A DNA stretch of 64,000 nt, from positions 51,962 to 115,961 of the forward strand of contig WRIS01000006.1 of the NCBI GenBank assembly GCA_009782615.1. Direction: 5' to 3'. The notes under the pieces are model-generated. The model ran no database searches. It was not told the DNA's origin and saw nothing but the letters and a program-made list of their open reading frames with translations. Of this stretch, positions 1 to 64,000 are shown in pieces (within the stretch, counting starts at the first letter, position 1; each line of letters opens with the position of its first letter). The DNA comes from Eggerthellaceae bacterium (GTDB taxonomy: Bacteria > Actinomycetota > Coriobacteriia > Coriobacteriales > Eggerthellaceae). The position numbers and the translations under genes are program-made.

Positions 1-1639
1 TGATGTGCCCCGCCGAATTGACAGAAGCACGGTCTTGAATAATTTCTTTATCAGGCAAAAGACCACTGCTCCTGAATTGATACAAGACCTTCTTTTGTGC
101 ATACATCATCGCGTCGGCTTCTGAGAGTACCTCGTTGTAAGATTGGTCGACCGAATCCATCACGGCATAGCCCCACGAAAGGCTTGGCGAACCAAACACC
201 TCGTGCTTGACCTGTTCGCACAGGGCCGCGGTCGCTTTGATGAAGGATTCAGCAACTTCTTTGCTTCCCCGAGGCAAGAGCAAGACAAATTCATCCCCAC
301 CAACGCGCGCAACAAAGGCGTTTTCGTCAACAGCTTGGGAAATGATGTCTGAAACAATCGTAAGTAAGCGATCGCCGACTAAATGTCCGTGAGTGTCGTT
401 GATTTGCTTGAGATGATTCACATCGCCTACCAAAATCAACAGCGGCATATTTTCTGCCTTTATGGTCTCTGAAACATGCGTGATGTAGGCGTTGCGGTTG
501 TAAAGTTTGGTAAGCGTATCGAGGTACGCAATTTCTTCAAAGTAGCGAAGCGTAGTATAGATGGGAGAAACTTCCGTAACCTCTACGATGTAGCCGAAGT
601 GCTTCTTTGTTGTTTTGGCTTCATGGATTTGCAGCAAGAAGTGCATTTCTTGTTCGTCGGTCATAAGGGTGAGGATGTTTTCGTTGTGGGGCGAAACGCG
701 ATAGCCGCCTTCTGCAAGCAATCGCTGACGATAGGCTTCGAACGATTCTCTGAACAGGGGTTTTAGCAAAGGAATTTCTTTCCCTGAGCCTTTTTTATTC
801 CAGTCCAAGATGCGCATAGTGCGGCTGAGCACCAAAATGGTGGTCGCTAAAGAACCCACCACGAATTCGCGTGAAGTTACAATAACGTCAGATGCGGGCA
901 TAAATCGCAACGCTTCGAAAAGCGGATAGAGTACGCAGAAAAAGACGACAGGAGCGGCAAGCAGCAAGACTATGTTCAGCGCTTCGGTTTGAGGAAGAAG
1001 CGGGGCGATTTGCTCATGCCAAAGAAAGCTGAGCGTTACGAAGAAAACGAGCATGGAAATGCTGAAAAGCATGAAACGGGTGGAGCGCTTCATGCGCGGA
1101 GGCATATGATAAAACACGTTAAAACAAAGAAGATACGCCTTCACTAAAACGGCGATGGCATACACGAAAAAGATGAACTTAGAGTATTGTTGAGCATGAT
1201 AGGCAGCCACAAAACTATTGATGGCTTGCGGGAAAAAGGTATCCTGAAGAAGCATTACGATGAGAAAAGCGGGGGGCACAAAGAGAAGAACAAAGACGAG
1301 CGGTCCTTTGTTCTTATAAGAAACCTGTTGCCAAACGTGAAGGCACAGCAAAGCTGGGGTGAGATACATTCCAATGTTGCTGAGCGCTTTGAACGTTTGA
1401 GCAAAAGACCCTTCGGCAAAAAACGAAAGAGCCGAAAAAAGCGCCCACACGAAAACCGCCGCACACAGCCAAATGAAATACGTACAATCCCAAAGCTTTT
1501 TCACGCGTTTGCGCAAGGCAAACAAAAGAAAAATAAGAGCGAACAGGCAAAGAAGCCCAAAAGAGACCTTGCTCAAAAGATTTCCGCTGAAGAGGAAATC
1601 AGGAAACTGAGAAGTAACGCTTTGAAGCGAACTGTCCAT
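1..1639 (-). CDS. Membrane diguanylate cyclase (GGDEF), C-terminus cut by window edge
   Basis: Read from the minus strand, an open frame starts at the ATG at 1639 (AAAAGG seven bases upstream) and runs off the left edge after 546 codons. The first ~230 residues hold about seven hydrophobic segments, resembling the 7TM sensor region of histidine kinases and cyclases. A linker follows, then a GGDEF domain with LTKLYNRNAY, GDVNHLKQINDTHGHLVGD and an intact VGGDEF signature, so it should make c-di-GMP from two GTP at the membrane. The visible end lies past the GGDEF core; another domain outside the window cannot be excluded. A TATAAT hexamer lies upstream at 1734-1739 without a clear -35 box. The acyltransferase at 1930 is divergent. 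Relevant neighbour: a c-di-GMP riboswitch at about 17.9 kb. Confidence 0.9.
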   Translation of the reverse strand, partial: MDSSLQSVTSQFPDFLFSGNLLSKVSFGLLCLFALIFLLFALRKRVKKLWDCTYFIWLCAAVFVWALFSALSFFAEGSFAQTFKALSNIGMYLTPALLCLHVWQQVSYKNKGPLVFVLLFVPPAFLIVMLLQDTFFPQAINSFVAAYHAQQYSKFIFFVYAIAVLVKAYLLCFNVFYHMPPRMKRSTRFMLFSISMLVFFVTLSFLWHEQIAPLLPQTEALNIVLLLAAPVVFFCVLYPLFEALRFMPASDVIVTSREFVVGSLATTILVLSRTMRILDWNKKGSGKEIPLLKPLFRESFEAYRQRLLAEGGYRVSPHNENILTLMTDEQEMHFLLQIHEAKTTKKHFGYIVEVTEVSPIYTTLRYFEEIAYLDTLTKLYNRNAYITHVSETIKAENMPLLILVGDVNHLKQINDTHGHLVGDRLLTIVSDIISQAVDENAFVARVGGDEFVLLLPRGSKEVAESFIKATAALCEQVKHEVFGSPSLSWGYAVMDSVDQSYNEVLSEADAMMYAQKKVLYQFRSSGLLPDKEIIQDRASVNSAGHI

Positions 1640-1929
1640 GGGCACCTTTTCTTCAAAGAATCATTGCTGAGGGAGCAAAAAACTCACACGGAAAACTCCC
1701 CAAGAATTCCTCTATTACCACCTTTGTTTGTCCATTATATGATTAAACGCTTCTTTTCAGCAATAAAAATCGGATATAAACAAGTCAACTATTGCCTAAC
1801 ACACAGGTAAAACGCATGGAAATCTGTTATTGTTGCGAGTGATTCAACCCCTCAATGGTAAGATTGTTTCGATGCATCATCCAAGGGTACTTGCCTGAGC
1901 TACGTTGACGCAAGAGGGAAAGGTGGGGT

Positions 1930-3756
1930 GTGCAGGCTTCCAAAAATCGATATATTCCTGCGCTTGACGGCTTAAGAGCCTTCGCCGTTCTTTCTGTTAT
2001 TGTCTATCATTTCGGATTTCGCTGGGCATCAGGTGGTTTATTAGGCGTAACCATCTTTTTTGTTCTTTCGGGATACCTCATCACCAGCCTTTTGCTGAGC
2101 GAATTCGCACAAACCAAAACGATAGATTTGAAAGCGTTTTGGATGAGAAGAGCCAAGCGGCTTTTTCCTGCAATAGTTTTCCTTATTGCCTGCACCATAG
2201 TGCTGTGCGCTCTTTTCAGCCAAAATCTTCTCACCAAAATGCGCCCCGACATACCTTCCGCGCTGTTCTTTTACAGTAACTGGTGGTATATCTTTCGTGA
2301 CGTGTCTTATTTTGAGACCTTAGGTGCTCCTTCTCCTCTCACACATTTTTGGTCGCTGGCAATTGAAGAACAGTTCTACTTAATTTGGCCGCCAGTTCTT
2401 TTCTTCCTCTTCAGCAAAAAGACACGCAAGAGAACTATTATGCGCATCATCCTTGTTTTGATTATCGCTTCGGTAGTCCTCATGGCAATTCTTTATAGCC
2501 CCAACGCCGACCCGAGCCGTGTTTATTACGGAACCGACACGCGGGCTTTTTCGCTGCTCATCGGGGTGTTGTTGGCGTTTGTTTGGTCGGGCAAGCGAAG
2601 GCGCGAAGCACGCCATTCCAACCCTTCACTTCGGGGAACTATTGTCATCAACACGGTTGGTATAGGTGCGTTTATTGGTCTCGTTGCCATGGTGGTATTT
2701 GCGAGCGGATTTTCTCCTCTCATGTATCGAGGGGGCATTTTGTTCGCTTCGCTCTTGACCGCTGTGCTCATTGCCGCGCTCATTCACCCCAAGAGCGTCA
2801 TTGCAAAAGCGGCTGCGATTCCGCCTTTAGTGTGGATTGGGAAATGCTCTTATGGCATGTATCTGTGGCACTACCCCATCATCTTGTTGATGACGCCTGC
2901 AAATTTTACGGGCGAACGTGCCTGGTGGTTCTATCTTTTGCAGCTGGCACTTATCTTTGGCATTTCTTTCTTTTCCTATCGCTTCATCGAAAACCCCATC
3001 CGAAAAGGTGCTCTGGGAAAGTTTTGGACAGACATATCGGAAAGAAGCATCGGTCTTTTCAAGGCTTCAAAAAAGCGCTTTGTTCCCTTGGTTTCTACGA
3101 CGGCTCTTCTTGCGTGCGCAACGGTGCTGTTCGTTATCATAGAACCAACGCCTTCAGCAGATTTTCTGACAGCGCAAGGTAACATGGCGGGCACTAACCG
3201 CTTGGGTCAGCCCAAAGACCTAGCCTTTGTGGACGAAACCATTCAAGCAGCAACGGATAACCCTCTTGAACGGGGCATTTTGTTGATTGGTGATTCTGTT
3301 GCCCTCGGTGCTTCCCCGCTTTTAGAAGCAACCTTTCCGAATAGCATCATTGATGCTGATGTTTCGCGGCAGCTTTACGAAGGGCATCTTGCCTATGAGG
3401 AGCATATCGGACTTGGTGAAGAACGAGATATTGTTGTTTTCGTGCTGGGGACCAATGGCGTGGCTGTTGATGACCAAATTGACTACCTCATGGGTTTTGT
3501 CGGTGCGGAAAAGGCCGTGTTCTTCGTCAACACGAGAAGCCCGCAATTTTGGGTGCCCACCACCAATGACACGCTCAATCGAGCGACAGAACGCTACGAG
3601 AACACCCACGTCATTGACTGGTTCTCTCTTTCAGCAGGACATGACGATTGGCTTGTGGACGACGGGATTCATCTTACGGAAGAGGGTGTGGAAGCCTTCG
3701 TTGAAATGATTCGCACCGCCCTTGACCCCCCGAAGCAAAACGAAACAAAGCAATAA
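1930..3756 (+). CDS. Membrane O-acyltransferase with SGNH domain (OatA/OafA type)
   Basis: The 608-residue protein begins at a GTG preceded by a purine-rich AGGGAAAGG. Residues ~1-375 are an acyltransferase-3 domain: the N-terminal ALDGLRAFAVLSVIVYHFG carries the conserved R...H pair, followed by about ten membrane helices. Residues ~440-600 form an extracytoplasmic SGNH hydrolase-like domain with GDS at 454-456 (Ser456) and the Asp578-x-x-His581 pair in DGIHL. This two-domain layout is that of OatA, which O-acetylates peptidoglycan, and of related polysaccharide acyltransferases. The substrate cannot be read from sequence; peptidoglycan fits the nearby wall hydrolases. The gene stands alone on this strand. 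Confidence 0.9.
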   Translation: MQASKNRYIPALDGLRAFAVLSVIVYHFGFRWASGGLLGVTIFFVLSGYLITSLLLSEFAQTKTIDLKAFWMRRAKRLFPAIVFLIACTIVLCALFSQNLLTKMRPDIPSALFFYSNWWYIFRDVSYFETLGAPSPLTHFWSLAIEEQFYLIWPPVLFFLFSKKTRKRTIMRIILVLIIASVVLMAILYSPNADPSRVYYGTDTRAFSLLIGVLLAFVWSGKRRREARHSNPSLRGTIVINTVGIGAFIGLVAMVVFASGFSPLMYRGGILFASLLTAVLIAALIHPKSVIAKAAAIPPLVWIGKCSYGMYLWHYPIILLMTPANFTGERAWWFYLLQLALIFGISFFSYRFIENPIRKGALGKFWTDISERSIGLFKASKKRFVPLVSTTALLACATVLFVIIEPTPSADFLTAQGNMAGTNRLGQPKDLAFVDETIQAATDNPLERGILLIGDSVALGASPLLEATFPNSIIDADVSRQLYEGHLAYEEHIGLGEERDIVVFVLGTNGVAVDDQIDYLMGFVGAEKAVFFVNTRSPQFWVPTTNDTLNRATERYENTHVIDWFSLSAGHDDWLVDDGIHLTEEGVEAFVEMIRTALDPPKQNETKQ

Positions 3757-3808
3757 AAAATTTTACCGCGCTAATGAACGAAGTAGTAAAATTTCGTAAC
3801 CTAACGCA

Positions 3809-3843
3809 TTTGGGGATAGTCACCTTTGGTGACTATCCCCAAA
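3809..3843. terminator. Perfect 16-bp inverted repeat, likely terminator
   Basis: Arms at 3809-3824 and 3828-3843 are perfectly complementary around a TTT loop (TTTGGGGATAGTCACC on the left). It sits between the convergent acyltransferase gene and tRNA-Pro, abutting the tRNA CCA end with no spacer. There is no long U tract on either side, so terminator activity is inferred from stem strength and position. It could also direct 3'-end formation of the tRNA precursor. Confidence 0.6.
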
Positions 3844-3920
3844 TGGTCGGGTTGACAAGATTTGAACTTGCGACCTCTGCGTCCCGAACGCAGCGCTCTA
3901 CCAAACTGAGCCACAACCCG
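3844..3920 (-). tRNA. tRNA-Pro (CGG)
   Basis: The minus strand folds into a complete cloverleaf of 77 nt. The acceptor is CGGGTTG/CAACCCG with discriminator A and an encoded CCA. The D arm is GCTC...GAGC, and the anticodon stem CTGCG/CGCAG encloses the loop TTCGGGA with anticodon CGG. The T arm contains GTTCAAAT. Nothing in it looks degenerate. Confidence 0.95.
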
Positions 3921-4029
3921 AACTCATAAATATCGCTGCGAAAAGCAGCGACAGTAATAGTAACACAATTTATTATATAACCGTAAGGGACTTTTTCGTG
4001 AATCCTCAGGTGAAGATTCACCTGTGCAA

Positions 4030-5109
4030 TTAGAAACGATAGGCGCGCGTAAACTGAGGAGAAGAACCGTAGCAAATGCCATACTGTTCGTTTGCTGCAT
4101 GAACATACGAGGACCCACCAGCAGCAGCACAAATTCCCACATGTTCAGGCTGCCAAAGAATGTCGCCTGGCTGTGATTCAGAAACCGCAAACCAGCCGCC
4201 CCCATACCCGTAGGTAGAACGCGGAGGAATGCTGTGCCCTGTGCGCATGCAGCAATACCAGACAAGACCCGAACAATCAAAACCAACCGAAGGATCTGCA
4301 GCACCCCACACATAGGGAAGTCCGATATACTTTACGGCTTCGCTTAAGATGTCGCCTGCGGGCGGACCAAAATCAGCCGCATTGGCAGGAGGTCTGGTTC
4401 CGTTACTACCTGGTCGTTGGCGAGAAATTTCCACGGCGGCAGCAGCGGCGGCGGCAGCCTCTTGTTCTTTGATGATAAGCGCTAAGACTTCGGCATCCAA
4501 GCTATCGAGAAGTCCTTGATAGTGCGCAGCAGCAGCTTCGGTTTCCTCTTTCGCCTTTTTGGCTTCCTCGGTCTTTTCAGCAGCCAGTTTTTCTTGCTTG
4601 GAATATTCTTCTTTTGTAGCTTCTAATTCTTCGCGAAGCGTTTTTGCTTCTGAAACCATTGACGCATCTTCAACGTTCATTTTGTTGAGAATGTCCCAGT
4701 TGGTAACGAATTCTTCAAAACTTGTTGCGGCAAAAATGATATCGAGGAAGGTTGAACTCCCGCTACGATACATGCTGCGGGCGCGTATTCCAAGCCTGCC
4801 TTGAAGGGCGCCAATTTTCGCGGTGGTGGTATTGATGCCTTCTTGCGCTTCTTCCATGGCGAGCAGGGCTGCGTCATGGGCATCAAGCGCTGCACCGTAA
4901 ATGTTTGATTTTTCCAGCAGTTCTGCTTTGAGGATTTCAACTTGGTGGCGAACCGCGTCGGCTTCGGCTTGTTTTTCTGCCGCAGTCGGAACCGCATAGG
5001 CAAGAGAAGGACGAAGAAGGGAAGAAAGTGAAGTTAGGGAAGCGAAACTGAATACGGCGGCACCGCCAATAAATGCTCTTCTGTTTATCAAAAGCTTTCG
5101 CTCCTGCAT
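4030..5109 (-). CDS. Secreted NlpC/P60 peptidoglycan endopeptidase (paralog A)
   Basis: I place the start at the ATG at 5109 (359 aa) because AGAGGGG lies about eight bases upstream; a longer frame exists but lacks a site. The N-terminus INRRAFIGGAAVFSF is a twin-arginine-type signal with cleavage likely after AYA. Residues ~30-215 form an alanine/glutamate-rich PcsB/CwlO-type coiled coil that holds the enzyme inactive or docks it to division machinery in relatives. The C-terminal ~110 residues are NlpC/P60: the catalytic cysteine is Cys279 (FDCSG), and the histidines are His323 (EHVGI) and His337 (YVHAA). It should cleave stem-peptide bonds in the wall. It is a close tandem paralog of the gene at 5283-6434. 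Confidence 0.9.
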   Translation of the reverse strand: MQERKLLINRRAFIGGAAVFSFASLTSLSSLLRPSLAYAVPTAAEKQAEADAVRHQVEILKAELLEKSNIYGAALDAHDAALLAMEEAQEGINTTTAKIGALQGRLGIRARSMYRSGSSTFLDIIFAATSFEEFVTNWDILNKMNVEDASMVSEAKTLREELEATKEEYSKQEKLAAEKTEEAKKAKEETEAAAAHYQGLLDSLDAEVLALIIKEQEAAAAAAAAVEISRQRPGSNGTRPPANAADFGPPAGDILSEAVKYIGLPYVWGAADPSVGFDCSGLVWYCCMRTGHSIPPRSTYGYGGGWFAVSESQPGDILWQPEHVGICAAAGGSSYVHAANEQYGICYGSSPQFTRAYRF

Positions 5110-5282
5110 AAAACGAATCCCCTCTTCAACAACGCTTGCTTTGCGCAAGGAATATAGGATACCAGAATCCTTTGCGTACGCATACCTTCATAACAAAAGA
5201 TGTCATAGGATGCCCATATCCTGACACCCTTTTCTGTGATATTTCTTGCTTTGTTTTAGAGCAGTAGCGTTTTAGGTGCTGC

Positions 5283-6434
5283 CTAGAAACGAAGTGCGCA
5301 ATAAAACTGTGCCCACGTGGCGTATTTGACCACGTCGCCTGGCTGCGGAGCGTGAATGTATTGCCCCCCACCTGACTTGGTGCAAATTCCCACGTGCCCG
5401 CTATTGTGAAGCACGTCCCCAGGTTGGGCTGAGCTCACGGGAAGAATGGCGCGCGCTGCAGCGTATTGCGTGTAGGTGGTGCGCGTAATCCAGATGCCGA
5501 TTTGGTTGTAACACCACGACGTGAGCCCCGAACAATCGAAACTGTTTGGTCCAGACGCACCCCATACATAAGGGCAACCCAAACGGCTGATAGCATAATC
5601 GACAACCGAGCCTTTCGCTGGAATACTTGTTCCGCCGCCGCCGCCGCCACTATTGTTATTGTTATTATTGTTATTGTTATTGCCGCCGCCACCGCCGCCG
5701 CCGCCGCTGTTGTTGTTGTTATTGTTGTTCTGGGCGTTTTGGCGTGCTTGTTCGGCTTCCCATTCTGCTCTTTTGCGTGCTGCTTCAGCTTCCGCAGCAG
5801 CTTTTTGTTCCGCTTCCAGCAGTTCACGGGCTTCTTTATCAAGAGCGGCAAGCAAGGCTTCCATTTCTATCACGGTTGCTTCTGCTTGTTCTTTGATGGT
5901 TTTAGCGAGTTCGGTTTTTTCTTCAGCGATTTTTTCTTGGCGCGCGTGTTCAGCTTTTTCTTCTTCGATTTGCCCCCGAAGCACTTTCGCTTCATCGACC
6001 ATATCGGCATCGCTTTGGTTCATGTGGGTAAGAATGTCCCAGTTGGTTGCAAATTCTTCAAAACTTCTGGCAGCAAGAAGAATCTCGATAAAGGAAATCC
6101 CGCCGCTGCGATACATGCTGCGCGCACGGATTCCCAGTTTCCCCTGTACTAGGGCAATTTTTTCGTTGGTTTCGTCAATACGGGCTTGGGCAGCGTCTTT
6201 TGCCGCTACCGCCGCTTCATGTTCTTCAATCGCCATAAAATAGTCGTCAGATGCCTGTTGGAGTTCTTTTTGCATCGCAATAACTTGATCGCGGACAGCA
6301 TCAGCTTCAGCCTGCTTTTCAGCGGCTGTTGGTACCGCAAACGCAATAGCGGGATTTGCAAGATACGCTGCGCCGACAGCTGCGGCACCCCCAAGAAACG
6401 CTCTCCTGCTGATCCTATGAGTATGCTCTCTCAT
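5283..6434 (-). CDS. Secreted NlpC/P60 endopeptidase with Asn/Gly linker (paralog B)
   Basis: The start at 6434 (383 aa) is set by AAGGAGG at 6442-6448. The signal ISRRAFLGGAAAVGAAYL is a twin-arginine type, with cleavage near AFA. The coiled coil (about 27-230) is strongly similar to that of the downstream neighbour, including GIRARSMYRSG and NWDIL. A linker of two poly-Asn and two poly-Gly runs joins it to an NlpC/P60 domain with Cys301 (FDCSG), His347 (GHVGI) and His361 (YIHAP). The Asn/Gly linker, encoded by repeated AAT/AAC and GGC/GGT-type codons at about 5630-5735, is absent from the neighbour and is probably length-variable. Role: peptidoglycan stem-peptide hydrolysis during growth or division. 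Confidence 0.9.
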   Translation of the reverse strand: MREHTHRISRRAFLGGAAAVGAAYLANPAIAFAVPTAAEKQAEADAVRDQVIAMQKELQQASDDYFMAIEEHEAAVAAKDAAQARIDETNEKIALVQGKLGIRARSMYRSGGISFIEILLAARSFEEFATNWDILTHMNQSDADMVDEAKVLRGQIEEEKAEHARQEKIAEEKTELAKTIKEQAEATVIEMEALLAALDKEARELLEAEQKAAAEAEAARKRAEWEAEQARQNAQNNNNNNNSGGGGGGGGNNNNNNNNNNSGGGGGGTSIPAKGSVVDYAISRLGCPYVWGASGPNSFDCSGLTSWCYNQIGIWITRTTYTQYAAARAILPVSSAQPGDVLHNSGHVGICTKSGGGQYIHAPQPGDVVKYATWAQFYCALRF

Positions 6435-6664
6435 TGAAAAACCTCCTTGATTGAGCACTTGTTCTGATTCAGGTTCGTCTATGTTGCCCCTCATGATAAC
6501 AAATTAGCGTGATAAACCCTAGTTTTTCGCCCCCGACTCCATAAACCAACGCCATAAAACGAAGTAAACATCCACAAAAAGGTGTCTATCTTGCTTTTTC
6601 GTGCTGAACTTGCGCTGTGCACATGCTCCAAGTGCACTTCACACGAAGGCGAGTTCACTGCAGC

Positions 6665-7468
6665 CTACAAGTTGCGATATTTCCTGATAAGACGGTTGAG
6701 CGTTTTTACGTCGCTTATGACGCAGAAAAGGCATAAGGCTATGAGTACCGCCACCAGAAACGCTGCACGAAGGGCAAGAATCGACATAATAGGTGTTAGA
6801 ACAAGGATTATGGGAACGAGGAAGGGTGCCAAACAGCCCCTCATGCGCTTCCAGAGTGCATAGGCGGCAGTAATTGCCACGTAGAAAAAGAGACCTAAAG
6901 GAAAAGACCCCGTAAGAGAAAATGCTGCGACACAGACTAACTTGGCGGCAAGCACAATCGCTTCGCGCTTCAGTTCGGTTTTCGCTTCAGCTTTCTTTTC
7001 CTCAGGAGTTTTTTGGGGAACCGTGTAGGAAAAGGGATTGAACGGATTGAAGGGTTGTCCCTCTTCGGTCGCGGTGCCTGTTCCGCCTTGCCAATTCCAG
7101 GTGAACCAACCGTCCCCAAAACCTTCAAACGGATTGCCCGTGGGCGAACCTGCCGATTGCTGATCTTGGGGTGAGCGAGGATAGCCCGAAGGAGCGCCTT
7201 GCTGATAGGGGTTGGAATACGGATTTCCGTAGGGGTTGGCGTAGGGACCTCGCCTGACATATTCAGGTTCCCACTTGCGTGAGAGCAAGACATCGCGCGC
7301 TTCGTTAATGCGCTTGGTTTTTTCTTCGGCCACCTGGTATTCACCTGAATCTTGAGCAAATTTATCGGGATGATTTTCAATCACCTTTTTGCGATGAGCT
7401 GCTTTCACCTGTTCATCGCTCGCGCCGTTGGATAAATCCAGTATATGTAGTGCCTCAGATTTCTTCAT
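6665..7468 (-). CDS. Membrane-anchored J-domain protein
   Basis: The ATG at 7468 gives 267 residues; a GTG three codons upstream is also possible and neither has a strong ribosome site. Residues ~1-65 form a DnaJ domain with the HPD tripeptide at 33-35, needed to stimulate Hsp70 ATPase. A Pro/Gly/Tyr/Asn-rich stretch (repeated NPYGNPY-like motifs) follows, then about three hydrophobic helices near the C-terminus. It lacks the DnaJ zinc-finger and substrate domains, so it is a specialised co-chaperone and not DnaJ itself. The J domain would face the cytoplasm if the helices anchor it. The client is unknown. Confidence 0.85.
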   Translation of the reverse strand: MKKSEALHILDLSNGASDEQVKAAHRKKVIENHPDKFAQDSGEYQVAEEKTKRINEARDVLLSRKWEPEYVRRGPYANPYGNPYSNPYQQGAPSGYPRSPQDQQSAGSPTGNPFEGFGDGWFTWNWQGGTGTATEEGQPFNPFNPFSYTVPQKTPEEKKAEAKTELKREAIVLAAKLVCVAAFSLTGSFPLGLFFYVAITAAYALWKRMRGCLAPFLVPIILVLTPIMSILALRAAFLVAVLIALCLFCVISDVKTLNRLIRKYRNL

Positions 7469-7569
7469 GGCTCTCACTATACCGCACCACGCAGAAACTG
7501 CACCACCGTGGCATCAAACCGTCACCCTTCGCGGTATCTCGCGTTACGTGGTTGCTGGCAAAAGGGGTC

Positions 7570-7690
7570 GTTCTTCCGTTGTTGCACAGGCAGCAGGCGA
7601 ACGGAAGAACATCGACCTGCATATCAAGGACTAGGTTGCTTCGTCGCGATGCTCCTCGCAATGACGGGAAGTCAAGCCCGCAATGATGAA
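7570..7690. repeat. Inverted repeat plus dispersed repeat copy R1
   Basis: An 11-bp inverted repeat (GTTCTTCCGTT/AACGGAAGAAC) spans 7570-7610. From 7615 to 7690 lies a sequence nearly identical to 19930-20009. Both copies share ACCTGCATATCAA, ACTAG, TTGCTTC and GCAATGACGGGAAGTC, with differences mostly in the central hairpin. This looks like a short mobile or hairpin-forming intergenic repeat. No coding frame is visible. Confidence 0.7.
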
Positions 7691-7720
7691 AAAACGGGTG
7701 TTGACCTGTGTCAACACCCG
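7689..7720 (-). terminator. Intrinsic terminator of rpsA
   Basis: On the minus strand, an 11-bp perfect stem (CGGGTGTTGAC pairing around a four-base loop, 7695-7720) is followed directly by six T residues, 27 bases after the rpsA stop codon. This is a textbook rho-independent terminator. Confidence 0.9.
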
Positions 7721-7746
7721 CAATCAGAAACATGTTTGCGCTCAGT

Positions 7747-9183
7747 TTATTCTTCGGTCTTTTCCTCAGCAACTTCTTCGACCGCTTCTTCGACGGCTTT
7801 TTCCGCTTCCTCAACGGCTTCTTCAGCCGCTTCTTCGACCGCCTCTTCCACTGCCTCTACCGCTTCTTCAGCAGCTTCTTCAACAGCATCTGCAGCTGCC
7901 TCGGCGACCTCTTCTGCAACTTCCTCAGTTGCCTCTTCAACAGCTTGGGCAGCTTCTTCGGCTACCTCTTCAGCTCCAGCTTCTGCAGCTTCGAATTCCT
8001 CAAAGGCTTCTTCTGCTTCTACGCGCTTCTTAGCAGGCTTTTCTTCAGGAACATAGCTTTCGTCGATAGGAATATCGAAGCCCAGTTCTTCTGCAGCAGC
8101 CTTCATAGAAAGCGAAATGCGGCGGCGCTCAGGGTTCACTTCCATGACCTTGACCTTCACTTCGTCATCCACGTGCACAACCTGTGCGGGAGATTCGATG
8201 TGCTTCAAAGACATCTCTGAAATATGAACAAGCCCCTCGATGCTTTCGCCCAATTCGATAAAGGTACCGAACGGAACAACTTTGGTGACTTTACCGTCAA
8301 TGATTGCACCCAGCGGATATGCTTCAACAAGACGAACCCAGGGATCCTCGGTCGTTTGCTTGAGTCCAAGCGAAATGCGCTCGCGTTGTAAATCAACATC
8401 GAGAACTTCAACTTCTACTTCGTCGCCCACTTTGACGACTTCAGAAGGATGATTGACATGGTTCCAGGAAAGTTCGGAAATATGCACCAGACCGTCGATG
8501 CCGCCCAAATCAACAAAGGCGCCAAAATCAACGATGGAAGAAACCGCACCTTTCAGGCGCATTCCCTTGGTCAGTTTCTCGAGAATTTCTGCCCGTTCAT
8601 TCTTGCGTCCTTCTTCAAGAAGCACGCGGCGGGACAACACGACGTTGTTGCGGTTGCGGTCCATTTCAATAACACGGGCTTCAACTTCGGTGCCCATGTA
8701 CATATCAAGATCTTTCACGCGACGCAGGTCAACCAGCGAAGCTGGCAAAAAGCCGCGCAGACCGATATCGAGTATCAAGCCACCCTTAACGACTTCGATA
8801 ACTTCACCGACAACGATTTCTGCTGCCTTGAATTTATCTTCAACCTGAATCCACGCGCGTTCATATTCGGCACGCTTCTTGGAAAGCACCAATCTGCCGT
8901 CTTTGTCTTCTTTTTGCAAGACCAACGCTTCAACCTTGTCGCCAAGGTTCACAATCTCGGAAGGATCAGCGTCTTTGCGGATGGATAGTTCACGGGATGG
9001 GATAACGCCTTCACTTTTGAAGCCGATATCAACAAGCACTTCATCATGCTCGATCTTGACCACGATGCCATCTACCAAATCGCCTTCATCGAACTCGGTC
9101 AAGGTGCCGTCAATCATTTGATCCATCTGCTCGTCGCTGATGTCCTCAAATTCAATAACGGACGTGTTTTTAATTTCGGTCAA
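7747..9183 (-). CDS. rpsA: 30S ribosomal protein S1
   Basis: The 478-residue protein has four S1 RNA-binding domains (about 35-105, 122-187, 208-276 and 293-361), with repeated signatures such as [20 protein letters not shown]. It binds mRNA and the 30S subunit during initiation. The start is a TTG at 9183 with GAAAGGGG eight bases upstream. The last ~90 residues are an almost pure Ala/Glu/Val acidic tail ([14 protein letters not shown] units) ending VAEEKTEE, which is not part of the usual S1 fold. A very similar tail is present on L17 in this window. The gene is monocistronic, with its own terminator and an extended -10 promoter candidate. Confidence 0.95.
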
Positions 9184-9347
9184 ACCGGACCCCTTTCAAA
9201 GCTTTTTCGGGGACCCTTCTTACATGATTGCTTGCTTTTACTTACCATGTTCGCTCTACGTTCAAGCGTGTCAAAAGGTGACAACAAACATGTCTTGGGG
9301 GCCTACAAATACATACACTCATATGGCTTTTCATATAAGTTTCGACA

Positions 9348-9356
9348 GTATACCAT
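9348..9356 (-). promoter_or_regulatory. Extended -10 promoter candidate for rpsA
   Basis: The minus strand reads TGGTATACT here, a TGn extended -10 element, about 165 bases upstream of the rpsA start. No -35 hexamer at standard spacing is convincing. It implies a long rpsA leader, a common place for S1 autoregulation. The remainder of the 9184-9518 gap shows no gene. Confidence 0.4.
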
Positions 9357-9457
9357 AGCCTTTTCCAAAAACGCCCAACTGATTGCGTTATTGCACGCTT
9401 ATTGCACGCTTTGGGGCTTCTTCGGCACAATTTTGCCTAATTTATGCGGAATAGGCA

Positions 9458-9481
9458 CAAAAATCCCCCGAATTTCAGGGC
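9458..9481 (-). terminator. Putative terminator of the Fur-family gene
   Basis: On the minus strand, CCCTG/CGGGG pairs around AAATT and is followed by ATTTTTG, about 40 bases after the stop codon at 9519. The stem is short (five pairs, one wobble), so the call is moderate. Confidence 0.5.
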
Positions 9482-9518
9482 TTTTTGATGTGTTCGTTGC
9501 GTGTTGGGGGGCTTTACG

Positions 9519-9941
9519 CTAATTATTCTTTGCAAGACAATCGGGGCAGTGACCGTTAAACATTATTTGATGCCCCTCTATTTGAAACCCATGGGTCGAA
9601 CAAATTTGTTCTTGGAGATTGTCGAGATAGGGCATATCAACGTCGAAAATCAGACCGCAGCCTTTGCATCTGATGTGGTAGTGCGGCTTGCTCACAATAT
9701 CGTAGCGAATCGCGCCGTTGGGTACGTCGATGCGAACGATTTCTCCCCTGAGCGCAAGTAAGTCGAGATTGCGATATACCGTTGCCTGAGAAACATGGGG
9801 GTACTGCTTGCTCACGAAATCATATACTTCTGCAGACGTGGGATGATTGCAAAGGGCATAAACCGCTTCGAGTACCAACGCGCGCTGTATTGTATTGCGC
9901 GAAGTTGTTGGCTGTTCGTGAGTGTCTTTGCTCAGCTGCAT
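9519..9941 (-). CDS. Fur/PerR-family metal-dependent repressor
   Basis: This 140-residue protein matches the usual Fur length. The N-terminal half is a winged helix with HPTSAEVYDFV and VSQATVYRNLDLL, the DNA-recognition region. The C-terminal half carries HYHIRCKGCG and a closing CPDC, the two CxxC pairs that bind the structural zinc, plus histidines for the regulatory metal. The HYHIRCKGCG stretch resembles PerR somewhat more than Fur, so it may sense peroxide or iron; sequence alone does not decide. It is a single gene, divergent from the acetyltransferase at 10196, and the AT-rich 9942-10195 gap probably holds its operator. Confidence 0.9.
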   Translation of the reverse strand: MQLSKDTHEQPTTSRNTIQRALVLEAVYALCNHPTSAEVYDFVSKQYPHVSQATVYRNLDLLALRGEIVRIDVPNGAIRYDIVSKPHYHIRCKGCGLIFDVDMPYLDNLQEQICSTHGFQIEGHQIMFNGHCPDCLAKNN

Positions 9942-10195
9942 ATCCGACCGACCTGTTACTCCCTTACGTCACGTGCGTTCCATGCATTATTTACTCGATG
10001 TTCCTTCTGCGTCAAAACAGAGAAGTTTATATTACCAGTAAAATATTCATATTAGGAAAAATTCCCATATAATATGGGACTAAGATAGCACGAATATCGC
10101 TTTCGCACAATAAAGGATTGGTGCAAATGGAAAAGTGGTGACGAAACGTTACAAGTGTGCGAAAATCACTCGGTCAAGAAAAAGGAGTACCTCAC

Positions 10196-10702
10196 GTGAC
10201 GCTGACATTCAAACCTGTTTCAACCGATGAAGATATAGCGCTTCTCGCCTGTATGGCACACGATATCTGGCATGAGTATTGGTCGGGAATTATTGGGGAT
10301 GAACAGGTAGAATACATGGTGGAAACCTTCCAGAGTGAAACTGCCATCAAAAATGCTATTCGCGTTCAGGGTTATGAATATTGGCTACTCGAAACTAAAG
10401 GGTGCTTTGTTGGCTATACTGGAACGCACACCGAAAGTTCCCCTGCGCGCTTATTTATTTCCAAACTCTACCTCAAAGCTGAGGACCGCGGCAAAGGCTT
10501 CGCTTCGCAAACTATTCAGTTTTTTGAAGAACTGTGCACGAAACGGAACTTAGGCTCGATGTATTTAACCGTGAACAAATACAATGAACTTGCCAAAAGA
10601 GCCTACCTTGCCAAAGGCTTTGTCATCGTTGACGCAACCGTACAAGATATCGGACACGGTTTTGTCATGGATGACTACATCATGGAAAAGGTGTTGGGCT
10701 AA
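10196..10702 (+). CDS. GNAT-family N-acetyltransferase
   Basis: A GTG at 10196 with AAGGAG at 10182-10187 gives 168 residues; an upstream in-frame GTG at 10157 lacks a site. The fold is GNAT: a segment LFISKLYLKAEDRGKGFA contains the R-x-x-G-x-A acetyl-CoA loop, and YLTVNKYNELAKRAYLAKGF is the typical last helix/strand (N-x-x-A...Y-x-x-x-G-F). It transfers an acetyl group to an unknown amine; close families act on spermidine or small metabolites, but specificity cannot be assigned. It is flanked by Fur and dxs and shares no operon with them. Confidence 0.85.
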   Translation: MTLTFKPVSTDEDIALLACMAHDIWHEYWSGIIGDEQVEYMVETFQSETAIKNAIRVQGYEYWLLETKGCFVGYTGTHTESSPARLFISKLYLKAEDRGKGFASQTIQFFEELCTKRNLGSMYLTVNKYNELAKRAYLAKGFVIVDATVQDIGHGFVMDDYIMEKVLG

Positions 10703-10790
10703 TCACAGGATTGAGCGGGGCTAGTTTGGGCTCAGTCTTCGGATAAATTCTCGAGTAAGTCCTCACGAAAGCGCGAGACCGCGAATCTTT

Positions 10791-12665
10791 TTACCCTAGA
10801 CGCTTCTTAACTGCTGCTGAAATGCCTTTTGCGTCAAGCCCGACTTCTTCAAGCAGAACAGCCATGCTCCCCTGCCCAATGAATCTATCAGGAATACCAA
10901 GGGTTAGCGTCGGCACCGCCCTTTGCAAGCGCGATAACTCTTCGAGCACTGCTTGCCCGACCCCGCCTTCAATTACACCTTCTTCGATGGTAACGACCAG
11001 CTTGGTGGAAGCCGCTGCCTTGATTGCTGCTTTGTCGAGGGGTTTTGCCCAGCGCATATCAACAACACGCGCTTCGATTCCCTTTTTGCTCAGCAGTTCA
11101 GCAGCGCCAAGCGTCGGAGCAAGCATGCGCCCAAACGCAAGAAGCGCAACATCGCTGCCCTTGCGCACAACGCTACTCTTGCCGATTTCAAGCACCTTTG
11201 GTTCCTTGGGCAAAGTCGCGCCTTCCGCTTCGCCGCGCGGATAACGAATCACAACAGGTCCTGATAAAGCAAGTGCCGTGTGAAGTGCGTGCACCAATTC
11301 CGCTTCGTTGGAGGGCGTAAGTATCTTCATATTGGGAATCATACGGGAATATGCCAGGTCGAAAACGCCATGGTGAGTTGGTCCGTCATCCCCAACAAAA
11401 CCAGCGCGGTCAAGACAGAAAACCACCGAAAGATCAGGCAGAGCGTTATCAATTATCAGCTGGTCAACAGCGCGCTGCATGAAGGTGGAATAGACGGCAA
11501 CAACTGGCTTTTTCCCACCGATGGCAAGCCCTGCCGCCATACCAACTGCATGTCCTTCGGTAATACCGACATCAACAAAGCGCTCAGGGTAGGTCTCTGC
11601 GAAATCTGAAAGTCCTGTACCGTCTTTCATGGCAGCTGTAAGCGCAACAATGTCTTCGTTTTTTGCCGCTTCAGCCATCAAAGCATCAGAAAACACCTGC
11701 GTATACGTGGGTGCTTTCGGTTTTTTCTTGAGCACCTTGCCCGTTTCGATGTCGTAGGGCCCCACCCCATGGAAAACTTCGGGGGAATTTTCGGCATGTT
11801 CAAAACCAGCGCCCTTCTTCGTCACCACATGGACAAGAACTGGACCGTCGGTATTCATGACGTTGGTCAAGGTCTCTTGCAGAGCTGCAATATTGTGCCC
11901 ATCTATGGGGGCGGTGCACAAAATGCCCAGTTGTTCAAAAATCATAGTGCGCGGGATAACCAGCTGTTTCATTGAATCTCTCACGTTGCGACCAAAAGAA
12001 ACCAAGCTTTGTCCCATGCGTCCTTGGTTCGACAATATTTCTTGAAGGGAATCTCTTGTTTGACGGTACTGGTCAGAAGCGCGCATGTAGCCAAAATGTT
12101 TCATAAGCGCACCTACGTTGCGCGATATCGACATTTCGTTGTCGTTTAAGATGATTATCATTTTCGTTTGTTCATGCCCGATGTGGTTGAGCGCCTCAAA
12201 CGCCATGCCGCCCGCAAGCGCGGCATCCCCGATAACAGCAATTACCTTTTCGTCGCTCCCACGCAGGTCACGTGCTTTGGCAAGCCCCAGTGCCACGGAA
12301 AGCGAATCGGATGCATGACCCGAAGGATGCATGTCGTGCGGGCTTTCCTCGGGTTTCGTAAAGCCCGATACCCCACCATAGGTGCGCAGGGTATTGAATT
12401 GCGGAAGGCGCCCCGTAAGGATTTTGTGAGCATACGCCTGATGTCCCACGTCAAAAACGATTTTGTCTGTCGGGCTGTCGAGCAAGGAATGCAGGGCAAC
12501 GATTATCTCGACCGCACCAAGACTTGACGCAACATGCCCTCCCGTTTCAGAGGTAACCGTTACGATTTCTTCGCGGATTTCGCAGGCAACGATTTCAAGT
12601 TCCTCGATGCTGAGTTGTTTCAAATCCTGAGGAGAATTGAGTATGTCGATAATGCGTTGGCTCAT
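10791..12665 (-). CDS. dxs: 1-deoxy-D-xylulose-5-phosphate synthase
   Basis: This 624-residue thiamine-diphosphate enzyme condenses pyruvate and glyceraldehyde 3-phosphate, the first step of the MEP isoprenoid route. The N-terminal half has GGHVASSLG, FDVGHQAYAHKILTGR and the ThDP motif VIGDAALAGGMAFEALNH ... NDNEMSIS. The usual GDG is GDA here. The transketolase pyrimidine domain has DVGITEGHAVGMAAGLA, and the C-terminal domain has IEEGVIEGGVG. Length and architecture are normal. It is the last gene of the minus-strand operon, nine bases after xseB; that order (nusB, xse, dxs) is conserved in many bacteria. Confidence 0.97.
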   Translation of the reverse strand: MSQRIIDILNSPQDLKQLSIEELEIVACEIREEIVTVTSETGGHVASSLGAVEIIVALHSLLDSPTDKIVFDVGHQAYAHKILTGRLPQFNTLRTYGGVSGFTKPEESPHDMHPSGHASDSLSVALGLAKARDLRGSDEKVIAVIGDAALAGGMAFEALNHIGHEQTKMIIILNDNEMSISRNVGALMKHFGYMRASDQYRQTRDSLQEILSNQGRMGQSLVSFGRNVRDSMKQLVIPRTMIFEQLGILCTAPIDGHNIAALQETLTNVMNTDGPVLVHVVTKKGAGFEHAENSPEVFHGVGPYDIETGKVLKKKPKAPTYTQVFSDALMAEAAKNEDIVALTAAMKDGTGLSDFAETYPERFVDVGITEGHAVGMAAGLAIGGKKPVVAVYSTFMQRAVDQLIIDNALPDLSVVFCLDRAGFVGDDGPTHHGVFDLAYSRMIPNMKILTPSNEAELVHALHTALALSGPVVIRYPRGEAEGATLPKEPKVLEIGKSSVVRKGSDVALLAFGRMLAPTLGAAELLSKKGIEARVVDMRWAKPLDKAAIKAAASTKLVVTIEEGVIEGGVGQAVLEELSRLQRAVPTLTLGIPDRFIGQGSMAVLLEEVGLDAKGISAAVKKRLG

Positions 12666-12674
12666 AAAAATACG

Positions 12675-12995
12675 CTAGCTTCCTTCTTCTTGTGTGTCGT
12701 TCGAGTCGACAGGCATGTCGCTTGAGTCGGCGGGTATGTCGCTCGAGTCCGCAGATATGTCGCTTGAGTCGGCGGGTTGTCCACTTTCGCCAAACTGTTC
12801 CTCCAAAACCGAAGCAAGCTCTTCTTCAGCAATATCTTCTTCTAAAAGATTGCTCACCGAAAGTCCCAGCTTAACCGCTTCTTCGTACAAATCGAGTGCG
12901 TCATCGAGTGAGATTTCCTCATCGCTGACAATCTCGACAATTTCATCAAGTCTATCTTTTACCGAAAGATAGTTCGCCGCAGTTTCATTCTTCAT
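12675..12995 (-). CDS. xseB: Exodeoxyribonuclease VII small subunit, with repeat tail
   Basis: Start ATG at 12995 is preceded by GAGGAAG and lies inside the end of nusB (11-base overlap), giving 106 residues. Residues ~8-65 match XseB (VKDRLDEIVEIV ... LDDALDLYEEAVKLG). The family is normally 70-85 residues; the extra C-terminus is a tandem seven-residue repeat of the type ADSSDIP, encoded by about 21-bp DNA repeats at 12690-12775. ExoVII needs the large subunit XseA, which usually lies beside xseB but is absent from this window. The tail is acidic and probably disordered. Confidence 0.85.
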   Translation of the reverse strand: MKNETAANYLSVKDRLDEIVEIVSDEEISLDDALDLYEEAVKLGLSVSNLLEEDIAEEELASVLEEQFGESGQPADSSDISADSSDIPADSSDMPVDSNDTQEEGS

Positions 12996-13419
12996 GGCCG
13001 TCTTCCTCAAAGGTTTTTGCAATGCGTCCCAACACCCCGTTGACGAAACGGGGGGATTCGTCTTCCCCGCCAAAGTCTTTCGCCAGTTCAACCGCTTCAT
13101 TGATAGATACCGACAAAGGCACATCTTCCACGTAGAGCATTTCGAAAACGGCTAAACGCAGAATCGAACGGTCGACTATGGGCATTCGCTCAAGCGCCCA
13201 ATTTTCCGAAGTATCTTTCAAATAGCCATCGATTTGTTCACGATGCTCTTCTATACCCGCAAGCAAAACATAAGCATATTCGCCAAGAATCCCTTCTTCG
13301 TCAATATGCTTTTCACCTGCGGCAATCGCTGGTGCCGATTCTTCAAGAATCTCGCTTTGGTAGAGCACTTGCAAAGCGCAGCGACGAGCCGAAGTGCGTT
13401 CGTGTCGTTTGGCAGACAT
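12985..13419 (-). CDS. nusB: Transcription antitermination factor NusB
   Basis: The 144-residue, all-helical protein has the family hallmarks: an RTSARRCALQVLYQSE start, NWALERMPIVDRSILRLAVFE in the middle and SINEAVELAKDFG...FVNGVLGRIA at the end. NusB binds boxA RNA with S10 (NusE) to keep RNA polymerase elongating on rRNA operons. It lies 27 bases after the Asp23 gene and overlaps the xseB start, so translation of the two is probably coupled. Confidence 0.96.
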   Translation of the reverse strand: MSAKRHERTSARRCALQVLYQSEILEESAPAIAAGEKHIDEEGILGEYAYVLLAGIEEHREQIDGYLKDTSENWALERMPIVDRSILRLAVFEMLYVEDVPLSVSINEAVELAKDFGGEDESPRFVNGVLGRIAKTFEEDGHEE

Positions 13420-13446
13420 GAAAGGACAATACTTCTGTGCGACAAA

Positions 13447-13797
13447 CTATTTGTTGAACTGAATGCCGTCGATATACACGTCAACACGCGAAGCAGAAAG
13501 ACCTACCTGGCTCACAACCGCTTCCGCAACCGAATTGCGAATTTGAGCCGCAACATCGGGAAGCGAATATCCATACATCACATCAATTCTTACCGCAATT
13601 TGTAGCTTGGAGTCCTCGGTTACCTCAACTTCAACGCCTTGTGCGGCGCTTTTCGTCTTGAACATCGAAGTAAGACTGCCCACACCCGTTGAACCGACCG
13701 AAGCAACTCCGTCGACTTCTTGGGCGGCTATCGCCACTATTGTCTCCACGACACCTGGAGCAAGCGCCATTCCGTCAATACTGAAATCGTTTGCCAT
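13447..13797 (-). CDS. Asp23/Gls24 family envelope stress protein
   Basis: The 116-residue protein shows the family pattern: LAPGVVETIVAIAAQEVDGV near the start, a variable middle, and VRIDVMYGYSLPDVAAQIRNSV then VDVYIDGIQF at the end. Relatives in firmicutes and actinobacteria localise at the membrane and respond to envelope or alkaline stress. Location between accC and nusB is the common genomic place for this family. It overlaps the accC stop by one base (TAATG). Confidence 0.93.
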   Translation of the reverse strand: MANDFSIDGMALAPGVVETIVAIAAQEVDGVASVGSTGVGSLTSMFKTKSAAQGVEVEVTEDSKLQIAVRIDVMYGYSLPDVAAQIRNSVAEAVVSQVGLSASRVDVYIDGIQFNK

Positions 13798-15146
13798 TAC
13801 ATCTCTCCCATCTGCGTTTCGAGGAAGTCCGTCGAAAACGTACCTTTATTAAATGCCTCATTTTCCAATACTTTGAGATGAAATGGAATCGTTGTCGCAA
13901 TTCCTTCTATCTTAAATTCTTGTAATGCTCGTTTCGCGCGAGCGATAACTTCTTGTCGGTCTTGTCCGTAAACAATCAATTTCGCCACGAGCGAATCATA
14001 GAAAGGCGATATCTTTGAACCTGATTTCACGTAACAATCGGTGCGAACCCCTGGTCCCGAAGGTGCCTCAAACACCGTAATGGTGCCAGGGCACGGTCTG
14101 AAGTTGTAATCGGGATCTTCGGCATTGATTCTGAATTCCATGGCGTGCCCAAACGGAGCAAACGGCGCACGAGGAGCGCACGACATCGCCTCACCCGAAG
14201 CGATGCGCAGCTGTTCTTTGACGATGTCGGTACCAGTCACCAATTCGGTCACGGGATGTTCAACTTGAATGCGCGTGTTCATTTCCATGAAATAGAAACG
14301 CCCGTCTTGGTCAAGCAAAAATTCGATAGTGCCCGCATTCTTATAGTCGGTCGCGCGCACCGCCTTAATTGCCGCAACTCCCATGGCACGACGGATTTCG
14401 TCGGTGAGGGCTGGGCTGGGGGCTTCTTCGATAAGTTTTTGATGGCGGCGCTGAATCGAACAATCGCGCTCACACAAAGAAACGTTGTTGTCGAAATTGT
14501 CGGCAAGTACCTGAATTTCCACATGACGCGGACGCAACACCAACTTTTCAAGATAGACACTGTCGTTGCCAAAGGCGGCTCCTGCTTCAAGGCGCGCAGC
14601 CTTGTACTGGATTTCCAGTTCTTCGGGTTGATGCACTTCGCGCATGCCCTTGCCACCGCCACCTGCGGTCGCCTTAATCAGTACAGGAAAGCCCACTTCT
14701 TTGGCGAATTTCGCCGCTTCTTCAGCGGTGTCAACGCAGCCGTCAGAGCCAGGTACCGTAGGCACGCCACAGCTTTTCATGGTTTCACGCGCGGCGCTTT
14801 TGTCGCCCATGCGTTCAATGCTTTCGGGGGCAGGACCTATGAAAACGATGCCGTTATCGGCGCAAGCGCGAGCAAAGTCAGCATTTTCTGCCAAGAAGCC
14901 ATAGCCAGGATGGATAGCATCAGCATTGGTGTTCTTGGCAGCGGCAATAATGTTAGCGGCCACCAAATAGCTTGAAGCAGCTGGTGCTGGTCCGATGCAC
15001 ACCGCTTCATCGGCGTATTTCACGGGATACGTGTCGGCATCTTCCAGGGAATAGACCGCAACCGTCTTAACGCCCAATTCTTTGCAGGCGCGCATAACCC
15101 GCAGCGCTATTTCGCCGCGATTCGCGACCAATACTTTTTCAAACAT
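13797..15146 (-). CDS. accC: Biotin carboxylase subunit
   Basis: The 449-residue protein has the normal length and all AccC landmarks: KVLVANRGEIALRVMRACKELG at the N-terminus, the ATP-grasp glycine loop KATAGGGGKGMR, EKLVLRPRHVEIQVLAD, the FYFMEMNTRIQVEHPVTE catalytic block and INAEDP near the end. It carboxylates biotin using ATP and bicarbonate. The only carrier in the window is the BCCP domain fused to the carboxyltransferase immediately upstream, whose stop overlaps this start by one base, so the two very probably form a pyruvate carboxylase-type or decarboxylase-type enzyme. Confidence 0.96.
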   Translation of the reverse strand: MFEKVLVANRGEIALRVMRACKELGVKTVAVYSLEDADTYPVKYADEAVCIGPAPAASSYLVAANIIAAAKNTNADAIHPGYGFLAENADFARACADNGIVFIGPAPESIERMGDKSAARETMKSCGVPTVPGSDGCVDTAEEAAKFAKEVGFPVLIKATAGGGGKGMREVHQPEELEIQYKAARLEAGAAFGNDSVYLEKLVLRPRHVEIQVLADNFDNNVSLCERDCSIQRRHQKLIEEAPSPALTDEIRRAMGVAAIKAVRATDYKNAGTIEFLLDQDGRFYFMEMNTRIQVEHPVTELVTGTDIVKEQLRIASGEAMSCAPRAPFAPFGHAMEFRINAEDPDYNFRPCPGTITVFEAPSGPGVRTDCYVKSGSKISPFYDSLVAKLIVYGQDRQEVIARAKRALQEFKIEGIATTIPFHLKVLENEAFNKGTFSTDFLETQMGEM

Positions 15147-17041
15147 TATGCTGTCTCCGGCACAGGAGCAGGTGCTCCGTGAGGTTCAATATAGAAAAGC
15201 ACGGTGCCAAATTCCACCATGGTTGCGTCTTTGAGGCAAATTTCACGAACCGTACCGATTTCTTCGGCGGTTATTTCGTTCATGAGCTTCATCGCTTCAA
15301 TGATGCACAAAGTTTGGGTCGCCGTTACTTCGTCGCCCACGTTGACGAAAGGTGGTTCCCCTGGAGCTGGCGCCATGTAGAACGTGCCTACCATTTTGGA
15401 AGTAATTGGTTGCCAAGTTGCGGGGCGGTCAACCGCATCTTCGCTGACAGCAGCCGCACTCGGTTCAGCAGCAGCTTCAGCTGTTTCGGCAATCGGAGTA
15501 ACGCCGCCTATCGGAACCGCAGCTTCGCCAATCGCAACACCTGGCATGCGAACCGAAATGCGCGTTCCTTCTTCTTCTACGATTATCTCGCCAACGCCTG
15601 TTTCCTCGATGACGCGCGCGAGTTCACGAATTTGATTGATATCCACGTAATCTTCCTCCTTGGTATTGCTCGATTCTTGCGGCATCAGAAAATCAACCCG
15701 CTCTGACGTGCGGTGCTTACTGAGATAGGTACGCGCTTCATTCGGGAACAACGCATACATCAATACATCTTCTTCGGTCTTTGCCAAATCGCCGATTTCT
15801 TCTTTCATCTGCTCATAGGTCGTTGTAACCAAAGAGCCTGGCGCGACATCGGGTGGTAAGACATCGGAATCTCCCACAACCTTCTTGACAATTTCCTTGT
15901 CCATGGGACCAGGCGCCTTGCCGTAATACCCGCAGATATAATCCTTCATTTCTCGGGAAACAACGCTCCAGCGCTTGCCCGTCAACACGTTGAACACCGC
16001 TTGCGTACCCACGATTTGGGATAAGGGGGTCACGAGTGGCGGATAGCCGACTTCGGCACGAACCTTCGGGATTTCTTTCATGACTTCATCAAGGCGGTCG
16101 CCCGCATTTTGTACTTCCAGCTGCGAGACAAGGTTACTCATCATGCCACCTGGCACCTGATGCGAATAAACCTGCATATGGATAAGCGACGAAACTCCGC
16201 GTTTGTAGTGCCCGCGCTTGCGAACCTCTTCCCAATATTCAGCAATTTCAAAGAGAAGTTCCAGGTCGAGCCCTGTATCGTAGCGGCTTTCCTGCAGTGC
16301 TGCAACAATCATCTCAACCGCAGGATGGCTGTTACCAAACGCAAGCGGTGCGTGTGCCGTATCAGCGATAGCAGCGCCCGCTTCAGCGGCTTTAAGAATG
16401 TTTGCTGGCGCCATACCGCCGACATAGTGGCAATGAATGTGAATCGGCAGTCCGATTTCGGCGTTAAATGCCTTTACCATGCGCTCGGTTCGATACGGGG
16501 TGAGCATGCCAGCCATATCCTTAATGCAGATAGAATCAGCGCCTAAGCTTTTGAGCGCCTGACCGTATTCAAGATAGCTGTCAAGGGTGTGTACGGGGGA
16601 CATGGTATAAGAAATTGCCCCTTCGAAATGCCCGCCGTGTTCTTTGATGGCATCGGCATTGTCAACAACGTTGCGGATGTCGTTTAAGGCATCGAACACG
16701 CGAAACACTTCGACACCGTTGCGATGAGCCGCGTTAATGAAATGATTTACGATGTCGCGGGAATAGTGCTTATATCCCACGAGGTTTTGCCCACGGGAAA
16801 GCATGGAAAGCGGCGTATTTGGTGTTTTCGCCTTGATGGAGCGCAAACGCTCCCATGGATTCTCGTCGAGAAAACGCAGGCAGGTATCAAACGTTGCCCC
16901 ACCCCACGCTTCAATAGCCCAATACCCGACACGGTCCATCTTCGGCAAAATAGGCAGCATGTCGCCAATCTGCATACGCGTAGCCCAAAGGCTTTGCTGA
17001 CCGTCGCGGATAGTGGTATCCATTATTTGAAGTCTCGGCAT
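15146..17041 (-). CDS. OadA/PycB-type carboxyltransferase fused to an AccB-like biotin carrier
   Basis: Of the 631 residues, ~1-460 are the carboxyltransferase of oxaloacetate decarboxylase alpha/pyruvate carboxylase B: DTTIRDGQQSLWATRM, the active-site CIKDMAGMLTPY, and HIHCHYVGG with metal-binding histidines. Residues ~475-515 (VDINQIRELARVIEETG, then IIVEEEGTRISVRMP) match the N-terminal segment of AccB, not the usual OadA linker. After a Pro/Ala-rich hinge comes a biotinyl domain with EAMKLMNE, biotin on Lys585. The start ATG at 17041 follows an AAGGGGG site. With AccC it should interconvert pyruvate and oxaloacetate. No OadB or OadG sodium-pump gene is visible here, which favours carboxylation over sodium-linked decarboxylation. 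Confidence 0.9.
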   Translation of the reverse strand: MPRLQIMDTTIRDGQQSLWATRMQIGDMLPILPKMDRVGYWAIEAWGGATFDTCLRFLDENPWERLRSIKAKTPNTPLSMLSRGQNLVGYKHYSRDIVNHFINAAHRNGVEVFRVFDALNDIRNVVDNADAIKEHGGHFEGAISYTMSPVHTLDSYLEYGQALKSLGADSICIKDMAGMLTPYRTERMVKAFNAEIGLPIHIHCHYVGGMAPANILKAAEAGAAIADTAHAPLAFGNSHPAVEMIVAALQESRYDTGLDLELLFEIAEYWEEVRKRGHYKRGVSSLIHMQVYSHQVPGGMMSNLVSQLEVQNAGDRLDEVMKEIPKVRAEVGYPPLVTPLSQIVGTQAVFNVLTGKRWSVVSREMKDYICGYYGKAPGPMDKEIVKKVVGDSDVLPPDVAPGSLVTTTYEQMKEEIGDLAKTEEDVLMYALFPNEARTYLSKHRTSERVDFLMPQESSNTKEEDYVDINQIRELARVIEETGVGEIIVEEEGTRISVRMPGVAIGEAAVPIGGVTPIAETAEAAAEPSAAAVSEDAVDRPATWQPITSKMVGTFYMAPAPGEPPFVNVGDEVTATQTLCIIEAMKLMNEITAEEIGTVREICLKDATMVEFGTVLFYIEPHGAPAPVPETA

Positions 17042-17233
17042 GAGATCACACCCCCTTCATTCGTCAGAGTCAAAGAACATACCTTTATTCTGAACAGGAT
17101 AAACGCTTTATGGGTCGCTCGTAATATCAGTCGAGCGCTCACCCGTTGAAGCGTTCATACAGATGCTTGGAAATCCAGAATCGGCACTGTGCATAAAAAG
17201 GTAATAAAGCATTATATAAGAAGGAAGGCAAAC

Positions 17234-17431
17234 ATGCTTGAAGTTGATATGAATCTCATGAATTTCATGGATGAAGGACTATTTTTTTGCATTTTTTTGG
17301 GGGGAGCGGAAAAGATTGAGGAAATACTTGAAGAAAATCTTGGCGAAAAGTCTCGAATTGCGGGCAGGGAGCGCAGGGCGAAGTGCGGGCGTAAAAAAGA
17401 GCGCAGGTATGGAAAATGCCGACCCCCCTAG
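17234..17431 (+). CDS. Doubtful small hypothetical protein
   Basis: A 65-residue frame starts at the ATG at 17234 behind AAGGAAGG and ends with a stop inside the loop of the hairpin at 17409-17448. It is acidic at first and Arg/Lys-rich at the end, with no recognised motif. It crosses two seven-T runs and a six-G run, where slippage is likely. It lies antisense to the proposed noncoding RNA, which may explain it as chance. I would not assign a function. Confidence 0.2.
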   Translation: MLEVDMNLMNFMDEGLFFCIFLGGAEKIEEILEENLGEKSRIAGRERRAKCGRKKERRYGKCRPP

Positions 17432-17448
17432 CTGTCGGCATTTTCCAT
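17409..17448 (-). terminator. Hairpin Hp5 with CUAGGGG loop, probable 3' end of the noncoding RNA
   Basis: Fifteen perfect base pairs (arms 17409-17423 and 17434-17448) enclose a ten-base loop that reads AGCTAGGGGG on the minus strand. The core CTAGGGG is the same as in the loops of the hairpins at 17562-17658. The stem contains an ATTTTCC run, so it can terminate in either direction. Confidence 0.6.
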
Positions 17449-17484
17449 CATTCTTTCTCTACGTTGTGAGAACGTAATTTGAGT

Positions 17485-17658
17485 GCTGCTTACCACCCCT
17501 GATAAGCAGCTCACCCCTATTCACCCCTTTCACCTCTATTCACCTGTGGGCTTTTTGAAAGCCATACTGGCGCACCCCTAGCACACCAGTATGGAGACAA
17601 TCGCTACACCCCTAGTACACCGATGTCTGAGTATCGGCGCACCCCTAGCACACCGATA
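17485..17658 (-). repeat. Hairpin array Hp4-Hp1 displaying UAGGGGU/AGGGGU loops
   Basis: Hp1 spans 17632-17658, Hp2 17596-17627, Hp3 17562-17594 and Hp4 17485-17510. Hp1-Hp3 repeat at 33-34 bases. Outer stems differ in sequence (TATCGG, GACATCG-like, CCATACTGG) but stay paired. An inner three-pair stem changes from UGC/GCG to UAC/GUA with pairing kept, and the heptaloop UAGGGGU is identical in all three. Hp4 has a ten-pair stem and an AGGGGU loop. Between Hp3 and Hp4, 17512-17547 carries four unpaired GGTGA-type repeats about ten bases apart. All coordinates refer to RNA read from the minus strand. Confidence 0.8.
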
Positions 17659-17674
17659 TTCGCTTTCAGGCTTG

Positions 17675-17714
17675 GCAGGTAGTGCCTGGTGTGGCGTCCA
17701 GGCACACTACCTGC
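17675..17714 (-). repeat. Long hairpin HpA
   Basis: Arms GCAGGTAGTGCCTGG (17675-17689) and CCAGGCACACTACCTGC (17698-17714) pair fully except for a two-base bulge, with an eight-base loop. It lacks the AGGGG loop of the following hairpins and may mark the 5' border of the array. Confidence 0.7.
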
Positions 17715-17794
17715 AAGAACGCTGCTGAAAAGAGCGCGCGCTATTTGAGGAAGGATTTGGGTTAGTGGTAGTAGTTCTGAGAATGGTTTGAGCA

Positions 17795-17818
17795 TAAAAA
17801 ATGCCGCTCGGTGGCGGC
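17795..17818 (-). terminator. Terminator-like hairpin T2 in the riboswitch leader
   Basis: The minus strand has GCCGC/GCGGC around a six-base loop followed by A and six T residues. The stem is short, but the U tract is typical. It lies inside a larger closed domain formed by GGGTTAG/CTAACCC and GTTCTGA/TCAGAAC (17759-17862), which could compete with it. Confidence 0.5.
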
Positions 17819-17863
17819 TGGGAAGAATTTCCTTTCGCTCACCTTTTCAGAACAGCTAACCCA

Positions 17864-17900
17864 GTTAAGAAAAGATTGAAACAAAAGGAGGAGTTTCAAT
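17864..17900 (-). terminator. Terminator-like hairpin T1 directly after the c-di-GMP aptamer
   Basis: A perfect eight-base-pair stem, ATTGAAAC/GTTTCAAT (17875-17882 with 17893-17900), is followed on the minus strand by CTTTTCTT. It begins within a few bases of the 3' side of the aptamer, the usual position of a riboswitch expression platform. The stem is AT-rich, so its strength is uncertain. Confidence 0.5.
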
Positions 17901-17990
17901 GTTGCAACTGGCTGCCTTTCCGAGATCGGGGAAGGCCCTATAGCTTTGCGCCGCTGCCTTTCAGCAGGTTTGCCCGTTTGTTTTTGAAGG
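17897..17990 (-). promoter_or_regulatory. Cyclic di-GMP-I (GEMM) riboswitch aptamer
   Basis: The minus strand carries the family landmarks in order and at normal spacing. GGGCAAACC (17967-17975) comes first, then a short stem capped by a GAAA tetraloop, GCGCAAAGC (17943-17951), GGGCCT with its partner AGGC enclosing a stem loop, and finally AGCCAGTTGC (17904-17913). The G preceding CAAACC is kept, as in c-di-GMP-selective members; the cGAMP-selective variants known have A there. The intercalating A of GCAAAG is also kept. It should bind c-di-GMP in the nascent transcript. No ordinary protein gene follows for more than 800 bases before the OadA-BCCP gene at 17041. Confidence 0.85.
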
Positions 17991-18017
17991 TGCTGTCAAC
18001 TCTCATTGACAGGACAT

Positions 18018-18046
18018 ACTGTACGCCTCCCCTGCATCAAATGCAA
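18018..18046 (-). promoter_or_regulatory. Promoter of the riboswitch-led RNA
   Basis: The minus strand reads TTGCAT (18041-18046), a 17-base spacer and TACAGT (18018-18023). The predicted start near 18011 coincides with a perfect CTGTCAA/TTGACAG hairpin and lies about 20 bases upstream of the aptamer, consistent with a leader transcript. Confidence 0.55.
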
Positions 18047-18503
18047 GAGTTTCTGCGAAGATTTTCGCCGTGTTTCCAAGCTGTGAACAAAGGCATCTCA
18101 CCTGAACAAGCATGTTTTTCATTCATATTAATACCCGTGCATCAAAGGGCTTCACCTTCGCGCAAAAATGCATATTTTTCGTTATATTATGCATATTGGA
18201 AAATCGCATGAGCAGAGGGTCTTGGAAACGCAAAACAAGAGTTTTATTACGCGAAGGTAACGAGGAGCCACTGAAGGGAATCGGTACATGAGCAATTCTT
18301 CCTCGAAAACCCGCTAAAGACGCTTCGAAAGCCTTGCGAGCGCACTTGCCCTGTGTGGCTCTTTGGTGTTCTTTACCGATATTATCTTAGCTTATGCACA
18401 TTTCATGAGAGAAAAAACAATACAAATTTGCTATCCTTAAATGGTAAATTTGCGAGTATAATGCAGTACTATATATAGTAAGAACACTAAGGATTATTGC
18501 TTG
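18047..18503 (+). promoter_or_regulatory. Long leader/promoter region of the lysozyme-like gene
   Basis: No gene is visible. A TATAAT at 18457-18462 is a good -10 box, though no standard -35 accompanies it. A perfect 14-base palindrome, TACTATATATAGTA (18467-18480), sits at the expected start site and could be an operator. The stretch 18200-18370 is GC-richer and may fold, but I could not match it to a known riboswitch. Confidence 0.4.
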
Positions 18504-19544
18504 ATGCCACAAGTTATCGCGAAAAAGACAAAAATCTTTTTTCTGACTATTGCCCTTATTTGCGGGTTTGTGGTGGTCTCTCTCATAAACACCCCGACGG
18601 CTTTCGCCGACAATACCAATATTGACGAACTCCTCAGCGAAACTGGCGCACGGCTAGAAGAAACTGCCAAGGCTTACGACGAAGCCGTGACAAAGGTTGA
18701 AGCCCTCAAAAAAGAAATAGAGGACAACGAAAAGAAAATCAGCGAACTTGAAGCAGAAATTCCTGTGCAAGAGGAAAAAGGCGCGGTTGCCATGAAATCC
18801 CTCTATAAAAGGCAACAAGAAGGCTTTTCTCTCATCAATATGATCCTTGAGTCAAACAGCCTTGATGAATTCCTTTCTTCTATCGACTACATCAACACCA
18901 TCCATCAGTCAAACGTCAACGAAGTTGTTCGCCTGCGCGTCTTGAAAAGTGACTTAGAAGAAACCAAGCAAGCCTTAGAAGACAACAAAGCAGCAGCTGA
19001 TGCGGAAATGGTGCTTGCTCAAGAAACCTTAAAAGAAGCCCAGGAAGCACGCGAAGCAGCCCAGCGTCTAGCCGCCGAAGAAGCGGCACGTCGCGCAGCG
19101 GCACTTGATGCCGAAGCGCGTCAACAAAGCGGGGGCGGCATCGGCGGACCGATTGTTATAGGCGGAGTCGATTGGGCGCTCAGCCGTGATGAATTTGTCA
19201 ACGCCTGGGCAGCACGTATCGACGCTTATCTGGCAGGCTCTCCCCTTACGGGGCAAGGGCGCACCTTTGCAGCAGCCGCTTGGAACTACGGTGTTGACCC
19301 TCGATTCTCGCCTGCCATTTCTTGTATTGAAAGTTCCAAGGGAAGGTACTGCTTCTTGCAGCACAACGCCTGGGGCTGGGGTAACATCAGCTGGGGAAGC
19401 TGGGAAGATGCGATTGATACCCATGTCCGCGGGCTTGCCAATGGCTACGGTGGGACGGTGTCAGTCTGGGGTGCGCAGAAGTATTGTCCGCCCAACTGGG
19501 AACATTGGTATAGTTCTGTCAGCAGCGAAATGTCTCGCATTTAG
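18504..19544 (+). CDS. Secreted coiled-coil protein with lysozyme-like C-terminal domain
   Basis: I take the ATG at 18504 (346 aa); a TTG one codon earlier is equally spaced from AAGGA at 18489. A classical signal peptide (KKTKIFFLTIALICGFVVVSL, cleavage near AFA, without twin arginines) precedes a PcsB/CwlO-type coiled coil (~38-205). A glycine-rich hinge leads to a ~115-residue domain with FAAAAWNYGVDPRFSPAIS, CIESSKG and AWGWGNISWGSW. The Glu in CIES, ahead of the Trp-rich segment, fits a transglycosylase/glucosaminidase lysozyme-like fold. It probably cleaves glycan strands, complementing the NlpC/P60 paralogs whose coiled coil it resembles. No Cys/His NlpC triad is present. Confidence 0.85.
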   Translation: MPQVIAKKTKIFFLTIALICGFVVVSLINTPTAFADNTNIDELLSETGARLEETAKAYDEAVTKVEALKKEIEDNEKKISELEAEIPVQEEKGAVAMKSLYKRQQEGFSLINMILESNSLDEFLSSIDYINTIHQSNVNEVVRLRVLKSDLEETKQALEDNKAAADAEMVLAQETLKEAQEAREAAQRLAAEEAARRAAALDAEARQQSGGGIGGPIVIGGVDWALSRDEFVNAWAARIDAYLAGSPLTGQGRTFAAAAWNYGVDPRFSPAISCIESSKGRYCFLQHNAWGWGNISWGSWEDAIDTHVRGLANGYGGTVSVWGAQKYCPPNWEHWYSSVSSEMSRI

Positions 19545-19545
19545 A

Positions 19546-19570
19546 TTTCGTTGTTTTCCAAACAACGAAA
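19546..19570 (+). terminator. Inverted repeat after the lysozyme-like gene
   Basis: An 11-bp perfect stem (TTTCGTTGTTT, TCC loop, AAACAACGAAA) begins two bases past the stop and is followed by CTCTTTG. The tract is not a full U run, so termination is likely but not certain. Confidence 0.6.
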
Positions 19571-19705
19571 CTCTTTGACGCTGCGGTTGCTTGGGACATC
19601 CAATCTCAGGCGCCTGACCGCCTAGCTGAAAAATTTATCGCTAATACACCTGGCTGCGTGCGTAAAGACGAAAAGGGATAGAACGAGAGTCAGGAGCGCC
19701 GCCTG

Positions 19706-19847
19706 AGCGGTCACCGTCGAAGGAGTCGAAGTTCTCTCTGAACACTAAATATTTACCTAAATATGATTTCAGCAGTGAAGCGCACGAAGATTCGCAGAAT
19801 CTGAGCAGCGAAACGGGTGAACTGAGACCCCTTCGACGGTGACCACA
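19706..19847. mobile_element. MITE-like element with terminal inverted repeats
   Basis: Two ends, GGTCACCGTCGAAGG (19709-19723) and its exact complement (19830-19844), face each other about 135 bases apart. The similarity continues inward with GTC and AGTTC. The interior is AT-rich and carries no coding frame. The layout matches a miniature inverted-repeat element; no flanking target duplication is obvious and no transposase is in the window. A structured intergenic repeat is the alternative. Confidence 0.45.
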
Positions 19848-19929
19848 CAACTGCCACTCTCCCGTAGCAGCACGATTAGGATTGCGGGTCGGAGCCCTCA
19901 ATGACGGAAATGCGAAATGACCTGCATCA

Positions 19930-20009
19930 ACCTGCATATCAATGACTAGATTGCTTCATCGCTGCGCGATTCGCAATGACGGGAAGTCAAGCCCACAATG
20001 ACGAAAATG
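19930..20009. repeat. Dispersed repeat copy R2
   Basis: This stretch matches 7615-7690 over about 75 bases, including ACCTGCATATCAA, TTGCTTC and GCAATGACGGGAAGTC, with differences mostly in the central hairpin. With the MITE-like element just before it, it fills the gap 19571-20059, which otherwise contains no gene. Confidence 0.75.
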
Positions 20010-20059
20010 CGTGATAACGAGGGGTTGGTGCGGCGTTTGTTACCGTAAAGACGGAAGGC

Positions 20060-20701
20060 TTAACGGAGAAGAGTGCGGGTTTGCTGCCAGGTGGGAAGAT
20101 AGTGGCTCATAAGCTCTTTGAAGCGTGCGCCATGTTTGCGTTCCTTGAAGTGACACAACTCGTGCACAACCACGTATTCAAGACATTCGGGAGGATACTT
20201 CGCAAGTTGCACATTGATGCAAACGCGCCCTGTTTTGGGATTGCAACTTCCCCACCTGCTGGTCATATTGCGAAAAGCGAGGGTTTTCACGCGCACGCCC
20301 ATAATCGGTTCCCAGTGCGCAACTAATTCCTTGGTACGTTCCTCGATTTGGGTGCGCCATGCGGCAACGTCTTTAGGGCTTGCCTCATATTCAAGCCCGT
20401 GTACGGCTTGTGCAATTTCACTTTGACGGCGGCGAATCCACGGCATTTTCTTTTTGATGAAAGACTCAAGTTCTTGAACGCTCATCCACTGCGGTGCCGA
20501 TGCTTCCACATGCCCATCAGGCTTTTTCACCCGTATGTTGATGTTTTTCACCTTCTTGGGGGTAAACACCACGCGCACATCATCCACCATTATTTCGCGT
20601 GCGACAACCTGCTTCGCCGCCCGAATGCCCTGCGTCTTTTTCACGTGCAGAGGTTTTTGCGAATACGTTTGCGCAGACTTACGCCAAAACACCGTGTTCA
20701 T
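20060..20701 (-). CDS. M48-like (YgjP/WrpA, DUF45) metallopeptidase
   Basis: The 213-residue protein has the family pattern: INIRVKKPDGHVEASAP in the N-terminal half and, near the C-terminus, MTSRWGSCNPKTG followed by YVVVHELCHFKERKHG. HELCH is the zinc-binding HExxH motif. Relatives are soluble zinc-dependent hydrolases whose substrates are poorly known; a link to type I restriction systems (WrpA) holds only for some, and none is visible here. The start overlaps the rsmI stop by four bases (ATGA), so the two are translationally coupled. Confidence 0.9.
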   Translation of the reverse strand: MNTVFWRKSAQTYSQKPLHVKKTQGIRAAKQVVAREIMVDDVRVVFTPKKVKNINIRVKKPDGHVEASAPQWMSVQELESFIKKKMPWIRRRQSEIAQAVHGLEYEASPKDVAAWRTQIEERTKELVAHWEPIMGVRVKTLAFRNMTSRWGSCNPKTGRVCINVQLAKYPPECLEYVVVHELCHFKERKHGARFKELMSHYLPTWQQTRTLLR

Positions 20702-21555
20702 CGATTAAGGGCAATCTCATAGGCTGCGTTGCGCGATATATCAAATTCCTTTTGCAGTTGCGCGGCAATGTCTTTGCCCGAAAGGTTTGCCTGGGCTTTA
20801 AGTTCTGCCGCACGCACACCCGCCGCATCAAGGACTTTGTCCTGTTCATGTACTTGTTCTAGCGCAGATGACCCGTCAATCACTAAGACAACTTCACCTT
20901 TGATTCCCTTGCCCTGCGCACGGCGGGAAAATTCATCCAAGACTTGGGGCGCACTATTGCGATACACCTCTTCATGAAGCTTCGTCAATTCCCGACAAAC
21001 AGCCACTTCTCGTTCAGGAAAAACCTTCACAACAGCTTCCAGCGCCGAAACAAGGCGCAGCGGGCTTTCGTAAAAGACTAACACCGCATCAAGTTTCCGC
21101 AAACTTTCAAGCAAGCGTTCCCGCTCTCCCGCCTTGCGCGGAAAAAATCCCCCGAAATAGAAGCGAGGATTGGCAAACCCGCTTGCAACATAGGCGGTCA
21201 CCCCTGCACTTGCACCAGGCAACACTTCAACCTGAAGCCTTGCATCTTGAACCGCTCGAATAAGACGATTCCCTGGGTCAGACACTCCTGGCATTCCCGC
21301 ATCGCTGCAAAAAACAACGGTTTGACCACGACTAATGCGCTCAATGATATGTTTTGTTTCTTTCGAAATCATCGTTTCGTCGAGACGCTCTACGCGCTTT
21401 TGAATGTCGTAAGCAGCGAGCAACTTCGCCGTTACCCGCGTGTCTTCGGCACAAATCACATCCCCGCTGCGCAAAGCATCTAGGCTGCGTGCAGTTATAT
21501 CCCCCAGATTACCTAACGGGGTCGGACATATCACCAATTTTCCCGTGTTTAGCAT
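20698..21555 (-). CDS. rsmI: 16S rRNA (cytidine(1402)-2'-O)-methyltransferase
   Basis: The 285-residue protein is a SAM-dependent tetrapyrrole-methylase fold: [61 protein letters not shown], and [12 protein letters not shown]. These are characteristic of RsmI, which methylates C1402 in the decoding centre of 16S rRNA. The C-terminal ~45 residues are a small helical domain typical of the family. The end of the dehydratase activase gene overlaps its start by seven bases. Confidence 0.95.
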
Positions 21556-24500
21556 ACCAGTTCAGATTCTTTCAGGTCATCTTTCAATTCTTCTGTGGCT
21601 ACCTCAAGTTCGCCCATGACCAGCTGTTCAGGTCGTGGCTTTTCGGCTTTTACGAAAGCATCTCGCGTGGCACGAGCCTCACTCACCTTTTCGGCAAGGT
21701 TCGCTTTTGCCACCGAAATCATCAGCTTGATGCGGTTGAGTTGGTTGACCTCAGAAGCACCTGGGTCGTAATCAACTGCCACGATATTACTTTCAGGATA
21801 GCGGCGGCGCAATTCCTTGATAACCGCTTTACCCACCACGTGGTTTGGTAAGCAGGCAAAGGGTTGGGTGCACACAATATTAGGTGCTCCCGTACGGATG
21901 AGTTCAACCATTTCTGCAGTGAGCAGCCATCCTTCGCCCATCGAATTGCACAAGTCGAGAATTTCGCTTGCGTATTCAGCCAGTTCATAGATGTCTGCCG
22001 CTGGTTCAAAGCGGTTCGATTTGTGAAGTGCTTTGGTAATAGGTGCGCGATACCATTCGATGATGCGCAGTACCACTCTTGAACCAATCGCTCCTTTTGC
22101 GCTGCGTCCCAGCGGGTCTTTTTGAAAGATTGCCCCCGCGATGCCGAACAGGAAAAATTCTGTAAGCCCTGGCACCACCGCTTCGCAATCCTCATTTTCA
22201 ATGATGTCGATAATCTGGTTGTTTGCCGTGGGGTGGAATTTAACGAGAATCTCACCCACCACGCCAACGCGCGGCTTCGTACCTTCGCCTTGCAAGGGAA
22301 GAGTGTCGAAATCCTCGACGATTTTCTTCACGGTTTTTTTGAAGCTGCTTCGCTTAATGCCGTCGAAAAGCTGCTTTTTAACCGCATCCATCCAGTATTC
22401 ATACAAGCGCTCAGCGCTACCCGTTTCCACTTCATAAGGGCGCGTGCGATACAGACACTGCATGAGAAGGTCGCCCGTCGCAATCGCATAAATCGCCTGG
22501 AAAAGCATGGGTGCCGTGATTTTGAAGCCAGGATGGTCACCATCGAGGTTTTTCGAGGAAAGCGAAATAACAGGAATATGCCCCAACCCAATAGAGTTGA
22601 GCGCTTTGCGAATAAGTGAAATGTAGTTCGTGGCACGGCAGCCGCCGCCCGTTTGTGAAATAATGACCGCGAGGCGATCGGTGTCGTACTTGCCCGAAGT
22701 GACCGCTTCCATGATTTGCCCCGTGACAAGAATCGACGGATAGCAGATGTCATTGTTCACGAACTTAAGACCCGCTTCAACCGCACCGTGGTCAACCGAG
22801 GGCAAAAGTTCGATATTGTAGCCATAGCGGTGGAAAAGTGGCATGAGCAATTCGAAATGAATCGGCGCCATCTGAGGAGCTAAGATAGTCCAACCCTCTT
22901 CCTTCATTTCTTCGGTATAGACCACGCGGTCGAACAGGGTTGAAGTACCTTCACGCTGCTTGAACTGAGCAATTTCGCGCGCGGCTTCGGCTTCTCGCTG
23001 TCCCGTCTTTGCGTCGATGCGCGCGTTGACTTCCTCAACGAAAGCCGCTTCGGCAATATCGCCCACGGGACACCCGCGATTCATGTCGTTTTGCTCTGCC
23101 GCTTCATCTGCCTGGTCTTTCAAAGCAGCAAGCAAGGATCGCACCCGAATACGTGCCGCGCCCAGGTTTGAAACTTCGTCAATTTTTAGTACGGTATATA
23201 CCTTGCCTGCGCGCTCAAGAATTTCTTGCACCTGGTCGGTGGTGAGCGCGTCCAAGCCACACCCAAAGCTGTTCAGCTGGATTAGGTCAAGGTCGTGGCG
23301 CTCAGTGGCAAGTTTCGCCGCCGCAAACAGACGGGTGTGATACATCCACTGGTCGAACAGACGAATGGGGCGCTCGAGCACACCGAGATGCGAAACGGCA
23401 TCTTCGGTGAGTACCGCCAGCCCAAAACTGGTAAGCAGTTCAGGAATGGCGTGGTTGATTTCGGGGTCAACATGGTAGGGCCGTCCTGCCAACACGATGC
23501 CGTGTGTCTGCGTTTCTTCCATCCAAGCAAGGGTTTCTTCGCCCTTGGCGCGTATGTCGTTTTTGAAGGCTTCGTCTTCTGCCCATGCCAGTTCAACCGC
23601 TTCATCGATTTCTTTTTGACTCGGAGCCTTGGTATAGCGGCTCATCAGTTCGCGGTTGTTGTCAACGAGTTCGATATAGAGCCTCTTTTTCAGATGCTCC
23701 TTTTGGTCGTAGGGCAAAAACGGATTCAAGAAGGCAATTTTGCTTTCCTGCAGTTCATCGATATTTAAGCGCAACGCTTCGGAATAACTCATGACAATCG
23801 GGCAGTTGAAGTGATTGCGTGCGCCCTCATCTTCCTTGCGCTCCCATTTTGAACAGGGCATCCAGATGAAATCGAGGTCGCGTTCAAGCAAGTCCATGAT
23901 GTGTCCATGGCTGAGTTTTGCTGGATAGCACACCGATTCCGAAGGCATGCTTTCAATACCCGCTTCGTAGGTTTTTTTCGTTGAGGGTTCAGATATTTCA
24001 ACTCGAAATCCCAGTTCAGTGAAGAACGTGAACCAGAACGGATAATTTTCATAAAGATTAAGCGCCCGCGGAATACCCAGCGTACCACGCTCGGCCTTTT
24101 CACGCGGCAAGGGTACATAGCTGAAAAGACGCTTGGACTTGTATTCGTAGAGGTTGGGAACATTCTTGCTTTCATCAAGCGTGCCTGCCCCTTTTTCGCA
24201 GCGGTTGCCCGTTATGAAGCGGCGGTGCTTGCCCGTTGATTCGTCCACCCCGAAATCGTTCACCGTAAGCAGGCAGCTGTTCGAACACGCCTTGCAGCGT
24301 ACGGTTTTATGGCTGGGGTTCATGTGTTTAAGCTGGTCAGCAGTGAGCAACTGGGTCGAAACAATTCCTTGCGAACCCACGCGGAGTAAGGCTTCGTGAT
24401 AACGGTCACGGGCAAGAAGCGCTGCCCCGTATGCCCCCATATTGCCCGCAATGTCAGGACGCACAGCGTTCACTTCGGAAAGCTGCTCGAAGGAACGCAA

Positions 24501-26300
24501 CACCGCATCGTTTAAGAAGGTGCCGCCTTGCACGATGACCTTTTCCCCCACGTCATGAGGGTCGCGAATCTTGATGACCTTGAAAAGCGCGTTCTTGATA
24601 ACAGATATTGCCAAGCCTGCGGCAATGTCGCCGACCGTCGCGCCTTCTTTTTGCGCCTGTTTCACGCGGCTGTTCATAAACACTGTGCAGCGACTTCCCA
24701 AATCAACGGGGTTTTGCGCTTCTATGGCTGTTTGGGCGAATTCGGCAATGTCGAGGTTGAGTCCCGAAGCAAAACTTTCGATGAAGGAACCACACCCGCT
24801 TGAACAGGCTTCATTTAACATGATGTGGTCTATCACGCCATCTTTAACGCGCAAGCACTTCATGTCTTGTCCGCCAATGTCGAGAATAAATTCAACGCCT
24901 GGCAAAAGTTCTTGAGCGCCGCGCAGATGCGCCACGGTTTCTATTTCGCCCGAGTCCACGCGAAGCGCTTCGAGCAAAAGTCCTTCACCGTAGCCAGTCA
25001 CCGTCACGTGTCCGATGCGCACCCGCGAAAGCCCTGTTGCACTATCCTTGGGAAGTGCGGCATACATCTGCGCCAGTGCCGTTTTGGCGCAACCAAGCAC
25101 ATCCCCTTTGTTGTTGGCATAATACGTCCACATGAGAGAGCCGTCTTCGGCAATGAGCGCCGCTTTGAAGGTGGTCGAACCAGCGTCAATTCCTAAGTAG
25201 GCAATGCCTTCATAGTCTGTTAATTCGCAGCGCCTCACAAATTCACGGGTATGGCGCTCCTTGAATTCGCGGTAGTCGTCTTCGGTGGCAAACAGAGGTG
25301 CTAGGCGCACGACTTCTGAACCCTGTAAATCACCTAAGGTTTTCAGGCGCCCTAGCACATCGTTGAGTTTTTCAGGTTGCACTTCCTTGCTGGCAAGCGC
25401 ACACCCGCACGCAACAAAAAGATGAGCGTTTTCAGGAACGATGATATGTTCTTCGTCCAAGTCGAGGGTTTCATAAAAGCGTGTGCGCAGTTCAGGAAGA
25501 TATTGAAGGGGGCCTCCGAGAAAGGCAACGTGCCCGCGGATGGGGCGACCACAGGCAAGACCTGAAATGGTCTGTGTGACAACTGACTGGAATATTGACG
25601 CCGAAATGTCTTCCTTGCGCGCGCCTTCGTTGAGAAGGGGCTGAACGTCAGTTTTCGCAAAAACGCCGCAGCGCGATGCAATCGGATAAATCGTGGTGTG
25701 GTTTTTCGCCAGTTCGTTTAGACCCGCCGCATCGGTGTTTAAGAGGGATGCCATCTGGTCGATGAAGGCACCTGTTCCACCAGCACAGGTTCCGTTCATA
25801 CGCTGTTCGATGCCATGGTCGAAATAGATTATCTTTGCGTCTTCCCCACCCAGCTCAATTGCCACATCGGTTTTTGGAATAAAGGCTTCAACTGCTGTTT
25901 TCGACGAAATGACTTCTTGAACGAATTCAAGATCGAGCCATTGCGCCAAAAGCAGCCCGCCCGAACCAGTAATAGCAATGCTCATGGGTTGGTCGCCATA
26001 GTCAACGGCGGCGGCTTCAAGAACCTCGATGATGGTAGCGCGCACGTCAGCGTGATGACGCAGGTAAATAGAGTAGCGAATTTCATTGCTTTCATCGAGT
26101 ATTGCCAGCTTAACCGTGGTTGAACCGACGTCGATTCCCAAATGCAAGGTAACAGGTTCTCCCTGAGCATCCACAGTGGCTGCGGTGGTTGTGGTGCCCG
26201 CGGTGGCTATGGTGCCCACGGTGGTTGTGGCGGTTGCAGTGGTTGTGGTGGTTGCCTCGACAGCAGCCGCGTCCCTATTTTTGTCAGCGATTTCTTTCAT
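21549..26300 (-). CDS. Giant 2-hydroxyacyl-CoA dehydratase activase-type protein
   Basis: The start is ATG 26300 (1583 aa) with AAGGAG upstream; a GTG one codon earlier is possible. After a Thr/Ala-rich low-complexity segment (~16-46) come two BadF/BcrA-type ATPase modules. The first starts at [10 protein letters not shown] (~55) with the iron-sulfur cysteine in [11 protein letters not shown] (~172); the second starts at [10 protein letters not shown] (~372) with [11 protein letters not shown] (~499). A DUF2229 segment begins near 742 ([15 protein letters not shown]), and a C-terminal HgdB-like part contains [13 protein letters not shown] (~1218). Activases of this class inject electrons into 2-hydroxyacyl-CoA dehydratases using ATP. 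No separate dehydratase subunit gene is in the window. It is co-directional with and 38 bases after a TetR gene. Confidence 0.9.
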
Positions 26301-26338
26301 CACCAGCTTCTCCTTTGTTCAGCTCATGTTCCCTGACC

Positions 26339-26950
26339 CTACAATTCAATCGACTCACCTGGCTTGATAAAGAACAATCTCATCGCAACAAGCGCCATTT
26401 CTTCGGCAGTTTCGCTCATTCCCGTTTCTATCCAACGCGTTACCACGCCCAAATATGCCGCGGCGAAATAGGCAACGTAGTAATTCACGAACGGGGTCGG
26501 GTTTTCGCGATAGTGTTCATGAAGAATCGACTGCACCAGATTGCCGCATATCGAATCCCGCAGGCGCGGCCCAAAACCGATGTCTCCCCCGGGACCCAAA
26601 ACCGCATGAAGGAAATCCCCTTCTTCGCGAAGATAGTCGAAAAGTCCCACTAAGAAAGGAAGTGGTTTTTTCATCAACGCATAACGAGCAATGTCGGCAA
26701 GGTTCAAAACGCGCATCTGAGCTTGATAGACTTCCAAGCCTTCCATAACTTCATCTTCGAAACTGTTGAGCAAATCTTGAATGTCTTGATAGTGATTGTA
26801 AAACGTACCCCGATTAAGATCGGCGCGGGCACACAGGTCATTGACCGTAAAGCTGTTGAATCCCCGTTCCTCCATAAGGGTTATCAAGGCTTCGCGCAGC
26901 GCCTTCTTTGAACGGATGATGCGCCGATCCCCTTGTTGTAGTGGAGGCAT
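26339..26950 (-). CDS. TetR/AcrR-family transcriptional regulator
   Basis: The 203-residue protein has an N-terminal TetR helix-turn-helix (KKALREALITLMEERGFNSFTVNDLCARADLNRGTFYNHY, residues ~15-53 in two parts) and a helical ligand-binding half typical of the TetR_C subfamily seen with DhaS-like regulators. Its ATG follows GAGGAAGAGGG. It is directly upstream of the giant activase on the same strand and probably controls itself and that gene. A 5-2-5 palindrome, TATTGTCCAATA at 27021, is a candidate operator in the shared divergent region with the UPF0210 gene. Confidence 0.92.
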   Translation of the reverse strand: MPPLQQGDRRIIRSKKALREALITLMEERGFNSFTVNDLCARADLNRGTFYNHYQDIQDLLNSFEDEVMEGLEVYQAQMRVLNLADIARYALMKKPLPFLVGLFDYLREEGDFLHAVLGPGGDIGFGPRLRDSICGNLVQSILHEHYRENPTPFVNYYVAYFAAAYLGVVTRWIETGMSETAEEMALVAMRLFFIKPGESIEL

Positions 26951-27020
26951 AGACCCTCTTCCTCTTTACCCTTGTTTCTGAACGCACCTTGCTTTTGAAC
27001 AGTGCGCACAATAATCAACA

Positions 27021-27032
27021 TATTGTCCAATA
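27021..27032. promoter_or_regulatory. Candidate TetR operator
   Basis: The perfect palindrome TATTGTCCAATA lies 71 bases upstream of the TetR start, in the divergent region with the UPF0210 gene. Position fits autoregulation; size is short for a TetR site, so confidence is low. Nearby, GTGTTGTGAAA is directly repeated at about 27170-27195. Confidence 0.3.
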
Positions 27033-27241
27033 AGCGTATTCTACTCCCCTTCTTGAAGCCCTCAGGAGCGCAAACGAAGAAAGCGAGAAAATGTCACGCA
27101 ATCACCACCAAAATCCGCCTTATTTGTTATCCTTGAATAGTGCATTTCGCAATACTTTCGGGGGCTGCAAAAGTGTTGTGAAAGTGTTGTGAAAAAGTTT
27201 TGAAACCTGCGAACCGAAATCGAAAGAAAGTCTCAGAAATT

Positions 27242-28606
27242 ATGCAAATAACTCCTGTTGAAATACAAGAAACACGGGCAATGATAAACAAGCAAAACCT
27301 TGATATTCGCACCATCACCTTGGGGCTGAACCTCAAAGGCTGCACCCACGTTGAGATAGACACGATGGCCACCCGAGTCTATGACCGCATGACTTCGGCA
27401 GCTGAAAACCTTGTGCCTGTTGCTGAACAACTTGAGAGGGAATACGGCATCCCTATCGTGAATAAGCGCATTTCAGTCACGCCTATTGCCGAAATTTGTG
27501 CAGCGACTACGGCACAAGACTTAACCCCCATCGCTGAGGCTATGGATAAAGCAGGCAAAGAAGTGGGCGTTGATTTCATCGGAGGATTTTCGGCACTCGT
27601 TCACAAGGGCGCATCGGTTGCCGACGAAAAATTGATTGCATCCATCCCACACGCCCTTGCAACAACCGAGCGAGTTTGTTCCTCGGTCAACGTTGCTTCA
27701 ACGCGTGCGGGCATCAACATGGATGCTGTTCTTAAAATGAGTCAAACCGTCATCGACACCGCCCAGGCAACCGCTGAACGCGACTGCATTGGCTGCGCCA
27801 AGCTGGTGGTATTCGCAAACGCCGTTGAAGATAATCCTTTCATGGCAGGCGCTTTCCACGGAAGCGGTGAAGCTGACGCCGTTGTTAATGTGGGCGTTTC
27901 GGGTCCAGGTGTTGTACGCGCGGTGCTGGCTGATATGCCTAAAGACGCTGATATTACCACCATTGCCGAAGCCATCAAGGCAACCGCCTTCAAAATTACC
28001 CGCGCAGGAGAATTAATGGCACGCGAAGCATCCAAGCGGCTGGGGGTAACTCAGGGTATTCTTGACCTTTCGCTGGCACCCACCCCAGCAGACGGAGATT
28101 CCGTTGCTGAAATTCTTGAAGCTATCGGCATCGGCACCTGCGGAGGCCCAGGAACCACCGCCGCTCTTGCGCTGCTCAACGATGCCGTGAAAAAGGGTGG
28201 TGTGATGGCATCATCATGCGTGGGTGGGCTTTCAGGAGCGTTCATTCCTGTGTCTGAAGATGCGGGCATGATACGGGCAGCCGAAAAAGGAGCGCTGACC
28301 TTAGAAAAACTCGAGGCTATGACGTGCGTGTGTTCGGTTGGACTTGACATGATTGCCATTCCTGGAGACAGTAGCCTTGAAACCATTTTCGGCATCATCG
28401 CTGATGAATGTGCTATCGGGGTCATCAACACGAAAACAACTGCCGTTCGCATCATCCCTGCTATCGGGCGCGTTGCTGGCGACGTGCTCAATTTCGGAGG
28501 GCTGCTCGGGTCGGCACCCGTTATGCCCGTCAATCAATATGCAGGCACGGTATTCGCTCATCGAGGGGGACGCTTCCCCGCCCCGTTGAATAGCTTGAAG
28601 AATTAG
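27242..28606 (+). CDS. UPF0210 (PFL/DUF711) family protein
   Basis: The ATG at 27242 gives 454 residues, the normal family length; a TTG 14 codons upstream adds a segment not seen in relatives. Typical sequences include [57 protein letters not shown] and [17 protein letters not shown]. The family has pyruvate-formate-lyase-like structure without established activity and is often paired with an ACT-domain protein, which is not present here. It is a single gene, divergent from the TetR operon. Function is unknown. Confidence 0.9.
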
Positions 28607-28609
28607 CGT

Positions 28610-29356
28610 TTAGACAACCGCAGCCGCGCCTTCATAGACCGCATACACGAGAAATTCCCGATTGCCCTCGGCTCCTTTAAGTGGGGATTCGATTTCCCCC
28701 TGCAGGACAAACGACACGTTCAAAAGCGCCGCCTTCACTTCATCAACAACGCGCGCTTGAACGAGCGGGTCATGCACAATGCCGCGATCAGTTTCTCCCG
28801 CACGTGATTCAAACTGAGGCTTCACCAAACCGATAAACACGCTGCCCACCTGCGCAAAGCGCACAAAAATCGAAGCCAGAGAAGCAAGGCTAATGAAACT
28901 CACATCGGCAACAATGATATCGAAAGGACTTCCCAACTCTTCTGCGTCAACCTGCTTGATATTCGTGCGCTCAAACACGGTTACGCGTTCGTCTTGGCGA
29001 AGCGACCACGCAAGCTGTCCGTAATTGACATCCACGCAAACAACATGCGCGGCTCCTGCCTGAAGGAGACAATCGCTAAATCCCCCCGTTGAAGCCCCGA
29101 TATCAAGACAGCGCTTTCCCGCAACTTCAATCGAAAATGCGTCGAGCGCGGCTTGTAGCTTATGCCCACCCCGCGAAACAAAACGCTTGCGCCCCTTCAC
29201 GGAAGTGTCAACGTCGGGTGAAACCAACAGTGCCGCGCTTTGAGCGTACACATCGTTCACTTTTACCTCATGGGCAAGCACCGCACGCAGCGCCGCTTCC
29301 TCATCAGGGAAGTAGCCGCGCCGAACAAGCAAGGTATCAAGCCGCACTTTTTTCAT
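28610..29356 (-). CDS. tlyA: TlyA-family rRNA 2'-O-methyltransferase
   Basis: The 248-residue protein has an S4 RNA-binding domain (VRLDTLLVRRGYF..., ~1-60) followed by an FtsJ/RrmJ-like methyltransferase: FVSRGGHKLQAAL, CLDIGASTGGFSDCLLQAGA (the SAM site), FDIIVADVSFISLAS and VKPQFE. TlyA methylates 16S and/or 23S rRNA riboses and sets capreomycin sensitivity in mycobacteria. It converges on the UPF0210 gene with three bases between stops. Confidence 0.93.
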   Translation of the reverse strand: MKKVRLDTLLVRRGYFPDEEAALRAVLAHEVKVNDVYAQSAALLVSPDVDTSVKGRKRFVSRGGHKLQAALDAFSIEVAGKRCLDIGASTGGFSDCLLQAGAAHVVCVDVNYGQLAWSLRQDERVTVFERTNIKQVDAEELGSPFDIIVADVSFISLASLASIFVRFAQVGSVFIGLVKPQFESRAGETDRGIVHDPLVQARVVDEVKAALLNVSFVLQGEIESPLKGAEGNREFLVYAVYEGAAAVV

Positions 29357-29511
29357 GCATCCATTATATCCATCTTACACACCAATTCCTTGCCATCTTA
29401 TTTAAGGAAGCCTATACTGTGCGCAATGAGATGGGTGTAGGGGTGAGGTGTGCATGCCATACATAAGCAGGAAGAATTACTTTTCGCATATTGAAGGATT
29501 TGCGGGGAATC

Positions 29512-30063
29512 GTGGATATTTTTGTTGAAAGCTATCTTAAGACTATTGGTGGGCATCTTAAATCGATGTCGGGGTCACAACGCAAGGATATTTTGGCTAT
29601 TTTAGAAAGTCGTATTAAGGAAATCTGCTATTTTGAGCACCTGAGCACCTACGAAGCCATCAAGCAGATAGGCGACCCCCTTGAAACTGCTCGTCATCAC
29701 CTGAGGGTCGCTATCGGCGATACCAAGGGGATGAGCCTGCGGAAACTACGTATGATGTTTTCGCTTTATCGCACCTCACATTCGTCTTACGTCGTTCTTC
29801 CTATTTTGAGCGTTTTGTCTCTCGTGCTTCTCGTAACGGGAATTGTTGTGATAATCGTAGGCTTGGTTAAGGCGGGAAGCCTTCTTTTGAGTCAGTCCAC
29901 GTTTGAAGTGTTGATGCCTAGTTCTCGTGAAGGGTATCTGCATGATTGGGTTATTCTTCCCCTTGTTGTCGGCGGCATACTTGCCCTTATCGGGCTGATC
30001 ACCTGGAATCTTATGACGAAATATCTCAAAACCGTCGGGGTCGACAATCAAAAATTCGACTAA
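29512..30063 (+). CDS. Membrane protein, DUF1700/HAAS-like
   Basis: The start is uncertain: GTG 29512 (183 aa) has AAGGA and GGGGA nearby, while a TTG at 29491 extends it seven residues. The first ~80 residues are helical (QRKDILAILESRIKEI ... EAIKQIGDPLETARHHL), resembling the helical HAAS domain found with PadR regulators. Two hydrophobic segments follow, at about 92-118 and 145-170. Proteins of this layout are often cotranscribed with PadR; here the PadR gene is 0.7 kb away on the same strand with yccF between. No function can be given. Confidence 0.6.
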   Translation: MDIFVESYLKTIGGHLKSMSGSQRKDILAILESRIKEICYFEHLSTYEAIKQIGDPLETARHHLRVAIGDTKGMSLRKLRMMFSLYRTSHSSYVVLPILSVLSLVLLVTGIVVIIVGLVKAGSLLLSQSTFEVLMPSSREGYLHDWVILPLVVGGILALIGLITWNLMTKYLKTVGVDNQKFD

Positions 30064-30097
30064 GCTCGAGGTTGACCAAAGGCCCTGTGATTCCGCT

Positions 30098-30481
30098 TTA
30101 AGCCCAAGGCTTATTGACTTCAGCGCCGAAAGGCATAAGTGCTAATTTTGCCTGCTTGAAGCATTGCAAGCCAAAAGGAATCCCAATAATGGTTGCGCAC
30201 AGAATTAATCCGTTGAAGAACGCCTCAAACGCAAGGACGAAGCCGCCAAAAATCACCCACAGGATATTCAGAAGAAGCGACGGCGCACCTCCACCATAAT
30301 CGACCGTTTTCCCAAAGGGAAGAAACGCCAATCCTGCCATTTTGAAACATTGAAGCCCAATGGGAATTCCTAAAACGGTGATGCACCACAAACAACCAAT
30401 AGCTATCCAGGTGATTCCTTGCCAAAAACCAGCAAAAATGAACCAGAGTATGTTCAGTAAGATATTCGTTACCTTGTTCAT
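30098..30481 (-). CDS. YccF-family inner-membrane protein
   Basis: The 127-residue protein is two YccF (DUF307) repeats: each half has NILWxIFxGF, a hydrophobic span and the signature GIPxGLQCFKxAxLAxxPFG. This duplicated layout is normal for the family. It has about four membrane segments. Function is unknown. The gene is convergent with the upstream membrane protein. Confidence 0.9.
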   Translation of the reverse strand: MNKVTNILLNILWFIFAGFWQGITWIAIGCLWCITVLGIPIGLQCFKMAGLAFLPFGKTVDYGGGAPSLLLNILWVIFGGFVLAFEAFFNGLILCATIIGIPFGLQCFKQAKLALMPFGAEVNKPWA

Positions 30482-30600
30482 CTTTCGCCTTTCATCTTGG
30501 AACCGCTCGTTTGGGGGAGCTTTTGCCTGAGTAGTTCAAGCAAACGTATTTTTCTTATTGCAAAACATACCTTGAAAAATTTGGAGCTTTTGTTTTTGTA

Positions 30601-30672
30601 ACCAAACGGTATAGCCCCCTAATTGAAACTACCTCTGCGATCAACCTGCAATCAAACCAAACGGTATAGCCC
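30601..30672. repeat. 17-bp direct repeat upstream of padR
   Basis: ACCAAACGGTATAGCCC occurs at 30601-30617 and 30656-30672, 55 bases apart (about five helical turns). It could be a paired operator or a duplication remnant. The 30482-30776 gap has no gene. Confidence 0.6.
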
Positions 30673-30708
30673 GTTTATCTCCTCATATTCCCCACATATT
30701 ATGTATTG

Positions 30709-30751
30709 CATAGTATTATGTTTTTATATATACTATGTTTTACGCTATACT
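30709..30751 (+). promoter_or_regulatory. padR promoter with overlapping inverted repeat
   Basis: A TATACT at 30746-30751 is a likely -10, with a weak TTTATA 17 bases before it. Inverted half-sites CATAGTA (30709) and TACTATG (30731) flank the -35 position, a sensible place for PadR autorepression. The half-site resembles the palindrome at 18467-18480. Confidence 0.45.
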
Positions 30752-30776
30752 CACAAACGAAGGTTAAACGAAACAA

Positions 30777-31130
30777 GTGAATATTGAGGATTGGACAACA
30801 CAGTTACGAAAAGGAACTTTGGAGTATTGCATCTTGTTATTGATTAGGGAAACACCGTGTTACGGCTACGAGATTATGAATAAGCTCAATGAATGGCCCG
30901 TTATCTCCACTAAGGAGAGCACCGTGTATCCCCTTCTCAAAAGATTGCAATCGGAAGGGTGCCTTAAATCGTTTTGGCAAGATACCGTCGAGGGGCTCCC
31001 CCCGCGCAAATATTATTCAATCACTCCTGAAGGAAACACCTATCTTGACACGATGTCAGGAGAGTGGGATTCGTTGGTGGTTGCGCTCGCTCGTATTCGA
31101 AGTAAACAAAGACGAAAGGATTCCGGATGA
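30777..31130 (+). CDS. PadR-family transcriptional regulator
   Basis: The 117-residue protein starts at a GTG with a distant AAGG. It matches PadR: LRKGTLEYCILLLI, CYGYEIMNKL, STVYPLLKRLQSEG (recognition helix) and PPRKYYSITPEG (wing). Subfamily-2 PadR proteins are compact like this one and control membrane or transport functions. No efflux gene follows; the codon ATG overlapping its end opens only a two-codon frame, so a downstream partner may have been lost. A strong terminator follows at 31255. Confidence 0.92.
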   Translation: MNIEDWTTQLRKGTLEYCILLLIRETPCYGYEIMNKLNEWPVISTKESTVYPLLKRLQSEGCLKSFWQDTVEGLPPRKYYSITPEGNTYLDTMSGEWDSLVVALARIRSKQRRKDSG

Positions 31131-31254
31131 GGTAACTTTCCGAATAAGCCGAGCCGCGCCCTATCGAACACGCAGCATTGTTCTCACTAAATCGCAAACG
31201 AAACAAAACTAAAATAGAGCAGAAAATATCTACTCGATAGAGGCTGAACAAAGA

Positions 31255-31291
31255 GAAAGCGAACCTCCACCTCTGGTTCGCTTTCTTTTTT
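31255..31291 (+). terminator. Bidirectional terminator between padR and asd
   Basis: An 11-bp perfect stem (GAAAGCGAACC/GGTTCGCTTTC) is followed on the plus strand by six T residues. On the minus strand the stem is followed by TCTCTTTG, so it may also stop the asd transcript, 40 bases past its stop. Confidence 0.9.
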
Positions 31292-31331
31292 CTTGTTGCG
31301 TGCCGCAAAGCGACAGGGCAATCCGAATAAC

Positions 31332-32372
31332 CTAGGGCAAGAGCAACTGCGCGATTTGCACCGCATTCAAGGCAGCACCTTTGCGAACCTGGTCTGCTAC
31401 AACCCAAAACGCCAAGCCGTACTCGACCGTAGCGTCTTCACGCAGACGCCCGACATAGGTTTCATCAGTACCTTCCAGCAAGCCCGGCATGGGATATTCG
31501 TTCTTTTCGGGATTGTCCATAAGCACGATTCCTGGAGCCGACAAAAAAGCTTTCTGTGCTGCTTCCACGCTCACCTCGCGCGTAAATTCAACATTCACCG
31601 CTTCGGCATGGCAGCGCAAAACAGGCACCCTCACGCAGGTCGGAGCCACCTCGATACTTTCATCCCCCAAAATCTTTTTGGTTTCAACGACCATCTTCCA
31701 TTCTTCTTTGGTAGAAGCGTCTTTCATGAATACATCAATATGCGGAATACAATTAAACGCAATGCGGTGCTGGAATTGTTCGACCGTTAATTCTTTTCCG
31801 TCCAAAAAATCGCGCGATTGATTATAGAGTTCTTCCATCGCAGGAGCGCCTGAGCCACTTGCCGCCTGATAGGTTGAAACCACAACCCGCTTGATGGGCG
31901 CAATGTTGTGAAGAGGTGCGAGTGCCACCACCATTTGAATGGTCGAACAGTTCGGGTTGGCGATGACGCCTGCGTGCTTCTTTGCATCAGCAGGGTTGAC
32001 CTCAGGCACCACGAGGGGCACGTCTTTGTCCATGCGAAAGGCGCTGGAATTATCTATCATGACCGCGCCTGCGCTAACCACGACATCACGCATTTCTTTT
32101 GAACGGTCAGCGCCGCAGGAAAAGAGCGCAATATCAACGCCCTCGAAAGCTTCGGGGGTCATTTCTGACACCACAAGATCCCCCGCGCTCACCAATCCAC
32201 AGCCTTCGAAAGAAAGGGTTTTGCCGACTGAGCGCGCGGAAGCCAACGCGCGGACTTCAGCAGCGGGAAAATCGAGGTCGTGTAATACTTTCAGGAATTC
32301 ATGCCCGACAGCGCCCGTGGCACCAACCACGGCAACAACGGGATTTGTTGGCATTTCCTTGTTCCAGCCCAT
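31332..32372 (-). CDS. asd: Aspartate-semialdehyde dehydrogenase
   Basis: I take ATG 32372 (346 aa), eight bases after AGAAAGAG; a GTG three codons upstream and an ATG six codons downstream are alternatives. The N-terminal VVAVVGATGAVGHEFL is the NADP loop, NPNCSTIQMVVAL holds the catalytic cysteine, and YQAASGSGAPAMEEL and CVRVPVLRCHAEAVNVEF complete the family pattern. It reduces aspartyl phosphate to the semialdehyde for lysine/diaminopimelate, threonine and methionine. It follows lysC, which supplies the substrate, across a 232-base structured gap. Confidence 0.96.
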   Translation of the reverse strand: MGWNKEMPTNPVVAVVGATGAVGHEFLKVLHDLDFPAAEVRALASARSVGKTLSFEGCGLVSAGDLVVSEMTPEAFEGVDIALFSCGADRSKEMRDVVVSAGAVMIDNSSAFRMDKDVPLVVPEVNPADAKKHAGVIANPNCSTIQMVVALAPLHNIAPIKRVVVSTYQAASGSGAPAMEELYNQSRDFLDGKELTVEQFQHRIAFNCIPHIDVFMKDASTKEEWKMVVETKKILGDESIEVAPTCVRVPVLRCHAEAVNVEFTREVSVEAAQKAFLSAPGIVLMDNPEKNEYPMPGLLEGTDETYVGRLREDATVEYGLAFWVVADQVRKGAALNAVQIAQLLLP

Positions 32373-32470
32373 CTTAATCACTCTTTCTTTTCATTTGGCG
32401 TTGTTCCGCTACAACACATCATACACGAATGTTGCGTTTTCCACAGGTTCGGCAAAGTCAGTGAGGATTT

Positions 32471-32558
32471 CTGTGGTGCCCAAGATTGTGCCGTTGTGTG
32501 GCTGAACGTACTTCGTACGTGAAGGTAAGCACAAAAGGTGCAAGATTGCGCACCACAG
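32471..32558. repeat. Nested inverted repeats between lysC and asd
   Basis: CTGTGGTGC (32471-32479) pairs with GCACCACAG (32550-32558), and an inner ACGTAC-TTC-GTACGT hairpin lies at 32506-32520. CAAGATTG is directly repeated just inside the outer arms. This is a cruciform-like intergenic structure with no match I recognise to a lysine riboswitch. Confidence 0.6.
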
Positions 32559-32577
32559 GAAGCCGCAACAGCAGCTT

Positions 32578-32604
32578 ATTACACTGATTGTAAATCAGTG
32601 TAAT
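32578..32604 (-). terminator. Hairpin immediately after lysC
   Basis: Twelve perfect pairs (ATTACACTGATT, three-base loop, AATCAGTGTAAT) abut the lysC stop codon. No U tract follows, so it may be a processing or attenuation element instead of a full terminator. Confidence 0.55.
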
Positions 32605-33885
32605 TTAGCGTCCTTTTTGCAGCTTAGCGGCGAGTTCTTCGGCGGAAAGCTGCGATTCCTTGAAGATGTTCTCCGAATCGAGTCCAAAAGCAGTATGAAG
32701 GCAGCGTACCGCGGCAACCGTTTGTGCGCCATCCACGACAACCGACAAACGAATGGGAGAAGTCGATATCGCCAAAATGTTTATCTCTTTTTCACCAAGA
32801 GCCTCAAACATCTTCGCCGCAATACCTGGGCTTGACTTCATGCCGGTGCCCACGATGCTCACCTTTGCGATATCTTCATCCACATCGTATTCGCGCGCAC
32901 CGATTTCGGGCAATACGCTCTCAATCGTTTCTTGCGCCCGCTTCAAATCAGCTTCAGGGCAGGTGAACGTAATGTCCGTCAAGCCAACTTCCGAAATGTT
33001 TTGGATAATCATATCGGTATTAACCGTGTTGTTCGCCAAAGCAGAAAACACCTTCGCCGCGATACCTGTTGTATCAGGCACACCACGAATGGTTATCTTC
33101 ACTTCCGAAGTATCGTGCGCAATACCGGTTATCACCGCTTCTTCCATTTTGGATGTCGCCTCCTTGATATAGGTGCCCGACGTATCGGTAAAAGCCGAAC
33201 GGGCATGAATAACTACCTTGTATTTGCGGGCAAATTCAACGGCGCGCATCTGCAGGACACCCGCGCCAACCGAAGAAAGTTCCAGCATATCGTCGTAGTT
33301 GATGGTGGTAAGTTTTTGGGCACGGGGAGCCACACGCGGGTCTGCCGTGTACACGCCGTCGACGTCGGAATATATTTCGCACACATCAGCCTTGATGCCC
33401 CAAGCAATGGCAACTGCCGTTGTATCCGAACCGCCGCGCCCTAGCGTAGTGATGTCCCCATTGAAGTCGATTCCCTGAAAGCCTGCAATAACCGGAATAT
33501 AGCCCTGATCAAGCGCTTTTCTGATGCGCTTGGCGCTGACTTTGACAATTTTTGCCTTTTCGTGGGTGCCGTCGGTTTCAATACCAGCTTGGCGCCCAGT
33601 AAAGCTCATCGCCTGATGACCGAGGGTCGAAAGCGCCATCGCAAGCAAAGTCATACTAATTTGCTCGCCCGTTGAAAGCAGCCTGTCCATTTCGCGGGCA
33701 GGCGGGTCGGTGTTGAGCGCGCGTGCAAGACTAACCAGTTCATCAGTAGTTTTTCCCATCGCGGAAACGACAGCAACAACTTCATTGCCCGCACCCTTAA
33801 TGGCGGCAACTCGTTTGGCAACCATCTGAATGCGCTCAGGTGAAGCGACCGATGTTCCACCGAATTTTGCAACTATCAGCGACAT
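32605..33885 (-). CDS. lysC: Aspartate kinase
   Basis: The 426-residue protein has the kinase domain (VAKFGGTSVASPERI at the start, LGRGGSDTTAVAIAWGI, SDVDGVYTADPR) and two C-terminal ACT domains (about 265-335 and 345-410: ITIRGVPDTTGIAAKVFSAL and VSIVGTGMKSSPGIAAKMFEAL), the usual allosteric sites for lysine and/or threonine. It phosphorylates aspartate, committing carbon to lysine, threonine, methionine and diaminopimelate for the wall. Actinobacterial forms are usually made as overlapping alpha and beta chains; an internal start was not examined. Confidence 0.96.
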   Translation of the reverse strand: MSLIVAKFGGTSVASPERIQMVAKRVAAIKGAGNEVVAVVSAMGKTTDELVSLARALNTDPPAREMDRLLSTGEQISMTLLAMALSTLGHQAMSFTGRQAGIETDGTHEKAKIVKVSAKRIRKALDQGYIPVIAGFQGIDFNGDITTLGRGGSDTTAVAIAWGIKADVCEIYSDVDGVYTADPRVAPRAQKLTTINYDDMLELSSVGAGVLQMRAVEFARKYKVVIHARSAFTDTSGTYIKEATSKMEEAVITGIAHDTSEVKITIRGVPDTTGIAAKVFSALANNTVNTDMIIQNISEVGLTDITFTCPEADLKRAQETIESVLPEIGAREYDVDEDIAKVSIVGTGMKSSPGIAAKMFEALGEKEINILAISTSPIRLSVVVDGAQTVAAVRCLHTAFGLDSENIFKESQLSAEELAAKLQKGR

Positions 33886-33988
33886 GATGCTCTTTCTGGT
33901 ATCTATACGTACAACAATCTTACACTATATCGAATCAAGTTAGTGCTTGTTGACTCCGCATAAAACCCGTAAATCCACAAGTGGAAGC

Positions 33989-35221
33989 CTATTGTTGTTG
34001 CTTAGCTTGCTTGGGCATCAAGAGCAAGAAAACCAGCCCGAGGATAAAGACGATGACCAACGACAAAATACCCATCGACGCATTGCCAGTTATCTGCGCG
34101 AAAAACGCCACGAGAAACGTCCCCATGACCGCCGCATATTTCCCGAAGATGTCAAAAAATCCGTAGTATTCGTTTGCGTGCTTCTTCGGAATGAGTTTTC
34201 CAAAAAACGAACGCGAAAGCGCCTGAATACCGCCTTGAAAAAGCCCCACACATACGGCGAGAATCCAAAACTCAGTAGCTGTTTTTAAGAAAAACGCAGC
34301 AAAGGTAACGATGCAGGCATACGCAATAACCGAAATAATTAACATGGTCTTGGTGCCAATCTTGCCAGCAAGCTTGCCATAAATAATCGCGGAAGGAAAG
34401 GCCACGAACTGCGTGACGAGCAGGGCTAAGATAAGCTGGGTTTGATCAATCCCCAATTCGATTCCGTAACTTGTCGCCATTCTGATAACGGTATGCACCC
34501 CATCAATATAGAAAAAGAAGGCAAGCATGAAAAACAGCAGACTTTTGTCTTTCGCGATATTCTTGAGCGTTTTTCCCAGCCCAATAAAGCTATCTTTCAA
34601 AACATGGGCGGTACGTTCCTTGAAGTGTTTTTGTTCGACGTCGCGGAAAAGCGGAATAGTGAACGCAATCCACCACAGAGCCGTGATAACGAAGGCGATT
34701 TTCATGCCAAGCGCCATGCTGATGCCGAACAGTTCGCCTTTAAGGATAATCACCAAACAGAGGATAAAGGGAATGCACGAGCCGATATAACCCCAGGCAT
34801 AGCCATGGGAAGAAATCGTGTCGTAGCGGTCCTCGGTTGTAGCGTCAACCAAAAACGCGTCGTAGAACACCATAGAAGAATTAAGGCAAATAGCAGCAAT
34901 GACGTATATTGCTAAAAAGACCATCGCTTCGGTTGGAAGCCCCAAGGCAACACAGGCAACCGCACCCGTACCCGCAAAACCGAGGTAGAATTTCTTCTTG
35001 TTCCCCCGTAAATCGGCAAGCGAGCCTAAGATAGGCATGCTTAAAGCAATCACAAGCGAAGCAATTGTTTCCGCATAACCCCAGGCAACGACTACCGAAC
35101 CCGTTGCGATAGACGAAAAATACACGGGAATCAACGAAGCCGAAAGCAGCACGAATGCCGAATTGCCCACATCATAGAGAATCCAACTTTTTTCACGCTT
35201 AGTCATTTTTTGTTTTGCCAC
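33989..35221 (-). CDS. MFS transporter, UMF1/Atg22 type
   Basis: The 410-residue protein has about 12 membrane segments. ILYDVGNSAFVLL at the N-terminus and FYDAFLVDATTEDRYDTISSHGYAWGYIGS in the middle are marks of the UMF1 (Btl1/Atg22-like) branch of the major facilitator superfamily; LFQGGIQALSRSFFGKLIP near the end is also typical. Fungal relatives export amino acids from the vacuole, but bacterial substrates are not established. It stands alone between lysC and a plus-strand gene pair. Confidence 0.9.
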   Translation of the reverse strand: MAKQKMTKREKSWILYDVGNSAFVLLSASLIPVYFSSIATGSVVVAWGYAETIASLVIALSMPILGSLADLRGNKKKFYLGFAGTGAVACVALGLPTEAMVFLAIYVIAAICLNSSMVFYDAFLVDATTEDRYDTISSHGYAWGYIGSCIPFILCLVIILKGELFGISMALGMKIAFVITALWWIAFTIPLFRDVEQKHFKERTAHVLKDSFIGLGKTLKNIAKDKSLLFFMLAFFFYIDGVHTVIRMATSYGIELGIDQTQLILALLVTQFVAFPSAIIYGKLAGKIGTKTMLIISVIAYACIVTFAAFFLKTATEFWILAVCVGLFQGGIQALSRSFFGKLIPKKHANEYYGFFDIFGKYAAVMGTFLVAFFAQITGNASMGILSLVIVFILGLVFLLLMPKQAKQQQ

Positions 35222-35328
35222 AGTATTCCCCTACCGATAAGCCCTTTATGGGTTTTCAATCTTTGGCTAATTGTATATGATGAACGCACGATAGCTATGT
35301 AAAACTATCATAAAGATGGGAGCGCCAC

Positions 35329-36291
35329 ATGCCGGCAATCATCACGCATGATACCTTCGGAAGCGATGTTTACAAGATACTTCACGACCACATCGGCGAA
35401 ACACACGATGAGCGCCATGCCTTTTTGCTGGGCAATCAAGGGCCTGACCCCCTGTTTTATCTCTCCCTCGTCCCGCATTTGCGGCGCTTCAGCGATTTCG
35501 GTAACACTATGCATGACAAAAAGCCCAACGAGCTTCTTCTTGCTTTCAAGCAAGCGCTCTCAATTCTCAATTCCGATGAAATCCCTGTTGGACGCGCCTA
35601 TCTTTTAGGGTTTGTGAGCCACTACACGCTTGATTCCACCTTGCATCCGCTTGTCTATATGAATCAGTACCAACTATGCGACGCTGGGGTTGAGGGTTTA
35701 AGCCGAGAACACGGTAGCGAAGTTCATGCCGCCATTGAAAGCGAATTCGACGAAATGGTGCTCTACACCAAAAAACAGCAGACGGTAGCGGAATTTTCTC
35801 CTGCAGCCGAAATACTGCACGGGAGTGATTTTGTTCTTGAAACCGTCTCGAAAATGTATGTGTACGTTGCCATGACGGTCTACGGGCTTTTCATACCCAA
35901 GTGGACCTTTGTATCAGCCGTAAGGTCGTTTCGCCGCACGGAGCCCTTTTTCCATTCACGAACGGGCTTAAAACGCGCGTTGCTTGGGCATATCGAAGAA
36001 CTCTTCCGTCCCTATTCGTTCGTTCGCTCGATGAGTCCCCGTGCACAAAAAATCACGCAGAGCATTTTCGACAACCATCAAAACGATTCGTGGGAAAACC
36101 CTTTCACGGGCGAGATGTCTACGGTAAGTTTTTGGGATTTGTACCACAGCGCGCTCAAGAAAGCGCGGACAAACATCACCGAAATCGAACGCGAGGATTT
36201 CGATTTGGTGCGCGCCGCAAACATCACCAACAATCTTAATTTTTCGGGCGACCCTGTTGTGGCGATTCTTACCATCGAAGAGGCGAGTTAG
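35329..36291 (+). CDS. Zinc-dependent phospholipase C-like protein
   Basis: The 320-residue protein belongs to the zinc-dependent phospholipase C family (PF00882-like): ITHDTFGSDV at the start, LLGNQGPDPLFY, and GFVSHYTLDSTLHPLVY with the paired histidines that bind zinc. No signal peptide is visible, so it may act inside the cell, unlike secreted clostridial alpha toxin. Relatives in actinobacteria and clostridia are uncharacterised. It is five bases upstream of the TRIC/UPF0126 gene, so the two are probably cotranscribed. Confidence 0.88.
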   Translation: MPAIITHDTFGSDVYKILHDHIGETHDERHAFLLGNQGPDPLFYLSLVPHLRRFSDFGNTMHDKKPNELLLAFKQALSILNSDEIPVGRAYLLGFVSHYTLDSTLHPLVYMNQYQLCDAGVEGLSREHGSEVHAAIESEFDEMVLYTKKQQTVAEFSPAAEILHGSDFVLETVSKMYVYVAMTVYGLFIPKWTFVSAVRSFRRTEPFFHSRTGLKRALLGHIEELFRPYSFVRSMSPRAQKITQSIFDNHQNDSWENPFTGEMSTVSFWDLYHSALKKARTNITEIEREDFDLVRAANITNNLNFSGDPVVAILTIEEAS

Positions 36292-36296
36292 TATTC

Positions 36297-37097
36297 ATGC
36301 TTGAAGTTGTTCTCGAAATCCCCTTTTGGCTTGAACTTACCGCGGCACTCACTGGCGGCATATCGGGTGCCATGTATGCCGTGCGGGCGCGCTACGACAT
36401 TTTCGGAACTATTTGTATTGCCTGTACCGCTGGGCTTTTCGGCGGCATCATGCGCGACCTTCTTTTGCAGGACTACGGCATTTACGCATTTCAAAAGCCC
36501 GAGCTCATCGTATGCTGTGTGGTTGCGGGGATAGTCGTATTCTACTTTGGCAGACTCGTTTCCTACCTTGACCCAGTTATCAATCTGCTTGATAGCCTTT
36601 CGTGTGGATTTTGGGCAATCATCAGCGTTGGCAAGGGGCTTTCCGCTGGGCTCGACATAGTTCCTGCCATCATTTTAGGAACCGTAACGGCCGTTGGTGG
36701 CGGGGTTATGCGCGATGTGTTCATGAGCAAGCAACCCGAAGTGTTCCAAGCTGGTGCGTTGTATGGTTCGGCTTCCTTATTTGGATCTGCCGCTTTCGCC
36801 GTGTTGAAGCACTACCATTTGCTTGAACATTGGGCGCCCTTTATCTGCATTGGCCTGGTGCTCGCCGTGCGCTACGCCTCGCTTTTCTTCGGATGGTACT
36901 CACACCCTCCGACCGACCATTATTCAGATGTCGTCACCAAAACGGTTTCAAAGCCCATGCGTTTTGCTGCTCGCAAGCTGCATATTCCCGAAGATGAGGC
37001 AAAACGCGTTGCGCGCAAACTTCGTTTTCCGAAAAGCAAAATCAGGCAGAAACTCAAAGCGAAGCCACCCTCACGCACGGATGATGATTTGAAATAG
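36297..37097 (+). CDS. TRIC/UPF0126 family membrane channel or transporter
   Basis: The 266-residue protein has about seven membrane segments in two duplicated halves, each ending in the family signature (CTAGLFGGIMRDLL and TAVGGGVMRDVF). Bacterial members resemble trimeric intracellular cation channels, and some (YicG) transport glycine. The last ~60 residues are a charged cytoplasmic tail (RKLHIPEDEAKRVARKLRF), longer than usual. It is cotranscribed with the phospholipase-like gene. Confidence 0.88.
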   Translation: MLEVVLEIPFWLELTAALTGGISGAMYAVRARYDIFGTICIACTAGLFGGIMRDLLLQDYGIYAFQKPELIVCCVVAGIVVFYFGRLVSYLDPVINLLDSLSCGFWAIISVGKGLSAGLDIVPAIILGTVTAVGGGVMRDVFMSKQPEVFQAGALYGSASLFGSAAFAVLKHYHLLEHWAPFICIGLVLAVRYASLFFGWYSHPPTDHYSDVVTKTVSKPMRFAARKLHIPEDEAKRVARKLRFPKSKIRQKLKAKPPSRTDDDLK

Positions 37098-37155
37098 GCT
37101 TAAAGCGGTTGGGTATACAACTCGAAGAAGGTCAGAAAAGGCCTGGAAAAAGTAT

Positions 37156-37911
37156 TTAAAGCGCTTTGGTGGAAACGGGAAACTGCGCACCCGTTTTAGG
37201 GTCAAGCAAATATTTTACCGATGCCTGCGGAAGATTTTCGGCAACTGGCTTTAGGCGATACAGTTCGCTTTTCGTTTTTGCCTTGGTTCCACCCGTCCCC
37301 CGTCCTTCGAATTGTTTTAGGCTGCCATCTGCGCCAACAAGATAAATGCTTTTATAGCCCAATAGTTCGGTCACCGAAACATCCCCGAACTCTCGCAGGT
37401 TTGCTGGATTGCCCGAAAAGATATTCGCTTCGCTCGTTTCGCTATGGGGATGCGTGTGGACAAGCGCGTGCACCCTACGGGCGGGTGTGAGCCGCGCGAC
37501 AAGCCCCCACACGCTTCCCGCTAAAGCAATCGCCACCACATTGCGCGGCATGCCAACAACTATTCCGCTCGTGACATACGTGGTGGTTTTGATTTTTTTG
37601 CCGTTGATGGTCTCGGTTTTCTTTTTGGTTGCAATAATTACGGCAACTTCACGATTGGAAGAATCGGTCATGTGCCGCATTTCGGGAGCTTGGGAAAGGG
37701 CTGCTTCGAGTTCGCTTGCATATTGCCCCGTGCACTGGAACAACTTTGCCGCATTCTTGAAAAACCCCCTTCTTCGCAAACGTAATTCCTGATGATAGCG
37801 AAGGATGAGGTCGATTTCTTCTTGAGGTATCACTTGTCCGCGTGATGCGCCCGCGTGTCGCCTCATTAAGAAGTTAAGGATTGCTCGTTTGAAATCGTCA
37901 CTTTGTTCCAT
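37156..37911 (-). CDS. Hypothetical protein with JAB/DUF4329-like metalloprotease motif
   Basis: The 251-residue protein has no clear ribosome site; its promoter region is taken up by a tandem repeat array. The N-terminal third is basic and helical. The C-terminal half contains VHALVHTHPHSE, then FSGNP and FGDVSVTELLGYKSIYLVGADG. An HxHP motif followed by S/D residues resembles the JAMM/MPN metal-binding pattern or DUF4329, domains found in deubiquitinase-like and toxin-associated proteases. The match is by eye only, and no toxin or ubiquitin-like partner is nearby. Confidence 0.55.
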   Translation of the reverse strand: MEQSDDFKRAILNFLMRRHAGASRGQVIPQEEIDLILRYHQELRLRRRGFFKNAAKLFQCTGQYASELEAALSQAPEMRHMTDSSNREVAVIIATKKKTETINGKKIKTTTYVTSGIVVGMPRNVVAIALAGSVWGLVARLTPARRVHALVHTHPHSETSEANIFSGNPANLREFGDVSVTELLGYKSIYLVGADGSLKQFEGRGTGGTKAKTKSELYRLKPVAENLPQASVKYLLDPKTGAQFPVSTKAL

Positions 37912-37918
37912 GGTGTCA

Positions 37919-38152
37919 CGTCAAGACGGGGTCCTATTTTCCTATAAAGATAAGGGCTTTTGTGGTGCCCCTGATTGGCGCGATGCGAGAGCGAAGTGTA
38001 CTCGAACGTACACGAGCGCGAAGCAGAACGTCAAGACGGGGTCCCATTTTCCTATAAAGATAAGGGCTTTTGTGGTGCCCCTGATTGGCGCGATGCGAGA
38101 GCGAAGTGTACTCGAACGTACACGAGCGCGAAGCAGAACGTCAAGACGGGGT
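37919..38152. repeat. 110-bp tandem repeat array (2.1 copies)
   Basis: Two copies, 37919-38028 and 38029-38138, are identical except for one base (TCCTATT versus TCCCATT), and a third begins at 38139. Each holds GTGTAC-TCGAAC-GTACAC. The array closes with an inverted copy of its own early part (GGGGTACCACAAAAGTCCTTAT-like, ending at the DUF47 gene stop). It fills nearly the whole intergenic gap between the JAB-like and DUF47 genes. Confidence 0.9.
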
Positions 38153-38165
38153 ACCACAAAAGTCC

Positions 38166-38789
38166 TTATGAGTTTTTGAGAGCGATGGTTCCCATCATAT
38201 CAACGACATTTTCGCACGCGTCAATGCAGCGCTCCATACGGGCAAACACATTACTCCAAGACATGATATAAACTGGCTCGTCGGTATGGTTCGAATATAA
38301 GTCGCGAATCGAAAGCAGGTAGAGCTTGTCCGCTTCTTCTTCAAGGTCATTGACTTCAATAACATGGTCAGACAAGGTACTTGACTTTCTGAAGTTGCGA
38401 AATTCTTTCAAAGCTGAAACCAGTCTTATGGTTGCTTGTTCGATAATCTCAGCCATGGCAATGGCGTTTGGATATATTTCCTTAATATCAAACATGTAGA
38501 GTTGCTGTGCTACGTCGTCGGTGTAGTCACAGATGTCATCAAGACGATGCGCCAATTCGACGATGTCCTCTTTTTCGATAGGAGTCAAAAATTCGGTAGC
38601 AACATGCGTGAATATCTCATGATTTTGCTGGTCAGCAGCATTTTCAATCTCGTGAAGCGCTTCCATTTTTTCCGAAAGGGTAGCTGGATCAAAATTCTTG
38701 AGCACCTCAATGAGCATGCGGGCTTCTTCACACGCATATTCTCCCTGACGCTGCAATGCACCAAAATAATCGAACTTCTCTCGAGCCAT
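38166..38789 (-). CDS. DUF47/PhoU-like accessory protein of a phosphate transporter
   Basis: The 207-residue, all-helical protein matches the DUF47 family: YACEEARMLIEVLKNFD, a central EKEDIVELAHRLDDICDYTDDVA with acidic metal-binding residues, and NDLEEEADKLYLLSIRDLY. Such proteins lie beside PiT transporters and modulate phosphate uptake. Here it follows the PiT gene by 62 bases on the same strand, the standard arrangement. Confidence 0.92.
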   Translation of the reverse strand: MAREKFDYFGALQRQGEYACEEARMLIEVLKNFDPATLSEKMEALHEIENAADQQNHEIFTHVATEFLTPIEKEDIVELAHRLDDICDYTDDVAQQLYMFDIKEIYPNAIAMAEIIEQATIRLVSALKEFRNFRKSSTLSDHVIEVNDLEEEADKLYLLSIRDLYSNHTDEPVYIMSWSNVFARMERCIDACENVVDMMGTIALKNS

Positions 38790-38851
38790 AACAATCCTTC
38801 CTCACAAATACAACGAAAATAAAGGGTGTTTCGCCTTCCCTTAAACTCCTT

Positions 38852-39850
38852 TTAAGCTCCCAGGAAAAAACGAATGACGTACACGAACAGGGCGCCTAAA
38901 AGCATCGACGACGGCGGAGTGATAACCCACGTCATTACGATTTCTTTTGCTTTGCTCCATTTTACCGCAGAAAGGCGGCGCGCGCTGCCAACACCCATAA
39001 CCGAAGTGGTGATAGCGTGTGTCGTGCTGATGGGAGCATGCAGCGCAGTCATAATTTGGATAACGATTGCCGAAGATGTTTCAGCTGCAAAACCTCTCAC
39101 TGAGTCAAGCTTGGTTACTCCATGTCCCATGGTGCGCATGATACGCCACCCTCCGACCGAAGTACCCAACGCCATGGTAGTGGCGCAGATTAGCTTAACC
39201 CACAAAGGAATATGCCCTGCATCGGCAAGCACGCCACTGGTGAACAAGGCTAAAGTGATGATACCCATGGTTTTTTGCGCATCATTGGTGCCATGCGCAA
39301 ACGCTACTGCTGCGGCAGAAAATATTTGAAGTCGTAAAAATATCCGCCCCGCTTTGCGGCGATTGACCGAAGCAAAGAGTTTATAGATAAGCTTCATGAG
39401 GAAAAATGCCATGAAAAAGCCAATGAACGGTGAAGTAAACATGGGAATAACAACCTTTTTCAAGACGCCATCCCACATAATTCCGTTCAGTCCTGCGGTA
39501 TAGGCAATCGCGGCTCCCAAAAGACCACCGATAAGTGCATGCGATGAAGAGCTGGGGATTCCTTTCCACCAGGTAAAGAGGTTCCAGGTTATGGCTCCCA
39601 GTAGAGCAGCCAAGATAACGTAGTCGTCGAGAGCGACGCTGACCAGACCTTTTGAAATAGTTTGAGCAACACCTTCGCTGATGAATGCCCCCAAAAAGTT
39701 CATACAGGCAGCAAGCCCAATAGCCCCTGCAACAGGTAATGCCTTCGTATAAACTGTTGTCGCAATTGAATTGGCAGTATCATGGAAACCGTTAATGAAC
39801 TCGAAAGCGAGAGCCGCTGCCACAACCAAGATAAGAACAAGGATGCTCAT
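38852..39850 (-). CDS. pit: Low-affinity inorganic phosphate transporter (PiT)
   Basis: The 332-residue protein has about ten membrane segments and the two family signatures: FINGFHDTANSIATTVYTKAL at the N-terminus (split here as FINGFHDTANSIATT) and AFAHGTNDAQKTMGIITLAL in the second half. It co-transports phosphate with protons or metal-phosphate complexes. It is first in a two-gene unit with the DUF47 protein. The upstream gap is AT-rich, with a copy of the dispersed repeat family near 40017. Confidence 0.94.
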   Translation of the reverse strand: MSILVLILVVAAALAFEFINGFHDTANSIATTVYTKALPVAGAIGLAACMNFLGAFISEGVAQTISKGLVSVALDDYVILAALLGAITWNLFTWWKGIPSSSSHALIGGLLGAAIAYTAGLNGIMWDGVLKKVVIPMFTSPFIGFFMAFFLMKLIYKLFASVNRRKAGRIFLRLQIFSAAAVAFAHGTNDAQKTMGIITLALFTSGVLADAGHIPLWVKLICATTMALGTSVGGWRIMRTMGHGVTKLDSVRGFAAETSSAIVIQIMTALHAPISTTHAITTSVMGVGSARRLSAVKWSKAKEIVMTWVITPPSSMLLGALFVYVIRFFLGA

Positions 39851-40016
39851 ATTCTTCCCAACAAAATCGTCACCGCACCTACTATGAACATACAGAGGAT
39901 TAGTTTAACGTAAATTTTACAAATGTAGAGAGAGAAACTCCAGCATTTTTCAGGGGCTTATGTGTCACATTGTAAAATCTTTGTAAAGTACCCCGAAACC
40001 ATTCGTTGCTGCCTGG

Positions 40017-40049
40017 ATTGCCGCGCCGCTTTGCGGAAGCGCAATGACG
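40017..40049. repeat. Diverged dispersed-repeat hairpin R3
   Basis: ATTGC...GCAATGACG with GC-rich internal arms (CCGC/GCGG) resembles the core of R1 and R2 (7615-7690 and 19930-20009). Only the hairpin core is kept. Confidence 0.45.
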
Positions 40050-40069
40050 AGGGGTGTCCCCCGAAACCG

Positions 40070-40729
40070 TTATTGCTTGAGGGTGAAGATGCGTTCGGCG
40101 GCAATAGTCGTCAGGCGATTGTGCCCAGGAAGTACCAGCGTTTCATCGGGCAGTTGCGCAAGTCTTGCAAGCGATGCACGCATATCTGAGGGGCTTCCGC
40201 CCTCAAAATCGGTGCGCCCATGCGCTTGGTAAAACAAGGTATCGCCCGAAAGAAGCACGGGGGCTTTATCGGGATAAACACCGCTATCAGGTTCGATATA
40301 AAAACAGATGCTCCCTGGAGTGTGCCCGGGGGTTCCTATAACCTTCCAGGTCATATCACCCAAAACAATTTCGTCGCCATCGGCAAGCTTGCAATCAATC
40401 GGGCACTGTTCGGTCTTTCGAAAATCACGGGTCGCAAAAGCCTCTTCTTCAATAAAGGGAGCATCGAGTGCTGAAGCAAAAACTTTTACACCGCTCGCTT
40501 CGCGCAGGGCAGCCGCAGCTCCCATGTGGTCAAAGTGGTGGTGAGTAAGAAAAATCGCATCAAGTTTGCGCTCGCCCAAGGCGGAAAGGATTTTTTTTGG
40601 TTCATCGGTGGGGTCAACGACAATCGTCGCCAATGCATCGCTGACAAGGTATACGTTGTTCGCAAGCATGCCGATAATCAGGTATTCGACATCTATGCAT
40701 CCCTTATTGATTTGGAAAAGCTTCGTCAT
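40070..40729 (-). CDS. MBL-fold hydrolase (glyoxalase II-like)
   Basis: The 219-residue protein has the metallo-beta-lactamase fold: FLTHHHFDHMGAAAAL (the HxHxDH zinc motif), VIGTPGHTPGSICFY, LLSGDTLFYQAHGRTD and VLPGHNRLTTI. This form matches hydroxyacylglutathione hydrolase-like enzymes, but without a recognition domain the thioester substrate is open. It is 115 bases downstream of rel on the same strand; that gap holds short direct repeats of TTATCCAACGCAT. Confidence 0.9.
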   Translation of the reverse strand: MTKLFQINKGCIDVEYLIIGMLANNVYLVSDALATIVVDPTDEPKKILSALGERKLDAIFLTHHHFDHMGAAAALREASGVKVFASALDAPFIEEEAFATRDFRKTEQCPIDCKLADGDEIVLGDMTWKVIGTPGHTPGSICFYIEPDSGVYPDKAPVLLSGDTLFYQAHGRTDFEGGSPSDMRASLARLAQLPDETLVLPGHNRLTTIAAERIFTLKQ

Positions 40730-40844
40730 ATTCGTTAATCCGCTTTCTTGTTGAGGAGCACTTTCTTATCCAACGCATTTATCCAACGCATTTATCCGAC
40801 GCGCTTGTCCAACAGCGCTTATTCGACACTCGCCTATCGGGTGC

Positions 40845-43361
40845 TTATTCCGCTGTACCTTCTTTACTTCTTTTGCGCATAGACCCGCCCGACATCATAC
40901 GGCGTGCTTCGAAAACCCCTTCGATTCCTTTTATGCGCGCGACAATTTTTTCGACCACCGCTGTGTCAGACACCTGGAACAAAAAGCGCATTTCCACAAT
41001 GCCGTCATGATGCGAAGCACCTGACCACGACACAATATTTGCCCCAGAATCTGAGAGTACGAACACGACATCGGACAAAAGGTCAAGACGGTCGGTTGAT
41101 TCAATATAAAGTTCAACTTTATAAGACGCTCCTATTGAGGGAGTACTTTCCCAAAAGACATCGATAATCCGTTCGGGTGTTGACATCAGCCCTTCTGCGT
41201 TCGGGCAGTTGGCTCTGTGTACCGAAACTCCGCGACCTCGGGTCACGAAACCGATGACCTCGTCTCCTGGAACAGGATTGCAGCAACGCGACAGACGCAC
41301 CAAAACATCGTCTATCCCCTTGACCACAATACCCGTAGAACTGTGAGTCTCGTGTTTTTTAGGACGCAAAACACTTGTCATCATGGGCGGCATTTTGCCA
41401 GTGGCGGCATCCGAAAATCCGATATTAGGCATCTCGGCTTCTTTGGTTCCCCTGTCAACCAGTATCTTGAGCAGGCGGTTTGCAACATGGGTGGCACTTT
41501 CTTTGCCCGTACCGATGTTGACTAACATGTCATCAGTTTCTCTGAAGCCTAGGTGTTCCGCGACAGTTTTAAGAGCGCGCGTGGACTGCGTAGACGAAAT
41601 GCCTAAGGAATGCTTCTTCATTTCGCGCGTCAGCTTGTCGCGCCCCACCTGCAAATCGTCACTTCGATTGCTTTTGGCGAAGTACGCCCGAATCTTCGAA
41701 CGAGCAGACGGAGTTTTCACGATGTTGAGCCAGTCACGCGAAGGGGTGCCGCTTTTTTGCGTCAGTATCTCAATGCGGTCTCCCAGCTGCAATTCGTAGG
41801 TTAAAGGCACAATCGAGCCGTTCACCTTCGCCCCCACACAGCGGTTGCCCACTTCCGTGTGAATGGCGTAGGCGAAATCAATCGGTGTCGAACCCGCGCG
41901 CAAGCCGATGACGTCCCCTTTTGGAGTGGTGACGAAAACTTCGTTGGGAGCAAGGTCAACTTTGAGCGATTTTAAGAATTCGCGCGAATCCTGCGTTTCA
42001 TCCTGCCAGTCAATCATTTGGCGAACCCATGCCATTTGCTGGTCGAATCCGTCGTCCTTTTTGCCTTTTTCTTTGTAGCGCCAATGCGCTGCCACGCCAT
42101 ATTCACTCTTTTGATGCATCTCTTCGGTACGAATCTGCACTTCAAGAGGCTGAGCGGCAGGTCCGATAACCGTGGTGTGAAGGCTTTGATACATGTTATC
42201 CTTCGGCATGGCGATGTAGTCTTTGAAGCGCTCAGGCATCGGCAACCACAGCGAATGGATTGCGCCGAGTGCCGAATAGCAATCCTTCACCGACTCCACA
42301 ATCAAGCGCACCGCAATCAAATCGTAGATTTCCGAAAAGGCTCTGCCCTTTTCTGTCATTTTCTGATAGATGGAATATAGGTGCTTGGGGCGCCCCATTA
42401 TCTGGGCTTGGATGTCGAGTTTGTCCATTTCGTTTCGGACGGTGTCAATGATTCCTTGTAAGTATTTCTCGCGTTCTTTGCGGCTGTTGGTCACCATGCG
42501 AGAAACCTGCTTGAACTTGTTGGGTTCCAAGTAATAGAAACTTAAATCCTCGAGTTCCCATTTGATGGAGTTAATTCCCAAACGATGAGCGATGGGTGCA
42601 TATATTTCCAAAGTTTCGCGCGCCTTGAAGATGCGGCGATCCTCGTTGAGGGCGGCAAGGGTACGCATATTGTGGAGACGATCAGCCAGTTTGATGACGA
42701 TAACGCGGATATCTTTGCTCATCGCAACAAACATTTTGCGAATCGGTTCTGCCTGTTTGTCGCTTAAGCTTTCAACTTCTATGCGCGTAATTTTCGTGAC
42801 GCCGTCAACTAATTCGGCAACATGTTCGTTGAATTCTTCTTCTATTTTTTCAAGCTTCACATCGGAATCTTCAACCGTGTCATGAAGCAGCGCCGCGCAA
42901 ATGGTATCAACATCCATGCGCAAATCAACCAAGATGATGGCAACTTCCACGGGGTGAGCAACGAAAGGTTCGCCCGCTTTGCGGCATTGCCCTTCGTGAG
43001 CAATACAAGCGAAATCAAACGCCTTTGCAATGGCTGCTTGGTCTTTTTCACCCAAATAAAGAGCACCTTGTTTTTGCAATTCCTGAAAACGCATAGACGG
43101 CGTATCATCAGGCGCTGCGCGCTGAGATTGCGATTCGGCAAAGGTTTTCTCGGGCGGTCGTGCGCGCCCCAATAATTCTGCCTTTTCGCCTCGTATTCCA
43201 GGAATATCTGAAGAAGGCAGCACAATCGCTTCGCCCAACAATTCTTCCTTGACCGCTTTTTTGGGCTTAGGTTTCGCGGGCGTTTTTGTCGGTGCTTGAG
43301 CGCTCTGTTCTCGCGGCGCGCTTTCGCCTTGTGTCGCTGCTTGCTTTTTAGCTTGTGTCAT
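40845..43361 (-). CDS. rel: Bifunctional (p)ppGpp synthetase/hydrolase
   Basis: The 838-residue protein has the full Rel layout. The hydrolase HD domain is around 118-270 (AHEGQCRKAGEPFVAHP, LLHDTVEDS with intact HD). The synthetase has the RFKDY form near 376, the RxKD type of bifunctional enzymes. A TGS domain follows (VFVTTPKGDVIGLRAGSTPIDFAYAIH), then a zinc-finger-like segment with CCNPVPGDEVIGFVTRGRG, and a C-terminal ACT domain. Unusual is a ~105-residue Lys/Ala/Pro-rich N-terminal extension before the HD domain. It makes and degrades the stringent-response alarmone on the ribosome. Confidence 0.95.
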   Translation of the reverse strand: MTQAKKQAATQGESAPREQSAQAPTKTPAKPKPKKAVKEELLGEAIVLPSSDIPGIRGEKAELLGRARPPEKTFAESQSQRAAPDDTPSMRFQELQKQGALYLGEKDQAAIAKAFDFACIAHEGQCRKAGEPFVAHPVEVAIILVDLRMDVDTICAALLHDTVEDSDVKLEKIEEEFNEHVAELVDGVTKITRIEVESLSDKQAEPIRKMFVAMSKDIRVIVIKLADRLHNMRTLAALNEDRRIFKARETLEIYAPIAHRLGINSIKWELEDLSFYYLEPNKFKQVSRMVTNSRKEREKYLQGIIDTVRNEMDKLDIQAQIMGRPKHLYSIYQKMTEKGRAFSEIYDLIAVRLIVESVKDCYSALGAIHSLWLPMPERFKDYIAMPKDNMYQSLHTTVIGPAAQPLEVQIRTEEMHQKSEYGVAAHWRYKEKGKKDDGFDQQMAWVRQMIDWQDETQDSREFLKSLKVDLAPNEVFVTTPKGDVIGLRAGSTPIDFAYAIHTEVGNRCVGAKVNGSIVPLTYELQLGDRIEILTQKSGTPSRDWLNIVKTPSARSKIRAYFAKSNRSDDLQVGRDKLTREMKKHSLGISSTQSTRALKTVAEHLGFRETDDMLVNIGTGKESATHVANRLLKILVDRGTKEAEMPNIGFSDAATGKMPPMMTSVLRPKKHETHSSTGIVVKGIDDVLVRLSRCCNPVPGDEVIGFVTRGRGVSVHRANCPNAEGLMSTPERIIDVFWESTPSIGASYKVELYIESTDRLDLLSDVVFVLSDSGANIVSWSGASHHDGIVEMRFLFQVSDTAVVEKIVARIKGIEGVFEARRMMSGGSMRKRSKEGTAE

Positions 43362-43450
43362 ATGCCTTCCTCCTTCCCGTATCTTTTTATCTGTCGCTTT
43401 GGGTGGTGCGGGTAGTGCGGTAGTGCGGTGTGTAATTTTTGTCTGTCAGG

Positions 43451-46400
43451 CTATTGTGGCAATATCGCTCTTGAAATACGCTTAATCAGCTCTTTTTCGC
43501 TGCTTTGCATTGCCCAATCCCGAAACGCATAAAACACATCGCGTTCCCCCAGCCCTTCACAATAACGTATACTGTCGGTTAATTCCACTTTTGTCTTAGT
43601 GTCTCTCACATGAATGAAGCGTTTCGTTTCGCCCGAATCATGGGCGGTCTTGGTGTCCACCAGCCCCAATTCTTTGAAAACCGTCACACCACACGCAGCT
43701 GATGCGGCAGATACGGCAACGCGTTTGTTGCAACTTGCAAGCTGAGCCAATTCGCTGTTGCTCATTGCGAAAAACTCTTCGGCACTTTCGCCTTGAACCC
43801 GTCGCAGTTCGCGGTAGACCTGCGCTAAACAGTCATGGTCGGGAGTCATATCATAGAGGATTTGTTCGTTGATACCAACATCAACGTTCCCGAAAAGCAG
43901 GTGGACGGTCGCTGCTTCGCCGTCACGACCAACTCGACCACTCATCTGGTTAAATTCAATTTCGTTGAATGGTAAGTGATACAAAACCACGTGACGGATG
44001 TTGGAGATATTGACCCCCTCCCCAAAGGCAGAGGTTGCAATAAGCACGCAGAGGGCACCGTTTCTAAACAACTCTTCGATGCGCTTGCGCTCAAGGCGGG
44101 TTAAGCCTGCATTGTAAAAACCTATCAAGGAAGCCATCTGGGGCAAGAGTTTTCGCAGCGTACGGGCAAGGAATACAGATTGCTCACGCGAATTGACATA
44201 CACAACCGTTTTTTCGCCGCTTGCAATAAGTTTTGCCAGGTAGCTTTCGCGATTCTTCAAATTACGCTGATCGTTGATAGCGAGATTATCGCGCCGTGTT
44301 TCGTCGCACACACAACAGCTGATGTTCAAGGTTTTTTTGATGGTGTCGGCAATTTCGGCATCTGCCGTTGCCGTCAAGGCAAGTACCGTGGGCGTACCAA
44401 AGCGCGCAATCGTCTGCCCGATTTTCGCATACGCCATGCGCTGCCCCGCCACCGCTTGCCCGATATGGTGCGCTTCGTCAACCACAACAAAATCGATGTC
44501 GGTCGCAGCCGCAAATTTGTTGTGGTGAAAATTCAAAAATTCAGGCGTGGTGAGCACAATGTCGCACTCCCCTTTTTCCATCGCAGAAAAAATCTTGGCG
44601 CGTTCTTCGGTGGTGGTTTCACCCGTAAGCACCGCTGAGGCAATGCCAAAATCTTCGAGTGCTTCGCTTATGTGAAATGCTTGGTCGGCAATGAGTGCGC
44701 GTAAGGGATACACAAACAGGCTCGTTGTGTTGTTGAGCAAAGCTTGGCACACAGCATGCACGTAGAAAATGAGGGATTTGCCGCGTCCCGTGGGCATGAC
44801 GGCAAGCACCGATTCAGCGCGTTCAAGATGCTCGAGTACCTTTTCTTGGGAATCGTGAAGCGTGTTTTCACTAATAAGAGCGGCGATGACCTGTGCTTTC
44901 AGCGCTTTCGGGTCAGCCTTGGCTTGGTTTTCCCAGTAGCTGCGGTTTTTCTTTCGCAAAGCCTCGTGCGCTTCGTCCTCTTGTTCCTTTTTGAAGCGAA
45001 AATCGCCTGAACTTCGCTCATCGGTCGCATAGATGCCAGTCATGAAGTCGAGATTTTCAGGATTTTGACAGGCTTCCAAAGCAGCACAGGTCTGCGCTGG
45101 CGCAAACGAAGCAATCATCGCCTTGACGCTCTTGCGCCCGCACCATTCATCAATCTGTAGCTCAAAGGCGGCATTGACCACGCTCCCACAGCGCATAAGC
45201 GCTTCAATGTCGCTGCAATGAAACATGATGGAAGCAAGGGTGTTTTTGCCATCGGAAAGCGTGCTTGAAAAATGGTTCTTGTCGGCTCCAACCGCCTTGC
45301 AATTCGTCAGCACGATGTCTTGTGCAAGAAAGCACGGCTGCGGGTTTTCCTGCCCGAACGGAGCAAGTTTTTCCAGCTGAGCAACTGAAGATAAGGTAAG
45401 TTCATCCAAATCAACGCAAGAATCGATATTGACACGAGGACGGAAACTTTCTGCAGGAAGTTCTTCCATATACGCCGCAAGGCGCGCCGTGAAATCTTTT
45501 AGATTAGCCGTTGGCAAAGTCACGCCAACCGCCGCTTCGTGTCCACCGAAGCGCGTCAATAGGTCAGAAGTGCGCTCAACCGCCTTGAAAAGATTGACCT
45601 GACCAACACTGCGCCCCGACCCACGCGCCATGTCTCCTTCGATAGTGAAGAGCAAAGTCGGCACCGCATAGGTGTTTACCAAACGACTGGCGACGATACC
45701 CTTTACGCCCTCATGCCAGCCGACGCCTGAAACAACCAACACGCGCTGCCCTTGGTAGTGCAAAGCCGCCTGTTCCTTGGCGATTTCGGAAAGTTCTGCC
45801 TCTATCAAACGACGGCGATCGTTTATTGCTTCAAGCTCTGCCGCCAGTCTTTGTGCTTCAGCAAAATCGTCGCTCAAGAGCAAATTTAGTGCAAGTTGGG
45901 CATCCCCCATACGTCCCGCCGCGTTCAAGCGAGGAATGAGCGAAAAACTCAGGCTAACTGCGCTTACCACTTTGTCGGCAACGCCCGATGTGGCAAGAAG
46001 TGCGGCAATACAGGGGCGCGGGGCGTTATTCATGCAAGCAGTGCCAAAGGCGACAAGCGCCCTGTTCTCTGAGCGCATTGGCATAAGATCAGCCACCGTA
46101 CCCAAAGCTGCAAGGTCGGCAAAGTCCTGCCACAGATGGGGCTTTCCAAATCTCCCGCCCAGCGCTTGAACTAATTTGAGTGCAACCCCCACCCCCGCAA
46201 GGATTGCAGAAGGGCAATCAGGGTCAAGTTTCGGGTCGGCAACAGGCACGCCTTCGGGCACCAAATCAACCGGTTCATGATGGTCGGTAATGGCGACATC
46301 AACGCCGTTTTCGCAAATCAAGCGTACTTCTTCCTTGCTTGCAATGCCGCAATCAACCGTCACAACAAGATCAGGCTCAAGTTTGAACATCCGCTCTATT

Positions 46401-46780
46401 GCATCAGCGGTAAGCCCGTAGCCTTCCTCGAACCGCAAGGGAATGAACGGGGTCACCTTTGCACCAAGTTCTCGCAAGCCGCGGGTAAGCGTTGCCGTTG
46501 CCGATATACCGTCAAGGTCAAAATCGCCAAAAACGACGATGTGCTTATCTTCTTTTATGGCTTTTTGCAGTGCGTCGACGACATCACCAAGACCAGGGAT
46601 GATGTAGGGGTCAAGCCAGTCACGCTCAAGAGAGGGGGAAAGAAACATCTCTGCAGCTTCAGGCGTTTCGATTCCGCGCGCCACCAGCGTCGTCGCGACA
46701 AAACGTGGGAGAGAAAGCGCTTGCTGCAAATGCGCCACCGCAGCCGAATCAGCCGCTTTTATGTTGAACTGCGCAGACAT
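43451..46780 (-). CDS. RecJ exonuclease fused to a RecQ-like helicase
   Basis: The protein is 1109 residues (ATG 46780; weak site AGG, and a TTG three codons upstream is possible). Residues ~1-560 are RecJ: FGDFDLDGISATATL, VTVDCGIAS, ITDHHEP (~168), and the DHHA1 RFGGHEAAVGV (~412), followed by the OB-like domain. Residues ~620-1109 are a superfamily-2 helicase: HDSQEKVLEHL, Walker A MPTGRGKS (~669), DEAHH (~768), LALTATAD and NQMSGRVGRDGE. RecJ alone is normally ~550-600 residues and works with a separate RecQ to resect DNA 5'-3'. Here unwinding and degradation are joined in one chain. The RecQ zinc-binding region looks reduced and HRDC is not evident. Confidence 0.92.
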   Translation of the reverse strand: MSAQFNIKAADSAAVAHLQQALSLPRFVATTLVARGIETPEAAEMFLSPSLERDWLDPYIIPGLGDVVDALQKAIKEDKHIVVFGDFDLDGISATATLTRGLRELGAKVTPFIPLRFEEGYGLTADAIERMFKLEPDLVVTVDCGIASKEEVRLICENGVDVAITDHHEPVDLVPEGVPVADPKLDPDCPSAILAGVGVALKLVQALGGRFGKPHLWQDFADLAALGTVADLMPMRSENRALVAFGTACMNNAPRPCIAALLATSGVADKVVSAVSLSFSLIPRLNAAGRMGDAQLALNLLLSDDFAEAQRLAAELEAINDRRRLIEAELSEIAKEQAALHYQGQRVLVVSGVGWHEGVKGIVASRLVNTYAVPTLLFTIEGDMARGSGRSVGQVNLFKAVERTSDLLTRFGGHEAAVGVTLPTANLKDFTARLAAYMEELPAESFRPRVNIDSCVDLDELTLSSVAQLEKLAPFGQENPQPCFLAQDIVLTNCKAVGADKNHFSSTLSDGKNTLASIMFHCSDIEALMRCGSVVNAAFELQIDEWCGRKSVKAMIASFAPAQTCAALEACQNPENLDFMTGIYATDERSSGDFRFKKEQEDEAHEALRKKNRSYWENQAKADPKALKAQVIAALISENTLHDSQEKVLEHLERAESVLAVMPTGRGKSLIFYVHAVCQALLNNTTSLFVYPLRALIADQAFHISEALEDFGIASAVLTGETTTEERAKIFSAMEKGECDIVLTTPEFLNFHHNKFAAATDIDFVVVDEAHHIGQAVAGQRMAYAKIGQTIARFGTPTVLALTATADAEIADTIKKTLNISCCVCDETRRDNLAINDQRNLKNRESYLAKLIASGEKTVVYVNSREQSVFLARTLRKLLPQMASLIGFYNAGLTRLERKRIEELFRNGALCVLIATSAFGEGVNISNIRHVVLYHLPFNEIEFNQMSGRVGRDGEAATVHLLFGNVDVGINEQILYDMTPDHDCLAQVYRELRRVQGESAEEFFAMSNSELAQLASCNKRVAVSAASAACGVTVFKELGLVDTKTAHDSGETKRFIHVRDTKTKVELTDSIRYCEGLGERDVFYAFRDWAMQSSEKELIKRISRAILPQ

Positions 46781-46789
46781 GAGAATCAA

Positions 46790-47369
46790 TACCTAACGTG
46801 GAAATACTTCTTGTTTCGCTTTCTATTGTCGCACAATCGAAGGTGTCTGAACAGGGGAAAAAGTCATCCGCTTGAAGTCGTCTGAAAGGGCAGCCGCGCA
46901 CCGCGCGTAACTCTTCAATAGAGTTTATTTCGCCTGGTCGCTATTATATGCTCAATTTTGAATATTTATAAAATATTATGCATTTTTTCTGCTATCAACC
47001 CTCTAGCAATTAGCGCGGAGAAATTACATACTATGATGCCATGCGGAGAGGCTCCTCGCCTCTCTGGTAGACATTGGGCGCGATGTCGGTTTGGTAGAAT
47101 CTCCACCTCATTCGGATTTGGATGGCCGCATTTGCGCCCAGTGTGCCCTTTCTCTTCCCTTTTCCTCTAGCTGCCTGGCTTCGGATTCCTTTCCTCCAGC
47201 TGCCTAGCTTCGGCTGCCTGGCTTCGGATTCCTTTCCTCCAGCTGCCTAGCTTCGGCTTCCTTGCTTCGGATTCCTTGCACCGTGTGCAAAATTATGATA
47301 GCGTGCACAAGACACAAACCCTTCCCTCCCTCAACTCTTTTGAGTGGCATTTAGAGAGGATTTGACCGC
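46790..47369 (+). promoter_or_regulatory. Structured intergenic region and promoter before the DUF1538 gene
   Basis: No gene is visible. The hairpin GAGAGG/CCTCTC lies at 47046-47064, and CATTGGGCGC (47072) pairs with GCGCCCAGTG (47134) including one wobble on the plus strand. A 43-bp tandem repeat follows. A TATGAT at 47294-47299 is the best -10, with TTCCTT 16 bases upstream. Whether the hairpins belong to this transcript is unclear, because the -10 lies after them. Confidence 0.35.
47171..47280. repeat. 43-bp tandem repeat, two full copies plus a fragment
   Basis: Copies 47171-47213 and 47214-47256 are identical (beginning CTGCCTGGCTTCGGATTCC), followed by a partial copy to 47280. The unit itself contains two related halves (CTGCCTGGCTTCGG and CTGCCTAGCTTCGG). 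It is noncoding. Confidence 0.9.
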
Positions 47370-48848
47370 TTGAATCTTTTACTTGAGAAACTGAAAGAGG
47401 TTCTCATCGCCGTTGCACCCATAGCGGTCTTGGTGCTCATTCTTCACTTCACGCTCACGCCTATTCCCGAAGCTTTACTGTTTCGCTTCTTTGTAGGAAT
47501 CGCTCTCATTGTAATAGGTCTTTCGTTTCTGCTTGTGGGTATCGAAATTGGAGTTTTCCCGTTCGGAACCCACATGGGCAACTCGTTTTTGAAGTCGAAC
47601 AAGCTTTGGTATGTTATTCTCATTGGCTTCCTTTTAGGGTTTTTCGTCAATATTGCTGAACCTGACCTGCATGTACTCGCAACACAAATCGAAGAGGTCA
47701 TGGGCGGTTTCATTCCCATACTGGTCACTCTTGCGGTAGTTTCCGTCGGCACTGGAATCATGTTGGCATTGGGCGTTTTGAGAATTGTGCGCAACTTCCC
47801 CTTGAATATCACGTTGCTCATTGCCTACGGAATCATTGCTTTGCTGGCAATTTTCGCGTCATCCGACATGTTGGCAATCGGCTTTGACGCTTCGGGTGCC
47901 ACCACCGGCGCTCTCACCGTTCCTTTGGTGTTGGCGCTTTCTGTTGGTGTTGCTGCCATGAAGCGAAACTCCAAATCATCCGAAGAGGACAGCTTCGGAT
48001 TGGTCGGTATCATGTCAACGGGCGCCATCTTTGCCGTTTTGCTGTTGAACCTTTTTGTGAAAACCGACGGAATAACGGGAGTCTTAAGCGTTGCTGAACT
48101 CGACACTGGTTCGCACCTTGCTCCTTTCATCGCCAAAATTCCCGTCATTGCTCTTGAATCGTTCATCGCCTTGCTGCCGATGGTGCTCATGCTCATCATC
48201 TTCCAAAAACTTAAGTTCCACGCGCCCAAACGCAGCTTTTTCAAGATGTTGTTAGGTTTTCTCTATGCCTTTGTTGGACTCATTGTTTTTCTGATTGGTG
48301 TCAACGCTGGATTTATGAACGTGGGCAACATCATTGGTGAGGGGCTTGCGGCATACGACAGCACGTTGCTTTTGGTGGGACTGGGCTTTTTGCTCGGAAT
48401 GCTGGTTATCCTCACCGAGCCTGCCGTGTATGTGCTGACCCATCAAATCGAAAGCGTCACCAGCGGCTATATCAAAAGGAGCACCGTGTTGGTCACCTTG
48501 TCGATTGGTGTGGCATTCGCCGTCGGCTTGTCGATGCTGCGTATTCTGATTCCCGAAATCCAACTGTGGCACTATATTTTGCCTGGCTTCCTTATTTCTT
48601 TGGCGCTCACCTTTATTGTGCCGAAGATTTTTGTGGGAATCGCCTTTGACTCGGGGGGCGTAGCATCAGGTCCCATGACGGCAACCTTTGTACTCGCGTT
48701 TTCGCAAGGGGCATCCAATGCAGTAGAACATTCGAATATACTTATAGATTCATTTGGCGTTATCGCCATGGTTGCTATGACGCCGCTTGTCGCGTTACAA
48801 ATTTTAGGACTTATTTACAAAATCAAGTCAAGAAAAAGTGAGGTGTAG
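47370..48848 (+). CDS. DUF1538 membrane protein (two DUF1538 repeats)
   Basis: The 492-residue protein starts at a TTG, nine bases after AGAGAGGA. It has about 12 membrane segments in two homologous halves, each with the family signature: FVNIAEPDLHVLATQIEEV and LVILTEPAVYVLTHQIESV. DUF1538 proteins are putative transporters usually encoded beside a P-II protein, as here; the substrate is unknown. The stop codon touches the start of the P-II gene. Confidence 0.9.
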   Translation: MNLLLEKLKEVLIAVAPIAVLVLILHFTLTPIPEALLFRFFVGIALIVIGLSFLLVGIEIGVFPFGTHMGNSFLKSNKLWYVILIGFLLGFFVNIAEPDLHVLATQIEEVMGGFIPILVTLAVVSVGTGIMLALGVLRIVRNFPLNITLLIAYGIIALLAIFASSDMLAIGFDASGATTGALTVPLVLALSVGVAAMKRNSKSSEEDSFGLVGIMSTGAIFAVLLLNLFVKTDGITGVLSVAELDTGSHLAPFIAKIPVIALESFIALLPMVLMLIIFQKLKFHAPKRSFFKMLLGFLYAFVGLIVFLIGVNAGFMNVGNIIGEGLAAYDSTLLLVGLGFLLGMLVILTEPAVYVLTHQIESVTSGYIKRSTVLVTLSIGVAFAVGLSMLRILIPEIQLWHYILPGFLISLALTFIVPKIFVGIAFDSGGVASGPMTATFVLAFSQGASNAVEHSNILIDSFGVIAMVAMTPLVALQILGLIYKIKSRKSEV

Positions 48849-49502
48849 GTGCCTATGGCAGGATTTAGTCTCATCTGCTGTATAGCAAACGACAACGACG
48901 GGTCGAAGGTTTTGAAAATCGCCCACAAATACGGCGTGAAGGGCGGCACTATTTCCCTTGGCAAAGGCACGGGAAGCAACCATTTGCTGGATTTACTCGG
49001 GCTTGACGAAACGCACAAGGAAATTGTCACCATGATAGTGGAAAACGAACTTGCCTCAGCGGCAACCGCGGGCATAAGCCAAGAAATGGCTTTTCACAAG
49101 CCCCATCACGGGATTGCGTTTTCCCTTTCGGTGTCAGAATTTATTGGGAGAAAAAATATTGTTGAGGAAACACCAACAACAACCAGCGAGGTGAAAGATA
49201 TCGTGTATCAAATTATCTATGTAATCGTTGACAAGGGTCAAGGGGAAGATGTCATCGTTGCTGCCAATACGGTCGGCGCAAAAGGTGGCACCATCATGAA
49301 TGCGCGGGGTGCAGGAATTCATGAAGTTCAAAAACTGTTTTCGGTGGAGATTGAGCCAGAAAAGGAAGAAGTTGCTATCATTGTAAAAGCTGAGCTGAAG
49401 GATAACATCGTGTCAGCTATTAAAGAGCATTTAAAAATTGATGAACCAGGCAATGGAATCTTGTTTGTCATGGACATTAATGAGGCTTACGGGCTGCGCT
49501 AA
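48849..49502 (+). CDS. Tandem P-II-family signalling protein
   Basis: The GTG start at 48849 (217 aa) has GAGG five bases upstream, within the end of the DUF1538 gene; the ATG two codons later is possible. It holds two P-II-like ferredoxin-fold domains (~5-100 and ~110-215), each with a KGGTI strand: YGVKGGTISLGKGTGS and VGAKGGTIMNARGAG. P-II proteins bind ATP/ADP and 2-oxoglutarate and control a partner, most likely the adjacent DUF1538 transporter. A two-domain form is typical of this pairing, unlike the single-domain GlnB. Confidence 0.88.
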   Translation: MPMAGFSLICCIANDNDGSKVLKIAHKYGVKGGTISLGKGTGSNHLLDLLGLDETHKEIVTMIVENELASAATAGISQEMAFHKPHHGIAFSLSVSEFIGRKNIVEETPTTTSEVKDIVYQIIYVIVDKGQGEDVIVAANTVGAKGGTIMNARGAGIHEVQKLFSVEIEPEKEEVAIIVKAELKDNIVSAIKEHLKIDEPGNGILFVMDINEAYGLR

Positions 49503-49549
49503 ATAGCCTGTTCACGCCCTTAAATTGAACGACGAAAGGACTTGGAACA

Positions 49550-49771
49550 ATGGACAATTTGAGCATCATTAAGGATATTCTTGCAACCAATCTTGATATT
49601 AACCCCGATTCGGTCACAAGCACCTCAACCTTTGATTCATTGGGAATCGATTCGCTTGATATGGTCGAATTGATTTGTGAACTTGAGGATCGTCTCCACA
49701 TAGATTTCGGTGACCCTGAAGGGCTTAAAACCGTTGACGAATTGCTTGGCTATCTCGAAACTTTGCTCTAA
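49550..49771 (+). CDS. Acyl carrier protein
   Basis: The 73-residue acidic protein has the ACP four-helix pattern and the phosphopantetheine site LGIDSLDMVEL, the attachment serine being Ser35. Its ATG follows GAAAGGA. The length is right for AcpP. No fatty-acid synthesis genes are adjacent, so it may be a second, specialised ACP; alternatively it is the housekeeping one relocated. Confidence 0.92.
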   Translation: MDNLSIIKDILATNLDINPDSVTSTSTFDSLGIDSLDMVELICELEDRLHIDFGDPEGLKTVDELLGYLETLL

Positions 49772-49834
49772 ACCCTGTTGTAATTAGCGCCGAATACCCC
49801 ATGGCGAGGTGTTGATGCGAGGAGCGTACGGGCG

Positions 49835-52198
49835 GTGCGCGTGAAGGAAACAATACGCATACACAATATGACCTGCGCCGCATGCGCCGCGCGGGTTGAG
49901 CGTGCCGCGGCGCTTACCGAAGGCGTGTCACGTTCAGTGGTCAACCTCGCAACCGAGCGTCTTACCGTTGAATACGACGAAGCGCTTCTTTCGATTGAGG
50001 ACATCGGAGCAGCCGTCAAAGCAGCTGGGTATGCCTATTCGCTCATCGAAGATGCACAAACCGCACTCGATGAGGATCGGATAAAAAAAGCCCGCGATAT
50101 CAAGGTGATGAAAACCAAGACCGCGGTCAGTATCTTTTTCGTAGTGGTGCTGCTCTATCTTGCAATGGGACACATGTTTGGTGAGGCGTTCAGCTTGCCG
50201 CTGCCCGCAGGACTTGTGCCCAGTGCGCACCCCTTGCGTTTTGCACTGGCGCAGATTGTGGTTTTGATTCCCATTGTTTGCGCAGGTTGGCGTTTCTATT
50301 ACGTGGGCTATCGTGCCCTTTGGTTGCGCGCACCGAATATGGATTCGCTGGTTGCCCTGGGAACAAGCGCCGCGATTCTTTACAGCTTGTACGCCACCTA
50401 CATGATTGTGAAAACGGGAGACCACACTTGGACGATGCAGCTTTACTTCGAAAGTGCGGGCGTCATTATCACCTTGATACTGCTCGGCAAGACCATGGAA
50501 ACCATTTCCAAAGGACGCACGAGTGATGCCCTCAAAAAGCTGGTTGAATTGGCACCTAAAACTGCTTGGGTGGTGCAAGGTGAAGGTATTGGGGCATCTG
50601 AAGTGGAAATTCCGATTGAAGACGTGGTCGCAGGAGACTTGGTTGTCATCAAGCCAGGTGCGAAAATCCCCGTCGACGGAAACGTGGTCGAAGGCATAAG
50701 CGCCGTTGACGAGTCAATGCTTACGGGCGAATCGCTGCCGATTGACAAGCAGGCGGGAGATGCCGTGTATGCGGCAAGCCTCAACGCCCAAGGTCGGCTG
50801 GTAGTGCGCGCCCTCGGTGTCGGAGCAGACACCGCGCTTGCCCGCATCGTAGCGCTTGTTGAAGACGCTCAAGCATCCAAGGCACCGATTGCGGCCCTAG
50901 TTGATGTCGTGGCACGATACTTCGTGCCCACGGTGCTGATTGTCGCCGTGGTGGCAGCGGGGGCTTGGCTTATTGCGGGGCAGTCGCTTTCGTTTGCGCT
51001 CACCATTCTTATATCGGTGCTGGTTATCGCCTGTCCCTGTGCGCTTGGCTTGGCAACGCCGACCGCTATCATGGTGGGCACGGGCAAAGGAGCGCAACAC
51101 GGAATTTTGATTAAGGGGGGCGAAGCGCTTGAGATGGCGCACAAAATCCAGACGGTGATACTCGACAAAACAGGAACTATCACTCAAGGAAAACCCCATG
51201 TCACCGACGTAATTGGGAAAGAACAACTTGACGGGGGTGGCGGCGTTGTTGGCGGTGTTGATGCTGGTGGGGCGGACGGTGTTGATGCTGGTGGGGCGGA
51301 CGGTGTTGATGCGAGAGCCCTATCTGAAATCATCGGCTATGCCGCAGGCATTGAGCGCGGCAGCGAACATCCGCTGGGATTCTCGATTGTGCAATATGCC
51401 ATAAACAACGAAATCCCGCTTAAGCCCATTGATTCATTTGAAGCGATTGTCGGCAAGGGAGTGCAGGGCATCAGCGCAGGACGCAGGGTTTTAGTCGGCA
51501 ACAGTATGCTGATGGATGCTTTCAAAATAGAGCTTTCCGCTGAAAGCGTCGCGTGTGCCCAACGCTTTTCATTCCAAGGAAAAACACCTATCTACCTGGC
51601 TCTTGATGATGAACTGAGCGGCATTATTGCCGTCGCTGATGTAGTAAAACCCACAAGTCGTACAGCCATTCAAAAGCTGCATGACTTAAAAATCAACGTC
51701 GCCATGATTACGGGAGACAACGAACGCACCGCAAAAGCGATTGCGCAACTCGTTGGAATCGACAACGTAATAGCAGAAGTGCTTCCCCAGGATAAAGCTG
51801 CTCGGGTGAAATCATATCAAGAAAAAGGACAGCGCGTTGCCATGGTGGGAGACGGTATCAATGATGCGCCTGCGCTGGCGCAATCCGACGTTGGTATCGC
51901 TATCGGAAGTGGCACTGATGTTGCTCTTGAAAGTGCCGACATTGTTCTTATGCACAGTGATCTTATGGATGTTGCCACCGCAATCAAGCTTTCCAAAGCC
52001 ACAATTCGCAACGTCAAGCAAAACCTCTTTTGGGCATTTGGTTACAATGTTGCGGGTATTCCTATCGCATGTGGGCTTTTGTATTTGTTCGGCGGGCCGC
52101 TTTTAAGCCCCCTGTTTGCCGCAGCCGCCATGTCGCTGAGTAGCGTGTCGGTTGTTTCCAACGCCTTGCGCCTAAGGCGCTTCAAGGCATATGACTAA
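49835..52198 (+). CDS. copA: Copper-type P1B ATPase
   Basis: The 787-residue protein starts at a GTG ten bases after GAGGAG. An N-terminal HMA domain has MTCAACAARVE (CxxC near residue 13). About eight membrane segments follow, with the CPC metal site near 400 (ACPCALGLATPTA), the phosphorylated Asp444 in DKTGT, SEHPLG and the MVGDGINDAPAL hinge. A CPC motif with one HMA suggests Cu(I) export. Between P and N domains (~466-492) is an insertion made of repeated GGADGVDA units, encoded by a 24-bp tandem repeat, which looks like a recent expansion in a surface loop. The symbol is by family, not by proven metal. Confidence 0.92.
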   Translation: MRVKETIRIHNMTCAACAARVERAAALTEGVSRSVVNLATERLTVEYDEALLSIEDIGAAVKAAGYAYSLIEDAQTALDEDRIKKARDIKVMKTKTAVSIFFVVVLLYLAMGHMFGEAFSLPLPAGLVPSAHPLRFALAQIVVLIPIVCAGWRFYYVGYRALWLRAPNMDSLVALGTSAAILYSLYATYMIVKTGDHTWTMQLYFESAGVIITLILLGKTMETISKGRTSDALKKLVELAPKTAWVVQGEGIGASEVEIPIEDVVAGDLVVIKPGAKIPVDGNVVEGISAVDESMLTGESLPIDKQAGDAVYAASLNAQGRLVVRALGVGADTALARIVALVEDAQASKAPIAALVDVVARYFVPTVLIVAVVAAGAWLIAGQSLSFALTILISVLVIACPCALGLATPTAIMVGTGKGAQHGILIKGGEALEMAHKIQTVILDKTGTITQGKPHVTDVIGKEQLDGGGGVVGGVDAGGADGVDAGGADGVDARALSEIIGYAAGIERGSEHPLGFSIVQYAINNEIPLKPIDSFEAIVGKGVQGISAGRRVLVGNSMLMDAFKIELSAESVACAQRFSFQGKTPIYLALDDELSGIIAVADVVKPTSRTAIQKLHDLKINVAMITGDNERTAKAIAQLVGIDNVIAEVLPQDKAARVKSYQEKGQRVAMVGDGINDAPALAQSDVGIAIGSGTDVALESADIVLMHSDLMDVATAIKLSKATIRNVKQNLFWAFGYNVAGIPIACGLLYLFGGPLLSPLFAAAAMSLSSVSVVSNALRLRRFKAYD

Positions 52199-52298
52199 AA
52201 AGCAGCGCGCTACAACCAAAAGGTCATAGCGCGTCTGCGCGAGAAAGCAATTTCAACCTGCTAAGCAAAAGCCTAGAGGTAGTTGGCAGTCTTAGTTA

Positions 52299-52811
52299 CT
52301 AAGCATTACCAAAGAGCATAACCATGACAATAACCCACCCAACAAGAGCAATAGCACCAAGAATGATACCAGCGGTTGCCATGCCCTTTCTGTCAGGACG
52401 CTTGCGCGCCAGCACGCCAAGGATAATAGCAAGAACACCCAAGACAAAACCGAAAACGAAAAGGCCGACGAGTCCGCAAACTAACGAAGCGACCGCCATG
52501 CCATTCTTTTGGGGTGCAACAGCACCAGATTGTCCATAACCAGGTTGCATATAACCTGGTTGTCCGTAGCCAGGCTGTGAGTAACCAGGCTGAACAGGCG
52601 CTACCGCAGTTTGAGGCTGTCCAGTCACAGGATCTACGGATGCTGCTACAACAGGGGTTGCGGCTGCGGTTGCAGCTGCAGTTGCTGCGTCTGCGGCGGT
52701 GGCAACGGGGGTTTCAGAACATTGGTCAGTCCACTGAGTGCCGTCCCAATAGCGCATTTTTGTGCTGCCAGGTTCAGGATCAGCATACCAGCCTGCAACA
52801 GGATTACTCAT
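52299..52811 (-). CDS. DUF2510/DUF4190 membrane protein
   Basis: The 170-residue protein starts with a DUF2510 motif (AGWYADPEPGSTKMRYWDGTQWTDQ), has a low-complexity Ala/Thr then Gly/Tyr/Gln/Pro-rich middle (repeated QPGYGQPGY), and ends in a DUF4190-type pair of membrane helices (VASLVCGLVGLFVFG and ATAGIILGAIALVGW). This pattern is common in actinobacteria and supports that affiliation. Function is unknown. An inverted repeat, ACACGGGA/TCCCGTGT, overlaps its likely promoter at 52843-52870. Confidence 0.88.
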   Translation of the reverse strand: MSNPVAGWYADPEPGSTKMRYWDGTQWTDQCSETPVATAADAATAAATAAATPVVAASVDPVTGQPQTAVAPVQPGYSQPGYGQPGYMQPGYGQSGAVAPQKNGMAVASLVCGLVGLFVFGFVLGVLAIILGVLARKRPDRKGMATAGIILGAIALVGWVIVMVMLFGNA

Positions 52812-52842
52812 GAGTTCCTCCTCAAATATTGCTTGTGTATTT

Positions 52843-52870
52843 ACACGGGAATCGTATCACAATCCCGTGT
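52843..52870 (-). promoter_or_regulatory. Inverted-repeat operator candidate before the DUF2510 gene
   Basis: ACACGGGA (52843-52850) and TCCCGTGT (52863-52870) form an eight-base palindrome with a 12-base spacer reading TGTGATACGATT on the minus strand, where GATACGAT-like sequence could be a -10. It lies 32 bases before the gene start, in good position for repression. Confidence 0.4.
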
Positions 52871-52883
52871 GCAAGAATGCCTC

Positions 52884-52925
52884 AAAACAAAAAGGACAGA
52901 AGCCGCTTACGCGGCTTCTGTTTTA
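52884..52925 (-). terminator. Terminator of the ribosomal protein operon
   Basis: An 11-bp GC-rich perfect stem (ACAGAAGCCGC/GCGGCTTCTGT, TTAC loop on the plus strand) lies 30 bases after rplQ and is followed on the minus strand by CCTTTTTGTTTTG. It should end the rpsM-rplQ transcript. Confidence 0.92.
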
Positions 52926-52951
52926 ACGTACAAGGTATAGATAAGACGCAA

Positions 52952-53545
52952 TTATTCTTCAGTCTTTTTTTCCTCAACAACTTCCTCAGCTGCTTCTTCG
53001 ACTGCATCTTCAACAGCCTCAACAGCTTCTTCCGTTGCTTCTTCCGCAGCCTCAACAACTTCCTCAGCTGCATCTTCAACAGCTTCAACAACTTCCTCAG
53101 CTGCTTTGGCCTTAACTGGTGTCGCCTTCTTGGCAGCGGTTTTCTTGCCTGCGGCAGCCTTTGTTTCGGCCTTTTTCTTGCCGACTGGTTCGGTCACCAG
53201 CTCCATGATAACGATAGGAGCGTTGTCGCCCTTGCGGTTACCCAGCTTCATGATGCGGGTATAGCCACCGTTGCGGTCTTTGAACATGCCTTGTTCAACC
53301 TTTTCGAAGATTTCACGAACCAGGTCTTTGTCGCCCAAGGCGGCGATTGCCAAACGACGGGAATGCACGTCACCGCGCTTTGCCCAGCCGATAATCTTAT
53401 CAACGTCGCCGCGCACTTCTTTAGCGCGCGCCTCGACAGTCTTGATACGGTCGTTTAGGAACAAGGCACCAACAAGGCTTTTCTTCATCGCCTTGGTGTG
53501 ACTGGCATCGGTGCCAAGTTTACGACCTTTCTTATAATGTCTCAT
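52952..53545 (-). CDS. rplQ: 50S ribosomal protein L17 with acidic tail
   Basis: The first ~120 residues are canonical L17 (MRHYKKGRKLGTDASH, SLVGALFLNDRIKT, RIMKLGNRKGDNAPIVIMEL). L17 is usually about 115-130 residues; here 197, because of a Lys/Ala-rich segment followed by ~50 residues of Ala/Glu/Val repeats ([24 protein letters not shown]), ending VVEEKKTEE. The same type of tail ends S1 at 7747. It is the last gene of the minus-strand operon. Confidence 0.95.
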   Translation of the reverse strand: MRHYKKGRKLGTDASHTKAMKKSLVGALFLNDRIKTVEARAKEVRGDVDKIIGWAKRGDVHSRRLAIAALGDKDLVREIFEKVEQGMFKDRNGGYTRIMKLGNRKGDNAPIVIMELVTEPVGKKKAETKAAAGKKTAAKKATPVKAKAAEEVVEAVEDAAEEVVEAAEEATEEAVEAVEDAVEEAAEEVVEEKKTEE

Positions 53546-53557
53546 CGTTTGCTTCTC

Positions 53558-54508
53558 CTATTGTTTCAAATTGAGTTCCATCGAAATGAGTTTGTCCTTC
53601 ACTTCTTCGATGGATTTCGCACCAAAGTTCCGAATGTTGAGAAGGTCGTTTTCCGAGAACTCGACGAGTTGACGTACGGAATGGATTCCTGCACGCTTTA
53701 AGCAGTTGTAAGAACGAACCGAAAGATCCAAATCTTCAATCTGTTTGTCGAGTTCAGCATTGGTTTCTTGTCCTTCAGGAGCAAAGATTGAAGGAACTTC
53801 GCCCTCTTCATCTTCTTCTGATTCGGACAAGCTTAAAAACGCACCCATATACTGGTTAATAATATTTGCCGCGCCGCATACTGCTTCTGTCGGCGTGATA
53901 GAACCATCGGTCTCAACCTCAAACACCAACTTGTCGTAGTCGGTACGCTGACCAACACGGGTGTCGGTTACGTTTGAGATACAACGACGCACGGGCGAGA
54001 ACAGCGAATCAACGTGGATGATGCCGATTGGATCTTCCGTGCGCTTGTTGCGCTCTGCCGAAACATAGCCGCGCCCGACACCGATGCGAATGCTCATGTC
54101 AAGCTGCCCGCCATCGGCAATCGTTGCAATAACGTGCTCAGGGTTGATTAACGTAAACTCGGTCGGAACTTCAAGGTCGGCACCAGTCACCGTACAAGGA
54201 CCTGATGCTGAAATTCTCGCAGTTGCCTCTTCGATATCGTCGCTCAAGGCTGAAAAAACCAGTCCTTTCACGTTTAAGACGATGTCGGTAATGTCTTCGA
54301 TGACGCCCTCAGCGGTCGAAAACTCATGCTGCACCCCGTCAATTTGGATAGCGGTCGCTTTCGCGCCATCCAACGAAGAGAGCAGCACGCGGCGCATGCA
54401 GTTACCGAGCGTATAGCCGTAACCACGCTCAAGCGGCTCGACAACGAAACGAGCAATAGTTTCATTCACTTCATCCGTTGTTACCGTCGGCCTCATGAAC
54501 TCTGTCAT
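53558..54508 (-). CDS. rpoA: RNA polymerase alpha subunit
   Basis: The 316-residue protein has the normal two-domain form: an N-terminal assembly domain (FVVEPLERGYGYTLGNCMRRVLLSSLDGAK, VRKK-type interface regions) and a C-terminal domain with SVRSYNCLKRAGIHSVRQLVE and LLNIRNFGAKSIEEV, which binds promoter UP elements and activators. The acidic linker between them is typical. It is flanked by rpsD and rplQ, the conserved order. Confidence 0.98.
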   Translation of the reverse strand: MTEFMRPTVTTDEVNETIARFVVEPLERGYGYTLGNCMRRVLLSSLDGAKATAIQIDGVQHEFSTAEGVIEDITDIVLNVKGLVFSALSDDIEEATARISASGPCTVTGADLEVPTEFTLINPEHVIATIADGGQLDMSIRIGVGRGYVSAERNKRTEDPIGIIHVDSLFSPVRRCISNVTDTRVGQRTDYDKLVFEVETDGSITPTEAVCGAANIINQYMGAFLSLSESEEDEEGEVPSIFAPEGQETNAELDKQIEDLDLSVRSYNCLKRAGIHSVRQLVEFSENDLLNIRNFGAKSIEEVKDKLISMELNLKQ

Positions 54509-54543
54509 AGTGTATAAGCCTCCTTAAAAAAGCCGCAATGTGT

Positions 54544-55170
54544 TTACTTAGAATAAAGCTCGACGATAAGCTGTTCGCGAATATCCAAATCGATATGGTC
54601 GCGTTGCGGAAGCGAAAGAACACTCCCCTGCAGCTTTTCAATGTCGACTTCCAGCCATGCTGGAACTTGTACGCGCTCATTTGAAATCAGCGCGCTTTTG
54701 ATAACGAGCATATCCCGAGCCTTCGGGGCAACCGCAACCAAATCACCAGGGCGTACGCGAAATGACGGAATGTCAACGCGCTTGCCGTTTACGGTGATGT
54801 GACCATGGCGAACCTGCTGGCGAGCCTCGGCGCGCGATTTCGCAAAACCGAGTCGGTACACCACGTTATCAAGGCGACTTTCAAGAATGCGCAACAGGTT
54901 TTCACCCGTAACGCCGCTCTGGCGATTTGCCAGTTCATAGTAGCCGCGGAATTGCTTTTCCAAAAGCCCATAGGTGCGCTTGGTCTTTTGTTTTTCACGC
55001 AACTGAAGGCGGTATTCGCTTTCCTTCGGTCGCTTTTTGCCGGCTTCTCCCGGCGGGTAGTTGCGTCGCTCTATCGCGCATTTATCCGCATAGCAGCGAT
55101 CGCCCTTGAGGAACAGCTTGGTTCCTTCGCGGCGGCACAGTTTGCAGTCCGCCCCCGTATATCGAGCCAT
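54544..55170 (-). CDS. rpsD: 30S ribosomal protein S4
   Basis: The 208-residue protein has the zinc-binding form of S4: CKLCRREG...CYADKC supplies four cysteines near the N-terminus. An S4 RNA-binding domain follows ([35 protein letters not shown]). It nucleates 30S assembly on 16S rRNA and often represses its own operon. Confidence 0.98.
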
Positions 55171-55186
55171 AATAGGATCCTTTCAG

Positions 55187-55585
55187 TTAAACGCGACGAC
55201 GCTTGCGCTGACGGCAACCGTTGTGCGGAATGGGTGTGCAATCTTGAATGCTGGCAACTTCGAGACCAGCAGCCTGCAGCGAACGAATTGCCGTTTCGCG
55301 ACCCGAACCCGGGCCTTTCACGAAAACGGAAACCTTGCGCAGACCATGTTCCATGGCGACCTTCGCAGCTGCTTCAGCTGCCATCTGAGCCGCAAAGGGA
55401 GTGGACTTGCGAGAGCCCTTAAACCCTACGGTACCAGCAGATTGCCACGCGATTACATTGCCCTGAGGATCGGTAATACTTACAATCGTGTTGTTAAACG
55501 TTGATTTGATGTGCGCAGCCCCAACAGCAATGTTCTTGCGTTCAGATCGTTTGAGGCGCGTACGTACATTTTTCTTAGCTGCCAC
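55187..55585 (-). CDS. rpsK: 30S ribosomal protein S11
   Basis: The 132-residue protein is canonical: [49 protein letters not shown] and the basic end RKRRRV. It forms part of the 30S platform near the E site. It lies 16 bases upstream of rpsD in the conserved order. Confidence 0.98.
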
Positions 55586-55594
55586 TTATCTACC

Positions 55595-55963
55595 TCACTT
55601 TTTCTTTCCGCCGATTTGCTTCCTGGGACCTTTGCGCGTGCGCGCATTGGTGTGCGTGCGCTGGCCGCGGACAGGAAGTCCACGACGGTGACGCAGCCCA
55701 CGGTAGCAACCGATTTCCATGAGGCGTTTGACATTTTGAGAAACCTCGCGATGAAGGTCACCTTCAACTTTGAGGTTATCTTGGATGTAATCACGAAGTT
55801 TCGTGACATCATCTTCGCTGAGGTCTTTTACCCGAACGTCAGGATCAACACCAGTTTCAGCAAGAATCTTTTTGGATGTAGTTAGGCCAATGCCATAAAT
55901 GTAGGTCAAGCCGACTTCAATGCGCTTATCGCGAGGAAGGTCGACACCAACAAGACGTGCCAT
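55595..55963 (-). CDS. rpsM: 30S ribosomal protein S13
   Basis: The 122-residue protein has the family start ([26 protein letters not shown]), [24 protein letters not shown] and a basic tail ending GGKKK. It contacts the head of the 30S and the P-site tRNA. It is nine bases ahead of rpsK. Confidence 0.98.
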
Positions 55964-55985
55964 AGATTAGTTCTCCTCTTTCTTC

Positions 55986-56099
55986 CTAGCCCTGACGCTG
56001 CTTATGGCGGGGATTCTCACAAATAACGAGAACCTTGCCATGGCGTCGGATAATCTTGCACTTGTCGCACATTTTCTTGACCGAAGGACGTACCTTCAT
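55986..56099 (-). CDS. rpmJ: 50S ribosomal protein L36
   Basis: A 37-residue frame: [20 protein letters not shown] at the start, then [13 protein letters not shown]. The CxxC, later Cys and His form the zinc ribbon of the C+ type of L36. The start has GAAAGGAAATG-like spacing. It lies between infA and rpsM, the standard place. Confidence 0.96.
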
Positions 56100-56372
56100 A
56101 ATCATTTCCTTTCGGTTTGTGCAGGCTCGCAGTTTTTGACTCGCCCTTGGGGGCAAAGCCACCTGTAAATAAAGCCTTAAAATTCTTTCTTTGTTATTGC
56201 CTTGTTATTTCTTTGTTATTACCACACCCAGCCGCAGGTGATAGTTTGTTCGTTCGGTTACTTACTTTTTGCCGCTTATTTTTTGTCGCTTTCCCGCATA
56301 AATTTCGGGTAATTTTTCCTCATGCACACAAAAATCCCACAAACAGCACCGCTGTCGGAGGGGTCATCCACG

Positions 56373-56591
56373 TTATTTGTACCGATAAGTGATGCGTCCA
56401 CGATCAAGATCGTACACGGAAAGTTCGACAGTGACCTTATCTCCAGGTAAGATTTTGATGTAGTGCATACGCATCTTACCTGAAATATGTGCCAATATCT
56501 TGTGTCCGTTCTCGAGTTCTACCCTAAACATTGCGTTTGGCAGTGCTTCGAGCACGTTACCCTCGAGTTCGATTACATCTGCTTTGGTCAA
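56373..56591 (-). CDS. infA: Translation initiation factor IF-1
   Basis: The start is a TTG at 56591 with AAGGAG just upstream, giving the usual 72 residues ([20 protein letters not shown]). A longer frame upstream lacks IF-1 similarity. The OB fold has [26 protein letters not shown] and ends RITYRYK. IF-1 blocks the A site during initiation. The 273-base gap to rpmJ holds three tandem AATAACAA-type repeats (about 56190-56220) and no gene. Confidence 0.95.
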
Positions 56592-56633
56592 TAGCGCTCC
56601 TTCAAGCAATTCAGTCAATAGCGACAAACGGAA

Positions 56634-56663
56634 ATGATACCAAAAAAAACCTAGGTCGTGCAA
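56634..56663 (-). promoter_or_regulatory. Promoter of infA and the downstream ribosomal operon
   Basis: The minus strand has TTGCAC (56658-56663), an 18-base spacer with an eight-T run, and TATCAT (56634-56639) preceded by TTGG. It ends 42 bases before the infA start, so the leader is short. Confidence 0.6.
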
Positions 56664-56764
56664 GAAGAAATTGTTGACCCTGCCTTGTCGCGCCGCTAAA
56701 ATAATAATTCGTGTGCGCGGCGGACGAATAAAGTAAGCCACCGTAGCACGCACCACAGTGGTAT

Positions 56765-56840
56765 GGGCCGTTAGCTCAGTTGGTAGAGCAGGGGACTTTT
56801 AATCCCAAGGTCGCGGGTTCGATTCCCTCACGGCCCACCA
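56765..56840 (+). tRNA. tRNA-Lys (TTT)
   Basis: A complete 76-nt cloverleaf: acceptor GGGCCGT/ACGGCCC, D arm GCTC/GAGC, anticodon loop CTTTTAA with anticodon TTT, T arm with GGTTCGATTCC, and an encoded CCA. Confidence 0.97.
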
Positions 56841-56917
56841 TTTATCTTGCGCGTACGTTTTGGTTTTATGCGAAGCGTACCGTGGGTTTTCGGAATCTCC
56901 GAAAACATCTTTAGTAC

Positions 56918-56991
56918 TGGCTCGTCGTCCAACGGCAGGACTCTGGCTTTTGGTGCCAGCTATCGGGGTTCGAATCCCTGCGAGCCAGCCA
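56918..56991 (+). tRNA. tRNA-Gln (TTG)
   Basis: A 74-nt cloverleaf with acceptor TGGCTCG/CGAGCCA, anticodon stem CTGGC/GCCAG around TTTTGGT (anticodon TTG), T arm GGTTCGAATCC and encoded CCA. It is 77 bases after tRNA-Lys, so the two are probably cotranscribed. Confidence 0.97.
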
Positions 56992-57028
56992 ATTTATTTT
57001 TCATATTTGAACTGGGGTTTCTTTTGTC

Positions 57029-57049
57029 ATTGCGGGCTCGACCCGCAAT
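57029..57049. repeat. ATTGCGGG/CCCGCAAT hairpin
   Basis: An eight-base perfect stem with a five-base loop follows the tRNA pair and precedes the end of the surface protein gene. The sequence resembles the GCAATGAC cores of R1 and R2. It may serve as terminator for both converging units; on the minus strand GACAAAAG follows rather than a U run. Confidence 0.55.
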
Positions 57050-57082
57050 CTTACTCTTTCTGACATTGTTCGAATTGCTGCG

Positions 57083-60000
57083 TCACCTTGCATGGCGACC
57101 ACGCGGGTAGGCGGGCAGAGCGCGCCTCTGGAGAACAGACAGTGCCATGAACACGATGCCGATGAGTCCCGTCAATATAGCAGTCAAGAAGAACAGGCCG
57201 CCAGAATCGCTCGTATCTGGTGTCTTGTCGGTTGCCTTGTCGGTTGCAGGCTTTTTATCTTCGGGGTCTGTCGCGGTGTCTCCAGGCTTCTTGTCACCAT
57301 CGCCAGGCTCTTCCCCATCACCAGGGTCGGGTTCGGTGGGATCAGGGTCAGTTGGGTCTTCGCCGTCGCCAGGATCGGGTTCGGTGGGGTCTTCTTCAAC
57401 ATAGGTGGCTGTTATCGTTCTCTTCTCGGTAACGTTGGTGTAGTCGCCGTTCCAACCGTCAAAGACCCAGCCGTCGCGCGTGGGGTCAGCAGGCGGGGTT
57501 GCATCCGCACCATGGAATACCTGAACGGTGTCAATCACCGTTCCATCCCAGTCAAGGAATTCAACCGTATAGCGGTTAAGCGTGTAATAAACCTCCAGTT
57601 CGAGGGAGTCGCCTTCGACAATGACGCCTGAAAGCACATTATTGGGGCTGGCAGCATTGTGGGTATAGCCTGTAAACGAACGGATGATAGCCGTTACAAG
57701 CGAGCCAACATCGCCTGGGAACTCATCTGTGGCAAGAACGATATCCCCAGCTGCTAATGGGCCTAATGTGCCGCCAATTCCCCGATCGGCATAGTAGGTC
57801 ACCGTATACTTCGCAATCTTCGAGATGAGTTCTTCCTCAATATAGCTTGCTGTTACGGTTCTATTCTCAGTAACGTTGGCATAATCCCCATTCCAATTGG
57901 CAAAGATCCAGCCGTCGCGTGTGGGGTCAGCAGGCGGGGTTGCGTCGGCACCATGGAATACCTGCACGGTATCAAGCACCGTTCCGTCGTAGTCAAGGAA
58001 TTCAACCTCGTAGGTGTTGAGTGTGTAGTAGACCTTCAGTTCAAGAGAGCCGTCTTTTGCGATTGCAGCGGAAAGCACGTTATTGGTGTCGGCAGCATTG
58101 TGGGTGTAGCCCGTAAACGAACGGATAGCAGCCGCTACGAGTGAATCAACGTTACCCGAGAATTCTTCTGTGGCAAGAACGATTTCGGTTGCCAGTGCGC
58201 CGCCGATTGCGCGGTCGCCGTAGTAGGTCACCGTATATTTCGCGGTCTTTGGCGGCTCCAGCTCGCGAACAAAGGTTGCAAAAATGGTTCTGTCCTCGGT
58301 GACGTTAGTGTAGTCGCCGTTCCAACCGTCAAAGACCCAGCCGTCGCGCGTGGGGTCAGCAGGTGGGGTTGCGTCAGCACCGTGGAATACCTGCACGGTG
58401 TCAATCGCGCTTGCGTCCCAATCAAGGAATTCAACCTCGTAGATGTTAAGCGTGTAGTAGACCTTCAGTTCAAGGGAACCGTCTTCTGCGATTGCAGCAG
58501 AAAGCACATTATTGGTGTCGGCAGCATTGTGGGTGTAGCCCGTAAACGAACGGATAGTAGCTGTTGCGAGTGAGTCGATATCGCCCGAGAAATCTTCTGT
58601 GGCAAGAACGACTTCAGTTGCTAGGGCAGAACCGATTGCACGGTCGCCGTAGTAGGTCACCGTATATTTAGCGGTCTTTGGTGGTTCCAGTTCGCGAACA
58701 AAGGTCGCGAAAATGGTTCTGTCCTCGGTGACGTTGGTGTAGTCGCCGTTCCAGCCGTCAAAGACCCAGCCGTCGCGCGTGGGGTCGGCAGGTGGGGTTG
58801 CATCCGCGCCGTGAGGCACCTGAACGGCGGCAATCACGCTTGCATCCCAATCAAGGAAGGTTACGGTGTAAGAGTCGTTTGGCTCATAGCGATAGGTAAA
58901 GGTGGTGTTTTCCAGTATCGGACCGTCAGGGAAGTCAACTCCAACCCAGCTACCTGGCTTTTGATCAAAGCCTGGGTTGGGCTGCATGTCTGTGGGGACA
59001 TGAACAGGATTCGCGCCCCAGATAACTTGTTCTGAGGTGGTAGTAACCGTGCCACCGAAGGTACCGTTTTCTATTTCGTAAGTTACGGTGTAAGAGTCGT
59101 TTGGCTCATAGCGATAGGTAAAGGTGGTTTTTTCCAGTATCGGACCGTCAGGGAAGTCAACTTCAACCCAGCTACCTGGCTTTTGATCAAAGCCTGGGTT
59201 GGGCTGCATGTCTGTGGGGACATGAACAGGATTCGCGCCCCAGATAACTTCTTCTGAAGTTGAGGTAACCGTGCCACCGAAGGTACCGTTTTCTATTTCA
59301 TAGGTTACGGTATATTGAAGAAGCACGCGGACAGTATACTCTCTTGATTTTCCGCTCTCTGAAGTAACCGTATACGGTCCCAGTGCCGAAAGGTCGTAGA
59401 GTTCATCTACTTCGTGTTCTGGGTCTATGGTAGCAAAATCAGACCAGACGAGAGAAGAAAGACGCAAAGCGGCAAGGTCAGTATCTGAAGGCATAATTAT
59501 GGTGATAGTGCCCACCATGTCTGGGTCGTCTTCATTAGTAATGACGGTGTCGCCGATTTGACCATCAAGAGTAAATTCTGTGATGTAATTGTCGTCTGAG
59601 TAAACTACAAAGGCTATTTCTACGTCAGCACTGGCAGTTAGGCTCGGGGCATCTGGATTTGAAGCATTAACGGTAAGAGTCGCGCTGTAGTCGCTAGGAA
59701 TAAGGTCTGCATCAGGCTGTATGGTAAAGGTTGCGCTTTCGCCCGGAGCAAGCAGAGTTTCCCAAAGCGGAGAAACAACAATGGTATAGCCTGATGGCGC
59801 AACAGGCTCAGCAAGCAACACCGAGTCTGTGCCTATGTTGGTTACTGTTATTGTCTGAGCAGCAGGTTGCACGTAGGGATATGAGAGTTCCCCAAAATCT
59901 ATGGGAGAAGGCGTTGCTTCAATTTTGCAGCTTGCTACAAAAACTTCCTCGTGCATATCGAAAAAGCCGCTGGTATTACCGTTTTCATAGTAGATACCAC

Positions 60001-61420
60001 TATTCAACCCTTCAGTGTCCCATTGTACCGTTGCACCTGAAGAAGGCATATAGGCAAGGTGATCATCAGTGCCTTCCAGATACTGATCGGTCTCTGGCGT
60101 AGGTAGGGTTCCTATCGGATCCCATGCGACCACAATGCCGTCGCCAGTGATACTTGGTGATGCGCCCCTTTGTTGCCAAATAGTGCTGTTGCTGGGATTG
60201 TCGGTTTGAGATCCTACCAGATTTGTACCATATGAAAAGACGAAGCCGCCCGTCACTGTCACAGAAGCAGTCGAAGCAACCGCACGGATAGCATTGCCCG
60301 TTGTTGCTCTCACAACACCACCCGACACAACGATTTCCGCATTGAGAGCATTTGAAGTTGCCGTGCTAATAGCAGTGCCACCAGGGGCTGTTGCCTGCAC
60401 CAGTCCTCCCGTAATATACGCCTTTCCGCCAGGAGTTCCAGCAAGCTGAATCGCACGCCCTTGCGTGCCGCTAGTGCTAACCGTACCACCGGAAACCGAG
60501 ACCTTACCATTCGTTGCAATAGCATAGCTGGTAGTCGAGCCGAATGCGTCTACTACTGCGTTGTCTGTTATCAACAGTTCAGAATCAACGCCGCTCATAG
60601 TGATTGTTCCGACAGCGGCAAAATTATTGGAAGAGTAAACCCAAGCATCACCTTCAATAGTTAGCGAGGCGTCGTTTCCCGACATACTGATTGCGCTGCC
60701 GGTATGAGCCCCCACCTGTCCGCTAACCGTCACAGATGCATTTGCTCCCGACATGGTGATTCCAGTACCACTCCCAGCAGCCTCAACCTCACCTTTTATC
60801 GTTACCGACGCATTTGTTCCCGACAGGTTAATTGCGCCGCCAGAAGTTGTTGTCACCTTGGCGTTTTCCTCAACAGTCAAAGAAGCATCGGCACCAACCA
60901 TATTGACGGCATTGCCCGCGCTTGCCCTCACTTCTCCATACACAATGAGTTCGGCAAATTGTCCCAACCCTTGCCCGTTAGTCCCAGCCTGCCAGGTAAT
61001 TGCATTGTTATTGTTGTTGTTTACCACGCTGCCAGTATCGGCAATTACGAATGTCCCATTTCCAGTAATGGCTACGAGAGGCTGGTTCACGGTGTTTGAT
61101 TTAGTATAGTTTGCGTCCCAAGTTGCGGTCGCCGTAGAGCCCGAAGGAGAGTCAAAGGCAAACACAAGCGGAGGGCCAGACGTATCACCAGTTATTGTCA
61201 CGTCGCCAGTGATGGTGTATGTATTTCCAGAACACGACCAATTTGGATAGCTTGCGCCGTTATTGTTGTCGGTAAGATCAATGGTGGCGTCGCTTGCCGC
61301 ATGGGCAAATGGTGGCGTGAGGGCAAAAAACGGAACGAGAGTAAACACGAGTAAAAGCACCAGTGCCACGGTAAAGGGCACAGTTGACAGTTTTCTTCCG
61401 TTGTTGCTTTTCCCTAGCAA
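57083..61420 (-). CDS. Giant modular surface protein with InlB-type repeats
   Basis: The 1445-residue protein starts at a TTG with only a weak site. A signal peptide ends near AHA-ASD. Residues ~45-420 are a beta-helix-like series of short Gly/Ser/Thr/Val repeats (MSGANASVTVSGQV-like). Then come an Ig-like HYDIN/choice-of-anchor segment and a DUF5018-like domain. Two ~74-residue repeats begin YTVTYEIENGTFGGTV, and four ~140-residue units pair a MucBP-like half (VTYYGDRAIG...GYTHNAA) with an InlB B-repeat (PTRDGWVFDGWNGDYTNV). The tail is Thr/Pro/Asp-rich, then KTPDTSDSGG, a hydrophobic helix and arginines, a degenerate sortase-type signal. It is likely a wall-attached adhesin. Confidence 0.9.
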   Translation of the reverse strand: MLGKSNNGRKLSTVPFTVALVLLLVFTLVPFFALTPPFAHAASDATIDLTDNNNGASYPNWSCSGNTYTITGDVTITGDTSGPPLVFAFDSPSGSTATATWDANYTKSNTVNQPLVAITGNGTFVIADTGSVVNNNNNNAITWQAGTNGQGLGQFAELIVYGEVRASAGNAVNMVGADASLTVEENAKVTTTSGGAINLSGTNASVTIKGEVEAAGSGTGITMSGANASVTVSGQVGAHTGSAISMSGNDASLTIEGDAWVYSSNNFAAVGTITMSGVDSELLITDNAVVDAFGSTTSYAIATNGKVSVSGGTVSTSGTQGRAIQLAGTPGGKAYITGGLVQATAPGGTAISTATSNALNAEIVVSGGVVRATTGNAIRAVASTASVTVTGGFVFSYGTNLVGSQTDNPSNSTIWQQRGASPSITGDGIVVAWDPIGTLPTPETDQYLEGTDDHLAYMPSSGATVQWDTEGLNSGIYYENGNTSGFFDMHEEVFVASCKIEATPSPIDFGELSYPYVQPAAQTITVTNIGTDSVLLAEPVAPSGYTIVVSPLWETLLAPGESATFTIQPDADLIPSDYSATLTVNASNPDAPSLTASADVEIAFVVYSDDNYITEFTLDGQIGDTVITNEDDPDMVGTITIIMPSDTDLAALRLSSLVWSDFATIDPEHEVDELYDLSALGPYTVTSESGKSREYTVRVLLQYTVTYEIENGTFGGTVTSTSEEVIWGANPVHVPTDMQPNPGFDQKPGSWVEVDFPDGPILEKTTFTYRYEPNDSYTVTYEIENGTFGGTVTTTSEQVIWGANPVHVPTDMQPNPGFDQKPGSWVGVDFPDGPILENTTFTYRYEPNDSYTVTFLDWDASVIAAVQVPHGADATPPADPTRDGWVFDGWNGDYTNVTEDRTIFATFVRELEPPKTAKYTVTYYGDRAIGSALATEVVLATEDFSGDIDSLATATIRSFTGYTHNAADTNNVLSAAIAEDGSLELKVYYTLNIYEVEFLDWDASAIDTVQVFHGADATPPADPTRDGWVFDGWNGDYTNVTEDRTIFATFVRELEPPKTAKYTVTYYGDRAIGGALATEIVLATEEFSGNVDSLVAAAIRSFTGYTHNAADTNNVLSAAIAKDGSLELKVYYTLNTYEVEFLDYDGTVLDTVQVFHGADATPPADPTRDGWIFANWNGDYANVTENRTVTASYIEEELISKIAKYTVTYYADRGIGGTLGPLAAGDIVLATDEFPGDVGSLVTAIIRSFTGYTHNAASPNNVLSGVIVEGDSLELEVYYTLNRYTVEFLDWDGTVIDTVQVFHGADATPPADPTRDGWVFDGWNGDYTNVTEKRTITATYVEEDPTEPDPGDGEDPTDPDPTEPDPGDGEEPGDGDKKPGDTATDPEDKKPATDKATDKTPDTSDSGGLFFLTAILTGLIGIVFMALSVLQRRALPAYPRGRHAR

Positions 61421-61474
61421 TAGACTACTTCGTTTTCCCTACGTTTAATTACCGACCACTTTTTTCATTTACCT

Positions 61475-61506
61475 TTGTTGCACTAATAATGCCCTTAATG
61501 CAACAA
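61475..61506 (-). promoter_or_regulatory. Inverted repeat upstream of the surface protein gene
   Basis: TTGTTGCA (61475-61482) and TGCAACAA (61499-61506) form a perfect palindrome with a 16-base spacer, about 55 bases before the start of the gene at 61420. A second palindrome, GGGTATACCC, is at 61534-61543. Both are plausible regulator sites; no regulator is adjacent. Confidence 0.4.
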
Positions 61507-61654
61507 TCAAAAACATCGACTTTTCGAATCGATGGGTATACCCTCTATAATGTTACCACAAAAATGCCGTTGTTTGGCGCTTTATCTCGATAGTTCTTAT
61601 TTAGCAGAATTTATACTTCATAGAACCTGACAGGAGCTCCCTTGCATTCCACAA

Positions 61655-61728
61655 TGATAAAGAATGATAAAAGAAGGATAAAAGAAGGATAAAAGAAGGA
61701 TGGGGACTTCTTGTCGCCCATCCTTCTT
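61655..61728 (-). terminator. Terminator plus AAAAGAAGGAT tandem repeats
   Basis: On the minus strand AAGAAGGATGGG/CCCATCCTTCTT (61693-61728) forms a 12-bp stem, followed by TTATCCTTCTTTT, which derives from four tandem copies of an 11-bp AAAAGAAGGAT unit (from about 61657). It likely ends the surface protein gene at 61870, about 140 bases away. The GC-rich 61730-61869 gap has no gene. Confidence 0.6.
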
Positions 61729-61869
61729 GGTGGTTAGTGCTTGGCGGCTCCGCTAGGTTCGGTTGCTACGCTGGGTGCCGAGTGTCGAGTGCTGGCTACT
61801 CCAGCTGCGCTAGGTGCTCCAACTACGCCAGGTTAGCGTGTAGCGTGTCGGTGCTTGTTGCCGCATCCG

Positions 61870-64000
61870 CTACTTTCTTGCATGACTTCCTTTGGTCGTC
61901 GTTGCCATCTTGGGACGGCGTTGCAGAAGCGACAAGCCCATCAGCAACAAACTTCCTGTTCCGAGCGCCATGGCAAGCAGCGAGAATGTCTTGGTAGTAT
62001 CTCCCGTATCGGGAACCTTCTTTGCAGGAACCTTTTCGGGCTCAGCTTGAGGTTCTTCTTTTGCAGGTGCTTCAGGTTCAGGTTCTACTGCTACTTCAAC
62101 ATACGTTGCCCGAACAACCGTATCTGCGGTGATGTTGGTATACTTCCCACTCCAGCCATCAAAGACCCAGCCTTCGCGTGTGGGGTCAGCAGGCGCAGTT
62201 GCATCGCTACCATGTTCTACTTGGACAGATTCGATTATCTCTCCGTCGTGGTCGATAAAGATAACGGTATACGTGTTAAGCGTGTAGAAAACCTTGAGTT
62301 CCAAAGAATCATCTTCTGCGATGGTGCCCGACAACACGTTGTTGGGGTTGGCAGCATCATGAGTATAGCCCGTGAAATCAAGAATTGCGGCAGTTACCGA
62401 TGAGCCAATGATTCCTGAAAGTTCTTTGGTATCCAGGACAATTTCAGCTGCGAGCGGCGTGGTGCCTAGAGCTTTGTCACCGTAGTAAGTTACCGTGTAT
62501 TTTGCGAATTCTTCTATTTCTTCTGGCTCGATATAGCTTGCTGTTACGGTTTCGTCCTTGGTGACGTTAGTGTAGTTACCTTCCCAACCGACGAAAATCC
62601 AGCCTTCGTGTTCAGGGGTGTTAGGCGGTGTTGCATCTTCGCCGTGAGCTACCTGAACAGCGTCAAGGATTTCCCCGTCGCGGTCAATAAAGGTCACGGT
62701 GTAGATGTTGGGTGCGTAGGTGTAGGTAAACTCGAGATCACCCGTTATGATGGTTCCCTCAAGAGGAATGAGTGCCCAAGCGCCCGTGTTTTGGTCGAAT
62801 TCGGGGCTGTTACCCTTCATGCCCGTTGGAATATTATCGAGGTCTGTGCCGTAAGTATAGGCTTGAGTGATGGGTTCGGTGGTGCCATCTGCCCAAGTTC
62901 CGTTTACTATGTTGAAGGTCACGGTGTAGACGTTAGGCGTGTAATAGAAGGTTATCTCGTTGTCGGTAGCCTTGAGTTTGAGGATCTTGGATGCAGCATC
63001 TACCGTATAGCCATAGATATCGATTGCCGATTCGCTGACGTCGGTGTCCATCGTTTGATCGGTGGCTACCTTGTCCTCTGCCAGTTTAGTGGTGGTACCA
63101 ACCAGATAGTAGTGAACGGTGTATTCAAGGTCGGTCTTGGGTGCAAAGTAGGCGGTATAGGTTGTTTCTTGGAACAAGCCGCCATTTTGTACTGGAAGCA
63201 CCTGTGCGTTTGTAAGGTTTGTTGCGTCAACGGTAAGCGAAGTTCTCCACTGTGAGAAATTGTAGCCAGGAGACGGTATCGCGAGCGAACCTTGCGGGTT
63301 GCCCGTAACTGGAGCAACGCTTTCGCTTGCCTTGTCTACCAGCCCGCCAACAATATCAGCAACATATTTTATGATTACGGCTTCGTTTTCTAAGTAGGTA
63401 TAGGTGTAGATTAGTCCTTCTCCTTTAACTGTTTCGAGTGTTATGTCGGCGACACCCCAACTGCCCGAACCCTGATCGTAGCCTACGTTTGGCTTCATAC
63501 CGATGGGAATGTTAGGGAGTGGCTGTGCATAGGTTCCTGTTTCGGTGATGTCGTCTGTGCTGCCGTCTGCCCAGGTACCGTTTACTATCGTATAGATTAC
63601 GCTATACGGGTCAGCGGTAAACGTCCAAGAGCCAGTAAAGGCAACGTCTTTGCCGGGCATGGTGAATTTGCCATCAGCATCAACGCTTGCATCATCTGTC
63701 TCCCAACCATCAAAGCTCCACACGCCAGTTTCGCCCTTGGCATTGGTGGTCTCCGTGGTGGTCAGTGCACCCTCAACCGTAACGTTTGAGCCTACTTGAT
63801 ATTGTTTTTCGGTAGGCAGCGAGCTATGGGTTGCCGGAGCTTCAGAGTCAGTGTCGAGTGCATAAGTAACTTTGTAGTACGGGTCAGCGGTAAACGTCCA
63901 AGAGCCAGTAAAGGCAACGTCTTTGCCGGGCATGGTGAATTTGCCATCAGCATCAACGCTTGCATCATCTGTCTCCCAACCATCAAAGCTCCACACGCCA
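61870..64000 (-). CDS. Modular surface protein with VPDTGD sorting-like tail, N-terminus outside window
   Basis: The frame stays open to the right edge (over 700 residues visible). It contains two near-identical units (GVWSFDGWETDDASVDADG ... GSWTFTADPY, DNA copies at 63608-63727 and 63878-64000), IVNGTWADGTT modules, MucBP-like segments and InlB B-type repeats (PTREGWVFDGWSGKYTNI). The C-terminus is a Pro/Glu/Ala linker, then KKVPDTGDTTKTF, a hydrophobic helix and a basic end, a variant sortase signal. It is paralogous in its last third to the neighbour at 57083, with matching VTYYGDKALGTTPLAAEIV units. Role inferred: wall-linked adhesin. Confidence 0.9.
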   Translation of the reverse strand, partial: GVWSFDGWETDDASVDADGKFTMPGKDVAFTGSWTFTADPYYKVTYALDTDSEAPATHSSLPTEKQYQVGSNVTVEGALTTTETTNAKGETGVWSFDGWETDDASVDADGKFTMPGKDVAFTGSWTFTADPYSVIYTIVNGTWADGSTDDITETGTYAQPLPNIPIGMKPNVGYDQGSGSWGVADITLETVKGEGLIYTYTYLENEAVIIKYVADIVGGLVDKASESVAPVTGNPQGSLAIPSPGYNFSQWRTSLTVDATNLTNAQVLPVQNGGLFQETTYTAYFAPKTDLEYTVHYYLVGTTTKLAEDKVATDQTMDTDVSESAIDIYGYTVDAASKILKLKATDNEITFYYTPNVYTVTFNIVNGTWADGTTEPITQAYTYGTDLDNIPTGMKGNSPEFDQNTGAWALIPLEGTIITGDLEFTYTYAPNIYTVTFIDRDGEILDAVQVAHGEDATPPNTPEHEGWIFVGWEGNYTNVTKDETVTASYIEPEEIEEFAKYTVTYYGDKALGTTPLAAEIVLDTKELSGIIGSSVTAAILDFTGYTHDAANPNNVLSGTIAEDDSLELKVFYTLNTYTVIFIDHDGEIIESVQVEHGSDATAPADPTREGWVFDGWSGKYTNITADTVVRATYVEVAVEPEPEAPAKEEPQAEPEKVPAKKVPDTGDTTKTFSLLAMALGTGSLLLMGLSLLQRRPKMATTTKGSHARK

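Follow-up and report, generated by a model that had tools for sequence, protein, structure and literature searches.

The gap between two divergent genes of an Eggerthellaceae genome (G000) carries, on its minus strand, a match to the c-di-GMP-I riboswitch followed by an array of hairpins that, judged by comparison with a second species (G001), is real and conserved. The array is best explained, tentatively, as part of a likely non-coding decoy, a c-di-GMP-gated RNA that would display several AGGGG sites to a partner, because it lies behind a riboswitch and a terminator, has a covarying branched fold, repeats its motif on diverging stems, and because the only nearby downstream gene, oadA, seems to have a promoter of its own. 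If a conserved c-di-GMP riboswitch does govern a structured non-coding RNA here, it would be a route from signal to trans regulation; the array could be used as bait for its partner, and its RNA would be a family without a match in Rfam 15.

Layout of the locus and structure of the hairpins

Within the window (the whole stretch of 64,000 nucleotides that was analyzed), about 1.4 kb separate the plus-strand ORF 18501-19544, which resembles a secreted protein by eye and gave no match above cut-off in a Pfam search, from the divergent oadA-like gene (17041-15146, minus strand), which lies 3' of the array. Read on the minus strand, this gap holds a promoter-like element, the riboswitch aptamer, an alternative-pairing region, a terminator-like hairpin with a T6 tract, the long hairpin P0, hairpins P2-P4 within a closing stem P1, a GGUGA linker, a fourth hairpin, hairpin P5 and a TATAAT-like block, after which oadA begins. 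The promoter-like element (TTGCAT-17-TACAGT, 18018..18046), 5' of the riboswitch, has the counterpart TTGCAT-17-TATGGT in G001; it is a weak consensus match and is absent from the promoter-scan listings. Just after it lies an inverted repeat, CTGTCAA..TTGACAG (18012-17993, minus strand), largely kept in G001, which is possibly an operator or a 5' hairpin. P0 (17671..17717, minus strand) forms in both species from very different stem sequences.

The branched domain (17556..17668, minus strand) has 37 pairs in the alignment of the two species and comprises three hairpins enclosed by P1 (UGAAAG, 17668-17663, with CUUUCA, 17561-17556). These hairpins, P2 (17658-17632), P3 (17627-17596, with inner stem UAC/GUA) and P4 (17594-17562), are spaced 33-34 bases apart, with outer stems that differ yet pair and an identical UAGGGGU (17647-17641, 17614-17608 and 17580-17574, respectively), just as the initial annotation described them. 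Under a single-hairpin covariance model built from six hairpins, three from each species, they score 46.4, 39.1 and 47.0 bits; the six source hairpins span 36-48 bits, and the next best match in G000 and G001 scores 20.2 bits. Downstream lies a minus-strand linker (17545-17511) with AGGUGA, GAGGUGA, GGGGUGA and GGGGUGA. Such repeats had been described between the hairpins and are there in G000, but they align in G001 with a differing linker that lacks them; likewise, the fourth hairpin does have the AGGGGU loop ascribed to it (GCUGCUUA-UC-AGGGGU-GG-UAAGCAGC, 17510-17485), but it falls in a 63-column alignment gap of G001. The terminal hairpin P5 (17448-17409), the fifth of the earlier description, consists of 15 perfect pairs closed by the loop AGCUAGGGGG. 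Over P5 runs a short frame, ATGATGGAAAATGCCGACAGCTAG (MMENADS-stop, 17451-17428, minus strand), whose G001 counterpart ends in ADS-stop; it is possibly a mere by-product of the conserved stem. Loosely defined AGGGG hairpins number 14 in the window, where single shuffles give 1-14; their number alone is ordinary, and the long stems and clustering are unusual.

Folding of the 411-nt RNA gives a z score of -5.5 for the minus strand and -4.7 for the plus strand, and the G001 counterpart reaches -8.3. The claim that U-G pairs form on the minus strand only was borne out: across both species all 74 pair cells of the branched domain form on that strand, compared with 67/74 on the plus strand, where its seven GU cells become mismatches.

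Two registers fit the six hairpins: the heptaloop with a 2-nt UG bulge originally proposed, and an AGG triloop on a 12-bp stem. The heptaloop register accounts for 51/54 paired cells (94.4%) with four double-change pairs, but the triloop register accounts for 69/72 (95.8%) with three, and where the two energies were evaluated, in four hairpins, its advantage was 7.2 kcal/mol every time; the remaining two hairpins likewise have a triloop in their minimum-energy fold. In each species the middle hairpin is mismatched at a position that is G-C in the other four. Since the triloop stem is energetically favored, a free AGGGG heptaloop with a bulge is not secure, and this pairing of part of the motif in the predicted stable register counts against the decoy reading. 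The loop was also called invariant; UAGGGGU does hold in all three G000 hairpins, but the middle loop of G001 reads UCGGGGU, a single change of A to C, while GGGG is present in all six. The clean hexaloop AGGGGU is seen only in the hairpin at 17510-17485, which G001 does not share. That four GGGG-bearing hairpins occur in both species, and that GGGG persists even next to a changed A, would suit a self-assembly in which the four loops join as a G-quadruplex or through loop-loop contacts; with only two species to go by, and with predicted stems that pair part of the Gs, such an assembly is very improbable.

Conservation in a second species and distribution across genomes

G001 is contig WRIR01000004.1 of the Eggerthellaceae MAG Nt197P3bin52, a member of the same genus from termite gut; Nt197 denotes Neocapritermes taracua (PMC7024585). 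In a search of 60 relatives it was the only match with E below 0.001, G000 itself aside. The order of elements is the same in both species: riboswitch, terminator, P0, P1-P4, P5 and oadA. All 37 pairs of the branched domain form in both, eight of them changed on both sides and three on one, and when the partners are slid by one to three columns the double changes fall to 0-1 and the paired cells to 31-49%. Shuffling is a coarse control with two sequences; 1/500 shuffles reaches the observed values. P5 keeps 15/15 pairs in G001, with two double changes and one single change and the loop AGCUAGGGG, so that four UAGGGG-type hairpins are common to both species. Within P2-P4, 1/21 loop positions and 19/74 paired positions have changed (Fisher p 0.065), which makes slower change of the loops a trend only. 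Together with the negative fold z scores and the strand-specific GU pairs, these features speak for the decoy, and the RNA reading, its strand and its link to the riboswitch, all put forward from G000 alone, are now backed by a second species. That only two species are available weighs on the other side.

The initial annotation named a covariance search for homologous arrays as a check, and such arrays are present, but narrowly. With the branched-domain model, G000 scores 142.8 bits and G001 134.6 bits, and strong matches are limited to these 2/138 family genomes; 15/138 have matches at E 1 or better, the 13 besides G000 and G001 scoring at most 26 bits, in a search with stricter filters that scored mostly 25 candidates per genome. 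The best of these weak matches (L043) was judged by eye to be noise. G002, the remaining genome of the genus at 77% completeness (the three range from 77 to 93%), gave no array match. Applied to 395 genomes of the order at an E cut-off of 0.05, the single-hairpin model gives a single match in each of 15 genomes beyond G000 and G001, which is about the chance expectation, and only G000 and G001 have several; because few candidates were scored per genome (18 in the rows listed, under stricter filters), weak relatives were possibly overlooked. A pattern of two tandem hairpins occurs in one stretch of the genome contigs, in the G001 MAG.

Several other identities were considered and set aside. Above the Rfam gathering score the window yields the c-di-GMP-I riboswitch and three tRNAs, and none of the five Rfam 15 matches at E up to 10 within 17041-18500 overlaps the array (17409-17717), which speaks against a known RNA family. 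A dispersed palindrome of the REP or MITE kind was rejected, since all that the single-hairpin model finds above noise in G000 and in G001 is the array's own three copies. A protein-coding repeat was rejected as well, because its frame is not conserved between the species: the alignment has gaps of 17, 3, 1 and 11 columns from terminator to array and another of 1 nt within the array. Phage and plasmid records were searched for a mobile origin and gave no match. A viral scan for one hairpin core returned 41 stretches. Two related phage contigs, partly similar to Roseobacter phages, have three tandem CTAGGGG(G)TG sites between genes (L057 530-566 and L058 943-979), the last of which can form GGGUAC-UAGGGGU-GUAUCC; the models give these 16.3 bits (E 0.016) and 13.8 bits (E 0.45), and they are taken as coincidence.

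The riboswitch, its terminator and oadA

The aptamer (17900..17984, minus strand) matches the c-di-GMP-I riboswitch family (RF01051) with 62.4 bits and its G001 counterpart with 66.5, for a gathering score of 35. In the predicted folds of the expression-platform region (17861..17911, minus strand) alternative helices can be computed, among them one between CCAGTT (17911-17906) and AACTGG (17866-17861) that would enclose a terminator-like hairpin, ATTGAAAC/GTTTCAAT; CCAGTT and TAACTGG are identical in G001. There follows an intrinsic-terminator-like hairpin, GCCGCCACCGAGCGGC, with A and T6 (17796..17818, minus strand), whose equivalent in G001 is GCCGCCACCGGGCGGC-ATTTTTT, a GCCGCC..GGCGGC hairpin with a T6 tract. 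The computed alternative folds show no structure competing with this T6 terminator, so that c-di-GMP control of read-through stays a prediction, a point that counts against the decoy.

The mechanism proposed for a decoy would run as follows. A single transcript would start at the riboswitch promoter and cover the region; c-di-GMP would change read-through past the terminator, in one direction or the other, and the decoy RNA would be made when the riboswitch lets polymerase pass. P5 would mark its 3' end, and the repeated sites would titrate their target, either a protein or an RNA rich in C, the predicted factor being one that recognizes AGGGG. A bolder version, which we regard as possible but rather doubtful, is that this is the first c-di-GMP-riboswitch-controlled sponge RNA, of a new family, whose junction and P5 would present four GGGG sites to an undescribed class of regulator and so carry the signal to other genes in trans. 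Sources of the signal may be at hand: G000 has two GGDEF genes, one of them in the window (2..1645, minus strand; PF00990, E 5.7e-31) and likely a c-di-GMP synthase, and G001 has two, while a search of the 77% complete G002 found none. This distribution matches that of the array and favors the decoy.

To our knowledge, c-di-GMP riboswitches have been described so far as sitting 5' of genes. Across the family, RF01051 occurs at 20 places in 14/138 genomes, and at 13 of the 20, with ORFs called mechanically, an ORF of at least 374 aa starts within 135 nt of the aptamer. The distance from aptamer end to oadA is 858 nt in G000 and 655 nt in G001, which against those 13 loci also favors the decoy. 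Besides the two array loci, however, five of the 20 likewise lack a long ORF close by, which tempers that argument. Only the G000 and G001 loci, among the 20, have GGGGTG sites at 33-34 nt spacing downstream.

The main rival to the decoy is a cis-acting role, in which the array would be the 5' leader of an oadA operon, with riboswitch, terminators and hairpins all acting on the transcription, translation or mRNA stability of oadA. The gene 15146..17041 we take to be oadA, a name based on its translation; its orthologs are 89% identical behind the G001 array and 87% identical in G002. In both species oadA follows the array in the same orientation, P5 ending 367 nt from the gene in G000 and 230 nt in G001, and a search for a U-tract terminator after P5 in G001 found none. 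This leaves the 3' end of the array RNA uncertain and counts both for a leader and against the decoy. The ribosome-binding site of oadA (AATGAAGGGGGTGTGATCTCATG, 17061-17039, minus strand), at -20.9 kcal/mol the strongest match to the anti-Shine-Dalgarno (anti-SD) sequence among 50 mechanically called ORFs, also fits a leader; it shares its richness in G with the array motif, and G001 has a similar one. Against these points stands the TATAAT at 17211..17216 (minus strand), between array and oadA, which on its sequence is likely a separate oadA promoter: CTTATATAATG and TATTACCTTTTT are kept in G001, although the block does not appear in the promoter-scan listings. In addition, the oadA of G002, behind an ORF that presumably encodes elongation factor P, has no riboswitch or array match upstream, as the decoy reading would have it, and 19 further oadA loci that were scanned have no RF01051 match. 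A leader function is rated unlikely.

Candidate partners and comparison with known systems

Binding of 30S subunits, raised in the initial annotation as possible, can be gauged from duplex energies with the anti-SD sequence, for which random 20-mers give -9.0 kcal/mol at the 5% level and -11.4 kcal/mol at the 1% level. On this scale a value of about -9 kcal/mol, at the 5% level, belongs to the three conserved arms, and one of -11.4 kcal/mol, at the 1% level, to the conserved P5 loop; elements found in G000 alone go further, with -12.0 kcal/mol for the fourth hairpin and -13.5 to -16.5 kcal/mol for the four linker sites. Shine-Dalgarno mimicry, in which G-rich sites would hold 30S subunits or the anti-SD, has in its favor that GGGGUG(A) can pair with the anti-SD with one G-U and that the predicted energies reach the 1% level and beyond. 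The best of them, however, sit in elements restricted to G000, so that the strongest sites are not conserved; at about -9 kcal/mol the reading is weak for the arms, which would need opening besides; and the better AGGAGG is present in none of the sites. Binding of 30S subunits is possible, and mimicry as an account of the array is quite improbable.

A second way of acting in trans would be base pairing, the RNA being a sponge for an antisense RNA, or itself one, through AGGGGU against ACCCCU. GGGG is kept in loops that are exposed or able to become so, its display is multivalent, and RNA-binding proteins of the two families tested were not found. No partner RNA emerged, on the other hand, and CTAGGGG is not enriched on either strand of the G000 genome (its 32 sites compare with 46 of the reversed control; of the 30 inspected, four belong to the array). 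Pairing in trans is improbable. The decoy reading suffers from the same want of enrichment, and also from the fact that the hairpin recurs nowhere else in G000 or G001 above noise (E 0.2 for the best other match). Eleven weak single-hairpin matches in five genomes were considered as trans targets; 10 of them fall in or overlap mechanically called ORFs and look like noise. At G000:C2:183918 (L070 1497-1513), a GerE (LuxR-type) regulator gene with its start codon at 1519 has a 5-bp hairpin with a UAGGGGU loop at its ribosome-binding site; this hairpin was rejected as a target, being missing upstream of the G001 ortholog and from the local minimum-energy fold, and its absence in G001 is a further point against the decoy. 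An array-like bulged hairpin, UCCUA-UUG-CC-UAGGGGU-GG-UAGGA, lies between two convergent gene ends at G000:C2:178609 (minus strand; L069, around 1500).

CsrB and RsmZ are sponge RNAs with multiple similar hairpins that carry a repeated G-rich motif. The array resembles them in this respect, and the initial annotation drew the same parallel, which stands as an analogy at most: the array loops read UAGGGGU, UCGGGGU, AGGGGU and AGCUAGGGG(G), with AGGGG in place of GGA, which occurs in none of the P2-P5 loops of either species; there is no Csr or Rsm family among the Rfam matches at E up to 10 in 17041-18500; and CsrA was found in 0/3 genomes of the genus (77-93% complete) by a search that detects it in E. 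coli, B. subtilis and T. maritima (3/14 controls). For ANTAR proteins, the hexaloop rule for targets asks for A at position 1 and G at position 4 (PMC3369931), the hexaloops coming in pairs. AGGGGU would fit this rule and the multivalent loops recall CsrB, but C replaces A in the middle G001 loop, and ANTAR proteins were found in 0/3 genomes of the genus by a search positive in 10/60 genomes (0/14 control genomes). An ANTAR decoy was accordingly rejected, and a strict sponge of the CsrA type or decoy of the ANTAR type is scarcely credible; the failure to find either candidate partner family in the genus counts against the decoy in general.

Within the open PMC literature, judged by title and the start of the abstract, a c-di-GMP-riboswitch-controlled sponge RNA was not found. 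The c-di-GMP-I riboswitch Bc1 of the B. cereus group is associated with two terminators and downstream genes (PMC11218506). To that extent the present locus is similar, with a c-di-GMP-I aptamer and then two terminator-like hairpins; unlike in Bc1, a structured RNA comes next, and oadA, on the same strand, is 655-858 nt from the aptamer.

EutX and Rli55, two ANTAR decoy RNAs, are under the control of an AdoCbl riboswitch. The array differs from them in having a c-di-GMP-I aptamer, in holding three arms in a closed junction with further hairpins besides, and in its UAGGGGU loop or AGG triloop, with no ANTAR protein found. Hairpins of EutX and Rli55 sequester a regulator (PMC8934654), and the array would be like them in being a riboswitch-gated non-coding RNA that shows short hairpins, the gating here being predicted.
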